Origin: Candidatus Altimarinota bacterium
GTDB taxonomy: Bacteria; Patescibacteriota; Gracilibacteria; Absconditabacterales; Absconditicoccaceae
Reading direction: 5' to 3'
DNA: 64,000 nucleotides
Assembly (NCBI GenBank): GCA_021734475.1
Contig: JAIPIU010000005.1
Location: 1 to 64,000, forward strand
Part shown: positions 1-64,000 of the stretch, one piece after another
Layout: each line of letters starts with the position of its first letter
How positions within the stretch are numbered: the stretch's first letter is position 1
Notes under the pieces: model-generated
The model's input: only the letters and a program-made list of their open reading frames with translations
Database searches by the model: none
What the model was told of the DNA's origin: nothing
Program-made: the position numbers and the translations under genes

Positions 1-36
1 TTGACTGATAGAAGTATTAGCTTCTGCTCCCACTAT

Positions 37-261
37 TTATCAATGAAACTCAAATTCGTTTACGGGTACTGCTGGGTTCCAGACTTGGACTAATTTATCA
101 TCTACAACAGCTATACTTTCAAAAACATCGGCTCAATGAACAGTATGAGAATTATGAATAGATAATGTAACACTGAGAGTATTAGTACCATCTAATCAAG
201 AAGTTTGATCATATCAATCAACAATAACTATTGTTGTCCCTACTATGTAAATAAACCTCTA
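37..261 (-). pseudogene. fragment of a secreted or surface protein
   Basis: An open frame on the minus strand reads about 70 residues with no TAA/TAG and ends in TAA. It contains two in-frame TGA codons and a protein-like composition (GADVFESIAVVDDKLVQVW). No ATG/GTG/TTG start is visible before an in-frame TAG upstream, so I read it as the 3' remnant of a larger gene or a gene with an unusual start. No family is recognised. It diverges from the large gene starting at 327. Confidence 0.35.
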
Positions 262-266
262 AATAT

Positions 267-295
267 TTGACAAATTTAGCTTCTAAAACTATAAT
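267..295 (+). promoter_or_regulatory. consensus sigma70-type promoter
   Basis: TTGACA and TATAAT are separated by exactly 17 bp, a perfect match to the housekeeping consensus. It lies about 30 bp upstream of the ATG at 327 and probably drives the large surface-protein gene. Confidence 0.6.
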
Positions 296-326
296 TATAG
301 AGTCATTTTTGTTTTTAAAAATTGAC

Positions 327-3300
327 ATGAAAAGATTAACTCTATCAATTAAGTTTATGTGAATAAGTAGCAAAATTTTGGTTTTGATACAGATTTTTTT
401 GTTATTGTTTATTGTATGAGTAAATGCCGATTATACTGAGTTTACTAAACAATTAGACATGATGTGAATGGATACAAAAGAGATAGAAAATACTAATAAA
501 ATATCCCGTTATGATTTAGCAAAATTATTGAATACCGTAGAATGTAAGGACTGTATAAATACACCTCTAGATATGATTTATAAATATGATAATAAATTTC
601 GAGATGCTTTTGGAAAAATACCCGGTAAAGATTTTGATGATATAAAATATAAATGATGACTATACAAATGAGAAATATATTATTACTGTGTAGCATATGT
701 TTGAGATAATGACTATATGAGATGATATCCCAAAGAAGTTAGTCCAGTATGCGGTGGAAAATTCTGTGGAGATAAAGATACGACCCAAGCCGAATTTATA
801 CAAGTTATAATAAATCTTAGCGCAAAATATATTTATAAAAACTTTCAAGCAAACCGAAAAGAGATAGAAAGATGGATGAATAAATTAAAAGAATGATCAT
901 ATGCTGATAAATATTTAAATGATACAGATAGATCTAATATATTGGAAGCATCTAGTAAATCTAAATCTGGATATATAGATGATATAAAATATTTCGAGTC
1001 TTATATGAAGTACTGTATGTTTAATTTGGACTCTTGCGGATTTCAAGAATTTGCTAATATAAAACAGGCTGTCCGACCCGTAGCGGAATTAAATGTACTA
1101 TTTAGTCAGAATATAATAGATTTACCTATAGCTAGAAACATTAATATTAATCAACTAGCCGATGGAAAAACAGTATTAGATGTTTTGTATAAATTATATA
1201 GCGTAGTAAAATGTGATTGGAATAATGACTACGACTGTGATGAATCAGATAATTGAAATGATAACTGTCCCAACTATTATAATCCAAGTCAAATAGATAC
1301 AGATTGAGATTGAATATGAGATGTATGTGATAGTGATATAGACTGAGATTGAATACAAAATCCTATATGAATAGTAGACGATAATGGTCGCATAAATATA
1401 GCTTTGTGGGATGATGGTATAAATAATAATATGGATGATAATATCTTTTCATCAAAAGATAATGATAATGATAAAATCTGAATTTATATAAACATAGATA
1501 AACTACAATGAAGTGCTCCACTTACTGTAAATTTTGATGCTATAACTAAATGAGATATAGATGAAATCATCTGGGAAATGTGAGATTGAAGCCAAGTAAA
1601 ATGAACTAAAACAAGTTATACGTTTTTGTATCCATGACTATATAAAATAAGAGCTACTGCTAGTAATAGTGTAGAAAAGGCTGATGCCAAAGTAAGTATT
1701 TTGATATGAGAGAATAAACAAGATCAAAATTGAATAATAATAAGTACAAATCTTTTGGGATGATGAGAAAATTTAGAAATCTGATTTAGCACAAAAAATA
1801 TCGGTGATATAGATAAGATAAAGTGGAATTTTGGCGATTGAAAAGAGGTGATAAAATGAGTAAATGAAAACTTTAAAAGAATATTTATAGATAAATGAAT
1901 CTACAGAGTAGTAGCTAAATGATATAAATGATTAGAATTGAAATCTACAGCATCCATAAATATATGAATATGAGAAGGATCAAAATGATTCTCTATATAT
2001 CCAAATATATTAAATCCCAATGTTGGACAAAATTTTGTACTTGATACAAAAATTCGAGGATTTGATAAAAATAAAATAAAAAACATAGAAACTGATTGGT
2101 GAGATGGTACTAATCAAAATAATAATAGTTTATCAAACCAACACGTTTATCAACGATGATGAAAAAAAGTAATATTACAAAAAATTAATTTAATAGATGG
2201 TATACAATTGTTAAATTTTATAACAATTTATATTGTTGATCTAAATCTAGCTAATACATATACTTTTTTGGTATCACCAGATTCTATAGTAAACAATACA
2301 TATGATAAGTTTTCTTTTTCTAGCTATATTTTGGGGAATATATTACCAAACTACCCTTTTTTGATAAATCAATATAAAACTGACTATACAAAAATGTTCG
2401 CTGATATAAAAAAATGGCCACAAAAATTTGATTATATTTACAATAAAGCGTGATCATATAAATTGGTATCAAACCTATATATAAATCAATGTATAGTTTT
2501 GGAAAATCAAGCAAGTATAGTAGTAAATTGAAAAGATATTTGTTTGGAAGCTATGGAAAGTTGAACTCTATGAAATTTTGTATGTGATATGGATAATGAT
2601 CAAATACCCGATATATGTGATGATGATATAGATGGAGATGGAGTTAAAAACCTTATCTGAATAATCTCTTATGAGAAAGAAGGTTGTGGTATTTGACCTG
2701 ATAATATATGATCCACAAACTGAAATAATAATGGATGATGAGATAATTCAAATAATGTAGATGTAGAACTATTAAAAAAACATATAGGAACGTGTTCTTT
2801 GGATAATGCATTTCCTATAATAAACCCACAACAGACTGATTTAAATTTAAATGGTATATGAGATGAATTTGAAAGTCAAATATGAGTAATACTATGAAAT
2901 TTGGATAATCTATATTCTGACTCTATCAAAGATAGTGATTGAGATTGAATTCCTGATAGTTTAGATGCTTGTTTAGATATAAGTGAGACATATAATTGAT
3001 ATCAAGATGGAGACTGATGCCCAGAAATATGATTAAATCAAAATTGTGATCCTAGATTACAATATCCAAATCTATGATGATTATTTGATAATTTTATACC
3101 ATGATGAGGCGGTATCTGAGGTGGTGGTATCTGATGAGGCGGTATTTGATGAGGCGGTATCTGATGAGGCGGTATCTGATGAGGCGGTATCTGATGAGGC
3201 GGTATCTGATGAGGCGATATCTGATGAGGCGATATCTGATGAGGCGGATGAATAACAGAAATACCACCATTAATTCAATCTGAATGTTTGCAGTGTCCTT

Positions 3301-3431
3301 GTGATTTCTCAGATATAGCAAATAACCTATCAAAAAAAGATGCCGTAAGAGCATCTTTATGGAACAAAGAAATGAATATTTTGTATAGAGTTTCTGATAT
3401 TAAATATTTAGATAATATTTTTGACGATTAG
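327..3431 (+). CDS. large secreted PKD / TSP3-like calcium-binding surface protein (1034 aa)
   Basis: The N-terminus has a basic start and one hydrophobic segment (about residues 15-35), fitting a signal peptide or anchor. The middle carries aspartate-rich calcium-loop repeats (DTDGDGIGDVCD, DIDGDGI, DMDNDQIPDICDDDIDGDG), typical of thrombospondin type 3 repeats, and PKD-like segments (WEMGDGS, WNFGDGK, TDWGDGT). A polyglycine tract of ten five-residue units follows near residue 926, then a Cys-containing C-terminus. Dozens of glycines are UGA. The family is known as extracellular adhesion or structural proteins; the role here is inferred. It ends overlapping, tail to tail, the minus gene at 3428. 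Confidence 0.8.
3102..3251 (+). repeat. ten tandem 15-nt units encoding GGGGI
   Basis: Ten contiguous copies of TGATGAGGCGGTATC-like units lie in frame within the surface protein. Under table 25 each gives Gly-Gly-Gly-Gly-Ile, and two units give GGGDI. Most units hold two consecutive UGA glycine codons. Confidence 0.9.
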
Positions 3432-4030
3432 TCATCTTTTGATTCTTCATCAAACAATCATTTGAACACTCTCTTGTTTTGATTTTCTTTTATAACATTT
3501 TCATCTACTATATTAACTATTTTTGTCTTTGAAGAATTTTGTTTTGCTCATTTTACAACTGAAACTAGAGTAAATATAAGTCAAAGTAATAAAAGTATTT
3601 GTACAAATTTTGCTGTTCAAGTAGTATTAACAGATTTTATCCAATCTATAACATTTATTGTATCTGTTATTCAAAAAAACGCTGTTGTAATAACTCGTAA
3701 AAGTCAAAAATTTACTAAATAGTTATTTTCTTTGAATCATAAATATGTGATTACAAAATTTTTGAATCTAAAACTACTGTTTCGCAATATCAGAGCAGCT
3801 AAAGATAGAAATATTATTAACATAGATTTGAAATAATATCCAGATATCAATCGTACTGAGTATCATTCTATAGCTCAAGATGAGGTAACGCTTACTATTG
3901 GAAAGAAAACTAAACAAAATGCCAATACGATAAGATATAGTATAAATAATCTTTGATTTTTTCCGTATCTATCAAATTTATGAAAAGTTTTACTTATAAA
4001 CCTCTTAAATTTATGATTTCTTGGATTCAT
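3428..4030 (-). CDS. multi-pass membrane protein, unknown function (200 aa)
   Basis: Starts at ATG with a basic N-terminus, then at least four hydrophobic stretches (around residues 30-50, 65-80, 105-120, 140-160) and a charged C-terminal tail rich in Lys, Asn and Glu. Several glycines are UGA. I do not recognise the family. Its stop overlaps the stop of the convergent surface-protein gene, so the two share a 3' boundary. Confidence 0.7.
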
Positions 4031-4102
4031 GAAATCTGGGGGTTAATTTAAATAAATCTATATTAATTTCTTTAATTATTTTTGTATACTTATCAAGCAA
4101 TT

Positions 4103-4531
4103 TTATAAACTATAATCACTATAGTCTTCTGGAAGTGGAGATTCACTATCTGTATCATAATACAATTGACCACGATATTGCATATCTTTTTGACTTTCTT
4201 TGATAACATCTCCTATATTTGAAGCTCATTTTATTAAAGTTCAGGCTTTATTAAATATATTTTTTGCACTATAATTTTCATATCATTTTACATTCATCCA
4301 TTTGAATATGAGAGGAAAAACAAATAATAATATTATTGTTAATATTATACCTATAATCATATATCTTATACTATTCCAAGCAGCTTTGATTTTATCTTCT
4401 TTTCATTGTGAAAATATAAATAGAAAAATTGCACGCACAAATGCGTAAATACATCATATGCATATAGCTATTATAACTAGTGCTAATACAGTTAATATTA
4501 TATTTTCAACCGTAGCTTGTTTATCTCACAT
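4103..4531 (-). CDS. two-TM pilin-like membrane protein (142 aa)
   Basis: ATG followed directly by UGA (M-G-D-K). Two long hydrophobic segments (about residues 8-38 and 52-75) are separated by a short charged loop (SQGKEDKIKAAWNS), then a soluble acidic C-terminus. The small two-TM layout resembles VirB2/TrbC-like pilin proteins common in Patescibacteria, but I see no decisive motif. It lies downstream of rpsP on the same strand. Confidence 0.6.
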
Positions 4532-4587
4532 GGTATGAAATTTTATAAAAATAAATTTTGCCTCTTATTCAATAATGAAAAAATGCA

Positions 4588-4893
4588 CTATTTATTTTCT
4601 GTTTCTTCTTTTTTTGGCTTTCTAGTTTTAGTTTTATGTGTAAAAAACTTTTCAAAAAGCTTGTCATTTGTTTCCTTAAAAAGAAGTTTTGCTACTCTTT
4701 CTGAAAGTTGAGATCATTGTTCTATATAAGATTTGATTTCATCAATTTGAGCTTCTAATTTATGAGTAAAAGGATCGTATGATCATAATACTTTTTTGTA
4801 TCCATATTTTGCTGGTTTTGTATGTTCTGTCAAAACTAACCTATAAAAAGGTCTTTTTGTTCTTCCATGTCTGGATAATCTGATAATTAACAT
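4588..4893 (-). CDS. rpsP: 30S ribosomal protein S16
   Basis: 101 aa. The N-terminus MLIIRLSRHGRTKRPFYRLV is the S16 signature, followed by the family's LGSYDP segment with Gly encoded by UGA. The C-terminus is a Lys-rich tail. S16 is a structural protein of the small subunit. It sits just downstream of rpmG on the same strand, with 24 bp between them. Confidence 0.95.
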
Positions 4894-4917
4894 TAAGTTT
4901 TTCTTTAAAAATAAAAT

Positions 4918-5091
4918 TTATTTTAACTTTTCTTTGGAATTATGTGTAGTCTGTTTTTTACATTTTTTGCAGTACTTTTTTAATTCTAATTTTGGAGTAA
5001 TAGCTTTGTTTATGGTAGAAAAATAATTTGTAGATCAGCACTCTTTACAAATCATAGCAACTATTATTCTTCATCACTTTTTCTTTGCCAT
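4918..5091 (-). CDS. rpmG: 50S ribosomal protein L33
   Basis: 57 aa with two CxxC pairs (CKEC and CKKC) and the central YFSTINK...LELKKYC stretch of bacterial L33; probably zinc-binding. It has two adjacent UGA glycines near the start (KKKGGR). It is too short for many gene callers and is adjacent to rpsP. Confidence 0.93.
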
Positions 5092-5204
5092 TTTAAATTT
5101 ACTTGTAAATAATTAAAATATTTTATATCGAATGACGTACTTTAGTAATTAATAATCAACGATTGTAGTTTATTATAGTAAATACGATATGAGTTTCAAT
5201 TAAA

Positions 5205-5260
5205 TTTAGCACCGGGCAGAATCGAACCGACCACCTTCCCGATTTATCGGGACGCTCTAA
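5205..5260 (-). repeat. 3' half of a tRNA with palindrome in place of the anticodon arm
   Basis: On the minus strand this fragment matches the intact tRNA at 5525 from the D-stem 3' side to the acceptor 3' end, including the T-arm (GGTTCGATTCTGCC). Its anticodon stem-loop is replaced by TCCCGATAAATCGGGA. It lacks the 5' acceptor strand and most of the D-arm. The stop codon of the GIY-YIG gene lies inside it. Confidence 0.75.
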
Positions 5261-5502
5261 GAATCTGAGATAAATAATTCTATAATCTTTCTACTTTTTT
5301 GATTCTTTAACCAAAGCTCCTTTTTATGTGCAATGCCTATGTTTTCAAACTTTTTATAAAAAATTAATTCCAATGGTCTGTTGTTTTTTGTAGAATATAC
5401 ATTTCATCTCATATGTTCACTTATTCTTCTTTGTAAGTCTTTTGTACTTCAAATATAACACTTTCAATTATTCATTTTAAGAACATAAACAAATCCTGTC
5501 AT
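5257..5502 (-). CDS. small GIY-YIG endonuclease-like protein (81 aa)
   Basis: The N-terminal core reads YVLKMNNGKCYIGSTKDL, then QRRISEH. This is the GIY-YIG catalytic signature (YVL...CYIGST) with the conserved Arg (R25/R26) and a Glu-His pair (E29, H30). The length fits the short single-domain GIY-YIG (UPF0213/YhbQ-like) family. The gene starts 22 bp from the intact CAU tRNA, and its stop codon TAG is part of a second tRNA fragment. Glycines are both UGA and GGN. Family members are DNA nucleases; a role in mobility at this tRNA locus is my inference. Confidence 0.85.
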
Positions 5503-5524
5503 AATTAATAGATTTACTTAAATT

Positions 5525-5598
5525 TAGCACCGGGCAGAATCGAACCGCCGACCTCGCCCTTATGAGAGGCGCGCTCTAACCATCTGAGCTACGGTGCC
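5525..5598 (-). tRNA. tRNA with CAU anticodon (Met elongator or lysidine-type Ile2)
   Basis: A full cloverleaf: acceptor GGCACCG/CGGTGCT with a G-U closing pair, D-arm GCTCAGATGGTTAGAGC, anticodon stem CGCCT/GGGCG with loop CTCATAA, and T-arm GGCGG TTCGATT CTGCC. CCA is not encoded. The CAU anticodon does not by itself separate Met from Ile2. Confidence 0.85.
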
Positions 5599-5848
5599 AT
5601 GTAATTTTACTTTTATTTATTAATCGAACCGACTACCTTCCCGATTTATCGGGACGCTCTAACCATCTGAGCTACGGTGCCATGTAATTTTACTTTTATT
5701 TATTAATCGAACCGACTACCTTCCCGATCTATCGGGACGCTCTAACCATCTGAGCTACGGTGCCATGTAATTTTACTTTTATTTATTAATCGAACCGACT
5801 ACCTTCCCGATCTATCGGGACGCTCTAAGCATCTGAGCTACGGTGCCA
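5599..5848 (-). repeat. three tandem 83-bp tRNA-derived units with palindromic anticodon arm
   Basis: Three copies at exact 83-bp spacing each carry the 5' acceptor strand, D-arm, a palindrome (TCCCGATAAATCGGGA or TCCCGATAGATCGGGA) at the anticodon-arm position, and part of the T-arm. They stop after TCGATT and lack the 3' acceptor strand. Each is separated by the AT-rich spacer TGTAATTTTACTTTTATTT, which also precedes the intact tRNA at 5525. They cannot fold as normal tRNAs and have no anticodon. Confidence 0.85.
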
Positions 5849-5914
5849 TATTTAAAGCATAAAGTTTAAAGCCTAAAGTTTAGGTTTTTTGTTTTAGGTT
5901 TTAGGTTTTAAGTA

Positions 5915-6001
5915 CGGTGAGGGCGGGATTCGAACCCGCGGGCCGATCTCTCGGCCGACTCGTTAGCAGTGAGCTGACTTCGACCACTCATCCACCTCAC
6001 C
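5915..6001 (-). tRNA. tRNA-Ser (GCU)
   Basis: Class II tRNA: acceptor GGTGAGG/CCTCACC, anticodon loop CTGCTAA giving GCU, a long variable arm (GTCGGCCGAGAGATCGGC), and T-arm with GGTTCGAATCC. CCA is not encoded. The downstream side (5850-5914) is filled with short TTAGGTTTT-like repeats. Confidence 0.93.
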
Positions 6002-6128
6002 AAAAAAACATCAATCAAAAAAAAATTGCGTGTTTTGTTATATAAATAATTGATGTTGAATTTCAAGCACAAAACTATAAAAAAATGCTATTCAAATCTG
6101 ATTTATTTTAAATTATAATATTTTTTGG

Positions 6129-6719
6129 ATGAATGATATCAATATGTGAGGTGGTTTGTGAGAGTGAGTAGATGTTGGTGGAGTAAGAGAAGATGTGAAT
6201 AAAGTCACTGAAGAAGATAGAAAACGCGTACAGGAAAATAATCAAAAAGCAAAAAAAGTAGGACAACAGATAAAAAAAGATAAACAGATAAATAATAATA
6301 TAGCTGAATTTATATGACATCTACTAAATACTCTAAAAAGCGAAAAAATAGTGATATGAATCTATCAAGTTTTTTTCAAAGTAAAAAACACAAAAACTAA
6401 TATAACATATTTGAGAAAAAATCCCAATAATATGGTTATAATATGAGTATTTGCTCCTTTTTATAAAAAAGAGATAGAAAAATTTAAATTATGAGAGTTT
6501 TTTGATGAATTGATAGAAAATGATAGTTGATCAAATCTAGAAAGTTATATAAAATATCTAAAAAAACTATCAGCTAAATATCATGACAATATCCCTATAA
6601 ATAAACATGATTTTTTGGAATTTTTATTGGATGTAGTATTGGAATTTGGATTAAAACAAGAAGGGAAAAATACTCTAGAAATACAAAAAAAATTGGAAAA
6701 TGGACTCTATAAAGGATAA
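6129..6719 (+). CDS. protein of unknown function (196 aa)
   Basis: Starts at ATG with a glycine-rich N-terminus (GGGLGEGVDVGG, partly UGA), then a charged helical region (residues about 25-65) and a mixed alpha/beta-like C-terminal part. No signal peptide or membrane segment is visible. It is followed directly by a strong terminator. Not recognised. Confidence 0.65.
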
Positions 6720-6754
6720 ATATACACATATATAATATTATTCTACAATAATGT

Positions 6755-6786
6755 CAACTCCTTTTAGTATATGGAGTTGTTTTTTT
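6755..6786 (+). terminator. rho-independent terminator
   Basis: Stem CAACTCC/GGAGTTG followed by a T run, 36 bp after the stop of the 6129-6719 gene. Confidence 0.8.
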
Positions 6787-6820
6787 ATGACAAAAAATAT
6801 TTGTTGATTATAATTGATTT

Positions 6821-9190
6821 ATGTATTTTACATATCAAAATCCGATGACAAACTGAGGAGATCCAATAGAAAAATTGATGGAATGAAAACAAGTTAGTTT
6901 TGAAGATAAAGAAAAAGAAGAATCGAAGCATATAGAAGATATTCAAGAAGATCTAAATAAAGAAAAAGAAATTAATGAAGCTCAACAAGAATCCAAGGAA
7001 GAATTGAGTATATTTTCTCTAATTACAAGAACTGAATTATTGATAGATAAATACAAAGAACTAAAAAAAGAAGCAAATAAATTGAGCAAAAATAAAGAAG
7101 ATAAATGATATGAAAAAGAACATAAATCACAGATAGAAAACCGTATTAGAAGACTAGAACAAATAAAGAAATTTTTAAATAGATATGAAAAGAAACCTGA
7201 ACATCTAAGCGCAAAAAGTCTTGCTCGTTACGATCGAGAACTTTTATGATTCCAAAATGAAATAGACCAATTTGAAGAAAGAAGAGATTTTATAGTATTA
7301 GAAAAAGCATCAGGATTGACTCCATATAAGATTGATATTCATACATTCAAGGATGCAAAAGAAATTAGATCTGCTTATGATAAAGTAAATGATATGCTTA
7401 GAAAATTAAATTCACTAGAATTGGATGCCGCTCTTAGGACTGAATTAAAAGAAGAATTGGAATGATTACAAAAATATCTTGAAGAATCTATAAATGGAAC
7501 TATAGACGCTGGCAAACAGCCATTTGTATTAAAACATTGGCAAGATTTTATTCAACTTGGAATAATAGATCCGACTTTAAGTAATTATATAGTACCAGAA
7601 ACAACATACAAAAAAGAAGATAAAGATAATAATACAAGTGTAGACCAACCAAACTATGTAATAGACAAAGACTGAAATAAAGTTTGTAGACCAGTTGTAA
7701 ATTATAATAGTCCTGGTGAAGCTCGAAAAAAATGATGAATATTATGAGCTATGGACTATATGCTAGCTAAAACGAACATGACTCCACAACAAAGACAATT
7801 TTGGAAATGAGCGTGAAATCTAGCTCTAGTTTGAGGTTGAATATACTTGTGATGGAAAGCATTAAGCTCTATATTATGATTTGGTAAAGATAAATGAAAA
7901 AATCGTCGAAAATGGATATGATGAATTGTATGAGGTACTTTATTATTACAATGAGCAACATGAAAAAGCCCTATCCAGGCGATAAAAGAATTATTTAATG
8001 GTTGAGATGTAACTGAAAGAATATCATGACGACTTGGATGATGAGTAGAATGAAGTGATATATGACCAGATACACCACAGGAAGTAATAACTTATTATCA
8101 TGGATTTACCTGAGTACCAGCAATGTTTGCTTGATTGAAAATAAGTGAATTAAAGACTATTATCAAAAAAGATACTAATGGTAAAATGAAAATAGAAAAC
8201 TACGATGCATTAGCACTTAGACTTGATAATTCCAAAAATACAGCCGCAGCCGATATAGTTAGAAAATTAAAAATAGATAATGACCCACATAATATAATTC
8301 ATCTAACACTAGAATGAATGTGATTGAATCGAGATAAAATTCAGGAATGATGAGATATGTTATTTGAAAAATATTCTGTAGATGCTCTTGATAGATTAAT
8401 ATCTATAAATGATTTTATGGAACAAAATAAATATGAAAAAATGAATATCGATTGACTAAGAGATGATGTAAAAAATTATGTAGCTACTGGAAATCCATCT
8501 TTGGTAGCTCTAGAAAAAGCATGACTATTTAGCACAGATTGAAAAACAGAAAAAGTAGCTGAAACAGATTTGGATATAAAAAATTTCAATGAAGCTAATG
8601 ATACTTTATGATTGAAGGATAAAGTAGACTCTTTGAGTGTATCAGAGAATCAAAAGAAAATTTTGGTAGCTGCTGGTAATCTATTATCAAAAGAGACAAA
8701 TAACAATAAAAATATAGAATTCAAAGAATTTGGATGAAATGTTTATCTAAAAACTTATGGAGAATGGACTCCTATAAATGTAGCTAGAAAAACTATATCA
8801 TGATTGGATTATAATAGTGTTGATATATTTTTTGAAAGTACTATGGAAATGATAAAAGTAGCAAATTTAACAAATTATATTAAAAAATTATTTAGATGAA
8901 GAAGTCAGAATTTAGATAGACCATTTGAAATTACAAGTGCTGTAGATTGGATAAGATTAAATTGAGTTTGAGATTTGGTTTATAAAGAGAAGGACAAGGA
9001 CCCAAATCTAAAGCGATATGAAATAAAAAAATATGATCCATCTTATACAGAAGTAATAGATTCGTGATGGTGAGGTGATTTGAAATGAATATCTCCAATA
9101 TTAAATAAATATACAAATGAATATGCTAATTACTTAAACTCTCTAGATATACGACATGTTAACAGTAAATCAAAAAACATTCCAAACTAA
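6821..9190 (+). CDS. large coiled-coil protein with central glycine-rich membrane segment (789 aa)
   Basis: The first 250 residues are highly charged and predicted coiled coil (KEKEINEAQQESKEE and similar). Around residues 325-390 lies a hydrophobic glycine-rich stretch, with glycines mostly UGA, that probably spans the membrane. The C-terminal 400 residues are soluble and of unknown fold. No enzyme motif is recognised. The coding-frame call rests on 789 codons without TAA/TAG in AT-rich DNA. It is followed by a hairpin terminator. Confidence 0.75.
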
Positions 9191-9216
9191 AAAGCCACTC
9201 AATAAAAACAAAATAG

Positions 9217-9250
9217 TCTCCTTGAGCTTGTATGCTTGAAGGAGATTTTT
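9217..9250 (+). terminator. rho-independent terminator
   Basis: An imperfect stem CTCCTTGAGC...GCTTGAAGGAG is followed by TTTTT, 27 bp downstream of the 789-aa gene. Confidence 0.6.
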
Positions 9251-9317
9251 AAAAATTTATGTAAATATTGTAAATACTGTGAAAAACAGTAAATATATAT
9301 TTAATCTTTGAATAATT

Positions 9318-9401
9318 TGTCATTCTGAGTATAACGAAGAATATAAAATAAATTATATATTTCGTTCCCCGCCATTGCGGGACAGGTCACTCAATATGAC
9401 G
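9318..9401. repeat. dispersed intergenic palindromic repeat
   Basis: GTCATTCTGAG... and ...CAATATGACG form complementary ends, with CCCCGCCATTGCGGGACAGG inside. It shares the TCATT/AATGA-type termini of the repeats at 24313, 28610, 34815 and 37577. Confidence 0.55.
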
Positions 9402-9426
9402 TTTGTATTTTAATTAATAAACGTTT

Positions 9427-10461
9427 ATGCAGATAAATAAAAATCTAAAAATAGAATGAAAAAAAATACTGATTGTTGGTAATCGATCTTATAAAAATCT
9501 ATGAGATGAATTGATATTGCTATGAACAATCAAGCTTTTGATGAAAGAAAAAAAAGATATATATGTTTCAGCTTTTGATGTGAATTGGCTAAAATGATTT
9601 TTGAGTAAGTTTATAGACATCAGTAAAGTTACTTTTCTGACTGAGATTCCAAAGTGAATTAAATCGGGATTAAATTATTTTAAAAAATGAAAATTAAAGG
9701 AATGGAAGAAATATAGAGAAATAGATAGTATCATAATATGATGAGGAGAGATAATAACAGAAGAAAATCCAAATTCTTATCGATATCGATTAGTAAGTAT
9801 ACTACCATACTATTTCACATGAGCTAAAATATATTTGATGTGAGGAATACAGGTTCCAAAAAAAGAAATAAATAAAATATTATTTGATTTTCTTTTGAGA
9901 AAGGTTGAAAAAATTTATGCTAGAGATAATGAATGTGTAAAAGAATTAAAAAATTACGGATTCAAAAATTGCGAATTTTTTATGGATACTGCATTGTTTG
10001 CATATGAATGGTCGTTAAAACATTGAAACGTTAAAACATTGAAACGTTATATAGTGGTAAATCTAAATAAGAATGCAGAGAAGTTTTTGAATGAAATTAT
10101 CGAAGATGTGAAGGAGTATGTAAAGAAATGATATGATATATATTTTGTGCCTGTGAGTAAATGAATAAATAATGAATACAATGATATAAAATATTTTGAA
10201 AAAATCAAAAAAGTCATTGCGAGAGAATCGAAGCAATCTTCTAAGATTCCGGCTGCAAAACTTGGCGCCGGAATGACTATTCTGGATTGGGAAGAAGATT
10301 TTGAAAAGTTTTTGGAAATATTAAAATGAGCAGAAATAGTTTTTACGTGAAGATTACATCTATTTATGATAGCAAAATTTTTGTGAGTAAAAGTAAAAGT
10401 GTATCCTTATCAGAAGAAAATATTGAAGATGCAAAAAGTTTTGAAAGATTTTAATAGTTAA
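9427..10461 (+). CDS. polysaccharide pyruvyl transferase family protein (CsaB-like, 344 aa)
   Basis: Family hallmarks in order: GNRSYKNLGDELIL near residue 18, SIIIGGGEIITEENP near 105, the YARDNECVKEL segment near 165, and FTGRLHLFMIAKFLG near 312 followed by YPYQKK. CsaB-type enzymes transfer pyruvate to cell-wall-associated polysaccharide for surface-layer attachment; the substrate here is inferred. It starts the glycan cluster with a GT2 and an O-antigen ligase. Residues about 263-284 are encoded by a dispersed palindromic repeat that keeps the frame open. Its stop overlaps the convergent GT2 gene by 11 bp. Confidence 0.85.
10213..10277. repeat. dispersed repeat inside the pyruvyl transferase gene
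   Basis: GTCATTGCGAGAGAATCGAA... then AGATTCCGGCTGC...GCCGGAATGAC. The same sequences occur between genes at 24313-24408, 28610-28659, 34815-35040 and 37577-37610. Here the repeat is translated and inserts roughly 22 residues (VIARESKQSSKIPAAKLGAG) without a stop. Confidence 0.8.
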
Positions 10462-11425
10462 ATAATCAATCCCGAACTCATCATAGAAAACTAGATATTA
10501 GTTTTCTTTTTTCTTTTCATTTGGAATATTTATTTATTTTTAGGATTAATCGAAGATTATTTGCTCGGAGTCAAAAAGCAAAGAACAATATTTTTTGTCG
10601 AATATTTCAATGTTTACGTACAAATATAATTCTGTTTTTTCATTTCTGATAAGCTGAAAGAGGATCTCATACCCAAGCTTGTTGTAACATTGTTTTTTCT
10701 CTTTCCATATGATATACCTTCAATTCTGATAGAACTAGAATAGGATATCATGCTTTGTGCATAGAATAAGTAAAATCTAAATCTTCTGCCACAAAATTGA
10801 TATCTATATCAAATTGAAATTGCTTGAATAAAGATGATGGAGCAAAAAGAGAATTTCAAGAATATAACTGAATAAAATCAGATTTTTTTTCTTTTAAAAA
10901 ATTTATTTGTGGTCTAGATTGTCGAAATATATAACGTTTGAATCATTGGTTTTGGATTTGTCATGTTTTTTTGTACATCAAAGTGGGCGTCAAAACAAAA
11001 TCCTTTCCAAGTTCAGTTTTGAAAGAGTTTCGGTAATCTAAACTTTTTTGTAGATAATCATTATCAAAAATTATATCATCATCAAAGAAATTTATAAATT
11101 CTCAGTCAGCTAAATTTAATCAGTAATTTCTAACATAACTAGCTCACTCCCCTGTTTCAGAATTAAAATCAGAATTTAGATTACAAATAAGATTATACTT
11201 TTTATCTCGTAATCCTGCTCACTGAGAAAAATCATCAGAATTTAATTGTAATTTATTTATTATAGAAGATTTAAACATTTCAAATCATTCTTCATCCAAT
11301 TTGGAATCTATAACTAAATATACATTAAAATCTTGGAATGTTTGATTTTGTAAACATCAAAAAATATTAACAACATTATCTATGTTTCATCTAGTTGGGA
11401 TAATTACTGATATTTTATAATTCAT
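10451..11425 (-). CDS. family 2 glycosyltransferase (324 aa)
   Basis: Starts MNYKISVIIPTRGN, the GT-A nucleotide-binding start, with Gly as UGA. The EGASYVRNYGLNLADGEFINFFDDDI stretch contains the family's ARN-G---A-GE---F-DDD pattern, with the metal-binding DDD near residue 113. The C-terminal half includes a late acidic segment (VAEDLDFTYSM) typical of GT2. It probably adds a sugar to a surface glycan. It is convergent with the pyruvyl transferase gene. Confidence 0.88.
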
Positions 11426-11509
11426 AGTTTTTCTTGTATTTATTTTGTAAACTGATATATAAATAACTTATTCAGTTTTTTTTTCAATGACTTTATTTAA
11501 AAATTAGCT

Positions 11510-12766
11510 ATGTGGAAATTTCTAAAAATATTTTGAATATTTATAGTTTTGTATCATATATTGGTAACGATTATTGTATATGGAATATTTTGATGAAATT
11601 ATGCAGAATTACCAACATTACTCAGAGACTGAACTTGGATAATATTTTTTCTAACAATATTTTTTGTATATAATAAACATCGAAAAGAATATTTTGAAAA
11701 ACGAAAATATCCTCGGATAGCTCTTATAATCATGCTTGTATTTGGAATATCGATATCTTTGTTTAAATGAAAATCTTTATTTGATATATTTGTGTGAATC
11801 AAATATGGTTTCTTTTATATGATAATATTTCTGACTGCAAGTTTTATTTGATTTGTAAATCGAGAGAAAATCAAAAAAATCAAAAATATTGATATCATAT
11901 GAAAAACCTTGATATGAATCGTATTAACTTGATTTATTTGGCAATGAGCTAAATTGATACGACCAGATTTTTTTATGCATATATGATATGGACCTTTGAA
12001 TGACTTCTTTTTTGGACAAAATCCGCCAATATACTATCTAACATGATATCAATGAACTCTCAGGCGACAATGACTATTTGCTGGCCCAAATAATTATTGA
12101 TATTTTTTGGTGGCATTTTTGCCTGTAATTTTGTTGTTTTTCAAAAACCTAAATAAAAAAATTAAATACTGATTTATTTGACTGTGGGTAGTAGCAATAT
12201 TACTTACACTATCTAGAACAGCAATTTTATGATGAGCATTTGTATTTATATTATTGAATATAAATTGGATTAGAAAGAATAAAATAAAAACTTGAATAGC
12301 AATTTTGATCTGAATTGCCTTGATATTGGCATTAAGTTTTTTGAAATGAAGTTCTACCCTAAACCATATAATTGCAAAGTTTAGTAGTATAAATTATGTA
12401 GTAAATAATCCGTGATGATTGGGGCTTGGTACCGCATGACCAGCTATTCATCATAATGGTACAATATTACCAGAAAATTATTTTATACAAATAATGTTGG
12501 ATATATGAACAATCTGATTTATATTATGGGCTGGGGTTTGGTTTTTCATATTAGCTATACATAAAAGAATTAAATATTTTTGGGGGAAGTCTGAAAATTT
12601 AAAATATAATATTATTTATCAACTATGGAAATATATGGATATATGACGATTATGTCTTATATTTATGTGATTATTCCTGCATGTATTTGAAGATAGTATG
12701 GTAAATTATTTATTCTTTTGATTTTATGGTATTATAAGCTGATATCTAACTAAACATAAAGTATAA
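11510..12766 (+). CDS. O-antigen ligase / Wzy-like polymerase membrane protein (418 aa)
   Basis: About ten hydrophobic segments span the protein. A large loop contains FFFGQNPPIYYLTGYQGTLR then RRQGLFAGPNNYGYFLV, a segment typical of Wzy_C/WaaL proteins. It is followed by SRTAILGGAFVF and, later, NPGGLGLGTAGPAIHHNG, matching the periplasmic loop with the conserved His of ligases. It acts at the membrane to transfer or polymerise glycans. Many glycines, including those in GPNNYG, are UGA. Confidence 0.85.
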
Positions 12767-12886
12767 TAAATAAATAAATTTGTCAATCTAAATTAAATAA
12801 ATTTCTTGCTTTAAATGCGCAAATACTTAATAATTATTAACTATAAAATTTATATTATTGTATTTTATTTGTTTATAAAATTATAA

Positions 12887-13273
12887 ATGGTTGTAAAAAA
12901 AACTGTTAAAAAAGCTGCTCCAGCTAGAAAAATTTCTCCAGTAATAGTAGAAACAAAAAAACATCAAGATGCTTGTTGTACATCATCTCATAAAAAATGT
13001 TTTTGAATATTATTGATTGTTTTACTTTTATTGAATCTAATAATTGGTGTTCTAAATTATTTTAGATCAAATTCTGCATGGGATGTTGAAGTAATGAAGG
13101 TTGGATGAGTAGAAAATTTAGAATTGGTAAAACAATTGTATGAAATGGATTCATACAAAGCTCAACAAAAATGAGCAATTATGCAAGTTTTGTGATCATT
13201 TGATAGTGTTTGAACTCCTGAAGAAGCAATGATGCCTCAACAATTACCTATTGAAGAAATGCCAATTGAATAA
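12887..13273 (+). CDS. single-TM protein, thioredoxin-less paralogue of the neighbouring DsbA-like protein (128 aa)
   Basis: A basic Lys/Ala/Pro-rich cytoplasmic N-terminus, a TM segment (about residues 40-60), then a stalk VGGVENLELVKQLYEMDSYK that matches the stalk of the next protein (AGGAENFAMVQELYSSDSYK). The thioredoxin domain is absent and the tail is Met/Glu/Pro-rich. It is 57 bp upstream of that gene. Probably a membrane partner or duplication remnant of the thiol oxidoreductase. Confidence 0.7.
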
Positions 13274-13330
13274 AAGTAGAAACTGAGAAACTAATATAAT
13301 TAATTTTATTTGTGTAAATTATATTTTATA

Positions 13331-14197
13331 ATGAAAGAACATAAAGGATTGGGATCTTACCACTGGTTGATAGTTGCCCTATTAGCTGTAAATGTGTTAC
13401 TAACTATATTTGTAATAGTTAGAAAAGATCCTGCAGTACAATTAGAAGAATTAAAAGCTTGAGGTGCGGAAAATTTTGCTATGGTACAAGAATTGTATAG
13501 CTCTGATTCTTACAAGCTACAACAAAAAGCTACTATATCTCAATTTTTAGATTCTATTAAATGAGAATCGAATCTTCCTGAAGAAATTAATCAAGAACCA
13601 ACAAATGATCTTGCTAATGATGGGACAATAAATCAGACAATGATAGATAATCTAAACGAAATCAAAGAGATTTGATATATTCAATGAGATAAAGATGCTC
13701 AAATCACAATATTGGAATATTCAGATTTGGTATGTCCATTTTGTAAAAGACAATCTTCACAATGAACAGTAGAACAAGTTTTGGATAAATATCCTGGTAA
13801 AGTAAATAGAATATTTAGACAATTTCCTTTAGTTAATCTACACCCTACTGCTCCAAAAGGATCTGAAGCAGTTGAATGTGCTGGAGAATTAGGGTGATCA
13901 GAAATGTATTATGTGTATTTAGAAGCTGCTTTTAATTTGAATGAAGTAAACGACGATAACCTTATAAAACTATCTAAAGACCTTTGATTGAATCAAGATA
14001 AATTTTGAACATGTTTACAGAGTGGTAAATACAAAGAAAAAGTTGATGCTCAACTAGCTGAATGACAAGGATTTGGTGTTAGTTGAACTCCTGGAAATCT
14101 TATAATAAACTCTGCAAACTGAAAATATGAATTAGTAGCATGAGCATATCCTGTAGAAAAATTTGTGGAAGTAATTGAAAAAATGCTTGCTGAATAA
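13331..14197 (+). CDS. DsbA-like membrane-anchored thiol:disulfide ox
   Basis: TM anchor at residues about 13-31, a helical stalk, then a thioredoxin-fold domain with EYSDLVCPFCKR, giving a CPFC active site (C135, C138). It continues with RIFRQFPLVNLHPTA and the cis-Pro region GVSGTPGNLIIN, where Gly is partly UGA. This is the DsbA/Thioredoxin_4 family, which oxidises or isomerises disulfides outside the membrane. It fits the Cys-rich exported proteins in this window. A strong terminator follows. Confidence 0.9.
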
Positions 14198-14221
14198 TAT
14201 AAACTCACTTTCTCAATATAG

Positions 14222-14252
14222 AAAAAACAGTGCCTCGAAGCACTGTTTTTTA
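14222..14252. terminator. rho-independent terminator between convergent genes
   Basis: CAGTGC CTCGAA GCACTG with A-rich and T-rich flanks, so it can work for both the DsbA-like gene and the convergent ValS-like gene. Confidence 0.8.
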
Positions 14253-14267
14253 TTACAAAGAATATTA

Positions 14268-17186
14268 TTATTTATTCATTTTGATATTGTTTATCTGACA
14301 TTCTATATCTAATATTTCTTTTTTTAGCTTTTTCATTTCTTTAGTTTTTTTATCTATCTCATCTTTATTTGAAGGAATAGCTTTGATCGAAGATAGTATA
14401 TTTCTAATGTTTTGTAAATGATCTTGCTTTTCTGATACCTGATCTAATAGAGAATGTAAACGAGTTTTCTCTGAACGAAAATCAGAAGATTTGAAACCTA
14501 TAGTAATATTTACAACAGAATCTATCTGATAATTGTCTGAAATTTGTTGATGTGGTCTGATGTATTCTATATTATTTATCTTCAATAACTTTTTTAATAA
14601 CAACTCATAGTCTTGTATCAATTTAATAAAATCTGTATTTGCTTGTATTAAAATATCTATATTTTCGTGTTGTTTCAAACAGTTGATATTTCTAAGATTA
14701 GAGATTTTGGATATAATATCAAAAAGCAGATGAATTTTATAATTTTTATTTATATGATTAGTATCAAAAACAAAATCATCAATCTGGATACTATCTAAAT
14801 CTATTCATAAAATATTTGATATTTTAGTAGATATAAATGGTACGTACGGATTTATCATTTTTAATGAAAGTATAAGATGATATATAGCAACTTGAGATGT
14901 TATATCAGATTTATTCTCTTTTATTATCTCGAGATATCGATCAAATAAGTTATCTCTAATTGCCTTTATAATATCATTACCAAGTGCTATTATATCCAAT
15001 TTGGATGAGTTACTATTTATAGACTCTATCAACTCTTTGAATGTATATATCAACCATATATCTATCTCATGCAAATTTTGATAATTAGTTTCTATATTCT
15101 TCTTTATTTTCTTTAGATTTATTGATTTATTAGATTGATTAAAATTTTGGATCATAAACCTAGAAGCATTCCAAAATTTGTCTAAAAATTTTTGAGCAAT
15201 ATTTAAATTTGTAATTTGGTATGTTAATTCTTTTTGATCTCAATTTATTAAAAAAGATAATCTAAACGCGTCTTTGCTATAATTTTTTAAGATATCTTTT
15301 GAATCAAAAACTATATTATCGTTTTGAGAAATAGCCTTATTCTTTTCATTTAATAATGTGGGTTGGAAAAATATTTTATCAAATGAAAAATTTCAATCAT
15401 ATATAATATTTATCAATCATGCTTTTATGAGAAAATCTATATTATCTTCTCCTATCAAAATAGTTGATTTAGTATTAGCAATATTTAACTTGTTATTATA
15501 TATAATCCAAAAACAACGTAAAAAATATGAATCAAAAATAAATTTTTGTAAATTCATCTTATATCTATTCTCAAACAATTCATTGATTTGGAAAACATAA
15601 TTTTCTCATTCAGATTCTATTAGATAAGATTTTTTTAGAATATCCAACAATAACTGAATTTTCTCAAAACTACTTTTTCTGGTTTTTCATATAATATCTG
15701 TTATTGTCTTTAGTTCTTTGATTTCGGGTAAGAAGCTTTTTGTCTTTTGATTTTGTGATAATAATTTATTAAATATTTCAATATAATATTCTATAATTGT
15801 TTTTTCTCAAAAAGATGATGGAGAAAATAAAATATCGACAAGATTATCTATAGAAAACTCTGGTTGAAGATAAGCATCTAAAATCAAATTAAAAACTATC
15901 ATAGTCAAAATAACTTTCCTTGATTTTCTTGTCTTTATTAATTTATTTACTATATCCATTGAATCTGCTGTATACGTACGTCCTATCGTATCTTCTCGAA
16001 CAGGGATTTGTTGTCAAAATCAATATTGTCTAGATATGCACCATGTATTGGTATCGTTTAATTTTTTTATTAAATCTTCTTTGTATTCATTAGGGGAAAT
16101 ATTTATCTCTGATTCTAATAGTTCTTTAAATTTATCTTTATCATCAGAAGACACCTTTAAAAATCGTTGCTTTTTTAGTATTTTATAAAGGGTTTCTCAT
16201 GTCTTTTTTAGGACTGGTATTTCATATTCATAATCAACAACTGAGTCTAAATTTGATATATCTCACAAATATTGAATAATATTGTCAAAAAAATCATCAA
16301 CTTTTTTATTATAAAATATTCATGTAATTTCAGTAAAATTTCATTGATCATCTACTGAACAAATATCTGTAGGAAGATTGTGTTTTTGTGCTAATTTTAA
16401 TCATAATTCCTCATGACATGGAGTAACTCTAAGTATTCAATTATTTTTTAGAGTATCTACTGTTTCATCAGCTATTATTGGTATAGGTTTATTTATAATA
16501 GGTATAAGAACATTACTTCATACAAATTTTTTATATCTTTTGTCTTGTGGATGTACTAATAAAGCAACGTCAGAAAATATTGTATGAGGTTGTCATGTTG
16601 ATATAACTATTGAATCATTTTTTGTTTCTATAAAAAATCTTATATTATATTTTTTTCATTTTATCTTTTGTAATTCTACATCATCATTTCATATTAAAGA
16701 TTGATGAATATGACTTCGATATACTATTCTATTATCCTCGTATATTTTTCAGGTTTTATGTAAATCATAAAAGAATTCCCTGACATTAAACATATAGTCT
16801 TGATCTATAACTGAGTATGGTGAAATTGAGTCATAGAAAGTTAATCAAGATTTTTTGATTTGTTTTCGATTAGATTTCTTTTTGTTATATGATGTTTTAA
16901 TATTTGAAATTATTTTTGTATTAGTCGATTTGAATCATTGAGGAGAATAAAATCATACATTTCGATAATAATTACTTTTATTAATCATTTCTAGAAACGT
17001 TTTTAGAATATCACTGTATGTAAGTGAAAATAAGTTACCTAAATGTAGGTCTGAAGAAATAGGTATAGGATTTGTTAGAAATATATTCCCTTTTATATTT
17101 GAGGCTTGTGTTCTCTTTTGTTCATTGATTGTATCAATTTCTTTTTCTATAATATGATAATTATATTTTTTAGAAAAATCCTTCAT
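14268..17186 (-). CDS. valS: divergent valyl-tRNA synthetase-like protein (972 aa)
   Basis: Class I synthetase layout. The HIGH-type motif is HLGN (residues 48-51). An editing-domain-like part reads HTIFSDVALLVHPQDKRY. The segment NTWCISRQYGFGQQIP corresponds to the ValRS/IleRS WCISRQ motif. The post-KMSKS segment is KDAFRLSFLINGDQKEL, followed by FWNASRF, as in ValRS. The C-terminal coiled coil (about residues 900-972) is the ValRS tRNA arm. The KMSKS motif is eroded to KAISQ-like, and the editing TTRPET reads STGQPHT. It may be the cell's only ValRS or a degenerate paralogue; the window cannot decide. Confidence 0.75.
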
Positions 17187-17213
17187 CTGGTAATTATATT
17201 TTATTTAAAATTT

Positions 17214-18842
17214 CTATTTTGCATGTCTGTATAATTTGTAAATGCTATAACAAAATATACTAAAAAGAATTATCATTAAAATATTTTCCATAGGTCATAC
17301 TTGCACTTTTTTAACGTTATCTATTTTTAATGTGGTTCAATCTTTACATACTGCTTCTACAACATAGAAAGCATATTGATTTATTTTGGAAAATTTATCA
17401 AATGGATATTCAAATTTTGTGTCTGATGTTTCAAGAACTTTTTGCATATTAGATATATCTGATGTTTCAAATTCTGATCTATAGATTATATATTTATCTA
17501 CATTTTCTATTCACGATCGCATCAAATAATATTTGTCTCATATTTTGCCAGTAAAAATTTGTATATCTTTGACTATACATGTTGGTCATGCTGGATTGAA
17601 ACTTACAACATCAGAAGAAGATCAAATAGCAGAAAGACTAGAATCTAATGGAGTAATTTTAAAGTAATAGACTGTATCCATATCTATATTATCAACAAAT
17701 ATTTCATTCGTATCTACATTTGCTGATTGATCTAAATTATCTTTGGAGGTACCATAATCTACTTTGAATTTAACTGGTAAAACCCCTACAACTTCTCGTT
17801 TTACCGTAAGAGTATTTATATCTATCAAGTCAGTATAGAATTTTATATTTTTGATATTAGTTCACTCTTCAATAAGCATTTGATGTACATCAGAATATTC
17901 TTTTTTATTTCAGGCATCCATCATTTCTAATGAAACTACAATTGTTCATTTACTATCAACAGAAACTTTTTTGGTAAATTCTCATGCGGTTAATCTATCC
18001 ATAGGATAAGATTTTCAATCACTAAATTTTAATTCTACAGAAGTAATTGAATCACTAGTCCTAACGTTGAATGTAACCTGATCTCATTGTTTAATTTCTC
18101 ATGATGGCAAAACTTCTATTCATTTGAATATACCATCAGTAATCGGACTATAATTGAATGTCAAATCTGTAGATTCTCATAAAACTGTATTTGCTCAATC
18201 AATTATTTTTACTTTTAATATATTTTCTCAAGATGAAACTCATGTCAAGTAAGTACTAAAACTTCATATAGTATCTGTAAGTCATTGATCAACCAATACG
18301 GAATTTAGATAATATTGTATTGGAGAATTTGGCAATTGTGATGCCATTCAAAAAACATTTACAACATCGTTTTTTTCTATCACTCATGGAACTGGTGAAG
18401 TTATTTGTATATCAAATACGTCTTCGTTATTTATAGTTCAAACTATTATTGTAGCTTCTCATCTAATTTCTGCATCTACTATATCTTCTATCTTTACTTT
18501 AAAAGTTCATGTTTTTTTAACTTGTAATCATTTGGAAAATATTTTTATTCACTGATCCTGTGGTAAAAAAGAATATAATCATTCACTGGGAACAATATAA
18601 TCTTCCGAGGTAATATCTCAATCAACTTCTATAAAAACATCTCATATGTAATCCTTTATTATTTCTCAATTATTTACTGCTTTTACAACCAAATCTACAG
18701 ATTGATTAACCTCAAAAGAGCTAGGTTGAATTTCTATTACAAAAGCATTGGGATATACAGCAAAAGTTTTGGATATACTAAAATAAAAAAACAGAAAAAA
18801 TATTAATGAAAGTCAGATTTTTATATTTTTGGTAGAAAACAT
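17214..18842 (-). CDS. exported multi-domain Ig/fibronectin-like surface protein (542 aa)
   Basis: N-terminal signal segment (LSLIFFLFFYFSISKTFAVY), several beta-rich repeats with PSGEIKQGDQVTF-like Ig-type strands, a Cys-containing domain, and a C-terminal TM helix (ENILMIILFSIFCYSIYKLY) ending in basic residues. This layout is a membrane-anchored extracellular protein. Glycine is largely UGA. It starts 29 bp after the stop of the 18872-19426 gene, so they are probably co-transcribed. Exact domain families are uncertain. Confidence 0.75.
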
Positions 18843-18871
18843 TTTGGTTATTTAAACTTAATTATAAAAGT

Positions 18872-19426
18872 TTATTTTGTATGTTCCTGTATTTGTGTAA
18901 GATTACCGACAGATAATGGATAATTTTCTAATCATTTCGTTGCAAAAGCGTCACTAATCAAAGAATCACTAATTAATCATGAAAATGGCAACACTATGAG
19001 ACTTTCTTGATGATTTATATTTCTTAGATCTTCAAAATATAATGAAACTCTACCCTCTGACAAATCTATTTTGTATTTATTTTGGTATTCAGTTATATTA
19101 TCTTGTATACTTGCTTGTAGTTTATCAAATATAATAGAAATATTTAGTGACTCATAATTTTTTGAGAGGAAATCTTCTGATACAAAGATATCTATTATTC
19201 AATCTGAGTTTTTGTATGCAATATCTCGTTGCTTTTGTTTTATAAAATTAATGTCTTGTGTAGATAATACACTTGCTTGAAAAAAAGTTTCGTTTTTGTT
19301 TACGTAAAACAATGAAAAAGCTAAAAAAATTGATAATAAAAAAATTATAGAATTGTTTTTTATTTTCTTGAATATTTTTTTAACTACCATACATTGATTT
19401 AATGTAAAACAATAGACTTTTTTCAA
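18872..19426 (-). CDS. membrane-anchored exported protein, unknown (184 aa)
   Basis: A single N-terminal hydrophobic segment (about residues 26-44, IIFLLSIFLAFSLFYV), then a soluble domain with no recognised motif. An internal Met at residue 13 is an alternative start. It precedes the surface-protein gene on the same strand. Confidence 0.65.
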
Positions 19427-19566
19427 ATCAATAAGCTTATAGTAAACTTTTGTGAAAAATCAAATAAAATTTGATTAAATTGAAGTAATCCAAATAATAT
19501 TGATTGCATTGAAATTGTTTTTGATTATTTTAGTAATGTTATGTTATTTATATATATAAACAACTT

Positions 19567-20499
19567 ATGATAATAAGAAACTTTAAAAAAAATAATAAAA
19601 GATTTCTATTGTTATTGATTTTGATACCTTTTTTGTTTCGATGAATATATAAATATACAAATATATCTCTTGATATTATTAGACCTCACGATCAAGATCA
19701 GGATTTTGATATTATTTTATCTTGAGATAATGTAAATTTAGAATGAATTTTTGTGAAAAATACTCTAAAATGATATGATGAATATATATTTGAAACACAA
19801 AAATGAATATTTTATCCTCAAAATTATCCATTAAATATAGATAGTCTCTTATGAAAAAATATTGAATTAATTTGAGAAATTAAAAAAGTTTGAGAGAATA
19901 ACATATTTCTAATAAAAGAGACTAGAGATTTGGATGATTTAATAGTAATAGCAGATAAAAAATATTACTTTATTTGAAATTTACTGATAATAGATACAAA
20001 AGATAGACCCGATATATTACCTATACTAGAAAAAAATAATATATCTATAAATTATCAGAATAATCATTTATTGGACATAAAACCTTTTTTGTGTAGTAAA
20101 ATATCATCTTATCGTAATTGTAAAACAATGATAGAAAATTTTGAATTATCAGAAAATGAATATTTTAATTCATATAACTGATTGATGTTTTACAAAAATT
20201 CTGAATTAGAATGGACAATGTTTAATGTACCTTTGATATGATATCATTTTGATATTGAAAATGAATCGACTCTTTTGAATATATCATCTATAATTTATAA
20301 TATAAATTCTGAATATATAATAAAAAACTATACAAAAAGAATAAAAGAGCGATGTAAGTTTGACAAGATAGAAGATCTACAAATAGAATCCAAAGATTAT
20401 AATTTACTGAAAACCCAAGTGATATGATTAAAGAAAAAAAATAGTGAAATATGTATAGTTGAATTTGATATGATGAATCAATGGGAAATAAAAAAATAA
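19567..20499 (+). CDS. single-TM protein of unknown function (310 aa)
   Basis: Basic N-terminus and one TM (LLLILIPFLFRGIY), then a soluble region with Asp/Asn/Ile-rich composition and about a dozen UGA glycines. The lone Cys residues are CSK, CKTM and CKFD/CIVE. Not recognised. It is divergent from the 18872-19426 gene. Confidence 0.65.
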
Positions 20500-20554
20500 A
20501 TATAAAAAAACCCGATCAAGAATCGAGCTTTTTTATTGTAATATAAATAAGAAT

Positions 20555-21031
20555 TTATTTGATAGCAATTACTTTAACAGATTTCCTACCTGTAGGTAAT
20601 CTCATTTTTACTTCATCTCAAACTTTTTTTCATTTGATAGCACTTCCCAAAGGAGAATCAAAAGATATTTTGAATGCATTATCCAAAGATACTTCTCAAG
20701 TACCAACTATAGTAACATCATAAGCCTTGTCTCATTCTATTTTTACTGTAACTGTTGATCAGAAATCTACTATTTTTTCTCCTTTTTTCTTTTCTGATTC
20801 TACAATTTCTATATTATCTATCAAGTCCTCTATTTCCAAAACTCTGGAATTGATAAAATCCTTGTCTTCCATCGCAGACTTATATTCGAAATTTTCAGAA
20901 AGATCTCACATAGCTTTTGCTTCAGCTAATCTTTCCAAAACTATTGGAAGTTTCTTTTTCTTTAGATCCTCTAATTCTTGGATCAAATTTTCGTATCATT
21001 CTCTGGTTATGTAATTCTTTTTTTTACTCAT
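20555..21031 (-). CDS. greA: transcription elongation factor GreA
   Basis: 158 aa, normal family length. It starts MSKKKNYITREGYENLIQEL. The coiled-coil tip contains GDLSENFEYKSAMEDKDF, with the two acidic residues used to stimulate RNA polymerase cleavage. The C-terminal FKBP-like domain ends ISFDSPLGSAIKGKKVGDE. Three of the conserved glycines are UGA. It rescues arrested transcription complexes. Confidence 0.95.
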
Positions 21032-21054
21032 TTTTTATGTTTAAATATTATAAA

Positions 21055-21378
21055 TTAAGGTTGTTTAGATAATCGTTCTTTGAAACGTTTGAATGCATGA
21101 TTTACCAAATCTTCTACGAATTTAAATCATACTGAACTTGTATATGGAAATAGTTTTCAATCATAATAAAAATTAAAACTTGCTTCATACTTATTCTTCT
21201 TATTTTGTTTAATCTTATATTCTATTCTAACTTCGGCATCTTTTTTGTTAGAATAAATCTTTTGTAGATATGAGTCTAATTTTCATTGAATGTTTTTGCT
21301 TACAATTTCTTTTATAAGCGTCTGTTGTTCTTGTGGCACATTATAAAACTTATGAGATACTGTAGGTGTGTTTGGCAT
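21055..21378 (-). CDS. HPF/RaiA-like ribosome hibernation protein (107 aa)
   Basis: The pattern VRIEYKIKQNKKNKYEASFN ... FVEDLVNHAFKRFKERL resembles the beta-strand and second helix of the short HPF/sigma-54 modulation family. Length fits the short form. It lies immediately upstream of greA on the same strand (23 bp), so the two are likely co-transcribed. Assignment is by pattern only. Confidence 0.5.
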
Positions 21379-21464
21379 ATATTTGATTTTATAAAATAAA
21401 ATCTATTTAAAGATCGTTACTTCACACAATGTTTAATGAAATATATTATAATTTCAATCAAAAC

Positions 21465-21968
21465 CTATAAATCAAGTTTATCCATAAAATTTTGTTTTAT
21501 ATCAGATTTTTTTTTCTGATCTTTTATTAAAATATATGATTTTCTAAACAACTCTCTAATATCTTCATAATAAACCAACGAAAGTATTTCTCATATATTT
21601 GCCCGTTTATGATTTCATATATATCACTCTTCTTGAATAATTTTAACATCATTTGGATCTCAGCTATATTCTATCAAGAAATATGTAACATCTTTATCCA
21701 ATTGTCATTTTTTTGTTTCGGAACTTCTAAGTGATGTCATTCATAATCTTTGTTTTAATTTCATTTGATTTAGAGGGATTCATGTTTCTTCACTAACCTC
21801 TCTGGCTGCTGCATTCTCTATTTTTTCTCATGCTTGGATTTTTCATTTGGGAGCTACTCGTTCTATTTTTCATGAAAGAGCATGTCTTTTGATAATTAAA
21901 TACTTTGGTTCTCTATTTGAATCCAAATAATAAACAACACCTCATGCACTCTGCACAATTTCTCACAT
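21465..21968 (-). CDS. Nudix hydrolase (167 aa)
   Basis: Nudix box GKIQAGEKIENAAAREVSEE then TGI at residues about 42-64 matches Gx5Ex7REUxEExGU. Three of its glycines are UGA, which by itself supports UGA = Gly. The ATG is followed directly by UGA. Family enzymes hydrolyse nucleoside diphosphate-linked substrates; the C-terminal region gives no specificity. It starts 23 bp after the stop of the coiled-coil gene. Confidence 0.88.
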
Positions 21969-21991
21969 ATTTTTTTTAAATATATAAAATC

Positions 21992-22441
21992 TTATAAATC
22001 TAATATAAATCTGATTATTTTCAGCATACTATTTGATATAGGATTGGGATCTGATGAATATATTTCATTCAAAAGTGTAAATGCCGAATCAGCTCTTCAT
22101 TCATTTGAGTCTCAAGGATTATTTTTTAATCGCTGAGAAATATTTTTCATTTGTTTTGATAATGCAATTTCTTGTTTGGGATTTAATTTTCATTCTTCAC
22201 GATATTTTTCTACTTCTCTTTCTATTTTTATTTGTTTATCAATATTATCTATTTCTTGATCTAACTTTTTTATATCTTTCTTTTCTTGGTTTGTCTCATG
22301 TAATTCTTTGATCTCATTTTTTAATTTATTCAAGCTTTGTTTGAGATCTTTGAATGAGTTTTCCAAATTTTCTTTGTTATCCAATTTATTATCCAAATTA
22401 GATTCAGGATTTTTTTTATCTATATTTTCTGGACTAGACAT
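21992..22441 (-). CDS. coiled-coil protein (149 aa)
   Basis: Residues about 25-85 form a charged heptad-like helix (Lys/Glu/Leu/Asn), followed by a short helical C-terminus. It has no membrane segment. It sits between the hrcA-like and Nudix genes, where grpE would be expected after hrcA, but I see no GrpE beta domain. Function unknown. Confidence 0.6.
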
Positions 22442-22490
22442 AAATTATTTGAAAAATCTAAAAGATTAGGTGTTTTGGAATATCTAGTAA

Positions 22491-23156
22491 TTATTTTAAA
22501 CTTTGTAGGACTTTTCTAAATATTGAAACATTTTGTTTGTAATTTACTCTAGTTGGTCATATTATACTCAATATACCATCATAATCTTTTATAGATATTT
22601 TAGCATAAAGTACAGAAATAACTGAATCTCAATCTTCTACAAATGTATAATATATGTGTCAGTTTTTTATAATTTTTTTATCCAAAAACTTTACAATTCT
22701 TTTATTTTCTATAAACTTGATGATATTTCTAGTAGTTTCATATTCATCTACAAGATCATCACGAAGTAAGTTATTCATACCCAAATAATAATATTCATCG
22801 TTTTTGAGAAATCATACTACTACTCCATCAGCCAGACTTCATATATTTTCTACTAAATATTTCATGCCACTTCTAGCATCTATTACTTCTTTTTCTTTTT
22901 GTTCTTCCTGTGTTTGTATATATGATTCTATGTAAATTTTCAATCATTGGATGGTCGGCACTCTACCAGAACTATTGTATGGTTGATAAACCATTCAGGA
23001 TTTTTCTAAAATATTTAGATATTTTCTAAGTGTAGATGGAGCATATTCTATATCCTCAAGAGTATGCAAAAACTTAGAACCTACTGGCTCTCATTTGTTG
23101 ATGTAGTTATCAATTACAATATCGAGTAAGGCTAGTAATTTTGGATCATAGCTCAT
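22491..23156 (-). CDS. hrcA: HrcA-like heat-shock repressor, short form (221 aa)
   Basis: The N-terminal winged helix includes YINKGEPVGSKFL and APSTLRKYLNILEKSG, then SGRVPT, the hallmark of HrcA. The C-terminus ISIKDYDGILSIIGPTRVNY matches the HrcA dimerisation end. At 221 aa it lacks about 120 residues of the usual GAF-like middle. Known HrcA represses groE/dnaK by binding CIRCE; I found no CIRCE repeat upstream of this gene. Two glycines in conserved spots are UGA. Confidence 0.8.
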
Positions 23157-23379
23157 AATGAATGCAGAATTAAGAATGTAGAATGCTGAATGTTGTTACA
23201 AGTAGTTACACAGTTGTTGCACAGTAGTTGTAATTATAAACTATCGACTATAAATTATAAACTGTTTAGTATTTTATAAATTCAGAAAAAATTAGCAAGA
23301 GGTTTTGTTGAAGAAAATTAATGTTGATATTTTACAATAAATCTTTATTTTATATTTACACAACAAAAATATTAATAAT

Positions 23380-24009
23380 ATGACAAAAGTAAAATTTATC
23401 ATGGTTGTTAACAAGGAAATTCTCTTTGGAAGCGACTACTTTCAGGGTTTTGAAATGCCTAAAGATGTAGATTATGAAGGAAGAATTCTTCAGAATTATA
23501 TTTACATGGAAAGACCCATTGCTGAAGAGAATGAAAATTACAAACAGCCGATTGGATATGCAATAATTTTTAATCCTCAAACAAAAAAAGTTTTTGCTTA
23601 TCAAAGATCAAAAAAAGATGAGAATTACTCTGAAAAAAGACTACAGGGTAAGTGGTCATGGGGAGTAGGTGGACATATCGAAATGCTTGACCATGAAGAT
23701 GGGCAAAATCCGATTGTAGAAAGCATGAAACGAGAAATGGCAGAAGAAATCGATTTTGTAGCTGGTGATTCAATTTTATTGGGTTATATAAATGACGATT
23801 CTGATGCTGTAGGTAGAGTTCATTTTGGAATGCTTTATCTGATCGAAACTTCTAGCGAAGAAGTAAAATCAAGCGACCCTGAAATTGCAGATTCCAAAAT
23901 GCTTACAATCGAAGAACTGGAAACCATGTGTAATGATAATGAAATTACCGTGGAAAATTGGTCCAAAATTGCTCTGGAAGCATTAAAAAGTTACATGAGC
24001 AAACTCTAA
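23380..24009 (+). CDS. Nudix-type hydrolase, standard-code gene (209 aa)
   Basis: WSWGVGGHIE followed by VESMKREMAEEIDF is a Nudix box with a short insertion (MLDHEDGQNP). There is no in-frame UGA: all glycines use GGN, although nearby native genes use UGA heavily. It is monocistronic with its own terminator. Base and codon use differ from its neighbours. I infer recent acquisition from a standard-code bacterium. Substrate unknown. Confidence 0.85.
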   Translation: MTKVKFIMVVNKEILFGSDYFQGFEMPKDVDYEGRILQNYIYMERPIAEENENYKQPIGYAIIFNPQTKKVFAYQRSKKDENYSEKRLQGKWSWGVGGHIEMLDHEDGQNPIVESMKREMAEEIDFVAGDSILLGYINDDSDAVGRVHFGMLYLIETSSEEVKSSDPEIADSKMLTIEELETMCNDNEITVENWSKIALEALKSYMSKL

Positions 24010-24034
24010 TAAAATTATTTTTTGAATCACAAGA

Positions 24035-24066
24035 TAACTCAGATTTTTATCTGGGTTGTTTTTTTT
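24035..24066 (+). terminator. rho-independent terminator
   Basis: Stem AACTCAGAT/ATCTGGGTT followed by eight or more T residues, 25 bp after the Nudix gene. Confidence 0.8.
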
Positions 24067-24145
24067 ATAAAATTTTAAGTATTTTACTTGAATATAAGAA
24101 CTAGAAAAATAATCTGAGTTGGATTTTATTATTATTAATATATAC

Positions 24146-24307
24146 ATGAAATTTGTAAAAGAAAATTGCATACAATGTTGAATATGTACTACTACAGATT
24201 ATGTAACAAGTGCAGACAATTGAGATAAAATAATAAAAGAAAATCTGACTGATGAACAGAAAAAAGAATTACAAGAAATATGTCCTACTGGTGCTTTTGA
24301 AGATTAG
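24146..24307 (+). CDS. small 4Fe-4S ferredoxin-like protein (53 aa)
   Basis: NCIQCGIC gives C-x2-C-x2-C and the C-terminus holds EICPTGAFED, the CP motif completing one cubane cluster. A second cluster is absent. It is short for a ferredoxin but complete with ATG and TAG. The glycine in CIQCGIC is UGA. Likely an electron carrier. Confidence 0.8.
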
Positions 24308-24312
24308 ATATC

Positions 24313-24408
24313 ACTAGTCATTCCGGCGTTATTGACGAAGTATGCAGCCGGAATCTTAGAAATTTAACTAGTAGATTCCGGCTGCAAAACTTAACGCCGG
24401 AATGACGG
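24313..24408. repeat. inverted pair of dispersed repeats
   Basis: Two copies of the AGATTCCGGCTGC...CCGGAATGAC element lie head to head (GTCATTCCGGCG...GCAGCCGGAATCT and AGATTCCGGCTGC...GCCGGAATGAC), giving a long potential hairpin between convergent genes. Confidence 0.85.
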
Positions 24409-24411
24409 TCT

Positions 24412-25275
24412 TTATATTTTCTCATAATTAATTTCTATATTTTTTCATCTAGCTAGTAATCGTACTAGTTTTTTTTGTTTTTGAAATAAATCTATTGGTC
24501 AAGAATGATACATCGTGATTGAATATTTGTCTGAACTAAGTTTGGATGTTAATTGTACGAAAGAATCTTCTAATTTTTCTAATTTATGAAATCTGATTTT
24601 TTTGAAATTGAAGAACTTAGTGAGCGTATTTTGAAAATTAAAATATCAATAATTTAATGGAATAACTGTATCTACCATAGCATCTTTGAAATATCTCATA
24701 TCAAATTTAATAATTTTATTTATCATAAAATCTGAATAAGATAAAGTAGTAAGATAGTATTTTCGCATAGGAACTTCTTTTGTCCGATATTTGAATGGCG
24801 AATGAAATTTTTTGATAGATTTTTGATTGTCTGTCAGAGAATAAGATTTTTCCTCTTGTTTAAGTAAATCTTGTATTATCTGAATGTCTGAGAAATCTCA
24901 AAATGCTCATATTTTTCCTATAATAGAATATTTGAAACAATAATCATGAAGGTATGTTTGAAATAATGGTAAAAGTAAAGATTGATGAACACCGAGTAAT
25001 TTAGGATTTGAAAGAAAGTAAAGCTCGAGACTAGGTGGTAGAATAATTTTTTCTACTCAGGATTTTTTTAGAAATTTGATAATATCAACTACTCTATTTT
25101 GAATAAAATCTGAATCTTTGTCTCAGTATGGTCGATACAAAAAATCATAATAAATTATATATTCATGATCATATTTATTTAAAAACTTGAATAATGATAA
25201 ATTTTCATTTCAAGATGTAATTATAGCTAATTTCATTCAAGTAATTTTTTGAAATAAAGATAGTCTTTTATTCAT
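24412..25275 (-). CDS. glutamate racemase-like protein without catalytic cysteines (287 aa)
   Basis: Residues 1-80 resemble MurI: the NKYDHEYIIYYDFLYRPYGD segment corresponds to the GD/RxPYGxK signature, followed by RVVDIIKFLKKSGVEKIIL. Where MurI has ACNTA the sequence reads PPSLE, and no GCTH motif follows. Similarity beyond residue 80 is not apparent. If homologous it is not an active racemase. The start overlaps the upstream gene's 3' end. Confidence 0.45.
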
Positions 25276-25826
25276 TTTAGAAATGTAGGAATATCTGGGG
25301 CTGTGTATATAGTATTCAAAGTGTTTATTTGTGAAGTAATTAGAGTGATTTGCCTCTGAATATAAGGACTAAATTGGTATCATGTTCATAATTGCTGGAG
25401 AGGAGCTATTTTTTTTGTAAGTGAAGTATAATATTTTTCTAGTTTTTTTTGTAGATATTCTTGTGTCTTTTTTAAAAAATTATCTTCAAATAATTTCATA
25501 TTTTCTATTACTCATAGCCTAATAGCTTGGAGATCATAAATTTTTTCTTTCTTGAAATTTTGGAGTGTTTGTCGATATTCTATATCCTTTTTTTTGTCTA
25601 TATATACTTGTATTTTTTGTACATCTTTGTATTCAGCTTTGATCAAATATTCTAGAGATTGTATATATTCAGTACATTTATTTGAATCATCAGATTTTTG
25701 GGTAGAAACTCTGATAGATTGACTAGTAATAGTACAATATAAATTTTCCTCTAAATATCAAAAAGATTTAGATATGAACAATCCTATAATAAGTAACAAT
25801 AAAGCTATCTTGATACTGTATTTCAT
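25227..25826 (-). CDS. single-TM protein with coiled-coil domain (199 aa)
   Basis: An N-terminal TM/signal (IALLLLIIGLFIS) followed by a long helical region with Cys near residue 34, and Lys/Glu/Gln-rich heptads to about residue 150. It overlaps the next gene by 49 bp in another frame and follows holA by 7 bp, so all three are probably one transcript. Function unknown. Confidence 0.6.
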
Positions 25827-25833
25827 CTTCAAA

Positions 25834-26844
25834 TTAATTTTTGTAAAATAAATTTACAATAGTCTTCTTTATTCATAGTCGAAAATATGTGTCAGGAAAT
25901 TTTCACGATTTGATATTTGAATCCAATTCTAGCAAGTTTTTATAAAAGTTTTTAATCTGATTTCCATGTCTATTTATTTGTGCTATATTTTTTAAATTTT
26001 TGGAAACTACGAAAGGATGTAGCTTAGTAATGCTTATAATCTGTTTTGAATCAGTAATTCATTGATTGTATAGATCCAATATAAATAAATAAACCTTGAG
26101 TCATCGATATAGCGTACCTGCAAACTGATTTCGGTTTATTCCATCATTTCTGATTTTATCAAGTAAAGAAAGTGTTTTATCTTTATCTTGAAATAAATTA
26201 TCAAAAAAAGCAAAAGTATTGCTCTCTACCATACCAAAACAAATCTGATCTATCAATTGATTATCTATAGTGTCTATATTCTTTGTTTGACATCGAATTT
26301 TTAATTTTTCAATTTCGTAAACTATACGATACAAATCATCTCATATTTTTATAAGGAAGTATTCTATATCCAATTCATGTATTTTAATATTTCCAATTTG
26401 TTCTCTAACAAAAGACTTGAGTTGATTTCATTTGATACTATCAAAAGTTTTGATATTTGCATTGGGAATATTTTCTTTCAAAAGTTTGAGAAACGCTGCT
26501 CTACCATCAGGTTTGTAAGAAACAAAGATAAGAATTGTGTCATCTGGTATCAAAAATCAGGACTTTTTGAAATAATCAATAAAAGATTGTGTTTTTTCTG
26601 CTGTAATTTTATTTGCTTCGTAGGTATCTAATGGTAATCAGCTGATGATAAGCATTTTTTTGGATATAAATAATCATCATGAATACAATGAATGAATAAT
26701 CTCATCAGAATCAAAAGATCAAGAATTATAAGAAAAAAGTGAATCTTTTCAGAATTTGGAAGTAAATCAATCTTTTCGCCTCTGAAGCTCTAGATCCAAA
26801 AAGTATTTCTCTCAAGTAAATAGGAAGATATTCTTGTTTTCCAT
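25834..26844 (-). CDS. holA: DNA polymerase III delta subunit
   Basis: 336 aa, normal family length. It begins NIFLFTGEKYFLDLELQRRK (the FLxGxExYL start of HolA) and continues with SLYSGGLFISKKMLIISGLP, like the 'sLFs.krlviv' strand. The central KFIEYFKK and TILIFVSYKPDGR resemble the AAA+-like core, and the C-terminal helical collar is also present. It loads the beta clamp within the clamp-loader complex. UGA supplies several glycines. Confidence 0.75.
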
Positions 26845-26928
26845 ATATCATCAAAATATAAATTACTTTTTGTAGTGTAGATTTTTGGGATTCAAAGTCA
26901 ATTTGAAAGGGAAATTCTATCTAAATAT

Positions 26929-26957
26929 TTGACAAAATTAAATAAAATCTATATAAT
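26929..26957 (+). promoter_or_regulatory. perfect consensus promoter (TTGACA-17-TATAAT)
   Basis: Exact -35 and -10 hexamers with 17-bp spacing, followed after about 85 bp by a terminator and no ORF. This is the promoter of the candidate small RNA. Confidence 0.7.
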
Positions 26958-26963
26958 AACTAA

Positions 26964-27042
26964 ACAGGGATGAGAATTTAACAATCCTTCAATAAACAGA
27001 CTAAACCACAAAGCCCGGTTGTACTAGACCAGGCTTTTTTTT
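26964..27042 (+). ncRNA. candidate small RNA of about 80 nt
   Basis: The interval runs from just downstream of a perfect promoter to a terminator (AGCCCGGT...ACCAGGCT then TTTTTTTT). The only ATG inside opens a three-codon frame. The architecture is that of an independent short transcript; I do not recognise an RNA family. Confidence 0.5.
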
Positions 27043-27102
27043 ATAATTGAAAAAAAAACTAAATTAGTTATTAGTATATTTGTTTATTGGGAATTAGTAA
27101 AA

Positions 27103-28332
27103 ATGAAAATATGGAAAAAGATAGATAAATGGATTTCAGCATTTTTTATATTCTTGATAAAAATATATCAATATATATTATCTCCAGATAAATGAATACC
27201 ATCTCTATGGCTCAAGTGAAGGATATGTATGCATGAGCCACATTGTAGTGAATATGGAATCAGAGTATTTAGAAGATATTGAGTATTTAGATGACTATTT
27301 CTAACATCAGATAGAGTTTTACATTGCACTTGAGGAATGAACAAAATTTACGATCCAGAATTTTACAAAGTTGTCTTTTTTTCATCAGCTCCTATAGGTG
27401 TAGATTTTTTGAAAGAGTTAAGTGAAGACAAAAGGTTTGAAATTGTAGGTATAGTAACACAATGTGATAAACCAGTAGGAAGATGAATGGAAATGTGTGA
27501 AAATATTATAAAATCTGAGAGTAAAAAATTGAAAATTGATAATACTGATATTGTTACGCCAAACAAACTAAATCCAGAAAAATCTGATGAAGGAAAAGAA
27601 TTTGCTCAACGATTGAAAAATAAAGAACCAGATTTCCTAGTTGTGATTGCTTATGGGAAAATTATACCGCAAGCAATTCTCGATATCCCGAAGATTGCCC
27701 CAATAAATATTCATGGATCATTATTAGAAAAATATCGTGGAGCATCCCCTATCCAATCCATATTTCTAAATAATGAAAAAGAAACATGAATAACAATCAT
27801 GAAAATGGATGCAGGTATGGATACTTGAAATATGATAGAGAAATTAAAATTTCAAATTCCATTTGATTGGACCTGTAAAGATGTAATAGCAAAGATGAAA
27901 GAAACCTGACCAAAATTTTTGAATAATGTACTATGGAAATATGGAAAATGACTATTGGGTGAAGAAATTCAAAACAATGATAAAGCAACATATTGTAGCA
28001 AAATAGAGAAAGAATCTGCTTTGATAGATCCATGGAAAGATAGCCTAGAAGATATTTATAATAAGTATCGTGGGTTTTATCTACGACCAAAAATATATTT
28101 TGAATTGAATGGAAAAAGAGTGATTGTAGAAGAATTGAAATTGGATGAAAATTTATTTGAAGAAAATAAAAAAAATACTTTACTAAACTTAGTCTCCTTT
28201 AGAAAGGAGGTGGCATGAACGAAGTGAATGACGGAGGATTTATTAAATCCTAGTGTAATTGAAATTAAAGTAAAACCCGAAGGAAAAAAAGTAATGGACT
28301 GGGATGGATTTAAGAATGGATACTTGAAGTAA
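27103..28332 (+). CDS. fmt: YidD - methionyl-tRNA formyltransferase fusion (409 aa)
   Basis: Residues about 10-85 match YidD ([11 protein letters not shown], then [18 protein letters not shown]), the small protein that aids membrane-protein insertion. Without a stop the frame runs into Fmt from about residue 88 ([20 protein letters not shown]), with [14 protein letters not shown] and [18 protein letters not shown] (catalytic N202, H204) and [11 protein letters not shown] (Asp). Fmt formylates initiator Met-tRNA. An internal ATG near 27337 could also start Fmt alone. Residues about 364-383 are encoded by a dispersed repeat. Confidence 0.85.
28191..28250. repeat. 60-bp dispersed repeat inside fmt
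   Basis: AGTCTCCTTTAGAAAGGAGG...GACGGAGGATTTATTAAATC matches, in inverse orientation, the intergenic element at 28551-28602 (AAATCCTCC...CCTCCTTTAATAAAGGAGGAC). Its 60 bp add exactly 20 codons, two of them UGA. Confidence 0.75.
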
Positions 28333-28667
28333 TAAATTTTTTTAATAGTAATATTTACGTTTTTATTACTGACAATATTTATAATATTAGCAAGTTTGAA
28401 AAATCACGCGTCGATTGATTTTTCTAGATTTTTTTGAACTTGTCCTAAGCGAAGTCTTAGGGTACTTTTTGGAGCAATGCCAAAAAGTATTTTGTCGTCT
28501 GGGGGCAAAACCCCAGTAATATTAATTTTGTTTTTATCAAAAAATAATAGTAATAAATCCTCCTGTACTGCAGTACCACCCCTCCTTTAATAAAGGAGGA
28601 CAAAAAATTAGATTCCGGCTGCTATCCCAACACCACAAGTGGTGTGGGACCGAAATGACTAATGGAA
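28333..28667. repeat. intergenic cluster of hairpins and dispersed repeats
   Basis: No gene seen. The stretch holds several palindromes: CCTAAGCGAAGTCTTAGG, CTGGGGGCAAAACCCCAG, TACTTTTTGG...CCAAAAAGTA, CCTCCTTTAATAAAGGAGG and AGATTCCGGCTGC...ACCGAAATGAC with CCACAAGTGG inside. It separates convergent yidD-fmt and folD. Confidence 0.7.
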
Positions 28668-29603
28668 TTACAATTTATACTTCTTCAAGATTTCTTTGTG
28701 TTCTTGTAAAGTGAAAATATTATCAAATAAACACGCCACTGTAAGTGGTCATACTCAACCTGGGACTGGAGTAATATATCAGACCTTATCTTTTATATTA
28801 TCAAAATTTACATCTCCTACTGGTTTACCATCAATGTGTCAGTAACCAACATCTACTATTACTTGTGAATTATCCTCACGAATAAAAGACAAGTCAATTA
28901 AATGAACTTTTCAAGTACATGAAATAATATAGTCAGATTTTAATGTAATTTCTTTGATATGAGATATATCGCTATTTTCGTTAAAGGAAAAAACTGTTGC
29001 TCATCTTTTGATACATTCAAGAGCTAATGGCTTTCATATCAAATTACTCTGTCATAGGATGGAGATAACTTTTCAATTTAAATCTCAAAGCTTGTATTGA
29101 TCTAATAGATAAAGAACCGCCTTGGGTGTAGCTGGCAGGAAATCTATCAAATCTATAGATGAGAGACCGACATTGATTCATCAAATACCATCAATATCTT
29201 TGGCGGGTGAAATAGTAGAAAGCAACAAAGCCTTGGAAGATTGAAAATTGGCTGGTAATGGTAGCTGAACTATAATACCTACACAATTGGGGTCATAATT
29301 TAGATATTGGATAAGTTCTATCACTTGATGTACTTCGGTATATTCCTGGTTTATAAATAAATCTAAATTTCTAAATTTACTAAAATCTCAATTATCAAAA
29401 TCTGATTGGCCGAAAACTATTGTAGAAATTCAGATTTTTTCTCAATATTTTTTTTTGTGATTTACATATACGGTAGAAGAATAATCATCTCATAAAAAAA
29501 TAATTGCTACATAGACTGGTTTATCAGCAAATACTTTTTGATATTGAGATTGAAGATTGGATTGTAAATTGATAGATAAATCCTTTCATGATAGTAATTG
29601 CAT
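28668..29603 (-). CDS. folD: FolD methylenetetrahydrofolate dehydrogenase/cyclohydrolase
   Basis: 311 aa. The STVYVNHKKKYGEKIGI segment carries the catalytic Lys and Tyr. VGIIVQLPLP and PAKDIDGIGGINVG are the family's second motif, and YITPVPGGVGPLTVACL the C-terminal one, with two of its glycines as UGA. It interconverts methylene-THF and formyl-THF and so supplies the donor for Fmt next door. FolD and Fmt face each other across a repeat cluster. Confidence 0.93.
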
Positions 29604-29625
29604 ATTAAATTTGGATGAATTAAAT

Positions 29626-29754
29626 TTAAAAGATTATACCGATTGCTTTGAGAATATCCAACTTTTTTATTTTACTGAAAATCGCTGTATCTAAACTCAT
29701 CGGTATAATTTCGATGTCTAAAAACTTTCGTAAAAACTCAAGTTTTTTTAGCAT
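29626..29754 (-). CDS. possible 42-aa small protein upstream of folD
   Basis: ATG to TAA on the minus strand (MLKKLEFLRKFLDIEIIPMS...), ending 22 bp before folD. The composition is basic and hydrophobic. There is no homology I recognise and the sequence partly overlaps an inverted repeat (TTATACCGAT/ATCGGTATAA), so it may be chance. Confidence 0.3.
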   Translation of the reverse strand: MLKKLEFLRKFLDIEIIPMSLDTAIFSKIKKLDILKAIGIIF

Positions 29755-29757
29755 CTC

Positions 29758-29794
29758 TATATATAATAAAATGCTATTGCGGGGCAATAGCATT
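29758..29794 (-). terminator. rho-independent terminator for the adhesin gene
   Basis: Perfect 11-bp stem AATGCTATTGC/GCAATAGCATT with a 3-nt loop, followed on the minus strand by TTTTATTATA. It lies just after the stop at 29819. Confidence 0.7.
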
Positions 29795-29818
29795 GTTGAA
29801 AAAATATTTTTGATATTT

Positions 29819-30850
29819 TTATTGGCAATTAAAATTTGGATCTGCTACTAATTTTCGTTCTGGATCTGTTCAATTACAAAAGCATAGTTGACTTCAACCA
29901 GCAGCATCATTTGCAAATATAATACTTCATGTTGCATAAGTAGTGCATGATGTTCATCATATAATACCTATATTTACTGGTGTTATTCTAAATACATTAT
30001 TTACTTCTAAATCAGCTTGAGGATTATTTGTATTTATTCAAGCTCATCATTCAGGCACATTAACGAGGAAAGCTCAATCTTTATTTGAACTAAATGTAGA
30101 TAATTCACTATTCCAAACAAAAGTATTATTATGATTTAAATCAATCGCTACTCCCGCAGCAAAACTGTAATCTCAATTTATTCTAACATCATTTCATCAT
30201 GGAACAACTGAATAATCTCAGTTTATTTTGTTTTGTTTTCATCATCAGATAGTAGATAATTCTCAAGTAACAATATTAGCTCTTCATCATCAAATTACTG
30301 AATAAGATCAACTTATACTATTTCAAGAACCTCATCATATGAAAGAATTAATACTATTTTCGTATATAAAATTATGAAATCATCATAATATTGCTGACCA
30401 TGAACTTAAAATTTCGTTATCCTCTCATCATCATATTATAGAATAAGTTCAATCATTATAATTACCTAATCATCATACTATGATTGCTCAAGTAGCATCA
30501 TTTATAGCATTTGATCTTCATCATAATATAAAAGAATCGTAATTCGAAGATGTAGAATTATTTTCTCCTCATAATATGGTTCATATTACTTGTAATGTAG
30601 CTTGTGGGCTATCAGTTCATATTCAAATTCTTCAATTTACTCAATCTAAGACTATTCCTGTTGTTCCACTAGCAGTACCATCAGATGTTAATATTATCTG
30701 CTTTATGTACTGAGTTGCATTTTCTATACCAGTTACTATGTTTAATGCACTAGAGAAGAATAAAGCAAAAGAAATACCTAGCAAAAATACTATCAAGTAC
30801 TTGGGTAGTAAACTTCTTTTTTTGAATGGTCTATAAGAATTGAAGCTCAT
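29819..30850 (-). CDS. trimeric-autotransporter-head-like surface protein (343 aa)
   Basis: A basic N-terminus and one TM/signal segment (about residues 17-36), then head-type repeats of the form YSVIGGGxxNxxxG, e.g. GSYSVIGGGRANIVTGELST, as in YadA/Hia head domains and tail-fibre-like proteins. The C-terminus has a Cys-containing domain (QLCFCNGTDPER). Most glycines in the repeats are UGA, often in pairs and triplets. Probably an adhesin or surface fibre. There is no outer-membrane beta-barrel anchor; the N-terminal helix would anchor it instead. Confidence 0.75.
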
Positions 30851-30968
30851 TTTGGATTATTGAAAATATAAATTTCTTTTGATAATTATACTTGGAGATA
30901 GTTTATTTACAAAAAAAGACCTCTTTAATAGAAGCCTTATATTTACATATTAAAATAAAATTATATAA

Positions 30969-32165
30969 TTATAATTTAATCTGAATTATCTCTCATTTTT
31001 TGTAATCTCAGTCTAATTTTACTTGGATATAATTTTCTGTTCGTCATTGCCATTTATTGTCTTTTTTTTCTTCTATCAAAACTGAATGTCTTAGTCATTT
31101 ATTTTTTTCGATGAAATTATTTCTGACTTGATCAGATATCAGATTTAATTGTTTTTTCCTAGATAATTTAATCGAATGTATTATTTGATTATCATATTTT
31201 CAAGCTGGTACTGACTCCCCTTTTGTATGTCATGAAAATGGGAAAGCATGTACTTTGGTGATATTATAATCACTAATCCCATCTAACATAGTTTGAAAAT
31301 CAGATTCTGTTTCTCATGGAAATCATATAATTAAATCTGCTCAGACAGATACCGGAACTTCTCTTTTTAGAGATTGGAATTTTTGGAGTACTGAAATCAA
31401 GTATTTGGAGTCATAATTTCTATTCATTGATTTGAGAATATTATCAGAAAAATGCTGAATCGAAATATGAAAATGTGGCATTATTCTAGGATTTTCTATG
31501 ATATGAAAGAAAGTATCATCTAGATATTCTGGTCAGATGCTAGATATTCTAATCCTTGGAATAGTAGTCTGATTTAATATTTCTTGTAGTAGATAGTTGA
31601 ACTGGGATTGATTGGTTTTGTTGGTATTGTCACATCATCGAGCAGCAAGATTGATTCATGTAAGTACTATTTCTTTTCATCATGAATCAGAGAATTCGTT
31701 GATTTCGTCTATAATTTCATCCAATGGTCTAGATCGGTGTTTTCCTCTCTTCATAATAGTCAGACAAAATGTACAAAAATTATCACAACCGTTTTGGATG
31801 AGGATAAATTTTTTGGTATAGAGACTGGTTTTATTAGAATCAGATTTGAAATTTTTTCATGGATCTTCTCAAATTAAAAAAATCTGATTTTGAAATTTTT
31901 GCAGTTCTGGATATATTGAATAAAATTTATCTTGATCTATCAATTTTCATTTATCAAAAACTCAACATCATGTGATGTATATTTTTTTTCAATCTTGTAA
32001 ATTTTTTTGTACATCTTTGAGTCGTTTGTTTTTGGCTCTATCTGTCACAACACATGTTGCTATCAGATAATTTTTATCATCAGATAAATTATTCTGAGAG
32101 AAGTATCAGAGTCGTTTATTTATATAGAATTTATTAACCTTACAGCCAAAGATTTTGTATTGCAT
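30969..32165 (-). CDS. mtaB: MtaB/MiaB-family tRNA methylthiotransferase
   Basis: 398 aa. The N-terminal UPF0004 domain has its three cluster cysteines at C8 (FGCKVN), C38 (ATCVVT) and C67. The radical-SAM motif is NGCDNFCTFC (C127, C131, C134). The C-terminal part ends in a TRAM-like segment (GRTENYIQVKL). FGCKVN and CVVTDRA favour MtaB, which makes ms2t6A at tRNA position 37, over MiaB. Confidence 0.85.
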
Positions 32166-32317
32166 ATTTTAGGAATTAGAAATTAGGAATTGGGAATTAG
32201 AAACTAGTAATTACTGATAAACAAATTCCAGATAAACTAGTAAACCAATTACTGATAGTTAATCAGATTTTTATTTCAATCTAATTATAAATATATTAAA
32301 TTAGTTTACTTTTAAAC

Positions 32318-32345
32318 TTGACTTTTTATAATAAATAACTATAGA
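32318..32345 (+). promoter_or_regulatory. promoter TTGACT-16-TATAGA
   Basis: Same architecture as the promoters at 32821, 33755 and 46620 (TTGACT, T-rich start of spacer, 16 bp, TATAGT-like). Upstream of the 133-aa gene. Confidence 0.55.
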
Positions 32346-32372
32346 AAATAAACACATTAAAAATTACCCAAT

Positions 32373-32774
32373 ATGGAAAACAAGAAGATATATGTGTTGG
32401 TTGGGTATATTTATCCCAATAAACCCCAAATTTATAAGTTGTTAAAAAAAATTGGGGTAAGAGGAGTAAAGTGTGTTTTTATGAGTAGTTTTAGTAGGAT
32501 TAAAAAAGTTTTTTCCTATGATAATTATACAGGAGACAAAATTGATGCAATTTTTGTAGGACAAGTCCCACACAAAACTCATGGTACTATCAGTGGAAGT
32601 TTACTTTCTGAGATAAGTATCGCTGAAGCTAAAGTCCCCGTATATGCTTGTAAGACCAAAAGCGGTCAACTAAAAGGCACTAAAACTGCTTTAAAAGATG
32701 CATTTGAAACTCACAAAGAAAGATCTGATCGTAATTCGGAGAATATTAATCTTCAAGATACATCAGAGAATTAA
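32373..32774 (+). CDS. unknown protein, standard-code gene (133 aa)
   Basis: No in-frame UGA; ten or so glycines are all GGN. The N-terminus KKIYVLVGYIYPNKPQIY is followed by IDAIFVGQVPHKTHGTISGS, which looks like an alpha/beta nucleotide- or ligand-binding fold, but I recognise no family. The C-terminus is polar. It is monocistronic with its own promoter and terminator, as are the next two genes, with which it may have been acquired. Confidence 0.7.
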   Translation: MENKKIYVLVGYIYPNKPQIYKLLKKIGVRGVKCVFMSSFSRIKKVFSYDNYTGDKIDAIFVGQVPHKTHGTISGSLLSEISIAEAKVPVYACKTKSGQLKGTKTALKDAFETHKERSDRNSENINLQDTSEN

Positions 32775-32785
32775 GATTTATGATT

Positions 32786-32817
32786 GCCAACTTGTAAACC
32801 AAGTTGGCATTTTTTTA
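32786..32817 (+). terminator. rho-independent terminator
   Basis: Perfect 9-bp stem GCCAACTTG/CAAGTTGGC with TAAAC loop and T7 tail. Confidence 0.88.
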
Positions 32818-32820
32818 TTA

Positions 32821-32848
32821 TTGACTTATTTAACTATAAACATATAGT
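32821..32848 (+). promoter_or_regulatory. promoter TTGACT-16-TATAGT
   Basis: Directly follows the previous terminator and precedes the acyltransferase gene by 45 bp. Confidence 0.55.
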
Positions 32849-32892
32849 ACAAATTCAAAATAAAAATAATAAAAACCAAATAAAACAAATAT

Positions 32893-33696
32893 ATGAAATA
32901 TGTTGATGTAAAAGAACAAATGCTCCTTAAAAATCCTAAACTTAGGTATTTGCCGTCATTTATAGTGAATTGGATAAAAAGAATCGTCCATGAAGATGAA
33001 ATCAATGAAATGATAAACTTATGTAAACATCTTCAAGGTTTGGAGTTTAACAATGCCATACTAAGTCACCTGGGAATTAAAATAAACGTTATTGGTTTGG
33101 AAAAAATTCCGTTAGATGGAAAATATATTTTTGTTTCCAATCATCCATTGGGAGGTTTAGATGGAATCGCATTTATAAGCGCGATTGGAAATCGTTTTAA
33201 AAACATAAGTTTCCCTGTTAATGATATTTTACTTAGTATCAAAAACTTTGAACCAATTTTTGTAGGTATCAATAAACACGGTAATCAAAAAAGAGCCGAT
33301 GTATTATTGATAAATCAACTGTATTCTGACAGTAATAAGCAAATTCTTTTTTTCCCCGCTGGTTTGGTATCTCGATATATAAATGGAGAAATTATTGATC
33401 CCGTATGGCAAAAAAATTTTGTAAAAAAAGCAATTGAATACAAAAGAAGTATTGTACCTGTATATATTGATGGTAAAAACTCTTTCTTCTTTTATTTGAT
33501 AGCCAAAATAAGAAAATATTTTGGATTAGCAAATATTGAATTATTTCTATTACCCAATGAGTTATTTAGACAAAGAAATAAAACAATTACTTTGACAATA
33601 GGAGATATAATACCATTTGATAATCTAAATGGTAATCATCAAGACATTGTTGAAATAATTAGAGAAGAAGTATACTCTCTCTCTAAAGTCAAATAA
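32893..33696 (+). CDS. PlsC-type O-acyltransferase, GlsA-like (267 aa)
   Basis: VSNHPLGGLDG (H84, D90) is the acyl-acceptor motif of PlsC-family enzymes in the form seen in Bacteroidetes amino-lipid O-acyltransferases. FFPAGLVSRY is the later substrate motif, followed by SIVPVYIDGKNS. No UGA codon is used. Together with the next gene it resembles the GlsA/GlsB pair that makes glycine lipids in Bacteroides (OlsA/OlsB-type chemistry for ornithine lipids). It would acylate the hydroxy group of an N-acylated amino acid at the membrane. Amino-acid specificity cannot be read from sequence. Confidence 0.8.
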   Translation: MKYVDVKEQMLLKNPKLRYLPSFIVNWIKRIVHEDEINEMINLCKHLQGLEFNNAILSHLGIKINVIGLEKIPLDGKYIFVSNHPLGGLDGIAFISAIGNRFKNISFPVNDILLSIKNFEPIFVGINKHGNQKRADVLLINQLYSDSNKQILFFPAGLVSRYINGEIIDPVWQKNFVKKAIEYKRSIVPVYIDGKNSFFFYLIAKIRKYFGLANIELFLLPNELFRQRNKTITLTIGDIIPFDNLNGNHQDIVEIIREEVYSLSKVK

Positions 33697-33722
33697 TTAA
33701 TAAGTTTTGGAATAATAATTGC

Positions 33723-33750
33723 CAGTTTAATATTTAGACTGGTTTTTTTT
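33723..33750 (+). terminator. rho-independent terminator
   Basis: CCAGT...ACTGG stem followed by T8, 26 bp after the acyltransferase stop. Confidence 0.8.
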
Positions 33751-33754
33751 ATTA

Positions 33755-33782
33755 TTGACTTTTTTAGCTAAATACTTAAATT
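33755..33782 (+). promoter_or_regulatory. promoter TTGACT-16-TAAATT
   Basis: Same -35 and spacer length as the neighbouring promoters; weaker -10. Precedes the GNAT gene. Confidence 0.45.
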
Positions 33783-33819
33783 CTATTTTCTGTAAAACAA
33801 AATTAAAAAACAAAATTAT

Positions 33820-34773
33820 ATGGATAATACAAAACTTTTGAATGGTATCATAGATCCTATCGATAAGGAACTATTGAAAGAAGAATTGGTTGTCTCTAAA
33901 TTTATGCGTGAGACCAACAAAGGAAAAAACCATATTTTCATTTTGGATGCTCATAATTCTCCAAATGTAATGTTGGAAATTGGTAGGCTCAGAGAGATTA
34001 CCTTTCGTGTAGCTGGTGGAGGTACTGGTAAAGAAGTCGATATCGATGAATTTGATCATGGACATTTCAAACAACTAATTGTTTGGGATCCTGAAAATGA
34101 AGAAATTGTTGGCGGCTACAGATTCGCTTTTATGAAAGATTTGATTTCTAAAAATGGAATTCATAGTCCTGCTAATGAAATCTTTGATTTCTCGGAAGTC
34201 TTTATCAAAGAATTTGCTCCATTTACTATTGAGCTTGGAAGATCATTTGTTCAACCCAATTACCAACCTAAAAGAGATTCTATGAAAGGAATTTTTTCTC
34301 TGGATAATCTTTGGGATGGTTTGGCATCACTAATGGTTGACTACCCTAAAATGAAGTACTTTTTTGGCAAAATGACGATGTATAAGGATTACAATCGTCA
34401 AGCCAGAAATCTGATTCTTTATTTTCTGAGTAAACACTTCCCAGACAAAGATAAACTTGTATTTCCCAAATCTGAATTTGAATTAGATGATGTCGAGAGA
34501 GAAATTCATCTTCTTGATGGTATCTTCGTAGCTAATTCATACAAGGAAGACAAGTATATCTTACAGAGAGCTTTGGCTGAAATAAAGGAGAATATTCCTC
34601 CATTATTTAATGCCTATATGGAGACCTCACCAGATATGAAAGTATTTGGAACAGCTGACAATCCTTTCTTTGGAGGAGTAGAAGAAACTGGTATATTGGT
34701 AACGATGAATAGCATCTATCCAAAAAAAAAGGATAGACATGTGAAAGGTTACAAACCAAAAACAAGAATTTAA
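33820..34773 (+). CDS. GNAT-fold N-acyltransferase, GlsB/OlsB-like (317 aa)
   Basis: LREITFRVAGGGTGKEVDID is the start of the ornithine/glycine lipid N-acyltransferase domain, followed by QLIVWDPENEEIVGGYRF and IELGRSFVQPNYQ, all family hallmarks. Length matches the Bacteroidetes proteins. No UGA is used for any of the roughly twenty glycines. Known members transfer a 3-hydroxy acyl chain from ACP to the amino group of glycine or ornithine. The preceding gene would add the second chain. Inferred to be horizontally acquired. Confidence 0.85.
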   Translation: MDNTKLLNGIIDPIDKELLKEELVVSKFMRETNKGKNHIFILDAHNSPNVMLEIGRLREITFRVAGGGTGKEVDIDEFDHGHFKQLIVWDPENEEIVGGYRFAFMKDLISKNGIHSPANEIFDFSEVFIKEFAPFTIELGRSFVQPNYQPKRDSMKGIFSLDNLWDGLASLMVDYPKMKYFFGKMTMYKDYNRQARNLILYFLSKHFPDKDKLVFPKSEFELDDVEREIHLLDGIFVANSYKEDKYILQRALAEIKENIPPLFNAYMETSPDMKVFGTADNPFFGGVEETGILVTMNSIYPKKKDRHVKGYKPKTRI

Positions 34774-34780
34774 TTAAATT

Positions 34781-34812
34781 ATCTCCCGTTTTTTACGGGA
34801 GATTTTTTTATA
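34781..34812 (+). terminator. rho-independent terminator
   Basis: ATCTCCCGT/ACGGGAGAT stem followed by T7. Confidence 0.88.
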
Positions 34813-34814
34813 CT

Positions 34815-35040
34815 CGTCATTCTGACTACTATCCCTTTTGTTATTCCCGGACTTGTCCTTCGCGTAGTCGGAGGGTTAAGTTTTGGAAGAGGGAATCTTT
34901 TTTTTATCATTTATATTCCGCTAAAGCGGAATTAGTTTCACTCAGATTCCGGCTGTTATCCCAACACCACAAGTGGTATGGGACCGAAATGACAAATTAA
35001 CATACTAAGATTGCTTCGTCCTTTGTCCTCGCAATGACTA
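34815..35040. repeat. cluster of dispersed palindromic repeats
   Basis: No gene. It contains CGTCATTCTGAC, CTTGTCCTTCGCGTAGTCGG, ATTCCGCTAAAGCGGAAT, AGATTCCGGCTG...ACCGAAATGAC with CCACAAGTGG, and GATTGCTTCGTCC...CGCAATGAC, elements that recur at 28333-28660, 10213 and 44570. Confidence 0.75.
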
Positions 35041-35937
35041 TTAGATTTCTAAGTTTATTTTTTCTCAATCTGGATCAATAAATTCTAGTTTATAAGCAGT
35101 CAATTGCATAGAAGTACTTTCTTCTTTTCAATAAAGATAATCCCCTACTATAGGCAGTCAATGATTGGATAAATGGTAACGTATCTGATGTGTACGTCAG
35201 GTTAGAATTTCTATATTGAAAGATATTTTTTGACTATCCAATTTTTGAAATGAAAGTATTTTGGTAATTCAAAATTTGGGCGTATAATGAGGTACTTTGG
35301 GGATTACTAATTCTTGGATATAATATGGTAATTGTGAAGAAATTTCTGATAAAAATTCTTCTCATTGGGATGGAATATAGCATATAGCACGATATTTTTT
35401 TTTAAGTTCAGCTTTTTCTTTGTCTTGAATAGAATTGACTTCTGATTTTTTTTGGAATAATTTTTTAAAATGAGATAATCACTTTTCTGTCTTGGCAACT
35501 ATCATCAATCAATCAGTATCTTTGTCTAATCTATGTAAAAGTCAGGCTCTGATAAAGTTTCATATTGTTGGTAGATTTTTGTAATTATGATAAAGAAATC
35601 AAACTACAGATGCTTGAGAAACCTCTCGCACACTATTGGGATGTGATAGGACTCATTTAGGCTTATTGATAACTAGATAATCTTCTTTTTCCAAAATTAT
35701 TGGAATTGAAATATTAGGAGCTTCCTCCAACACAACTGAAGATAAATATCTAGATAAATCATCAATCAAAACCTTATCTCACTGTTTGAGTTTATATGAT
35801 TTTTTGATTTTCTTGTTGTTGACTGATATTCAGTCTCTTTCTATTATATGATGAAAGAAATTTCTTGAATATGGAAATTTTGCTACTAATCGAGTATCTA
35901 TTCTCTCTCATGCTCATAAATAAATAATATTTTCCAT
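35041..35937 (-). CDS. RluA-family 23S rRNA pseudouridine synthase
   Basis: 298 aa. An N-terminal S4 RNA-binding domain (residues about 12-60) is followed by the RluA signature HRLDKDTDG (135-143; catalytic D138) and a late THQIRYHL motif in the form GRTHQIRYHL. It modifies rRNA uridines; the exact subfamily (RluC/RluD) is not clear. UGA glycines fall in the signature. Confidence 0.9.
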
Positions 35938-36130
35938 TACAAAGACTTAGGCGTTTAAATGAATGTTTGATATCTAAAATAGATCTAATTACTAATAATT
36001 TTTATTATTGTATAATTTTTTACGAATAAAGCAAGATGAAAAGTGTATGAATAAGTCAGAATTTGTATTTTTTGGGGTATTAGATTAGAATTATTGAGCA
36101 TAGATTTAATTATTTAAATTCTAAATAAAA

Positions 36131-36958
36131 ATGCTTAATGAAACACCTACAACAAGTACTCAATGAATGGATTGACAAGCAGTTTGATGAGCTAATCCTC
36201 TTGATCTTGTGAATGAAGAAACTACAAAAACAAGTAATGCAGTACAATGAGATGGGCATAAGAGTATTGTAGATAAAATCATATGAATGATTGCAAAACT
36301 TAGTTGAAATCCCGACCCTTTTACATGAAAGGCAAATATTTCTACAACTCCAACTCCTGAAGTTAAAGTTGAAAATCAATCTCAGACTCCTGCTCCTGAA
36401 GTTAAAGCTGAAAGTCAATCTCAAACTCCTGCTCCTGAAGTTAAAGCTGAAAGTCAAACAAGTACAGCTAGCAACGAAGAAGGGGGATTGTTTGGTAAAT
36501 TTTCTGTATGACTTACTAAAGTCTTGGATAATGTTTGAGGTAAAATAGAAAATTTATGAGATAAAGCTTTGGATTGAACTATGAATGCTGTAACTAAATG
36601 ATTGGAAAAAGCTGAACAAGTATGAGAAACTGCAGTAAACGAAGCTCAAAAAGCTGTAGTAGATACAACACAATGAGTGAATGAATTTGTAAAATTAGAT
36701 AATAATCAAACAGAAAATAAAGTAGAAACTCCTGTACCTGAAGTTAAAACTGAAAAACAACCTGAGGTAGTCGTAGAAACTAAACAAGATATTCCTGTAA
36801 GTGAAGTTAAAGAAGAAATTCAAACTACTCCAGTGGAAGTCAATTCTGATAAAAAACCTGAAGTGGTTGTAGAAACTAGTTCTCCTATAGTTGATATCAA
36901 TACCACACCTGAAAATGTAGATGTAAATAAAACACAATGAGAAACAATTCCACAGTAA
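36131..36958 (+). CDS. disordered repeat protein rich in Pro/Glu/Val (275 aa)
   Basis: No signal peptide. Residues about 75-120 hold three 12-residue repeats of the type TPAPEVKAESQS. A helical, amphipathic middle (GLTKVLDNVGGKIENLGDKA) follows, then further PEV-K repeats. The repeats use GGN-free DNA, while the middle uses many UGA glycines. Probably a linker or scaffold; not recognised. It is first in a three-gene run with the next two. Confidence 0.65.
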
Positions 36959-36979
36959 TATTTAAAAATCTAATATAAA

Positions 36980-37249
36980 ATGAATAAAAAAGAGATAGTA
37001 CTACAAAATACTAATATTAGACAATCAATACAAAAAAATATAGATACTATCAAAGATCTAATAGAAGAATCTGATGATATTAAAAAAATAATAGAACACT
37101 TACAAAAACAAGAATTTAATAGAAATGTAGCTTCTGATTTGGAAAAAGTATTACAGAACATAAACTCTAGTATCAAAGATTTATTGAATCAGACTAATTT
37201 CCTGTTTGATTCCTATAAAAAATTAATCAGCTTTACATTTAAAAATTAA
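36980..37249 (+). CDS. small coiled-coil protein (89 aa)
   Basis: All-helical, charged heptads (NIDTIKDLIEESDDIKKIIE). It has no glycine, so the genetic code cannot be tested. It starts 21 bp after the repeat protein and 2 bp before the next gene, so co-transcription is likely. Confidence 0.65.
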   Translation: MNKKEIVLQNTNIRQSIQKNIDTIKDLIEESDDIKKIIEHLQKQEFNRNVASDLEKVLQNINSSIKDLLNQTNFLFDSYKKLISFTFKN

Positions 37250-37251
37250 AA

Positions 37252-37566
37252 ATGTCAGATCAAGAATTGAGAACAACATTTGAAGAAGTGAAAAATAAAA
37301 TCGAAAGTGATTGAGCTAATTTTGATACAATAAAATTTAATGATGAGACTAGATGAAAAATATGAAAAATATTCGTATGGGGCTTTTTTATAGCTATATT
37401 TGGAAGTATTGTTGTAACCATACTCTATAATGTTTATTTTTATTATCTTACACAAGACACTGATCTATTTTTGAAACTTGATTCTATACTCACTCTAATG
37501 TGATCTATTATATGAGCTCCTCTATGATTTGTAATGGGTTATTATTTCAAAACCGATAAAGACTAA
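37252..37566 (+). CDS. two-TM membrane protein (104 aa)
   Basis: A soluble charged N-terminus (about 45 residues), then two hydrophobic helices (IFVWGFFIAIFGSIVVTILY and LTLMGSIIGAPLGFVMGYY) with UGA glycines. Short basic/acidic tail. Unknown; perhaps a membrane anchor for the two preceding proteins. Confidence 0.65.
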
Positions 37567-37576
37567 TATAATTATT

Positions 37577-37610
37577 AGATTCCGGCTGCAAACAATAAGG
37601 CCGGAATGAC
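37577..37610. repeat. dispersed palindromic repeat, short copy
   Basis: AGATTCCGGCTGCAAACAAT...GGCCGGAATGAC, the minimal form of the element at 10213 and 24313, between convergent genes. Confidence 0.8.
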
Positions 37611-37648
37611 ATTGTAAAAGTTAGAGCTGGATGGAAATTCAGTTTTTT

Positions 37649-40357
37649 TTATTTTTTCTTATTTTTCTTTTTGGAAAGTTTTCTAATAAGCTTTTTGATT
37701 CAAACAATTATCAAAACTAATATAGCTATAAAAATTATTAAAACTACCCATTCAGATGCAGTAAGAGAATTTGAAGAACTTTGGTTAAATTCTTTTTGTA
37801 TCTGATTCAAGATAGATTTGGTAGACTCTCATAATTGATCTAATTTGTTTTGTTCTAAATCAGTATTTTGTTTCAATTTTTCTGCAAGTTGTTTAAGATC
37901 ATTATCTTCTGGATAAACTTGCAAAAAAGTATCATTTATATCTTTCATATTTTGATATATTGATATAGCGTTTTGAGAATCTCGATAATCCATAGCTTTG
38001 ATTATTTGATCTTGATTTAGCTCATCTGCAGCATAAACTTTTGGTATTATTTGATATCTAGAATAATCTGTATTGAACGCTGTTTGTACTCATAATGAAT
38101 AATTTACGTTTGTTTGTAATTCCTGCATAAAATTTGCATATGCATCAAATCGATAATATATCTCTACATTGTTTATAAATAGAGAACGAACTGTTTTATA
38201 TCATTTTTCTATAGCTTCTGCCTGAGCTTTTCGTACTTGAGTAATCTTTGCTGCTTCTATAAAAATATCATTGAATAAAGTAGCCGTATCTTTGATAGCT
38301 GAGACATTGTAACTTACTTGATGTGCTTTGAGATATTTTTCTCTAAGATTCAAAGAATTTTGTTTAGCATCTGATATATCAGAGTTGATGGTTGCAGAAT
38401 TAAAATTTTTAGACTGAATCATATTCTCTATTTGTTTGATATTACCTTTTATTATAGAATCAAATTGATCTATTAAATAGCTAGAGATTAATTTTTCTAC
38501 TTCTCATTCTGGTACAGATTTGGCTTTTTCTACTCACTGTTTGATCATTTCATCTCTATCTCCAAATACTTTGGATAACAATCAGTTTATTCGCTCAGAT
38601 TTAAAAGATGGAGCATATTTTTTTAATCAGATTTTGATACTATCTATTATTTTAGATTCGAAATTTTGGCTAAGACTTGATACTTTATCATTTATCTTGG
38701 ATGAAACATTTTGCAACAATTGATTGTCTTTGAGTGTATCTATTTTGGATCATAAATAATCTTTTGCTTTGTCTGTAACTTCAAATAAATCCAAAGTATC
38801 AGAAATTTGTGTTTTGATAGATGCTCCTACTTGATTGGAAATATCCTCTGCAAGATTTTTTGATTCTGTAATATAAAGAAGTCCATACCCTACTCTCTTG
38901 AGTCATGCTATATAAGAATCTACTTCTAGTGATGGTGATTTGGCTAAATAAGATCAGAAATTTATAACAAAATCTTTGATAGTATTGCTAGTGATTCACC
39001 TTTCTCACTGAATAAGTTGTTTGTATTGATTAGCTGCTTTTTGCTGTATAGCAGAAATTTCTGGATCTAACTGTAAAATAACTTCAAGCTGACTAGCTCA
39101 TGCATTTGTTGAAATATCTTGATCAGTATTGAGTTTCGCAGATCAGTTTTTGTCAGTCATTTCAAAATCCAATGAATCTACTATTCATATTTTTGCATCA
39201 CTTACAGGAATTTTATTATTATCTGAATCTAGAGTAAATACGTTTACATTAGCTGTGGATGATTGAAAGACTACTGCACTTTTGATTTCTTGGAATCATG
39301 GTTTGCTAACTATTATAGGGGTACCTGTTGCCAAATCCAATTGCTGTGTTTTGTACACTTCCTTTCATTGAGATTTACTTTGATAGTAAATATACAATGT
39401 ATCATAAAGTCAGATTTCTTTGGATGATTCAATATTAGGAGTTTTGTAAATTATAGTATATTCTCATATATTTATTTCTTTGATATCTGTTATAGTTCAT
39501 TTCTGTGGAGAGTTTGTATAATCTATAGCAAATCTAGCTGGTATTCAATTATTTGTTTCTCAATCTTTGATAGATACATTGATAGTAAACTCTTGTCAAT
39601 CAGCTATAAATGGTGGATTAGCTCAAATAAATTTGATATCCATCACAACTTCTGGTACTTCTTCACAAGTTTTGTCATTTGTGAGCTTGTATCCAGCTGG
39701 ACAATAACATTCTTTGGTAGAAGAATTGTAATTTACTAAATTATCGCTTGAACAGTATTTACTTATCTTTTCACATTTGCTATCTACTACTACTTCATCT
39801 TCATCACATGAGATCATATCTAATAGATCAAAACTCTCAAAAACGTAAACACTAGAATTACAATAATTTACTTTTGCTTTGATTTTTTTTGTTTCTTTGT
39901 CGTATGTTCATTCTATTATAGATTCTTTACTTATATATCGCTGCGTACAAAAACCTTGTCGATCAGTCAAAGAATCCATTTTACTATTTGCAAATATACG
40001 TCATTTTCATCATATAGTTCACTTGAATGTTCATGCATTTTCATCAAAAGTTCAACTAATATCTCAATCTAACATTATAGTTTCTACTCACCTTACATTT
40101 AATTTTGATATAAATTTACCTCATAAAATATTTCATTTTATATTCAATTTTACATTTAATCGATTATCATACATTTTCAATGCTGCTGATCTCGTAGATT
40201 CATCAAACTTAGCTAAGTCACTTGATCATCAATAAGAATAAAGGTCTACAATTTTTAATGGAATGTCTTCTCCATACAAACTTTTGGCAAAGACTGAAAA
40301 TCAAATAAAAAATAGAAAAATAGAAAATATTAATATCAATAATTTTTTCTTTGACAT
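37649..40357 (-). CDS. large cell-surface protein, signal peptide and C-terminal TM (902 aa)
   Basis: N-terminal signal (LLILIFSIFLFFIGFSVFA), a Cys-rich EGF-like stretch near residues 215-245 (CSSDNLVNYNSSTKECYC), Ig-like beta domains (about 250-420), a long helical stalk (about 470-850) and a C-terminal TM (WVVLIIFIAILVLIIV) with a poly-Lys cytoplasmic tail. An anchored, elongated surface structure. Glycines mainly UGA. No known family named with confidence. Confidence 0.75.
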
Positions 40358-40436
40358 AATATTTGAATAAAAAATAAAAATACTGACTTGTTTCTAGAAA
40401 TTATAGTCAGTTTTTCAAGTTTTTATTATTAAAAAA

Positions 40437-40922
40437 CTAAAGTAATGCAATTAGCGATGATGCTATTCCAAGTCAGATAAAAAATCAATTTCAGATTTTT
40501 TCTCAATATTCTTTTCAATATTTTTTGCTAAATAGACTTTGGGATAAATCTATCAAAGCATGTCTAAGTAAGAATGTATAAATAACAAAAAATACTCATG
40601 GTACAATATGATACTGTCGTGAAAAATTATCTATATTTTTATCAAAAAGACTCAGTATATCTCACATCCAAGCATATATACCGAATATTCATATTAGAGC
40701 ATTGATAAACATTCGTTTAATATCTTCCCAACCGAATATAACAAAATAAAAAACTAAATAAACAAAGATAGCAAATCATCACATAGCAAACGTTGAACTT
40801 AAATCTTCTTCTCAATAGCTTAATAAAAATCAAGCCGCTCCAAATCAAAATACATGAATAGTAAAAAATATATATATAAACAATCTTTCTTTTCATCACA
40901 TAGTATCAATTATACTTTCCAT
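40437..40922 (-). CDS. multi-pass membrane protein (161 aa)
   Basis: About five hydrophobic helices (LFIYIFFTIHVFGFGAAGFL, FAIFVYLVFYFVIFGWE, MFINALIGIFGIYAWM, HIVPGVFFVIYTFLL, GFFIGLGIASSLIALL). UGA is frequent. Unknown. A perfect consensus promoter lies just upstream on the minus strand, so it can be expressed independently of the rhodanese operon. Confidence 0.65.
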
Positions 40923-40950
40923 TTTTTTTATTATCAATAAATATAATAAA

Positions 40951-40979
40951 ATTATAAAGTATTGATTGGTATTTGTCAA
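40951..40979 (-). promoter_or_regulatory. perfect consensus promoter on minus strand
   Basis: On the minus strand TTGACA and TATAAT are separated by 17 bp, 29 bp upstream of the ATG at 40922. Confidence 0.65.
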
Positions 40980-40992
40980 TTTTTTATAAAAA

Positions 40993-41346
40993 TTAGAAAT
41001 TATTTTTTTGTAATTGATACATTACAATTCCACCATCCATATTGATAATATTATACTGTGGTAATTGTGGTTTGAGTTGCATCTGAACATAACCTGAAGA
41101 TCAGCCAGAATGACAATAGAGAATAAAATATGTTCACTCAGGATATTTATTTCCAAAAAATAATTCATTGGAAATCTGAACAGAATCTTCGATTGGATGA
41201 TTGATCATATCTACAAGTACAACTTTGATTCATTGAGATTCTAGTTCTTTTTTATTTGTAAAATACTCTGTTCGAGTTCGTTTATCTGTAGATGTTTTAC
41301 CACGTATATCACACGCATCTTTTGTAAATAAATCAAAAACACTCAT
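40993..41346 (-). CDS. rhodanese-like domain protein (117 aa)
   Basis: Single rhodanese domain. The active-site loop is YCHSGGSSG (C78), with RSGG-type glycines partly UGA, and the C-terminal NMDGGI motif precedes the last helix. Known members carry persulfide sulfur. It is the last gene of a minus-strand run with an ArsR regulator and a 4Fe-4S membrane protein. Confidence 0.85.
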
Positions 41347-41375
41347 TAAAATAATTAATAATTAAAATCTAAATT

Positions 41376-42509
41376 TTACTGTTCTAAGTATTTTAATATT
41401 GTAATTCTAAAATCTTCTGTTTCCAAAATATTTCAATCTGAATTTTTGATATCATAAGTAATACCTATTTCTTTTAACTTCATTGTCCTTTTTGTATTGT
41501 TAGGCAAATTTAGTTCGCTTTGAAAATATTCAAAAGGGACTTTGGTAGTATCTATTACATATTGTAATGTATTACTTCATCTGATGTTTGTAACATTAAC
41601 TGTTCACTGATCATTAACTATATTGGAAACTGGTTTAGTCTGCCATATAGGTGTAAAAATAACTATAGAAAGCGTAATAAAAAATATTCCAACAACCAAC
41701 CAAATAAAAGTCTGTTTTTTTATTTTTTTATTAAATATATATATGTCTAAGCTATTTTTGGGACAATCATTTACACATTCCATACAACTGATACAATCAG
41801 AATGCGTTATTTGAGATTCTGTTTTTATATTTAGATTTGCTGGACATGATTTGGTACATATACCACAAGATATACAGGTATTATTATCTCTTTTAAGTTT
41901 CAAAAAACTTATCTTTTTAAGTATTCATCGAAATGCTCACAATGGACAAAGATACCTACATCGTCGTCACTTACTGAAGAAAGCTGTAATAACTACAAAG
42001 GCTAATATAGAATAAGCAAAGATTAATTCTTCAAATTCATTACCCAAATGAGCAAAGGCTGAAAATGGGTCATAAGCATCAAATACTAATGCAGTCTCTC
42101 TAAATGAAAAATAAATAATTAGCAATAATATTATATATTTCAAATATCTTAAATATTTGTCTAATATAGCTGGTAATTCTATATCTTTTTTTATTCATAA
42201 TTTTTTACCAAGAGATCTAAACCATTCACTAATAGCTCATAATGGACAGAAAAAACCACAAAATACTCTACCAAAAAAGATAGTTAGAATAAAAAATATA
42301 GCAAATAATATAAAATTACTTCGATAAAGTTTCATAATAAACTGACCACTAAATATGTAAGTCAGAGCTCATTCCAAGGCTCATAAAGGACAATAAGCGT
42401 GTATTGGTGATGCCTGTTCTATTCAGTATTGCTGATGAGTAAAAGCCAAAAATACTATAATTCATAATACAACAATCTGTGAAAGTGTACGAACTTTGAT
42501 TTTTCTCAT
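41376..42509 (-). CDS. NapH/CcoG-like 4Fe-4S membrane protein (377 aa)
   Basis: Four to five TM helices in the first 210 residues with the CGFFCPLGAISEWFR and CRYLCPLGAFRG cysteine motifs. Then two ferredoxin clusters (CISCGICTKSCP and CISCMECVNDCP), another TM, and a C-terminal Ig-like domain. This layout is the polyferredoxin/CcoG (FixG) type: membrane electron transfer or metal handling. It starts 8 bp after the ArsR gene. Confidence 0.85.
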
Positions 42510-42517
42510 TATTGTGA

Positions 42518-42814
42518 TTAAATATTAAAAACATTTTTGATATTTTCTTTGAAATCTTGATATACTTTTTTTTCTATTGAATAAAAAATTTTCACTCACT
42601 CTCTTTGTGTTTTTACTATTCATATTTTTCTGAGCATAGATAGATGATGAGAAATTAGATTCTGTTTTATTTTGAACTTCTCTATCATTTCACACACACT
42701 TAGTCTATCTACCTTATTAAGCAGACAAATAATCTGTAATCTCATTGGTTGAGATAAATTTTCCAAAATTTTTGATAATTTATTTAAATCTGTTTTTTTA
42801 TCACATTTTTTCAT
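42518..42814 (-). CDS. ArsR-family winged-helix regulator (98 aa)
   Basis: QPMRLQIICLL, then SVCEMIEKF and NLISHHLSMLRKIGIVKTQR: the complete ArsR/SmtB helix-turn-helix and wing. Cysteines are C4, C30 and C41. C30 is in the ILCLL position used by the persulfide sensors BigR/SqrR, but their distal Cys is absent. It heads the operon with the 4Fe-4S protein and rhodanese and probably regulates it. Confidence 0.85.
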
Positions 42815-43003
42815 TTAGAAATGATTTGTATAAATAAATCAATGAACATCGATATATAAGACTATAAGTATATAATTCAAGTTTATTTAATACAAAATAA
42901 TCTTTTGAAATAATTATACAATAAACAGAGCTGTCAATCCACTCATTAATTACTATACTATGGCTCATATTTTATAAGCTAAATTTTATTATTATATAAG
43001 ATT

Positions 43004-44536
43004 ATGTTATTTAAAGATTTTAATTTAAAAGGCTGAATTATCAAAGCTCTAGATGAAATGAAATATATTGAAGCGACAGATATTCAAAAACAGGTAATAA
43101 AAACGGCTCTTGATTGAAAAAATATAGTCGGACAATCTCAAACATGAACTGGTAAAACAGCAGCATTTCTGATTCCACTATTACAAAAAATAGATACTAA
43201 CAAAAAATGATTGCAAGCCTTAATATTAGCACCTACCAGAGAACTTGTAAATCAGATTTGAGAAGAGATTTTTGCTTTGACGAAATATTATAGAGTAAAT
43301 GCTGCGTGTATTTATGGATGAGCTAGTCTAGTAACTCAGAAAAAATTATTAGTTAGATGACCAAGCATTGTAGTAGCTACACCATGAAGGTTGATGGATT
43401 TTATGAAACAAGAAGTAATAAATATAAATACAGTAAATTTTTTTGTATTAGATGAGGTAGATAGAATGTTAGATATGTGATTTGTTCGTGATATAAAAAA
43501 AATACGAGCACAAATGCATAATATTCAACAAACATATACATTTAGCGCTACTATAAATCATGATATCAAATCTATTATCAAAGAACATATAAATGAATAT
43601 GAGTTTATCAAAATATGAGAGGCTGTAACTGTAGATAAAATCAATCATAGTTATATGAGTCTATCACATGAAAGTAAACTAAGTAATCTTGTGAATCTAA
43701 TCAAAACACATCCTGGTGATAAGGTACTTGTATTTACTCAAACTAAAAGGAATACAAAAAAAATAATGGATATCATAGAAAAAGCTTGATACAAAGTAGG
43801 TATGCTAAACTGAGATATGAGTCAGAATAAAAGAATGTTTACCTTGAAAAATTTTAAAGAATCACATATAAGAGTATTGGTAACTACTGATGTAGCTGCA
43901 AGATGATTGAATATGGATAATGTAGGTCTTGTAATAAATTTTGATGTACCTAGAGAAACTGAAAGTTATATACATAGAATAGGTAGAACAGGTAGAGCTG
44001 GAGCTTTTGGTAAAGCAATTATGCTAGTATCACCCGAAGAACAAAAATTATTGGCTGATATAGAAAAAGTACATAGAACAAGAGTGAAAAAATCTGATCA
44101 TCCTGTAATATGAGACAAATGAGAATATAGTAATATCCGTTTAAACAAGTCTACGGACAAAATGTGAAAAGCAGCTAAAACAAGTAAATTTCAATGATGA
44201 AAAAATAATTTCAAAAAACCGTGACCACGTAAATTTACTCGCGATGAATGAGATTGATTTGAAGATAAAAAATTTAGTGATTCTAGACCAAAACCACGTA
44301 GCTTCGTACGTGGCAAGGAAAATAAATTCTGATGAAAAAAATCTCGTTTTGATGAACCACGTAAAAGTAAATTTGGCGATAAAAAATTTGCCAAAGCATT
44401 TGATAAAAATGGTTATTCGTGAAAAGATGATATAAATAAAGAAGATAGTAAATTTGGTAAAGATAAATTTGGAAGATGAAGAAGACCAAAAAAATCACCT
44501 CAAAAATATAGAAAATTTAGATGAATATGAAAATAA
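43004..44536 (+). CDS. DEAD-box RNA helicase (510 aa)
   Basis: Q motif region [11 protein letters not shown], Walker A SQTGTGKT (residues 45-52, with one Gly as UGA), PTRELV, TPGRLMDF, DEVD instead of DEAD in [16 protein letters not shown] in TFSATI, and [10 protein letters not shown]. The C-terminal 130 residues are a low-complexity Lys/Phe/Gly/Asp tail like those of RhlE/CsdA. It remodels RNA or ribosome assembly intermediates. Confidence 0.93.
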
Positions 44537-44569
44537 GAAATATTAAATTAAGATTTCAGATACAATTAA

Positions 44570-44609
44570 TAACCCTTTGACTTCGCAAAGGACAAGTGCA
44601 GGAATGACT
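44570..44609. repeat. dispersed repeat fragment
   Basis: CCCTTTGACTTCGCAAAGG palindrome followed by ACAAGTGCAGGAATGAC, sharing the GGAATGAC end of the other elements. Lies between convergent helicase and truD genes. Confidence 0.6.
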
Positions 44610-44617
44610 GTTTGATA

Positions 44618-45739
44618 TTAATCATCAAAAGAAACCTGAACTCATACTGCATATTGCAACTCCTCTATCATAATACTTGCATATGATCATGAAGGTAATC
44701 AAAAATTTAATAATATATCATCACCTTGATGACTTATTTTTACTTTCTGCGGAAAGACTCGAATGGGTCTCCTAATACCAAATATTTTATATTCCTTACA
44801 TAGATTTAAACTCTTTGGATTTAGTCATTGTAAATCTAAGAATGATTTTTCCCTAATACCAGAAGCCTTTGATGGATCTGCTAAAAGAAGATTGTATCAT
44901 ATAACTGGTGCTGTAATCATCATTGTGTTTTTTTCGAAAGGAATTTCTTTCTGGAAACTTGAAGGATAATAGAAAAAATCCTGATTTCTTTTTGAAATAT
45001 CAAATAATTTTACTGTGTCTGTTTGGGATTGATATACTCATAACTTTCTTTGTTCGAAATTTTTTGGATCAATGATTTCTATAATATCTCCATCTAAAAT
45101 TTCTATTCATTTTTTTATTCTTGAGTAGATGTATTCATTACACATTTTGCTAGCATAAGATTGAATTTTGAATAAACGCTCTTGTTTTTCTTTGAGATTT
45201 AATTTACCGTCCAAAATATCTTTTCATTGTTTAGGATTGATTCATTCTACTCCAAATCTCTGAGATCCAAATAAATTTGGAAATCATTTTTTACATAGAC
45301 TATCTATTTTTTTTGATGTAGTTTCTCTTTCTTTTAAACTAAGGTGTTTATTGGCTCTGAGTCTAATATGAAAAATATTTCTGATAGGCGTTGTCATTCA
45401 TATTGGCTTTTCATTCCAATCAGTTTTGATTATTTTTACTTTTTCTGATAATCATTGTAAAAAAAGTTTTTCTCAACCAAGTTTTTTTAAAGCACTTTTG
45501 TAGATACATATTCGTTGTCTAGCAATAGCTTTTTTGTCTTTTAAACCTGCAATACCAAGAGTAAGTCTAGAAATATTAAATATATTACAAAGATGATTGA
45601 CCACATCCATAGTATTGATATTTCTTTTTTCAAAAAACACAAAAAAAGCATCTCCTTTTCATGATAGATTGAAAGGTAACTCTTCCTCTACTATAAAATC
45701 GGTCGATTTTTGTTTAAATGAAAATAATTTGTCTTGCAT
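44618..45739 (-). CDS. truD: tRNA pseudouridine synthase TruD
   Basis: 373 aa. STDFIVEEELPF, GKGDAFFVFFEKRNINTMDV, the catalytic GIAGLKDKKAIARQ (D68) and FPNLFGSQRFGVEG are all TruD signatures. It makes pseudouridine-13 in tRNA. UGA supplies several conserved glycines. Convergent with the helicase gene. Confidence 0.93.
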
Positions 45740-45884
45740 AATAAATATTTAGAATAAATAATTTATATTGATAAGTGATTATATCTTTTTTAAGTTATTT
45801 TACTATTGAAATACTTTAATAAGTTATTGATTAGTATATAATAATATATATCCTAATTTGAAACTTTTAATTATAAACATAGAA

Positions 45885-46421
45885 ATGAAAGAAAGAATAA
45901 TGTTTCTACTACAAATGATTAGAAATAATAAAATTAATGCCTCCATAACACCTAGTTCTAGATTTTTAGCAAAACAGATGATAAAATGAATAGATTGGAA
46001 ATCTATAGACACTATAATAGAATTGGGCCCCTGAACATGAATATTTACCAAACATATAATTGATAATATCAAAGTTGGTACGAAAATTATTGTAGTAGAA
46101 ATAGAAGATATTTATGTAACACATTTAAAAGAAAAATTTGGAGATAAAATAATTATAGAAAAATCTGATGTAAAAAATATTGATGAAATCAGAAAAAAGT
46201 ATAATATCAAAAAGATTGATCTAATAGTTTCATGACTACCATTTATCCCCGCTGAAAGTATTCATGATAAACTAAAAATATACACATCCCAAGGGACTAT
46301 TTTTAGAAGTTTTACCTATCACCCAAAGAAATTTAGAAATATTTATGCTGAGTTTCCTGTAAATGAAGTAGGTTTTTCATTAGTAAATATTCCACCAGCA
46401 CGAGTATATTGAATTAATTAG
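45885..46421 (+). CDS. PmtA-like / rRNA dimethylase-fold SAM methyltransferase (178 aa)
   Basis: INASITPSSRFLAKQM, the SAM motif ELGPGTGIFT (residues 46-55, two glycines as UGA), VVEIED, and DLIVSGLPFIP. The C-terminal SLVNIPPARVYGIN matches the NxPPAxVY end of phosphatidylethanolamine N-methyltransferase-type enzymes. The substrate is likely lipid or another small molecule. Confidence 0.8.
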
Positions 46422-46475
46422 GAAGTATATTAGGAAATTTTTAATAATAAATTTTAAAATTTATTTCATTTTTTA

Positions 46476-46521
46476 AATTAAAAAAAATCCAGAATACTAG
46501 CTTCTGAACTTATAAATTAGC
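46476..46521 (+). repeat. direct repeat copy 1 (second copy 47668-47712)
   Basis: AAAAAAAATCCAGAATACTA GCTTCTGAACTTATAA-type sequence, repeated with one or two changes about 1.2 kb downstream. The two copies bracket the beta-solenoid gene; the second runs straight into the tRNA-Gly fragment. Confidence 0.85.
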
Positions 46522-46619
46522 CAAATTTAAACGAGATACGAACTACTCTATTTGATTGGATCAATGGTTTGAAGTGAAGTTTAGCTAATATTTATAAGAT
46601 TTTAGATATTTAGTTATAC

Positions 46620-46647
46620 TTGACTTTTTATAGTAAATAATTATAGT
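46620..46647 (+). promoter_or_regulatory. promoter TTGACT-16-TATAGT
   Basis: Nearly identical to the promoter at 32318 including the spacer (TTTTATAGTAAATAAT). Upstream of the beta-solenoid gene. Confidence 0.6.
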
Positions 46648-46683
46648 ACTAAATAATAAATTTTATTATTTTATTATTATATA

Positions 46684-47526
46684 ATGATAATTATAAATAA
46701 CATTTGATGATCTTCTGATAGGAATATTGATGGTGACAATACACAATACATTTCAGAGAAAAACTGAAATATTTTTATAGATTGAAACAATAATGGTGAT
46801 GTTGAATGAAAAAATTGAAATATAAAAATTCATTGAGAAAACACGTGAACAATAGATGCAAAGAATTGAAATATTAAAGTTAAAAAATCTAATAAATGAT
46901 CTATTGTATCAAAAAACTGAAATATAGATGTTTGAGGTGATAATGAAAATGAAATAGAATGAAAGAATTGAAATATTTCTGTAGATTGAAATAATAATTG
47001 ATCTATTTTAAATGATAATTGAACAATTTCTGTAGATTGATCAAATACAAAATTAATTTGATCTAAGAATTGAAATATAATAATAAGAAAAAATAACTTA
47101 TGAGAGATTAAAACATCAAATTGAATAATAAAAATTAAAGAAATCCAACTTGAAATATATAGAGAAGGAATTATTTGATGAATAAATATAATTACATCAA
47201 ATTCCTCTTTTAACTTATGAACTATTATATCATGATCAAACGTCGTAATGTCTTGATGAAAAATAATTGTAGATTGAGTAGATGTAACTAACCAAAAATG
47301 ATGATCTATTAGTGAAAAAAATAAAGTAAATATAAAATCTCCAGAATGAAATATTGAAATTGATTTTAAAGAATGATCTATTAAATTTAACTGAGAACTT
47401 ATTTCAGTTGGACAATGGTGATGATATACTGTTCTAGAAAAAAATTGAGTAGATTATAAAATTTTATATAAAAATCAGGAATTAACTATTTGAGAAGATA
47501 AAATGATTGTTAATTGAAAAAGATAA
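46684..47526 (+). CDS. beta-solenoid-like glycine repeat protein (280 aa)
   Basis: The first 150 residues repeat the pattern KNGNIxVxGxNxGxI, e.g. EGKNGNISVDGNNNGSI, with short strands and Asn/Gly turns as in beta-helix proteins. The second half has longer strands and ends KR. About 39 of 44 glycines are UGA. It has no signal peptide or TM. The function is unknown; a structural or binding scaffold is likely. Bracketed by the direct repeat and followed by a terminator and tRNAs. Confidence 0.7.
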
Positions 47527-47557
47527 ATTTATTATAATTATAATTTATATAAACAAA

Positions 47558-47586
47558 AAAGCTCCTTTTAAATGGAGTTTTTTTTA
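47558..47586 (+). terminator. rho-independent terminator
   Basis: CTCC...GGAG stem within AAGCTCCTTTTAAATGGAGT followed by T8. Confidence 0.65.
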
Positions 47587-47667
47587 TTAGTTGTAATACT
47601 TACGAACTCAAGTAATTATAAAATCAATGTCATAAACCAGTAGCATTAATACATTAAGTTTTTCGAA

Positions 47668-47712
47668 AATTAAAAAAAATCCAGAATACTAGCTTCTGAA
47701 CTTATAAGTTAG
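47668..47712 (+). repeat. direct repeat copy 2
   Basis: Second copy of the 46476 element; its end abuts the truncated tRNA-Gly sequence. Confidence 0.85.
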
Positions 47713-47750
47713 CGGGTGATCCCGTAGGACTACGGGACAACAGTCTGCTT
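47709..47750 (-). repeat. tRNA-Gly fragment with palindrome in place of the T-arm
   Basis: Matches the tRNA-Gly at 47791 in the acceptor 3' strand (AGCGGGTGA on the plus strand) and anticodon 3' side (AACAGTCTGCTT). The T-arm sequence is replaced by the palindrome TCCCGTAGGACTACGGGA. Same exchange type as at 5599-5848 but in another arm. Confidence 0.75.
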
Positions 47751-47790
47751 ATTTATTAATAAAAAAAAACTTCAGTTATGAAGTTTCATC

Positions 47791-47867
47791 TGGAGCGGGT
47801 GACGCGACTCGAACGCGCAACAGTCTGCTTGGAAGGCAGATACTCTAGCCAATTGAGTTACACCCGC
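47791..47867 (-). tRNA. tRNA-Gly (UCC)
   Basis: Acceptor GCGGGTG/CACCCGC, anticodon loop CTTCCAA giving UCC, T-arm GCGCG TTCGAGT CGCGT, and an encoded CCA. Reads GGA/GGG. The UGA-decoding tRNA-Gly(UCA) is not in this window. Confidence 0.93.
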
Positions 47868-47961
47868 ATATGAATTAAGAATACAGAATGTATAATTAAG
47901 AACTTCAATCAGCTATTATTTAAAATTCTAAATTCTACACTATTAATTCTAAATCAATAAT

Positions 47962-48035
47962 TGGGCCTGGCTGGACTCGAACCAGCGACCGATCGGTTAT
48001 GAGCCGATTGCTCTAACCAACTGAGCTACAGACCC
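47962..48035 (-). tRNA. tRNA with CAU anticodon (Met or Ile2)
   Basis: Acceptor GGGTCTG/CAGGCCC, D-arm GCTCAGTTGGTTAGAGC, anticodon loop CTCATAA, T-arm GCTGGTTCGAGTCCAGC, discriminator A. CCA is not encoded. The left edge of the accessory island lies just beyond it. Confidence 0.9.
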
Positions 48036-48060
48036 AAAAAATAGTTGGTTAATTTTTAAT

Positions 48061-48294
48061 GGTGGAGGATGAAAAAATCTTTTCAAACTCAAACATCTTC
48101 GAACTTCTTACGAAAGATATCGAAAAGTTCAAAGTTATAGCTGACTACATGCTTTTACACAATCTCTTGCCAACTACAGTGTAGCTGTATATACGAAAGA
48201 ACTTTACGATTTCAAGCCTTTTTCTAAAGAAAAATACATTTTATTATTTAAATGTTGACAGTTCCCAATACCTAACTGGAATCTTGTAGAATAA
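48061..48294 (+). pseudogene. 5'-truncated open frame next to the tRNA
   Basis: About 78 codons without TAA/TAG, ending in TAA, with protein-like content (ALANYSVAVYTKELYDF region, LFKCGQFPIPNWNLVE) but no start codon before the tRNA end. A 42-codon ATG frame overlaps in another phase at 48059. Probably the remnant of a gene cut by insertion at the tRNA. Confidence 0.35.
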
Positions 48295-48379
48295 AAACTT
48301 TTTAAAAAATATCTCCTATATATAAGGTATAAAAAATCATACATATATAATATACAATTATTTATAGTATATTATAAAG

Positions 48380-48890
48380 GAAGTCAGCCACTTCGTGGCT
48401 TCCAATATATATGCTCGCCGTGCTCGCCCTACGCTTCACGTATAGCCTCTTTATCACGTCTAGGCTACATACAACGAGAGACTGCTTCGTCTACGATACG
48501 AATTGTTCAGCTTTCCATAGCACGTATACTCATTCATACTGTCCTAAGTATATCAGAAAGCTGTCTTTGCTAGTTATTACCTATATTTTTAATAGTAAGT
48601 ATGCTTTGCATATAAAGTTATGGCTTCTCAATTGATCCAAAAATCAAGACAATCATACACTCGTTGGATTGGCAATGATACTTCCCTCCGGGCTTCCCCT
48701 CATTGCTCAATCCATCAGTATTTATTGTCTTTCCTTCCAGTGATTTTTGTCTCACTTTCTGATGTCATTACTCCGTTATTTTATCTTCTTACTATATAAT
48801 ATGTAGAAAACTCAATTGCTCTAACAGCGGTGTACTGGATTTACATCAACAGCCGATGATCTGCAAAGATCATTTTTTTTATATTTTTAC
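48380..48890. other. non-coding block of distinct composition ending in a hairpin
   Basis: Higher GC than its surroundings and no convincing coding frame in either code. It starts with the palindrome GGAAGTCAGCCACTTCGTGG then CTTCC and ends with GATGATCT GCAA AGATCAT followed by T8. It may hold a structured RNA or be eroded foreign DNA; no known RNA family is recognised. Confidence 0.45.
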
Positions 48891-48898
48891 AAAAACAC

Positions 48899-49102
48899 AT
48901 GGTTAACCACATGAAAGCGACTAGAGACATTATCCAATATCTCGAAGATCGTGAAGACGAAGTAGAAAATGAAACACAAAAAAAGGCCTGATACAAACAG
49001 GCCCTTAGTTTTCTACAAGATTATTTGACAGACGTTCAGGATGATCTAGATCACGAATATGCTGACAAATATAATACAGTTGAATCTTATTACTACTTTT
49101 AA
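48899..49102 (+). CDS. small acidic protein (67 aa)
   Basis: Acidic, helical (DIIQYLEDREDEVEN; DYLTDVQDDLDHEYAD), one UGA glycine, ends TYYYF-like. It is 20 bp upstream of the ArdC-like gene, so likely co-transcribed. Small acidic proteins next to anti-restriction genes can be DNA mimics, but there is no direct evidence here. An in-frame ATG five codons in is an alternative start. Confidence 0.6.
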
Positions 49103-49122
49103 TTTTTTACCAAACTTTACAG

Positions 49123-49437
49123 ATGAATAATGAAATTATAATACAAGAGATGTGATTTGCAAATAGAAATGCAATCTCAAAAAGATTCTATCTAGGAATC
49201 ATCAATCAAAGAAAATTAACTGAAGCAGGATTTACCACACCAGAGTGGCTTACCTTTAACCAAGCAAGAAACAATTGACTCAAGATCAAAGCAGGATCAA
49301 AGTGAATTGTTGTCAAATATGAGGACAAGGTAGAGGTAGAAGAACGTAAAGGCGACAAAATAGAAAAGAAAACAGTCCCATACGTTAGATTCCACACAGT
49401 TTTTAACATAGAGCAAACAGAGCCAGTCAAAGTATAG
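49123..49437 (+). CDS. ArdC N-terminal-domain-like anti-restriction protein (104 aa)
   Basis: FYLGIINQRKL ... PEWLTFNQARNNGLKIKAGSKGIVVKY ... YVRFHTVFNIEQTEPV follows the ArdC ssDNA-binding domain pattern (GxNxxxL, WLTxxQA, GxxVxKGEKGxxV, YxVFNxxQ). The metallopeptidase half of ArdC is absent. ArdC-type proteins protect incoming DNA from restriction. It lies just upstream of a type I restriction system. Confidence 0.75.
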
Positions 49438-49449
49438 GGCTCACACCTC

Positions 49450-49486
49450 CCGGACATGAGGTTAAACTGTCCACTTTTTTTTGTAT
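49450..49486 (+). terminator. rho-independent terminator
   Basis: GGACA...TGTCC stem followed by ACTTTTTTTT after the ArdC-like gene. The remaining bases to 49733 hold only AT-rich, probable promoter sequence (TTGAAT-16-TATATT at about 49619). Confidence 0.6.
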
Positions 49487-49733
49487 TTCATCCCAAAAAT
49501 AGTAAGAGTGCTGGATATAGTTATGTGGCATAATATCGACTAAAAATGAGAGAACAAAAACATATTTCTTCTATTAAACAATAATTTTATATATGTATAT
49601 ATTTAAATACACATATCCTTGAATTATCCAGGAAATACTCTATATTCCATTATGAGTAGATTTTTTTGTAAAACCGAATTTCCACCGCATAAATAACACT
49701 ATAAATTTTACCTATATCACTTATAAAAACATT

Positions 49734-51245
49734 ATGGCAAAAGAACAGACATCAAATTTCGAAGCCCAACTATTCAAGGCAGCAGACAAACTACGCAAAA
49801 ATATCGATGCAGCAGAATACAAGAATGTCGCTCTTGGACTAATATTTCTCAAGTATATTTCAGAATCATTTCAAGAACTCTACGACAAACTGGTGGCGGA
49901 CGAACAATCTGAGCCAGAAGACAGAGACGAATATAAGGCAGAGAATATCTTCTTTGTACCAGAGCAAGCAAGATGGAAAAGTCTACAAGCGAAAGCAAAG
50001 CTTCCTACAATAGGACAAGAACTTGATGATGCTATGGAAGCTATAGAAAAAGAGAATCCAGAACTTCGTCACGTTTTACCTAAAGTTTTTGGGAAACCAA
50101 ACCTAGACAAGACATCACTTGGAGAGCTTATCGATCTTATATCAAATACAGAACTCAAAGTAGAAAACGAAAAATCCAAAGACCTTTTCGGTCGTGTTTA
50201 TGAATATTTTCTTGGAGAGTTTGCCAATGCAGAAGGAAAGAAAGGTGGCCAATTCTACACACCAAAATCAATAGTAAAGCTTATGGTAGAAATGATAGAA
50301 CCATACAAAGGACGTGTCTATGATCCTGCATGCGGTAGCTGAGGTATGTTCGTGATGAGTGAAAAATTTGTACAGGAACACCAGGGGAATATCAAAGATA
50401 TTACCATTTACGGTCAAGAATCCAATCAGACGACATGGAAACTAAGCAAGATGAATCTAGCAATCAGAAATATCAACTCTCAATTTGTATCATGGAATAC
50501 AGAAGGTTCGTTTCTCAAAAACGATCATCCAGATCTCAAAGCTGACTATGTACTTGCTAATCCACCGTTTAATCAAAGTGACTGGGGACAAGAAATATTA
50601 CAAGATGATGCAAGATGGAAGTATGGAATACCGCCAGCAGGTAATGCAAATTTTGCATGGATGCAACATATGCTTTATCACTTAGCTCCGCATGGAGTGA
50701 TGGCGACAGTTTTGGCTAATGGTTCGTTGAGTTCCAATACATCGTGAGAATGAGATATAAGAAAAAATCTAGTATTAGCAGATCTTGTTGACTGTATAGT
50801 AGCACTACCAAAACAGCTGTTCTACAACACAGGTATCCCTGCTTGTGTACGATTTCTCAGAAGAGAAAGAACACTAAGAAACAAAGAGACACTCTTTATA
50901 GATGCCTCAGAAATGGGATTTCTTAAAGATCGTGTACATAGAGAATTTACTCAAGAAGATATGGATATAATAGCAAACACTTATCATAATTGGAGAAAAA
51001 ATCCTGAAAAATATGAGGATCAGAAATGATTCTGTAAGTCTGCAAAGATGGAAGAGATAGAGAAACATGGTTTCGTTCTCACTCCTGGAAGATATGTAGG
51101 GATAGGAGATGTAGAAGATGATGGGATTCCCTTTGAAGAAAAGATGGAGAAACTCACTACTACACTTGCTGAGCAGATGGCAAAGGAAGCTGAGATGAAT
51201 GAAGAAATAAAAAAACAATTAGCAAAAATCTGATTTACTTTATAA
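49734..51245 (+). CDS. hsdM: type I restriction-modification DNA methyltransferase subunit
   Basis: 503 aa. HsdM N-terminal helical domain ([16 protein letters not shown]), SAM motif YDPACGSGGMFV (Gly203 = UGA), catalytic NPPFN at 276-280, and [13 protein letters not shown]. It methylates N6 of adenine in complex with HsdS. Only about five of its glycines are UGA, unlike native genes. It begins the hsd cluster; fic follows after 7 bp. Confidence 0.97.
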
Positions 51246-51252
51246 TATATTT

Positions 51253-52350
51253 ATGATGTTTGATCCACAGCAACCATACAATGATTTACCTTTACTACCA
51301 CCAAAGGAAACTTTTGATGATGCTGAAATTTCTAAACAATTGGTAAAGACATCTAGAGCATTGGCAAAATTGAACGGTATAGATCTATTGAATAATCACA
51401 AAATAAGTGAGATGATGATCAACCCATTTCTTATATCAGAATCTATCCAAAGCAACAGCATAGAAAATATACACACCACCGTAGAGGAATATTATAAAGA
51501 AGAAATATCAGCTAAACAGCTCACAGGAAACAACAAAGAAGCAGAAAAATACAAGGATGCAATTATGTATGGATTCGATCAAATCAAGGATAATGAAATG
51601 TTACTTACAAATGATATTGTAAAAATGCAATCAATCATTGTCCCCAATAAGCCAGGTATCAAATCTAGTCCAGATAAGAAAATTGAAAATTCGGTTACTC
51701 ATGAGATTATTTATACACCACCTCAATGACAAAAACTATTAGAGGATCTTATGTGAAACCTAGATAAATACATCAATGATGATGAAATACATGATGTTGA
51801 TCCACTTATCAAAGCTATAATTATCCACCACCAGATAGAATCAATACATCCTTTTCTAGATGGAAATGGAAGGACGTGAAGGATGCTTATGGTTTTATAC
51901 CTAGTATTGCAGTGATTGTTGTCTCTACCGATGCTTTTTATTAGTGGTTATATCAACAAATACAAAGATAAATATTATGCATATTTACGCGAAGCTAACT
52001 ATACAGGTAATTTAAAACCACTTATTATATATTTGTTGGAAGGTATAGAAGAACAATCTAAAAATACAATAACCAAGATTATCAAAGTTAACCAACTAAT
52101 CGATCATGTAAAAAATGCCATGTATGATGAATGAATAAAAGAATCTGATAAACTGATAAATGCTTTTATTGAACAACCATATTTTACAATATCTTCGGTA
52201 TTCAATACTACATTGATACCAGCTCGTACATTAAACAGATATTTCAAGAAATTATCTGAAGTTTGAGTTATCCAAAAATCTGCAGGTAGCAAATGATCTT
52301 ATATTTACTACGAGTTAGCTTGATTGATCCCTTTGATTTCAGAAGTTTAA
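51253..52350 (+). CDS. Fic-domain protein with N-terminal inhibitory helix (365 aa)
   Basis: Fic motif HPFLDGNGRTGR (199-210; Gly208/209 region includes UGA), preceded by the flap segment and followed by a C-terminal winged helix (RTLNRYFKKLSEVGVIQKS). The inhibitory motif (S/T)xxxE(G/N) is present as SNSIEN at residues 67-72, so the AMP-transferase is probably auto-inhibited (class II). It is inserted between hsdM and hsdS in the same direction. It may adenylylate a target upon activation. Confidence 0.92.
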
Positions 52351-52351
52351 A

Positions 52352-52490
52352 AGAAAATGGCCGATGATATGTTAGTCATCCGCCAAAAAGACAGAAAATG
52401 GCCGATGATATGTTAGTCATCTGCCAAAGAAGAAAGAAAATGGCCGATGATATGTTAGTCATCTGCCAAAGAAGAAAGAAATGGCTGATG
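52352..52490 (+). repeat. tandem hairpin repeats after fic (about 3.3 units)
   Basis: Units of about 45-47 bp built on AAAATGGCCGATGATATGTT AGTCATCTGCCAAAGAAG. Each unit can fold (TGGC/GCCA and GATGA/TCATC). The last unit is truncated. They are contiguous with no spacers. Confidence 0.88.
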
Positions 52491-52514
52491 CTTTATATTT
52501 AAAATAAAATTAGA

Positions 52515-52937
52515 ATGTCAAAATTAGAACTTTCTTTAAGTTGAGATCTATATGATGATAGAGAAGAGATCAAAAAATATTTTACTGATTTAGGCTTGGA
52601 GGTAAATACATGATCTCTAATCAAAAAATTTTCACAAATACCTCCTTCGGAAATTATTATCGATATAGGCAAATTTGTTTTTTGAGCGATAGCTACCTGA
52701 GTAATTTATGATCTGTTTAAAATTTGAATTCAAAAAATATTTAAGAAGTTTAAAAATACAAAAGTCATAGTTAGAGATAATCATTCTATAATGTACAATA
52801 TTCATATAGATAATTCAGTTAATGTTATAGTTATTCCAGATAGAAAAGAAGAGTTTGCTTATATAAAAACTGTTGATGATCTTATCAGTTATCTTAAAAA
52901 AGAAAACGAACAAGAAGAAACTTTAATTCAAAAATAA
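52515..52937 (+). CDS. small membrane-associated protein (140 aa), first of a pair
   Basis: The N-terminus is soluble (LELSLSGDLYDDREEIKKYF), followed by one hydrophobic segment (IIIDIGKFVFGAIATGVIYD, residues about 49-75) and a soluble C-terminus with VIVIPDRKEEFAYI. Order and composition faintly recall effector-associated constant components of defence proteins; I cannot confirm it. Its last 20 nt are nearly identical to those of the next gene. Glycines are mainly UGA. Confidence 0.65.
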
Positions 52938-52942
52938 TATTC

Positions 52943-53374
52943 ATGAGAAAATCATACAAATTACTAAGAGTTTTAAATTCACATGGTGCTGTAGATAAAA
53001 GTACAGGATTAAATCTCCCTATAGTAAACAGAAAACGAACACAAGAAAAATGGTCTTATCAATGACTTCTTTTCTCTTCCAAAGAATTGGACAATATCGC
53101 AGAAGATCTTGTTAATAAATGATATTTATCCGCATGATTTTACAATGATCATTATTGAAGTAAACTAGTTATAACAGATCAATGAATGAAATTTGTAACT
53201 GAGTATCTGAACAAAGCACGATATACAAAAATAGAGATAAATATAATAGATCATAAGCGATTATTTCTTGTTTTATGATTATTGATTGCTCTCATAGTTT
53301 ACTTGGTATCTTGATGTAAGATTACAGACTGATTCTCTGCGGTTGACTGTACAAAAACTTTAATTCAAAAATAA
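52943..53374 (+). CDS. winged-helix-like protein with C-terminal TM (143 aa), second of a pair
   Basis: The N-terminal part resembles a winged helix (ELDNIAEDLVNKGYLSAGF ... KLVITDQGMKF). A TM helix (LFLVLGLLIALIVYLVSG) and a short Cys-containing tail follow. The 3' end AAAACTTTAATTCAAAAATAA repeats that of the preceding gene. It starts 5 bp after that gene and ends 5 bp before hsdS, so all are in one operon. Confidence 0.65.
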
Positions 53375-53379
53375 ACCTT

Positions 53380-54627
53380 ATGACACAACAAATACAATCA
53401 GATATAATCAACAATCAGATCCCTGATGGATGGGTGGAGACTACTTTGGGCGAAGTAGTAAAAATATTTACATGAGAATCATTTAAATGAAACTTATATG
53501 AACCATCTTGATCATTAAGGGTTATAAGATGAGAAAATGTATCTGAATGATTTCTAAGATGGGATACAATTAAATATTGGAACCATTCAACCCAAAATTT
53601 AGGAAAATATTTTCTTCAAGAAGATGATATTGTAATAGGGATGGATTGATCAAAAGTATGAAAGAATCGTTCTATGATTAGAGAAAAAGATTTACCTCTA
53701 ATTTTAGCACAAAGAGTTGCTTGCTTAAGATCTATTTCTACGCTTTCAAATCAGCACTATATTGCACATTTAATATTAAATAAGAATTTTGAACAATATG
53801 TTGTTAAAATACATACTTGAACATCAATCCCTCATATTAGTCAAAATCAAATAGCAAATTATCCTATTATACTACCACCCATTCTAGAACAAAAAAATAT
53901 CGCCACACTTCTCTCGTCTTTCGATAACAAGATAGAACTTTTGAGAGAAGAGAATAAAACGCTTGAACAGACAGCACAGACAATTTTTCAAGAATGGTTT
54001 GGAAAGTATGATATTGAAAACGAATTACCTGAGGGATGGAGAGTTGGAAAATTAGGAGAAGAATTTAATATTTCTATATGAAGAACGCCTCCTCGCGTAG
54101 AATCGCAATGGTTCTCAAATGTTCCAATAGGTAAAAAATGGATTTCTATCAAAGACATTGGTAATTGTGGTGTATATATTTTTGATACATCTGAATATCT
54201 AACAGATGAATCAATCAAAAAATTCAATATCCCAGTTATTCCAGAAAATACAACAATTTTAAGCTTTAAGATGACCGTAGGAAAATTGACTATTACCACA
54301 GAGGAAATGCTTTCCAACGAAGCAATAGCACACCTAAAAATCAGAGATAATTCAGATCTAACGTCAGAGTTTATTTATTGTTATTTACAGGCTCTAGATT
54401 TTAATTCATTGGGTAGTACCTCATCTATTGTAACTGCAATCAATTCAACAATAATAAAAGCGATTGAAATAATAGTACCTGATGAATGAACTTTATGAAA
54501 GTTTAACTCACTCATAAAACCTATCTTTGAAAAAATAAAAAACAATTCTAAGCAAATACAATCTTTATCACAAACTCGTGATGAATTATTACCGAAATTG
54601 ATGAAGGGAGAAGTGAGAACTATTTAA
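53380..54627 (+). CDS. hsdS: type I restriction specificity subunit
   Basis: 415 aa. Two target-recognition domains, each starting with PDGWVETTLGE / PEGWRVGKLGE and ending in the conserved helical region (ILEQKNIATLLSSFDNKIEL ... TLEQTAQTIFQEWF; QIQSLSQTRDELLPKLMKGE). It chooses the DNA sequence recognised by HsdM and HsdR. It carries more UGA glycines in the first TRD than in the conserved helices. Confidence 0.96.
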
Positions 54628-54648
54628 TTTTATTATTTATATTTTGTA

Positions 54649-55623
54649 ATGGCTACAATTTCGTTAATTCCATACCAATTCTACACTAATGAAAACCTAG
54701 AAGAAATAAGATGACTTTTTACTACAGAAATAAAACAGGAGGATTCTTCTATGCAAGGACATATCCAACAAGTAATTTCAAGTCTATCTAGTTGTACTTT
54801 ATGTAAATGAGGGAACAGCGAAGTAATGGAAAAAGTAGTAAATAAAATTTTTTGTGTAGATGATAATCAAACATGGGATGACAAATCTCATTTTCATATT
54901 CTATTAAAACTAAAAGTTGCAAATAATGAAAATAATTTTGATGACAAAAGTATTGTAAATATAAAAAAGGGTACGATCAACTCTGATTTAGAAAAAGAAG
55001 AAACTACTTGAGATTGATTTTTCCTTGGTTTATCCTTCGAAAAAAACTACAGAACAATAAAGGTTAAGAGCAAAGAAGAAAAAAGACATCATGGTCTAAT
55101 GTTTGTAACACATAAATGAAATGAGAACGTAAAAGGTATATGAAAAGATATTGTAAAAAAAATATTTAAAACACAAAATATTCAATTCTATGATATTGCT
55201 GATCAAACAAACGTTTATAATTTAGATCAGCACCTAAAATCAATCGAGATAAGTTGATATATACCAGTAGGAGCTATTTCACAACTTGATGGTATGGAAG
55301 AAAAAAAATGATGAATAAAAGCGAAGATTTTAATTGAAGATGCAGATCCAAAATTTCTAGCTTGAATGTTATGACGTGGTAAAGACAAAAAATTAAGCAA
55401 AAAAGAATTGTTTAATTTTGATGTTAAAAATGTAAAATGAATTATCAGAAATTCAAACTGAGGAGAAGATAAAATAGATTTGGAAAATTCAGATGGAACA
55501 ATTGAATCAATAAGGAAAGCACTCTCAATCAAAATGTTTATAGAAGAAAAGGGATTTAATATAATGAATATTAGGTCTCAAATAAATTGATTTATTTCTA
55601 TGTTTGCAGAAAAATGATTATAG
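54649..55623 (+). CDS. unknown 324-aa protein, first of a three-gene module
   Basis: Mixed alpha/beta composition with two CxxC-like cysteines (SCTLCKGGN near residue 58). It then has conserved-looking stretches FFLGLSFEKNYRTIKVKS, GIGKDIVKKIF and SIRKALSIKMFIEEKGF. No TM, no recognised catalytic motif. It follows hsdS by 21 bp, and the next gene starts inside its 3' end. Module context (membrane protein, HEPN) suggests a defence role. Confidence 0.65.
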
Positions 55624-56156
55624 ATGTAGTGAAAAGATTTTTCTTTCTTTATATTAACTATGAAGACTTTTCTAAAAGGATGTTTTTTCTGTTTTTTGTA
55701 TTGATTCCATGAACAATTTCATATTGTATAGTATATCTACTACCAAAATGAGTAGGGCACATTATCGGGGATAATATAAGCAATTTTATCACGGTTTTTA
55801 GTATTCTATTTTGACTAATTACCACAACACTTTCTATAATGCTTACTTGATATCATATAAATTTTCAAAAAGAAGAAAATCTGAAAAAAAAACTTTGATA
55901 TTCAAATCCAAAGAAGATTATATCAGTAATAAAAGAAATTTTTTTATATAATACATATATAAGTTTAATTCTCATTTTACTAGCCTCTGTACTATTGATT
56001 TTAAGTTATGGCACAACAAATCATCAGAACATCTCTCATATAGTACAAAGTTTTGGATGGTATTTTTTCCTTATAGTTCTTTATGTATTATTTCGCAATT
56101 TCAATTCATTCTTATCATTTCATAATAAAATAGAGTCTCTGGATATTGAGAATTAG
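55614..56156 (+). CDS. four-TM membrane protein (180 aa), second of the module
   Basis: The ATG overlaps the upstream gene's end by 10 bp, indicating translational coupling. Four hydrophobic helices (MFFLFFVLIPGTISYCIVYL; FITVFSILFGLITTTLSIML; YISLILILLASVLLILSY; GWYFFLIVLYVLF) with a charged loop between helices 2 and 3. No signal for a known effector family. Confidence 0.7.
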
Positions 56157-56192
56157 TTAGGAAACTTTATTTTTTACAATGCAACAATTTAT

Positions 56193-56765
56193 ATGATAAA
56201 AATAGAAGATAAATCTTGATATATGTGACAGTACTTATGAGAGATCCACTTTGAAAATGGCGATAGTTTTCGATTTGATATAGAAGAAACAGAAGATCTC
56301 AGAAAGATAAAATTTCGTTTGTGAGCTTTAATAATAGCGTTTAATCAAATAGAAGGAGAATTAGAAGATATTTTATGCGATCGATTGTGACATTGAAGAG
56401 AAGATTCTACATGAATGATTATAGTTTGATCGATGGGATATGCACAAAAAATAAGACTGTTAGAATCTTATTTGTTATATCTGGATAATATTTGTAATGA
56501 TAAAAAATATTGAAAAGAGATAAAAAAAACGATAAATGATTTAAAATTAGCATGACAAATCAGGAATGCTTGTGTACACGCCCATCGACATACAAAAAAC
56601 AAATCTTACGTCAGAGTAAAAAATAAGTGTGATGAAAATTGAATAAAAATAACCTATAGAAATATAAACGAGAAAATTTTAGATGAATATATATTATTTA
56701 TAGAAAATATTGAATATGAACTCGATGATTTACATGAAACACTACAAGAATCCTTTTACAAATAA
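56193..56765 (+). CDS. HEPN-domain ribonuclease-like protein (190 aa)
   Basis: All-helical with GQIRNACVHAHR near residues 121-132, giving RNxxxH (R124, N125, H129), the catalytic motif of HEPN RNases. This family includes toxins and abortive-infection effectors. It starts 36 bp after the membrane protein and ends 9 bp before hsdR. It could be the effector of the module. Confidence 0.7.
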
Positions 56766-56774
56766 AGCATTATA

Positions 56775-59700
56775 ATGTCCCATCTAAATGAATCCCATGT
56801 AGAAGAAAATCTTATAGATATGCTTGTTGCACAAGGCTACGAGTACTTCTACGGTCCAGATATTGCACCATATTCTAGTAATCCTCAAAGAGAAGGGTTT
56901 GATTCTGCTGTACTTGAAAACCACCTCAAGGAGTCTATCTATAGACTAAATCCTGACGTGCCAGAGTCTGCTAGAGTCGAAGCATACAATCATATACTTC
57001 GTCTTGGATCAAGCGACATTATGACGAACAACGAAAAATTTCATACTATGCTTACAGATGGAGTGACTGTTGAATATTTCAAAGATGGTCAGACAAAAGG
57101 GATCAATGTAAAACTGATTGATATTGAAGATATAAGCAAAAATAGTTTCTGGGTAGTGAATCAATTAGTAGTGAAAGAGAACAACACCGAAAAGAGAATG
57201 GATGTTGTGATCTTTGTTAATGGATTGCCTCTCGTTGTTATCGAACTCAAAAACGCAACAGACGAAAAAGCAACTCTCGATAAGGCATTTACACAGATAC
57301 AGAATTACAAGAAAGCCATCCCAAGTATTTTCTTCTACAATGCACTTTGCGTGATCTCTGATGGAATAGATGCAAAAGTATCTAGCGTATCCGCTCCATT
57401 TAGTCGTTATCTCTCATGGAAATCTCCTGAAAAAAAAGAGAATGGTATATTACCAGAGCTACAGATATTGGCCGAAAGAATGCTCCAGAAAGATGTACTC
57501 TTAAAACTTATTAGATATAATACTGTTTTTGAAACTGAAGAAGTAAAAGATAAAAATACAGGACTCTTGTCAGTAGTAAAAGTAAAAAAGGTCGCCGCTT
57601 ATCATCAATACTATGCAGTAGAAAAAGCAGTAGCCGAGACACTCAAAGCAACACATGAAACAGAATGAGATCGCAAAATCGGTGTCATCTGGCATACCCA
57701 AGGATCTGGGAAATCTCTCTCTATGGTTTTCTATACAGGGCAAATCGTAGTCCAGCCAGAGATGAAGAATCCAACGGTCGTAATTCTTACAGATAGAAAC
57801 GATCTAGACGATCAACTTTTCTGAACTTTCTGAAACTGTGTAGGACTTTTGAGACAGAAGCCAGTACAAGCGACAAGTCGCGGACACTTAAAAGAACTAT
57901 TGAAAGTGTCAGGTGGTGGAATCGTATTTACTACCATTCAAAAATTCTATCCAGAAAAAGGAGAGAACACATTAGACATATTATCAGAAAGAACAAATAT
58001 AGTAGTAGTTGCTGATGAAGCACATCGTAGTCAATATGGATTCAAAGGAAGGGAAGTAGAAACTGAAGATGGACTAGAGACAAGATATGGAAATGCAAAA
58101 CACCTCAGAGATGCGCTTCCCAAAGCTTCATTTATTGGTTTTACGGGTACTCCTATAGAAAAAGAAGATAAAGATACTAAGAAAGTATTCGGCGAATATG
58201 TAGATATTTATGATATCAAACAAGCCGTAGAAGATGGAGCAACCGTACCGATCAGTTACGAATCCAGACTTGTAAAGATCAAGATGGACAAAAAGGTCGT
58301 AGAAGAAATTGATACTTTGATAAATGAGATTGATTGAGCAACAGAAGAACAGAAAGAAAAAGCAAAAAAAAGAAATGCTCAGATAGACGCGATAGTAGGA
58401 CATCCTGATAGATTAAAGGATATTGCAAAAGATATCGTAGAACACTTTGAAGCAAGACAGCAAATATTTGAAGGAAAAGCAATGGTTGTATGTATGACAA
58501 GACAGATAGCGGTCAATCTTTATCACGAAATTATCAAACTCTGTCCAGAGTGGCACGATGATGATCTAATGAAAGGAGGAATAAAAATAGTAATGACAAG
58601 CGCCTCTGATGATCCAGAAAGCTTTCAACCACACCACACAAGCAAAGAAGATAGAAAAAAGCTAGCAATCAGACTCAAAGATGTACACGATCCGCTCAAA
58701 ATGGTTATCGTACAATCTATGTGGCTTACTGGTTTTGATGTTCCTTGTTTGCATACCATGTATATTGATAAAAAAATGCAAGGAGCAAACCTTATGCAAG
58801 CAATAGCTAGAGTCAATCGTGTATACAAAGATAAGCCAGGTGGCCTCATCGTAGACTATATCGGTATTGGACAAGATTTAAGAAATGCTATGGCAGTATA
58901 TACAGAAAGTGGATGACAAGGAAAAGCTGTCTTAGAAATGACAGATATTATTGCAGGTATGAAAACAAAGTTTGAAGTAGTAGAACAAATGTTTCATGGG
59001 TATGATTACAAGAAATATTTCAAGGCACCAAACAAAGAAAAACTTCAAATATTACTTGGAGCGACTAACTTTATCTTGGGAGAAGATAAACTCAAAGATA
59101 GATTCTTGGCAGAAGTGACAGCACTATCTAAGCTTTTTGCAATGGCAGTGCCAAGCTTTGAAGCTGAACAAATAAGAGATCAAATAGCATTTTTTCAAGC
59201 AGTAAAAGCAAGAATAAATAAATTTACTCCATGAGGTGGAAAGACAGATAAGGAAGTAGAGACAGCAATCAAACAGATCATGGATGAAGCACTGAGCAGT
59301 GATTGAGTGATAGATATTTTTGAAGCTGCAGGTATGAAAGCACCATCTCTTGATATACTATCAGAGGAATTCTTGCTTGAAGTAAAAAACATGGAACACA
59401 AAAACCTAGCTTTTGAACTAATGAAAAAACTCCTCAATGAAGAAGTAAGAATAAGAAAAAGAAAAAATATGACTCAAGGAAAAAAGTTTTCTGAGATGCT
59501 TGAAAATGTTATCAAAAGATATCACAATAACCAAATAGACACAGCTCAGGTCATCCAGGAATTGTCAGATATTGCAAGAGAGATGAAACTAGAAGATCAT
59601 AAAGCAGAAGAAATCTGACTTACACCAGAAGAGTATGCTTTCTATTCAGTATTGGCGCAGAACGAATCAACAAAGTTTCTTGAAGATAAGAAAATGAAAG

Positions 59701-59903
59701 AATTGATCCATGTGATCGTGGATATTATTCGTAAAAATGCAACGGTAGACTGGGATAAGAGAGATGATGTAAAAGCAAAACTTCGTTTGACGGTCAAGAA
59801 AATATTGATGAGATATGGTTATCCACCTGATCTTGCAAGAATAGAAGCAGATAGGGTGCTCGAACAAAGCGAACTATTGGCAAGTGAACTGACTAAGGAA
59901 TAA
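56775..59903 (+). CDS. hsdR: type I restriction enzyme R subunit
   Basis: 1042 aa. N-terminal PD-(D/E)xK nuclease (D143 ... E157-L-K159), Walker A TQGSGKS (residues 308-314), DEAH at 414-417, SF2 motifs FIGFTGTP and MQAIARVNR, and a C-terminal helical HsdM/S-binding part. It translocates and cleaves unmethylated DNA. Only about eight glycines in over fifty are UGA, supporting acquisition from a standard-code donor. Confidence 0.97.
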
Positions 59904-59927
59904 AATTTTATTCTATAACAAAGAACG

Positions 59928-61049
59928 ATGTATCAAATCGACAAAAACCAAAACAATATTTTATCAATCAAAGAGGCGACTTTTGCAAGTCTTCATTATA
60001 AGGAAAGAGAGAATTTGCAAGAATGGATTGCTAAAAATCCCAATATCTTTGGCGAGGATTTGTTGATTATTCAAAAGGAATTTGATTGATTTTCTGATAC
60101 AAGAGAAAGGTTAGATCTTCTTGCTATAGATAAGGAATGAAATCTTGTTGTTATAGAAAATAAACTAGATGATACTTGACGTGATGTTGTATGGCAAGCA
60201 TTAAAATATGCTTCTTATTGTTCTACATTAAGGAAAGATCAAGTAATTGCGATGTATCAAGAATATTTAAATAAATATGAAAAGTGAAAAGAAGCTAGGA
60301 AAATGTTAGAAGATTTTTTTGATAGTGAGGATTTTGATGAAATAGAGTTTAATAAATCACAATCACAAAGAATCATATTCGTAGCAGCAAAGCATCGCAA
60401 AGAAGTTACATCAACAGCTCTTTGGCTTATGAATTTTGGATTAAGAATGCAATGTTTCAAGGCTACTATATATGTTCAATGAGATCAGCATCTTCTTACG
60501 GTGGAACAAATCATACCAGTAAAAGAAGCAGAAGATTATATAATTAGCATGGCAAACAAGCAACAAGAAGAGGTTATTCAAAAAAGTTCTGATAAGAAAC
60601 GTCATTCAATACGTAAGTCATTTTGGGAAAAATTATTGCCTGCATTAAATAAGAAAACAGATCTTTTTTCAAATGTAAATTCAACAACTGATCACTGGAT
60701 TTCTGCATGATCATGAATCTCAGGAGTACCATATTCTTTAGTAGCGACGAGAAGCTATGTAGCGATAGAATTATATCCTGGACATAGGCCAACAGCGGAG
60801 GAAAATAGAATTATATTTGATAAACTATATGCACATAAAGAAGAAATAGAAAAAGAATTTTGACACCAACTAAATTGGGATCCTCTTGAAGGCAAGAAAG
60901 CAACAAGAATATCTTATGCTTTAGAATGAGTGAGTATTTTTAATGAAGAGGATCGACAGAAAATGATAGATTTTCTATGTACCTATACAGCAAAACTATA
61001 TACAGTGATGGATCCTTATTTAATGAAAATAAGAAAAGAAATTAAATAA
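59928..61049 (+). CDS. PD-(D/E)xK-like / DUF4268-type protein (373 aa)
   Basis: The N-terminal domain reads FDGFSDTRERLDLLAIDKEGNLVVIENKLDDTGRDV; D..., E-N-K forms a nuclease-like core (GFSD, LDLLAID, VIENK). A second domain (SGISGVPYSLVATRSYVAIE) resembles DUF4268. Proteins of this kind accompany restriction systems. It is 24 bp after hsdR. Confidence 0.7.
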
Positions 61050-61081
61050 TTCTTTTGTAATTTACTTCATAAGATCGAATC

Positions 61082-61417
61082 ATGAAGCTAGAAGAAGCTA
61101 GAAAAATATTAGGTCCAGAATATGATAATTTGCCTGATGCTCAGATCGAAGGGCTGATTTTCTTTTTCTCAAAATTATCTCATGTCGTGATTGATGAATA
61201 TACAAAAGATCCCAAAGGTTATATGAAAAAGCTAAATGATATTAAAAAATCAAATACAAACAAAGAACGGCATCTAGCCAATAAGATGCCACCCAAAGCA
61301 ACACTAGATCAAAAAATAAAACGACATATAGAACACGCTAAAAACTGTAAATGTAGGCCAATGCCTGAAAGTATTAAAAAAGAAATTCAAAAAAGGATTG
61401 CTTTGCAGAGTAAATAG
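61082..61417 (+). CDS. small Cys-pair protein, paralogue 1 (111 aa)
   Basis: C-terminal core KATLDQKIKRHIEHAKNCKC with a CxC and RPMPESIKKEIQKR, shared with the next protein. No UGA in frame. No family known to me. Confidence 0.6.
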   Translation: MKLEEARKILGPEYDNLPDAQIEGLIFFFSKLSHVVIDEYTKDPKGYMKKLNDIKKSNTNKERHLANKMPPKATLDQKIKRHIEHAKNCKCRPMPESIKKEIQKRIALQSK

Positions 61418-61450
61418 ATATATCAAATAGTTTTACATACAGAATCCAAT

Positions 61451-61783
61451 ATGGTTATTACTGTAGAACAAGTAAGAGAGAAGTATCCCAAAGAATACTG
61501 AGATCTTTCTGATTGAGAGGTACAGCAAGTTTTGGACTATATGTATTTTATTTGTGAATTTTCTATAAATTGGCATAAAACCCATCCAGGAGAAAGTCTC
61601 TTAAAGTGAATAAAAAAAGAATCTGAAGCACCATTCAATAAAGAATGGCATAAATCCAATAGTATGCCTATGAGAGCGACATTGGATCAAAAGATTAAAT
61701 GGCATATAGAACACGTAGCCCATTGTAAGTGTAGGCCGATACCCGATAAGATCAAACAAGAGATACAAAAAAGATTAGGTTAA
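61451..61783 (+). CDS. small Cys-pair protein, paralogue 2 (110 aa)
   Basis: Shares RATLDQKIKWHIEHVAHCKC and RPIPDKIKQEIQKR with the preceding gene, so they arose by duplication; this copy uses several UGA glycines while the first uses none. Function unknown. Confidence 0.65.
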
Positions 61784-61807
61784 GTTTTATTCTTAACCAA
61801 ATATATT

Positions 61808-62029
61808 ATGAAGAAATCAGAACCTCAGTCACATGATCCTCATTCTACTTGAAGGGCACTTTATGAATTTGTAAATTTAATGTTGGATATTATAGAAGAA
61901 GAAAGAGGAAAAATCTGATTAATACAATACTTTGCAGAGATAAAACTCTGTAATGCACTTAATGGCATAGTCTATGGTCCAGACTGTAAACCTATAAATT
62001 TATGTAAAAAAAACTGACATAAGAAATAA
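61808..62029 (+). CDS. small protein (73 aa)
   Basis: Helical with Cys at three positions near the C-terminus (CNALNG, DCKPIN, CKKNG). UGA glycines present. Follows the paralogue pair by 24 bp; convergent with the XRE regulator. Unknown. Confidence 0.5.
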
Positions 62030-62239
62030 CTATATTCCTTTCAATAATTCACTTACAGTGATATCAAGTTTATTGGCAATAAGTACTATATTTTCCAAAC
62101 TAACATTGGCTTTTCATCTTTCAATCAATCACATATAGGTTCTGTGGAGCTTACAAAAAGTAGCAAAACTCTCCTGCGAATATCATTTTTCTGTTCTCAA
62201 AAGCCTTACCTTGTCTCAAAACTTTTTCTTAAAATCCAT
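62030..62239 (-). CDS. XRE-family HTH regulator, controller-protein-like (69 aa)
   Basis: Single HTH: KVRLLRTEKGYSQESFATFC followed by RTYMGLIERGKANVSLENIV. Length and domain match C proteins that time restriction-modification expression. UGA provides the turn glycines. Divergent from the 62395 gene. Confidence 0.8.
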
Positions 62240-62394
62240 CACAGTCCATTTAAGGATAAATAATGGATATTATAATATGCCACTATATAAAGCCACAGTT
62301 GATATTATGGGACGAATTATAGTTCAATTAGTATTGAATAAATGTAATTTTTAATTATCTATTTAAAGTAATTTATTTTATTATTTCGATTTAA

Positions 62395-63123
62395 ATGACT
62401 AATTTTAAATGTCCAGACCGTAATTCTAAAATTATTAAAGATCAGAAAAAACGCAAAAAATGTTGAGTAGAATTAACATATGAAGGAAGTGATATTGAAG
62501 AGAAGAAAACTAAAAAAAGGAAATCATGAGTACGATTATTTATATTCTTTTTAATTTTATTTATCTGAGGTTGAGGTTGGCTTGCAGAAAATAGTGGGAT
62601 TTGCTATTGATCATATAAATTATGAGATGAATATAAAAAATGTAAAAAATATGAATCTTATGAAAAAGACAAACTTAATAGATATATGGAATATATACGT
62701 TTAAACAAAGAAACCTGCAGGGCATTATATTGAGATAACTCATTTCGAGAAGAAAGCTCAGAAAAGTGATGTATTTGCAAAGAATGATATGTCTTAGGCG
62801 GAGATGTTGAAAAATGTATACCAGAAAACGACAAGGACTGCCAGGATACTTACTGAGAAAATAGTTATAGCTATTCAACAACCCCTATCGACTTAGGAGA
62901 TGGTATTATTATAGATAGTGCGTGCGGATGCAAAGACTGATACACTTATAATAACGATAGAACAAAATGTGTTACCGCGAATCAACAATGTGAAGATAAT
63001 TTTTGAATTGGTAGTTACAGTAATTTGATAAAAGATAATAATTGACAATATCAGTGTTGATGTAGAGAATGATATGCTCGAGAAAATTATGGAACACAAA
63101 AGGCATCTTGCGTAAAAAAATAA
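62395..63123 (+). CDS. Cys-rich single-TM protein (242 aa)
   Basis: A zinc-ribbon-like N-terminus (FKCPDRNSK...KKCG), one TM (RLFIFFLILFIGGGGWL), then an extracellular region with about twelve cysteines in CxC/CxxC-like pairs (CICKEGYVLGG; CGCKDGYTY; CGCREGYA), suggesting EGF-like folds. UGA glycines are frequent. Unknown function. Confidence 0.65.
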
Positions 63124-63168
63124 TTTTTACTTTCAAAAAAAATATGAAACATGTCTCGAATATTTTTA

Positions 63169-63558
63169 CTATATGACAAACAAACCTCTATCCTCAATAA
63201 TTTTTCTAGATCTTAGAAATTCTTCCATATATTTTTGCTCTTCTTTATTGTAGAGCTTGCTCTTTCTTTGTGGTAAATGATGTATTCTAATCATATCATC
63301 CAATTTTTTGTGTAAATCAAATATGTTTATAAATCCTTGTTGGTGTGCATAGTCTCAAATATTTCGTACAGGCATATAAATTTTACTATCTACCAATTTA
63401 CCCATCTTCTCGTAGATATAGCTCGAATTTAAATTTAAGCCCTTAGGATACCTGGCTTTTATAAGCTCTTTTATCTTTCTCTCCACATATATTCTTTTTC
63501 ATTTTTTATCTATTATTTCCTCTTGGATAATCTTTCGTCTATTCTTGAATGAACGCAT
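63169..63558 (-). CDS. basic helical protein (129 aa)
   Basis: Lys/Arg-rich, starts MRSFKNRRKIIQEEIIDKKG, with YIYEKMGKLVDSKIYM and HHLPQRKSKLYNKEEQKYME. Perhaps DNA- or RNA-binding; no family recognised. One or two UGA glycines. Confidence 0.5.
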
Positions 63559-63899
63559 ATTTGCATGTTTAAGATGTAAATCGCTTGGCGGTTTACAGTA
63601 GTCGAAATTTTCCTTAATGGAAATTTGCTACTGGAATTTTCATGACACATGGTGTACCATATTATTCGTTAGTGGGTTGCCCCCCTGTTTAATAATACAG
63701 ATACCTATCCTATATTACTTCAGTTTGATTTTTATAGAACCTTGAATATATATCTTTTCAGATATACGTATAAGATCTTAATATATAATATTAGTGCATA
63801 TATACATAAAAATAGTAATCTTTATCTATGAATTTTCAAGTATTTCAGTAAATATATCCCATACTATAATGTATTTTTTCATATAAATTATTCTAAATA
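63559..63899. other. intergenic stretch without a gene
   Basis: Contains the hairpin AAATTTTCCTTAATGGAAATTT and CCCCCC..., then AT-rich sequence before the next ATG. Nothing further supported. Confidence 0.5.
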
Positions 63900-64000
63900 A
63901 TGGATGAAGAAGCTATAATCGAAGAAACTAAAAAAACCTACCATGCATACATAAAGATATTTATGTATATATTTGCCATTCTCTACAAATCTTGAAAATT
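63900..64000 (+). CDS. 5' end of a membrane-associated protein, cut by window edge
   Basis: ATG at 63900, an acidic N-terminus (MDEEAIIEETKKTYHAYIK) then a hydrophobic run (IFMYIFAILYKSGK); the frame is open to the window end. Too short to identify. Confidence 0.45.

Follow-up and report, generated by a model that had tools for sequence, protein, structure and literature searches.

Regarding endonuclease genes that reside beside tRNA genes, a close precedent is SegB of the T-even phages, a free-standing GIY-YIG homing endonuclease encoded in tRNA clusters (PMC13096335; PMC2988022; Brok-Volchanskaya 2008, cited therein). In the accessible parts of these sources, SegB is described as cutting tRNA genes, and its 3' end is homologous to the 5' end of a tRNA, recombination at which gives rise to tandem repeats (PMC13096335). 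Another precedent is provided by the mobile ORFs of fungal mitochondria, in which a homing endonuclease enters an essential gene along with a duplicated segment that restores its function, while the displaced native segment is left behind; cases are known in atp6 of Allomyces and in atp6, atp9, cox2, and nad3 of Glomus, the enzymes being mostly of the LAGLIDADG type and, in the atp9 case, GIY-YIG (PMC3630166). In CPR bacteria, GIY-YIG insertions have been reported in rRNA genes, without group I or II introns and mostly at the tops or bases of stem-loops (Tsurumaki et al., 2024, PMC11270868); they were judged to lie outside homing, and the report does not mention tRNA genes or palindromes.

The window, by which we mean the whole 64-kb stretch of DNA analyzed, contains a locus that may be best read as working like SegB and the fungal mobile ORFs, but with palindromes and in a bacterial chromosome. 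From upstream to downstream, it comprises tRNA-Ser, three 83-bp units, an intact tRNA-Met, a nuclease gene, a 3' tRNA-Met fragment, and the genes for L33 and S16, and the element itself is wholly on the minus strand (Table 1). The first-pass annotation had described an 81-codon GIY-YIG gene between an intact CAU tRNA and a 3' tRNA fragment, and both parts of this description were borne out: the tRNA was recognized by ARAGORN and Rfam, and the ORF (5502..5257; 81 codons, with TAG as the stop) stays open only if TGA is read as glycine (three in-frame TGA), its product matching PF01541 with E=1.2e-13, which places it in the GIY-YIG nuclease superfamily. The ATG is located 21 nt downstream of the intact tRNA. 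The stop codon was correctly ascribed to the D-loop sequence of the second tRNA fragment; TAG (5259..5257) is part of TTAGAGCG and is supplied by the 3' tRNA fragment, which begins inside the last codons of the gene (CTCAGATTCTTAGAGCG, from 5269 downward).

Table 1. Features of the tRNA-Met locus and of a related remnant in the window.
Feature	Position	Strand	Basis or remark
GIY-YIG nuclease gene, 81 aa, table 25 (TGA=Gly)	5257..5502	-	ORF and PF01541 match
Intact tRNA-Met(CAU), proposed rescue copy	5524..5599	-	ARAGORN; Rfam 61.9 bits
3' tRNA-Met fragment, from the D arm onward and with TTTAA adjoining its 3' end, overlapping the gene 3' end	5200..5269	-	
Palindrome TCCCGATAAATCGGGA in anticodon-arm position of the 3' fragment	5237..5252	.	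0 expected by chance
5' tRNA-Met fragment 3 (nt 1 to T loop), palindrome 5639-5654	5622..5681	-	
5' tRNA-Met fragment 2, palindrome 5722-5737	5705..5764	-	
5' tRNA-Met fragment 1, palindrome 5805-5820	5788..5847	-	
21-nt spacer AATAAATAAAAGTAAAATTAC, also at 5684-5704 and 5767-5787	5601..5621	-	
Downstream copy of the ~50-bp direct repeat, palindrome-centered	5220..5269	-	Upstream copies within the 5' fragments
tRNA-Ser(GCU), upstream synteny anchor of the empty site	5914..6002	-	tRNA search
Ribosomal protein L33 gene, downstream synteny anchor	4918..5091	-	By eye from sequence
Ribosomal protein S16 gene, used to find the locus in relatives	4588..4893	-	By eye from sequence
3' fragment of tRNA-Gly(UCC), T arm replaced by TCCCGTAGTCCTACGGGA (47720-47737)	47711..47750	-	Related remnant

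The catalytic residues Y6, Y16, G18, R26, and E62 are all kept in the window protein and invariant in the alignment of its relatives, and the AF2 model (pLDDT 91.8) predicts a confident GIY-YIG fold. The closest solved sequences and folds were the small UPF0213 proteins 1zg2 and 1ywl, and no association of UPF0213-like proteins with tRNA was recorded in the literature searched; Slx1, a branched-DNA nuclease, was also among the closest solved folds. Like SegB, the gene is free-standing and belongs to a family that adjoins tRNA genes of many isotypes. It differs from SegB in that its product is a single 81-aa domain. As far as comparison with phage proteins and PHROG families goes, its resemblance to phage proteins seems slight: a single phage protein was matched weakly (E=3e-4, with 30% identity), and the matches to PHROG homing-endonuclease families were weak and fell in the GIY-YIG domain region. 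A mobile group I intron was considered and judged unlikely, since no group I or II intron was matched by Rfam in the 64-kb window. No integrase gene is present between the tRNA pieces, where the GIY-YIG gene stands alone.

Each of the three tandem 83-bp units consists of the first ~60 nt of tRNA-Met, which break off in the T loop, and the spacer, the last copy of which precedes the intact tRNA. The first-pass annotation had seen a palindrome in the 3' fragment; it lies there in place of the anticodon arm, and the same replacement was found in all three 5' fragments, in the form TCCCGAT-AA/AG-ATCGGGA with one base variable. None of these copies is expected in shuffled sequence. The intact tRNA and the nuclease gene are bracketed because the upstream and downstream fragments share the palindrome-centered direct repeat. 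Elsewhere in this genome, the exact palindrome occurs once: the same 16 nt are found inside the 23S rRNA gene (C1:106795; L001:1501-1516), where they apparently replace a natural hairpin. The tRNA-Gly remnant of the window is situated downstream of an intact tRNA-Gly (47791-47867), and its palindrome also replaces the T arm of a tRNA-His remnant in the same genome (C4:32847).

A search of genome contigs with the window protein as a single query returned one weak locus. Relatives were present in 202 of 287 genomes, with up to 12 per genome; these genomes, of around 1 Mb, were assigned to Patescibacteria on the basis of their genetic code and size; most of the sampled genomes are probably draft assemblies or MAGs, and the layout is present in single-contig ones too, such as G189. 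At the 161 loci with a scorable gene, gene and tRNAs were placed by one script. In the main clade, a tRNA lay within 200 bp on the same strand at 105 of 143 loci and on the opposite strand at none, whereas in the sister clade a same-strand neighbor was found at 0/16 (Fisher p=5.8e-9); two further loci were flanked by repeats. The tRNAs adjoining the relatives belong to 19 isotypes. Of the 58 genes that a tRNA follows closely, 29 end inside that tRNA, often at T8-A9-G10, a likeness to the homology between the 3' end of SegB and the 5' end of a tRNA. Bacteroidota showed a same-strand tRNA at 17 of 31 loci and an opposite-strand one at a single locus. In one genome of this phylum (G487), a tRNA-Arg 5' fragment with two D-arm hairpins plus a GIY-YIG gene is repeated three times before one intact tRNA-Arg (L260), and a second locus (L259) contains about eight 364-bp copies of the gene and a tRNA 3' fragment; the gene-less 83-bp units of the window look like a worn form of such arrays.

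The same arrangement was found at more than 100 loci in two phyla, and homologues without a tRNA neighbor were found as well. About a quarter of the main-clade loci have no tRNA within 200 bp. Of the loci first scored as tRNA-less, six have tmRNA as their neighbor, two are within rRNA genes (one 16S and one 23S), one adjoins a group I intron match, and others are near more distant tRNAs; the remaining main-clade loci are unexplained by these. The homologues without tRNA do not overturn the reading of a mobile unit linked to tRNA genes because they are limited to a separate clade, the rRNA and tmRNA members, and this minority of the main clade. The genes adjoining tmRNA (L023, L024, L042, L068, L084, and L153) have hairpin-rich spacers and probably represent a tmRNA-specialized branch. 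A GIY-YIG gene next to a tRNA-His remnant in the genome of the window (L006) was rejected as a second example; it is regarded as a coincidence because it belongs, on the tree, to a separate clade that is free of tRNAs, and the tRNA is on the opposite strand. Genes of the separate clade at L007:1300-1860 (C3:152858 of the same genome) and L148 (genome G385) are flanked by genome-wide REP-like repeats (GTCATTGCGAGG..GAAGCAATC and CATTCCGG..CCGGAATC), which that nuclease clade may mobilize.

The tRNA-Met locus was compared among 27 genomes of the family to which the window belongs, in all of which tRNA-Met is followed by L33 and S16 and, as a rule, preceded by tRNA-Ser. Eighteen sites are empty, with one tRNA-Met in a short interval; two carry a gene, namely, the window and L208; and seven are gene-less remnants with palindrome- or hairpin-bearing fragments (L185 and L187 of the window's genus, L194, L195, L197, L205, and L211). 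The site is thus polymorphic for presence and absence, as is characteristic of a free-standing homing endonuclease gene. L208 is a separate GIY-YIG element at the same tRNA-Met in the opposite order, with a 5' fragment, the gene, the intact tRNA, and a decayed 3' fragment. The exact palindrome of the window recurs in L187, and the palindrome of L185 is that of the tRNA-Gly and tRNA-His remnants described above. An intact tRNA-Met is kept at all nine occupied or remnant loci, which resembles the substitute for a displaced host-gene segment in the fungal mobile ORFs; this likeness is functional, and homology is not claimed. The fungal units are larger, located in mitochondrial protein genes, and devoid of palindromes in RNA arms. 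This pattern of gain and decay is what would be expected of a homing element obliged to spare the host tRNA.

The tRNA fragments on the two flanks are complementary in polarity. Genes followed by the intact tRNA have the 5' part of that tRNA on their upstream flank (match in the top 5% relative to mismatched loci, 40/67), and genes preceded by it have its 3' part on their downstream flank (11/36). The lower figure is mostly due to a group of 23 loci with the intact tRNA upstream at a longer gap, in which the 3' fragment is mostly not seen and which may therefore insert differently. Most 5' fragments break off either in the D arm or where the anticodon arm begins, and a few do so in the T loop. 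Hairpins are present at the break: the flanks had median fold z-scores of -2.8 with the intact tRNA downstream, -3.9 with it upstream and far, and -0.5 in the sister clade. At several loci, such as L143, L172, L128, L133, and L159, the tRNA and gene lie within 35-50 bp direct repeats centered on palindromes in tRNA arms, and full analogues with palindrome-substituted tRNA on both sides include those for Tyr (L143, same family), Leu (L144), Asp (L172), Gln (L128), Ala (L133), and Pro (L159).

These results suggest that a selfish element is widespread, which enters RNA genes that are essential and offsets the damage with a replacement copy. We consider it probable that the window holds a minimal selfish homing element, which is inserted between tRNA halves when a break is repaired and carries a rescue tRNA of its own. 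The single-domain endonuclease would cut an arm of an element-free tRNA, tmRNA, or rRNA gene, and the break would be repaired by recombination with the element, the ends of which are halves of the same tRNA. The palindromic hairpin and nuclease gene would then be copied in together with tRNA sequence, leaving one complete, working tRNA. The rescue copy would be immune to cutting, and new alleles would be reached by homing; the palindrome, which is characteristic of the nuclease clade and not of the tRNA, would mark the end of the element, probably destroys or replaces the cut site, and may be what the nuclease recognizes, as a sequence or as a cruciform or hairpin. Tandem 5' fragments may arise by repeated insertion or by unequal recombination between tRNA halves, and remnants by loss of the nuclease gene. 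The first-pass proposal of a minimal mobile unit, linked to tRNA genes, has good support in the same-strand rule, second fragments of correct polarity, and syntenic empty and occupied sites. Its wording, that the unit targets this tRNA gene, was too narrow in view of the 19 isotypes, tmRNA, and rRNA, and of palindromes that follow the nuclease across isotypes.

Regarding what the nuclease clades track, isotypes cluster on the nuclease tree (47 changes versus 56.0 +/- 1.9 after shuffling; 0/200 shuffles), as in a Gln clade spanning several host families; since this clustering is significant but weak, target switching is frequent. The palindrome follows the nuclease more tellingly than the isotype does, even across different tRNAs: a palindrome word of at least 9 nt was common to 29% of close nuclease pairs of differing isotype (17 pairs), against a mean of 1.3% and a maximum of 11.8% in 200 permutations. 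Examples are a 20-nt hairpin common to L032 (Ser) and L018 (Lys) and TCCCGATGGACATCGGGA, common to L011 (Ala) and L159 (Pro). The position of the gene 5' or 3' of the intact tRNA did not agree with the nuclease tree, and statements on clades are kept modest because the tree has 88 columns and is poorly resolved. The pattern GAGCNTCCCGAT..ATCGGGA was rejected as a universal signature; it occurs in 8 of 287 genomes, so few because palindromes differ between nuclease clades. TCCCG...CGGGA alone was likewise rejected as a diagnostic motif, its 36 sites in this genome including many short TCCCGC..GCGGGA hairpins, which may be terminators or parts of repeats.

This tracking of palindromes raises an alternative, in which the palindromes themselves are the mobile entities, as in REP sequences, and the GIY-YIG protein is a structure-specific mobilizer that recognizes hairpin or cruciform DNA; RNA genes would be hit for their hairpin arms, and the spare tRNA would be a by-product of the selection of survivors. 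A structure-directed nuclease is a serious rival, given a fold like that of Slx1 and a preference for RNA genes rich in hairpins. It would also accommodate the palindromes in all three arms of the remnant L197, the recurrence of the same palindromes in T and anticodon arms of tRNAs and in a 23S helix within this genome and its genus, and the genome-wide repeats that flank the sister clade (L007 and L148). Nevertheless, the polarity and completeness of the tRNA halves and the clustering of isotypes point to homology-driven homing at specific genes, and the exact palindrome is restricted in this genome to the tRNA-Met locus and one 23S site; we thus regard this alternative as unlikely.

Integrases of many mobile elements target the 3' ends of tRNA genes and duplicate them, and tRNA loci could by the same habit be passive hot spots in which the nuclease is the cargo of larger, decayed integrase-type elements. 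This appears very improbable because, between its syntenic neighbors, the window locus consists of just the gene, the tRNA, and the fragments. Across loci, fragments have their ends in the D, anticodon, or T arms, and 5' halves are among them. The same-strand rule of the main clade, a tree that tracks isotype, and the ending of half of the genes with a downstream tRNA inside that tRNA also argue against it. An equally slim chance may be assigned to an action at the RNA level, in which the decoy fragments or the nuclease function in tRNA processing or regulation, or to a domesticated device that, like SegB, amplifies tRNA genes under tRNA-cleaving attack. The hairpins could be processing sites, and tandem arrays occur here too; however, these arrays repeat broken rather than functional tRNAs, occupancy of a single locus is patchy among close relatives, and GIY-YIG enzymes are known as DNA nucleases. 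The amplification variant draws on phage T6, in which SegB amplifies tRNA genes according to the accessible part of the source (PMC13096335). Neutral duplication by slippage around an unrelated gene, or an assembly artefact, is scarcely credible: tandem duplication does happen here, as the 83-bp array attests, but the layout is found at more than 100 loci with many isotypes in two phyla, including single-contig genomes such as G189.

Returning to the homing element with its own rescue tRNA, the setting differs from that of SegB in that bacterial chromosomes rather than phage genomes are occupied, and the accessible parts of the SegB sources do not describe palindrome-substituted tRNA halves, a nested rescue tRNA, or rRNA and tmRNA sites. 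The biased inheritance of the tRNA region, described for SegB in these same parts, is counted as a likeness. The CPR rRNA insertions (PMC11270868), found in the same bacteria and with the same domain, are probably the rRNA branch of the tRNA-nested element. The first-pass statement that no such system had been described stands for the exact layout, since the literature searched, which did not cover preprints and most subscription papers, contained no description of tRNA-nested bacterial elements; it needs qualification in view of SegB (PMC13096335) and the fungal mobile ORFs (PMC3630166).

Palindromes have been linked to mobility in other ways. REP sequences are short palindromes that spread with cognate enzymes, the RAYTs, which are tyrosine transposases, and the Rickettsia palindromic elements, which are inserted in RNA genes, are longer and have no enzyme to our knowledge. 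The present palindromes resemble the former in presumably spreading with an enzyme and the latter in being inserted in RNA genes, and differ from them in the GIY-YIG nature of the enzyme and in their shorter length. As a more tentative proposal, on which we would place somewhat less than even weight, the elements may constitute an undescribed class of minimal bacterial mobile elements across Patescibacteria and Bacteroidota, in which a GIY-YIG nuclease of ~80 aa and its cognate palindrome invade the hairpin arms of tRNA, tmRNA, and rRNA genes and bring their own rescue copy. Such elements would be a 'home-and-rescue' drive of natural origin and would correspond, with a GIY-YIG enzyme, to the REP/RAYT systems.

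A homing element of this type would assign a role to small GIY-YIG proteins that are very abundant in Patescibacteria but lack annotation, explain why these genomes contain broken copies of tRNAs with palindromes in their arms, and tie the rRNA insertions known from CPR bacteria to the same enzyme. It would also show, in a simple and natural case, how a homing drive can bring along the rescue of the essential gene that it enters. Nearly all kinds of tRNA are represented in this layout across the two bacterial phyla, and the nuclease-palindrome pairs are directly testable in E. coli.

Several observations fall beside this subject. In genome G258 (L107:1482-1556), a tRNA-Val(UAC) that is predicted to be intact has a palindrome, TCCCGATTACATCGGGA, for its whole anticodon arm, with the anticodon still readable. 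At L012:1915-2189, a group I intron match adjoins a GIY-YIG gene and a tRNA 3' end. The window also contains two unrelated tandem repeats, with units of 15 bp at 3102-3247 and of 42 bp at 52350-52490.

Follow-up and report, generated by a model that had tools for sequence, protein, structure and literature searches.

A short tandem array beside a tRNA-Met gene in the window (the whole 64,000-nucleotide stretch of DNA analyzed here) is probably part of a compact, tRNA-splitting element of the homing type that lacks an integrase and has a minimal GIY-YIG nuclease as its sole gene, and whose scars would be multiplied by break repair. We draw this reading from sequence: the anatomy of the locus, the same-strand linkage of GIY-YIG genes to tRNAs, the complementary displaced halves, the GIY clades sorted by isotype, the arrays, and a tRNA-Met that is outlying at the window locus.

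Anatomy of the tRNA-Met locus

Tandem Repeats Finder reports an 83-bp period at 5572–5849 (3.3 copies, 98% matches), and both ARAGORN and Rfam identify a single intact tRNA-Met(CAU). Exact matches to the palindrome TCCCGATNNATCGGGA start at 5639, 5722 and 5805, and again at 5237; with up to two mismatches the window has four matches against 0.04 expected. The array, the intact tRNA and the palindromes described in the first-pass annotation are thus real, and three 83-bp tRNA-Met copies do have the anatomy that it gave them, with the 5' half kept, the anticodon arm swapped exactly for TCCCGATNNATCGGGA and the 3' end absent. It placed the copies after the intact tRNA, an order that has to be reversed because the whole locus lies on the minus strand and the copies are upstream; its count of three is right for these copies but incomplete, as a fourth palindromic copy and the GIY-YIG ORF were overlooked. 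In the sense of transcription, the order is tRNA-Ser, three repeats of 5' half, palindrome and 17 nt of 3' half, the intact tRNA-Met, the GIY-YIG gene, a unit of D-arm remnant, palindrome and 3' half, and the L33 gene:

5914–6002, minus strand: tRNA-Ser(GCU), the conserved upstream neighbor of tRNA-Met (ARAGORN; order shared with relatives)
5788–5847, minus strand: copy 1, full tRNA-Met 5' half, palindrome (5805–5820) and 17 nt of the 3' half, then truncated
5705–5764, minus strand: copy 2, anatomy as copy 1, palindrome 5722–5737 (Rfam tRNA 17.0 bits)
5622–5681, minus strand: copy 3, anatomy as copy 1, palindrome 5639–5654 (Rfam tRNA 17.2 bits)
5524–5599, minus strand: intact tRNA-Met(CAU) within the putative element, a presumed horizontal replacement (ARAGORN, Rfam, identity comparison)
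5257–5502, minus strand: GIY-YIG nuclease ORF, 81 aa, translation table 25 (Pfam PF01541, E = 1.2e-13)
about 5207–5272, minus strand: copy 4, displaced 3' half, consisting of a D-arm remnant, palindrome (5237–5252), full 3' half and 3' flank
4919–5091, minus strand: ribosomal protein L33 gene, the conserved downstream neighbor that marks the outer edge (Pfam PF00471, E = 1.4e-13)

The defect of copy 4 is complementary to that of copies 1–3: it keeps the 3' half and the acceptor 3' strand and has lost the 5' acceptor strand. Two of the truncated copies reach about 17 bits on the Rfam tRNA model, for which the cut-off is 29 bits. The array copies are not identical to one another, differing in AA or AG loops and by a G/C difference in copy 1.

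At the orthologous tRNA-Ser/tRNA-Met/L33 locus most relatives have a single plain tRNA-Met and a few have other copies, and the array is therefore a polymorphism. The first-pass annotation had named absence from the same locus in relatives as grounds for refutation. The array is indeed absent from most of them, but arrays are found at other tRNA genes too, some of them in named isolates with draft genomes; we therefore attribute the absence to mobility or turnover and not to an artifact. One relative (genome G027, locus L074) has two tandem rearranged copies that lack the usual palindrome between tRNA-Ser and tRNA-Met, and a displaced 3' fragment downstream.

Elsewhere in the window there are tandem repeats of 15 bp (3102–3247, 9.7 copies), 42 bp (52350–52490, 3.4 copies) and 39 bp (36346–36457, 2.9 copies). 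The 15-bp repeat encodes GGGIG-type repeats, and the 1054-aa ORF to which it belongs is readable only with TGA as Gly.

A minimal GIY-YIG protein

The ORF between the intact tRNA-Met and copy 4 is likewise read with TGA as Gly, and its stop codon is the TAG within TTAGAGC of the copy 4 D-arm. The GIY-YIG catalytic domain spans residues 3–71 of 81; in an alignment of 22 sequences Y6, Y16, H30 and E62 are invariant and R26 is nearly so (at least 90%). By alignment the protein belongs with GIY-YIG families that act on DNA, and the closest relatives of solved structure for its profile are UPF0213 proteins and SLX1. Longer homing endonucleases usually carry a separate DNA-binding part, and there is none beyond the catalytic domain here. 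At 81 aa the protein has no room for such a part to account for isotype specificity, which counts against the element interpretation.

Two other affiliations of the protein were considered and rejected. Matches to PADLOC defense systems are weak, the best being to a generic homing endonuclease model (4.3e-05), and for a phage origin a match to a Bacteroidota relative was found in one of 50,697 phage records.

GIY-YIG genes lie within split tRNA genes

GIY genes that follow the intact tRNA have a displaced 3' half downstream of them in 42/69 cases and the wrong (5') half in 9; those that precede it have a displaced 5' half upstream of them in 23/32 and the wrong half in 2 (both among the matches listed, excluding the overlapping loci L312 and L319). 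At scores of 20 or more, expected and wrong halves number 34 and 1 with the tRNA upstream, and 17 and 1 with the tRNA downstream, among the same matches, and shuffled halves gave 0/101. This complementary-half rule indicates that the GIY gene sits inside a split tRNA gene, one half of which has been duplicated so as to leave an intact tRNA. Pairs that lack a displaced half (27/69 and 9/32 among the matches listed) count against the element interpretation.

Palindrome-flanked examples (e.g. L034, L038, L041 and L044) show the same complementarity: the left copy consists of the full 5' half plus 10–17 nt past the palindrome, and the right copy has 6–17 nt ahead of the palindrome plus the full 3' half. 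In the loci that we read, GIY is the only gene between the halves, and a site-specific recombinase is absent there. Some elements have their intact tRNA outside the palindrome pair, a further point against the element interpretation. The counts from the palindrome-pair analysis (13/59 and 3/12) mix loci selected by DNA pattern with loci selected by GIY gene.

The palindrome as a putative remodeled anticodon arm

Of 133 distinct copies with flanks matching both sides of the parent's anticodon arm, 99 show the 17-nt arm exchanged for a perfect palindrome of 16–20 nt, a count that takes in some naturally palindromic arms of neighboring tRNAs. We then asked how often the palindrome interior holds the parent's anticodon, using 85 copies that start NNCCG and give 74 distinct anticodon/loop pairs. 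It does so in 21/74, against 7.5 expected, a number reached in 0 of 20,000 shuffles; with Lys removed the figures are 16/68 against 6.9, as high in 5 of 20,000. The small second set, from Bacteroidota, gave no significant anticodon memory (2/9, as high in 2834 of 20,000 shuffles). We interpret the palindrome as an anticodon arm that has been remodeled. The alternative of a foreign insertion is disfavored because the 17-nt arm is replaced one for one and the loop recalls the anticodon, with the caveat of the second set.

Palindromes also occur in other tRNA arms. Copies of tRNA-Val and tRNA-Ala in genome G030 (L027:1386–1900 and L030:1400–1600) have the palindrome in the D-arm region, and their anticodon arm holds a second hairpin, TCCCGC..GCGGGA; the next bases could pair with the 5' strand of the same tRNA. 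At L013:1471–1562 an otherwise intact tRNA-Ser(GGA) has TCCCGATAAATCGGGA as its long variable arm, and tRNA-Met copies at L021:1506–1850 have a second palindrome, ACCCCGT..ACGGGG, in the T-loop.

Recurrence within the class

The first-pass annotation proposed searching related genomes for palindromes exchanged for tRNA arms. A pattern made of the window palindrome and the five preceding bases, with up to two mismatches, matched 12 of 147 genomes of the class, the window's own among them, and one of these genomes has arrays at several different tRNA genes. A search of the same 147 genomes with the GIY protein gave matches in 98, and the own-class loci described here are the best 70 or so of that longer list. 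The 29 loci L036–L064 fetched in this way have GIY genes at tRNAs, several of them between two near-identical palindromes, and the stem TCCCG/CGGGA was again seen in loci fetched by the GIY gene, not by the pattern.

Among these best ~70 GIY-selected loci, 18 GIY genes form a separate clade (SH-aLRT 100) that we name housekeeping; just one is near a tRNA, on the opposite strand, and none has a palindrome pair. Of the 54 remaining genes 46 are within 200 bp of a tRNA, and all 46 are on the same strand as that tRNA. Two pairs of loci (L039/L095 and L042/L099) were counted twice in an early tally, and L095 and L099 were dropped from later ones. Many GIY genes near tRNAs lack a palindrome, which also counts against the element interpretation, and many GIY genes lack an array.

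At L045, L053, L058, L063, L102, L105, L106, L108, L112–L114, L132 and L133 a GIY-YIG gene and a same-strand tRNA are about 120–250 bp apart; tRNA copies there are few or undetectable, and arm palindromes are absent. These loci may be another arrangement of the same family.

Recurrence in Bacteroidota and other phyla

A DNA-pattern scan of GTDB contigs returned at least 116 stretches. The 80 matches listed are mostly from Bacteroidota, and other titles among them are Ignavibacteriae, Nitrospirae, Chloroflexi, Acidobacteria, Kiritimatiellae, Planctomycetota and Patescibacteria; a tRNA is present within 300 bp in 53 and a GIY gene within 1 kb in 33. The pattern used to draw these loci (L135–L250) has a fixed TCCCGAT stem and a fixed AGAGC, so that their uniform stems and some of their closeness to tRNAs follow from the design, but their closeness to GIY genes does not.

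A draw selected by the GIY protein from the class of one Algoriphagus genome matched 52 of 119 genomes. The best 69 loci of a longer list contain 97 GIY matches, a number that includes further-off tandem units and the overlapping loci L304/L319 and L305/L312. Of these, 56/97 are within 200 bp of a tRNA, and 56/56 are on the same strand as it. Elements are present in contigs of named isolates such as Algoriphagus, Niastella and Taibaiella. One genome of the GIY-selected draw has a whole GIY-YIG unit of 457 bp repeated 10.2 times near a tRNA-Met (L311:1942–6583) and a 379-bp GIY-YIG unit in four full tandem copies at a tRNA-Asn (L312:1696–3358).

Isotype sorting and probable replacement of tRNA-Met

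Mapping tRNA isotype onto the GIY tree requires 58 changes among the matches listed, compared with a shuffled mean of 78.3 and a value as low in 0 of 200 shuffles; near-copies contribute to this signal. A clade of ten GIY rows has tRNA-Lys in every row with an assigned isotype, and an Asn clade has a support of 98.

The tRNA-Met of the window is only 0.83 identical to those of two same-genus relatives, and its closest matches (0.96) are in two genomes of another genus, whereas the neighboring tRNA-Ser is 0.96–0.97 identical to its same-genus counterparts. An outlying tRNA-Met beside a genus-typical tRNA-Ser argues for replacement from outside, and by these comparisons the tRNA-Met was probably acquired from another genus. 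Two features of the locus speak against the element interpretation. The outer halves have the acceptor type of the inner tRNA and not that of the genus, so that co-conversion must also be assumed; and the inner intact tRNA keeps a natural anticodon arm that is also found in empty relatives, so that it should itself be a target.

A proposed cycle

We propose that the element sits in a tRNA gene divided at its anticodon arm, with the outer 5' and 3' halves surviving, each on a palindromic replacement arm, and that one intact tRNA remains on one side so that the cell keeps the function. In a tRNA gene without the element, the nuclease would break the anticodon arm, and the break would be repaired from an element-bearing copy via short tRNA homologies (6–19 nt) that border the palindrome on the side facing the element's interior, copying the nuclease, the palindrome and all or part of a replacement tRNA into the target. 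Because the palindromic arm lacks the natural arm sequence, it may be resistant to the nuclease. Recurrent breaks, along with unequal exchange between direct repeats, would then amplify scars, giving the three 83-bp copies here and, elsewhere, whole GIY units in up to ten copies. Cutting, homing, palindrome resistance, mobility and the direction of transfer are what this proposal would add to the observed anatomy. Of the three ideas offered initially, a landing site comes nearest, with the copies as scars that an element has left at a tRNA gene; gene conversion, another of them, probably contributes to the repair by which the copies arise.

More tentatively, these loci might represent an undescribed class that spans phyla: elements with no integrase and one GIY-YIG gene of about 80 aa, which split tRNA genes at the anticodon arm, bring a replacement tRNA or part of one, and have their junctions marked by a recoded palindromic arm that would be resistant to cutting and possibly functional at first. 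With the palindromic outer tRNA dead, loss of such an element by recombination would be lethal and the host would be addicted to it. Among the titles and opening abstract lines of the open-licence PMC papers that our literature searches listed, we found no description of tRNA-hairpin-GIY arrays.

If the proposal is correct, very small homing-type elements with one gene of about 80 codons routinely occupy essential tRNA genes in Bacteroidota, Patescibacteria and other phyla, which would account for tandem pseudo-tRNA arrays and for many unassigned small GIY-YIG genes beside tRNAs. It would extend the break-and-amplify mechanism of SegB from phages to chromosomes, make isotype choice by a minimal GIY-YIG domain testable, and provide a way for tRNA genes to be replaced horizontally, with the tRNA-Met of the window as a candidate case.

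Alternative explanations

An alternative that we regard as unlikely is that the arrays are passive by-products, in which a tRNA is duplicated in tandem, the copies decay to stable hairpins, and a harmless repair nuclease of the SLX1/UPF0213 type lodges there by chance. Those proteins are the closest solved relatives of the profile, direct-repeat copies can grow by slippage, and natural anticodon arms are hairpins already. Chance lodging does not readily explain strand concordance of 46/46 and 56/56 among the matches listed, the near absence of the wrong half at high score, GIY clades sorted by isotype, or the recurrence of the TCCCG/CGGGA stem in own-class loci fetched via the GIY gene and not the pattern.

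It is quite unlikely that the system acts at the level of RNA, with the palindromic copies transcribed as tRNA-like RNAs (a decoy or antitoxin array) and the GIY protein acting on tRNA as a toxin with a repeat-RNA antitoxin. The truncation of the copies at one end, with scores near 17 bits on the tRNA model, argues against this, as do the many GIY genes that have no array, tandem amplification that covers whole GIY genes and not RNA units alone, and the alignment of the protein to DNA-acting families. It is consistent with repeat arrays adjoining a small nuclease, arms that remain perfect hairpins (99/133), the parent anticodon in 21/74 palindrome loops, and clades that follow isotype. For copies as stable tRNA-like RNAs, the remaining initial idea, we found nothing in favor.

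The loci could also be remnants of a known tRNA-targeting element, either a group I intron or an integrase-borne island that has lost its other parts, which we consider very improbable. A search of the window and of 10 element loci at Rfam gathering cut-offs found no group I ribozyme or intron, GIY is the sole gene between the halves in the loci read, and the same minimal unit is present across phyla; to be set against this are the likeness of displaced tRNA halves to the attachment-site duplications of integrase elements and a weak GIY-domain score on a group I intron endonuclease model (32 bits, cut-off 56). An assembly or sequencing artifact deserves almost no weight even though the sources are mostly metagenome-assembled, as the copies differ among themselves and elements occur in contigs of the isolates named above.

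Relation to known systems

Integrative islands and prophages use tRNA genes as entry sites, restoring an intact tRNA and leaving a displaced half. The elements proposed here are similar in pairing an intact tRNA with a displaced tRNA end at the far side (42/69 and 23/32), but they have no integrase, their sole gene encodes an ~80-aa nuclease, they occur in a 3'-side and a 5'-side version, and the junction is at a remodeled anticodon arm. REP hairpins with their RAYT transposases and the Rickettsia palindromic elements offer another parallel, as short direct-repeat palindromes flank a small nuclease gene and palindromes lie in RNA genes. Unlike REP/RAYT, there is no Y1 (HUH) transposase here and the sole ORF between palindromes is GIY-YIG; unlike either, the palindrome replaces the anticodon arm and is neither intergenic nor inserted. 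The likeness to type III repeat-RNA toxin-antitoxin systems appears to be one of anatomy, and the copies are truncated.

Group I introns in tRNA anticodon loops carry GIY-YIG endonucleases, and both the anticodon arm and the endonuclease are features of our loci. The tRNA target is shared as well with the introns described in PMC3984707. In contrast to these introns, no ribozyme was found and the tRNA is duplicated, not spliced. UPF0213 proteins, which with SLX1 are the closest solved sequence relatives, are likewise small single domains; the housekeeping clade, which we set against this type, differs from the element genes in having 1/18 members near a tRNA and no palindrome pairs among the matches listed.

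The best precedent is SegB. This GIY-YIG enzyme of phage T6 makes its cuts within tRNA genes, and homologous recombination amplifies tRNA-Tyr and segB in tandem only if its nuclease is active (PMC13096335). Like SegB of phages T4 and T6 (PMC13096335 and PMC2988022), the window protein is free-standing, intron-less and beside tRNA genes, and by analogy cutting in tRNA genes would lead to tandem amplification of the tRNA and of its own gene. Unlike SegB, it is an 81-aa chromosomal protein, and the tRNA gene within which it is encoded is split and has palindromic replacement arms. PMC13096335 describes a wide range of isotypes for SegB with no reported preference, whereas the GIY clades here sort by isotype. 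By the same analogy the element would behave at tRNA genes as free-standing homing endonucleases do, differing in its size, in having no room for a second DNA-binding part, in tRNA splitting and in the palindromic arm. Location at the target outside an intron or intein, a trait of such endonucleases, is seen in 46/54 genes within 200 bp of a tRNA among the best ~70 loci, with the tRNA as the presumed target.
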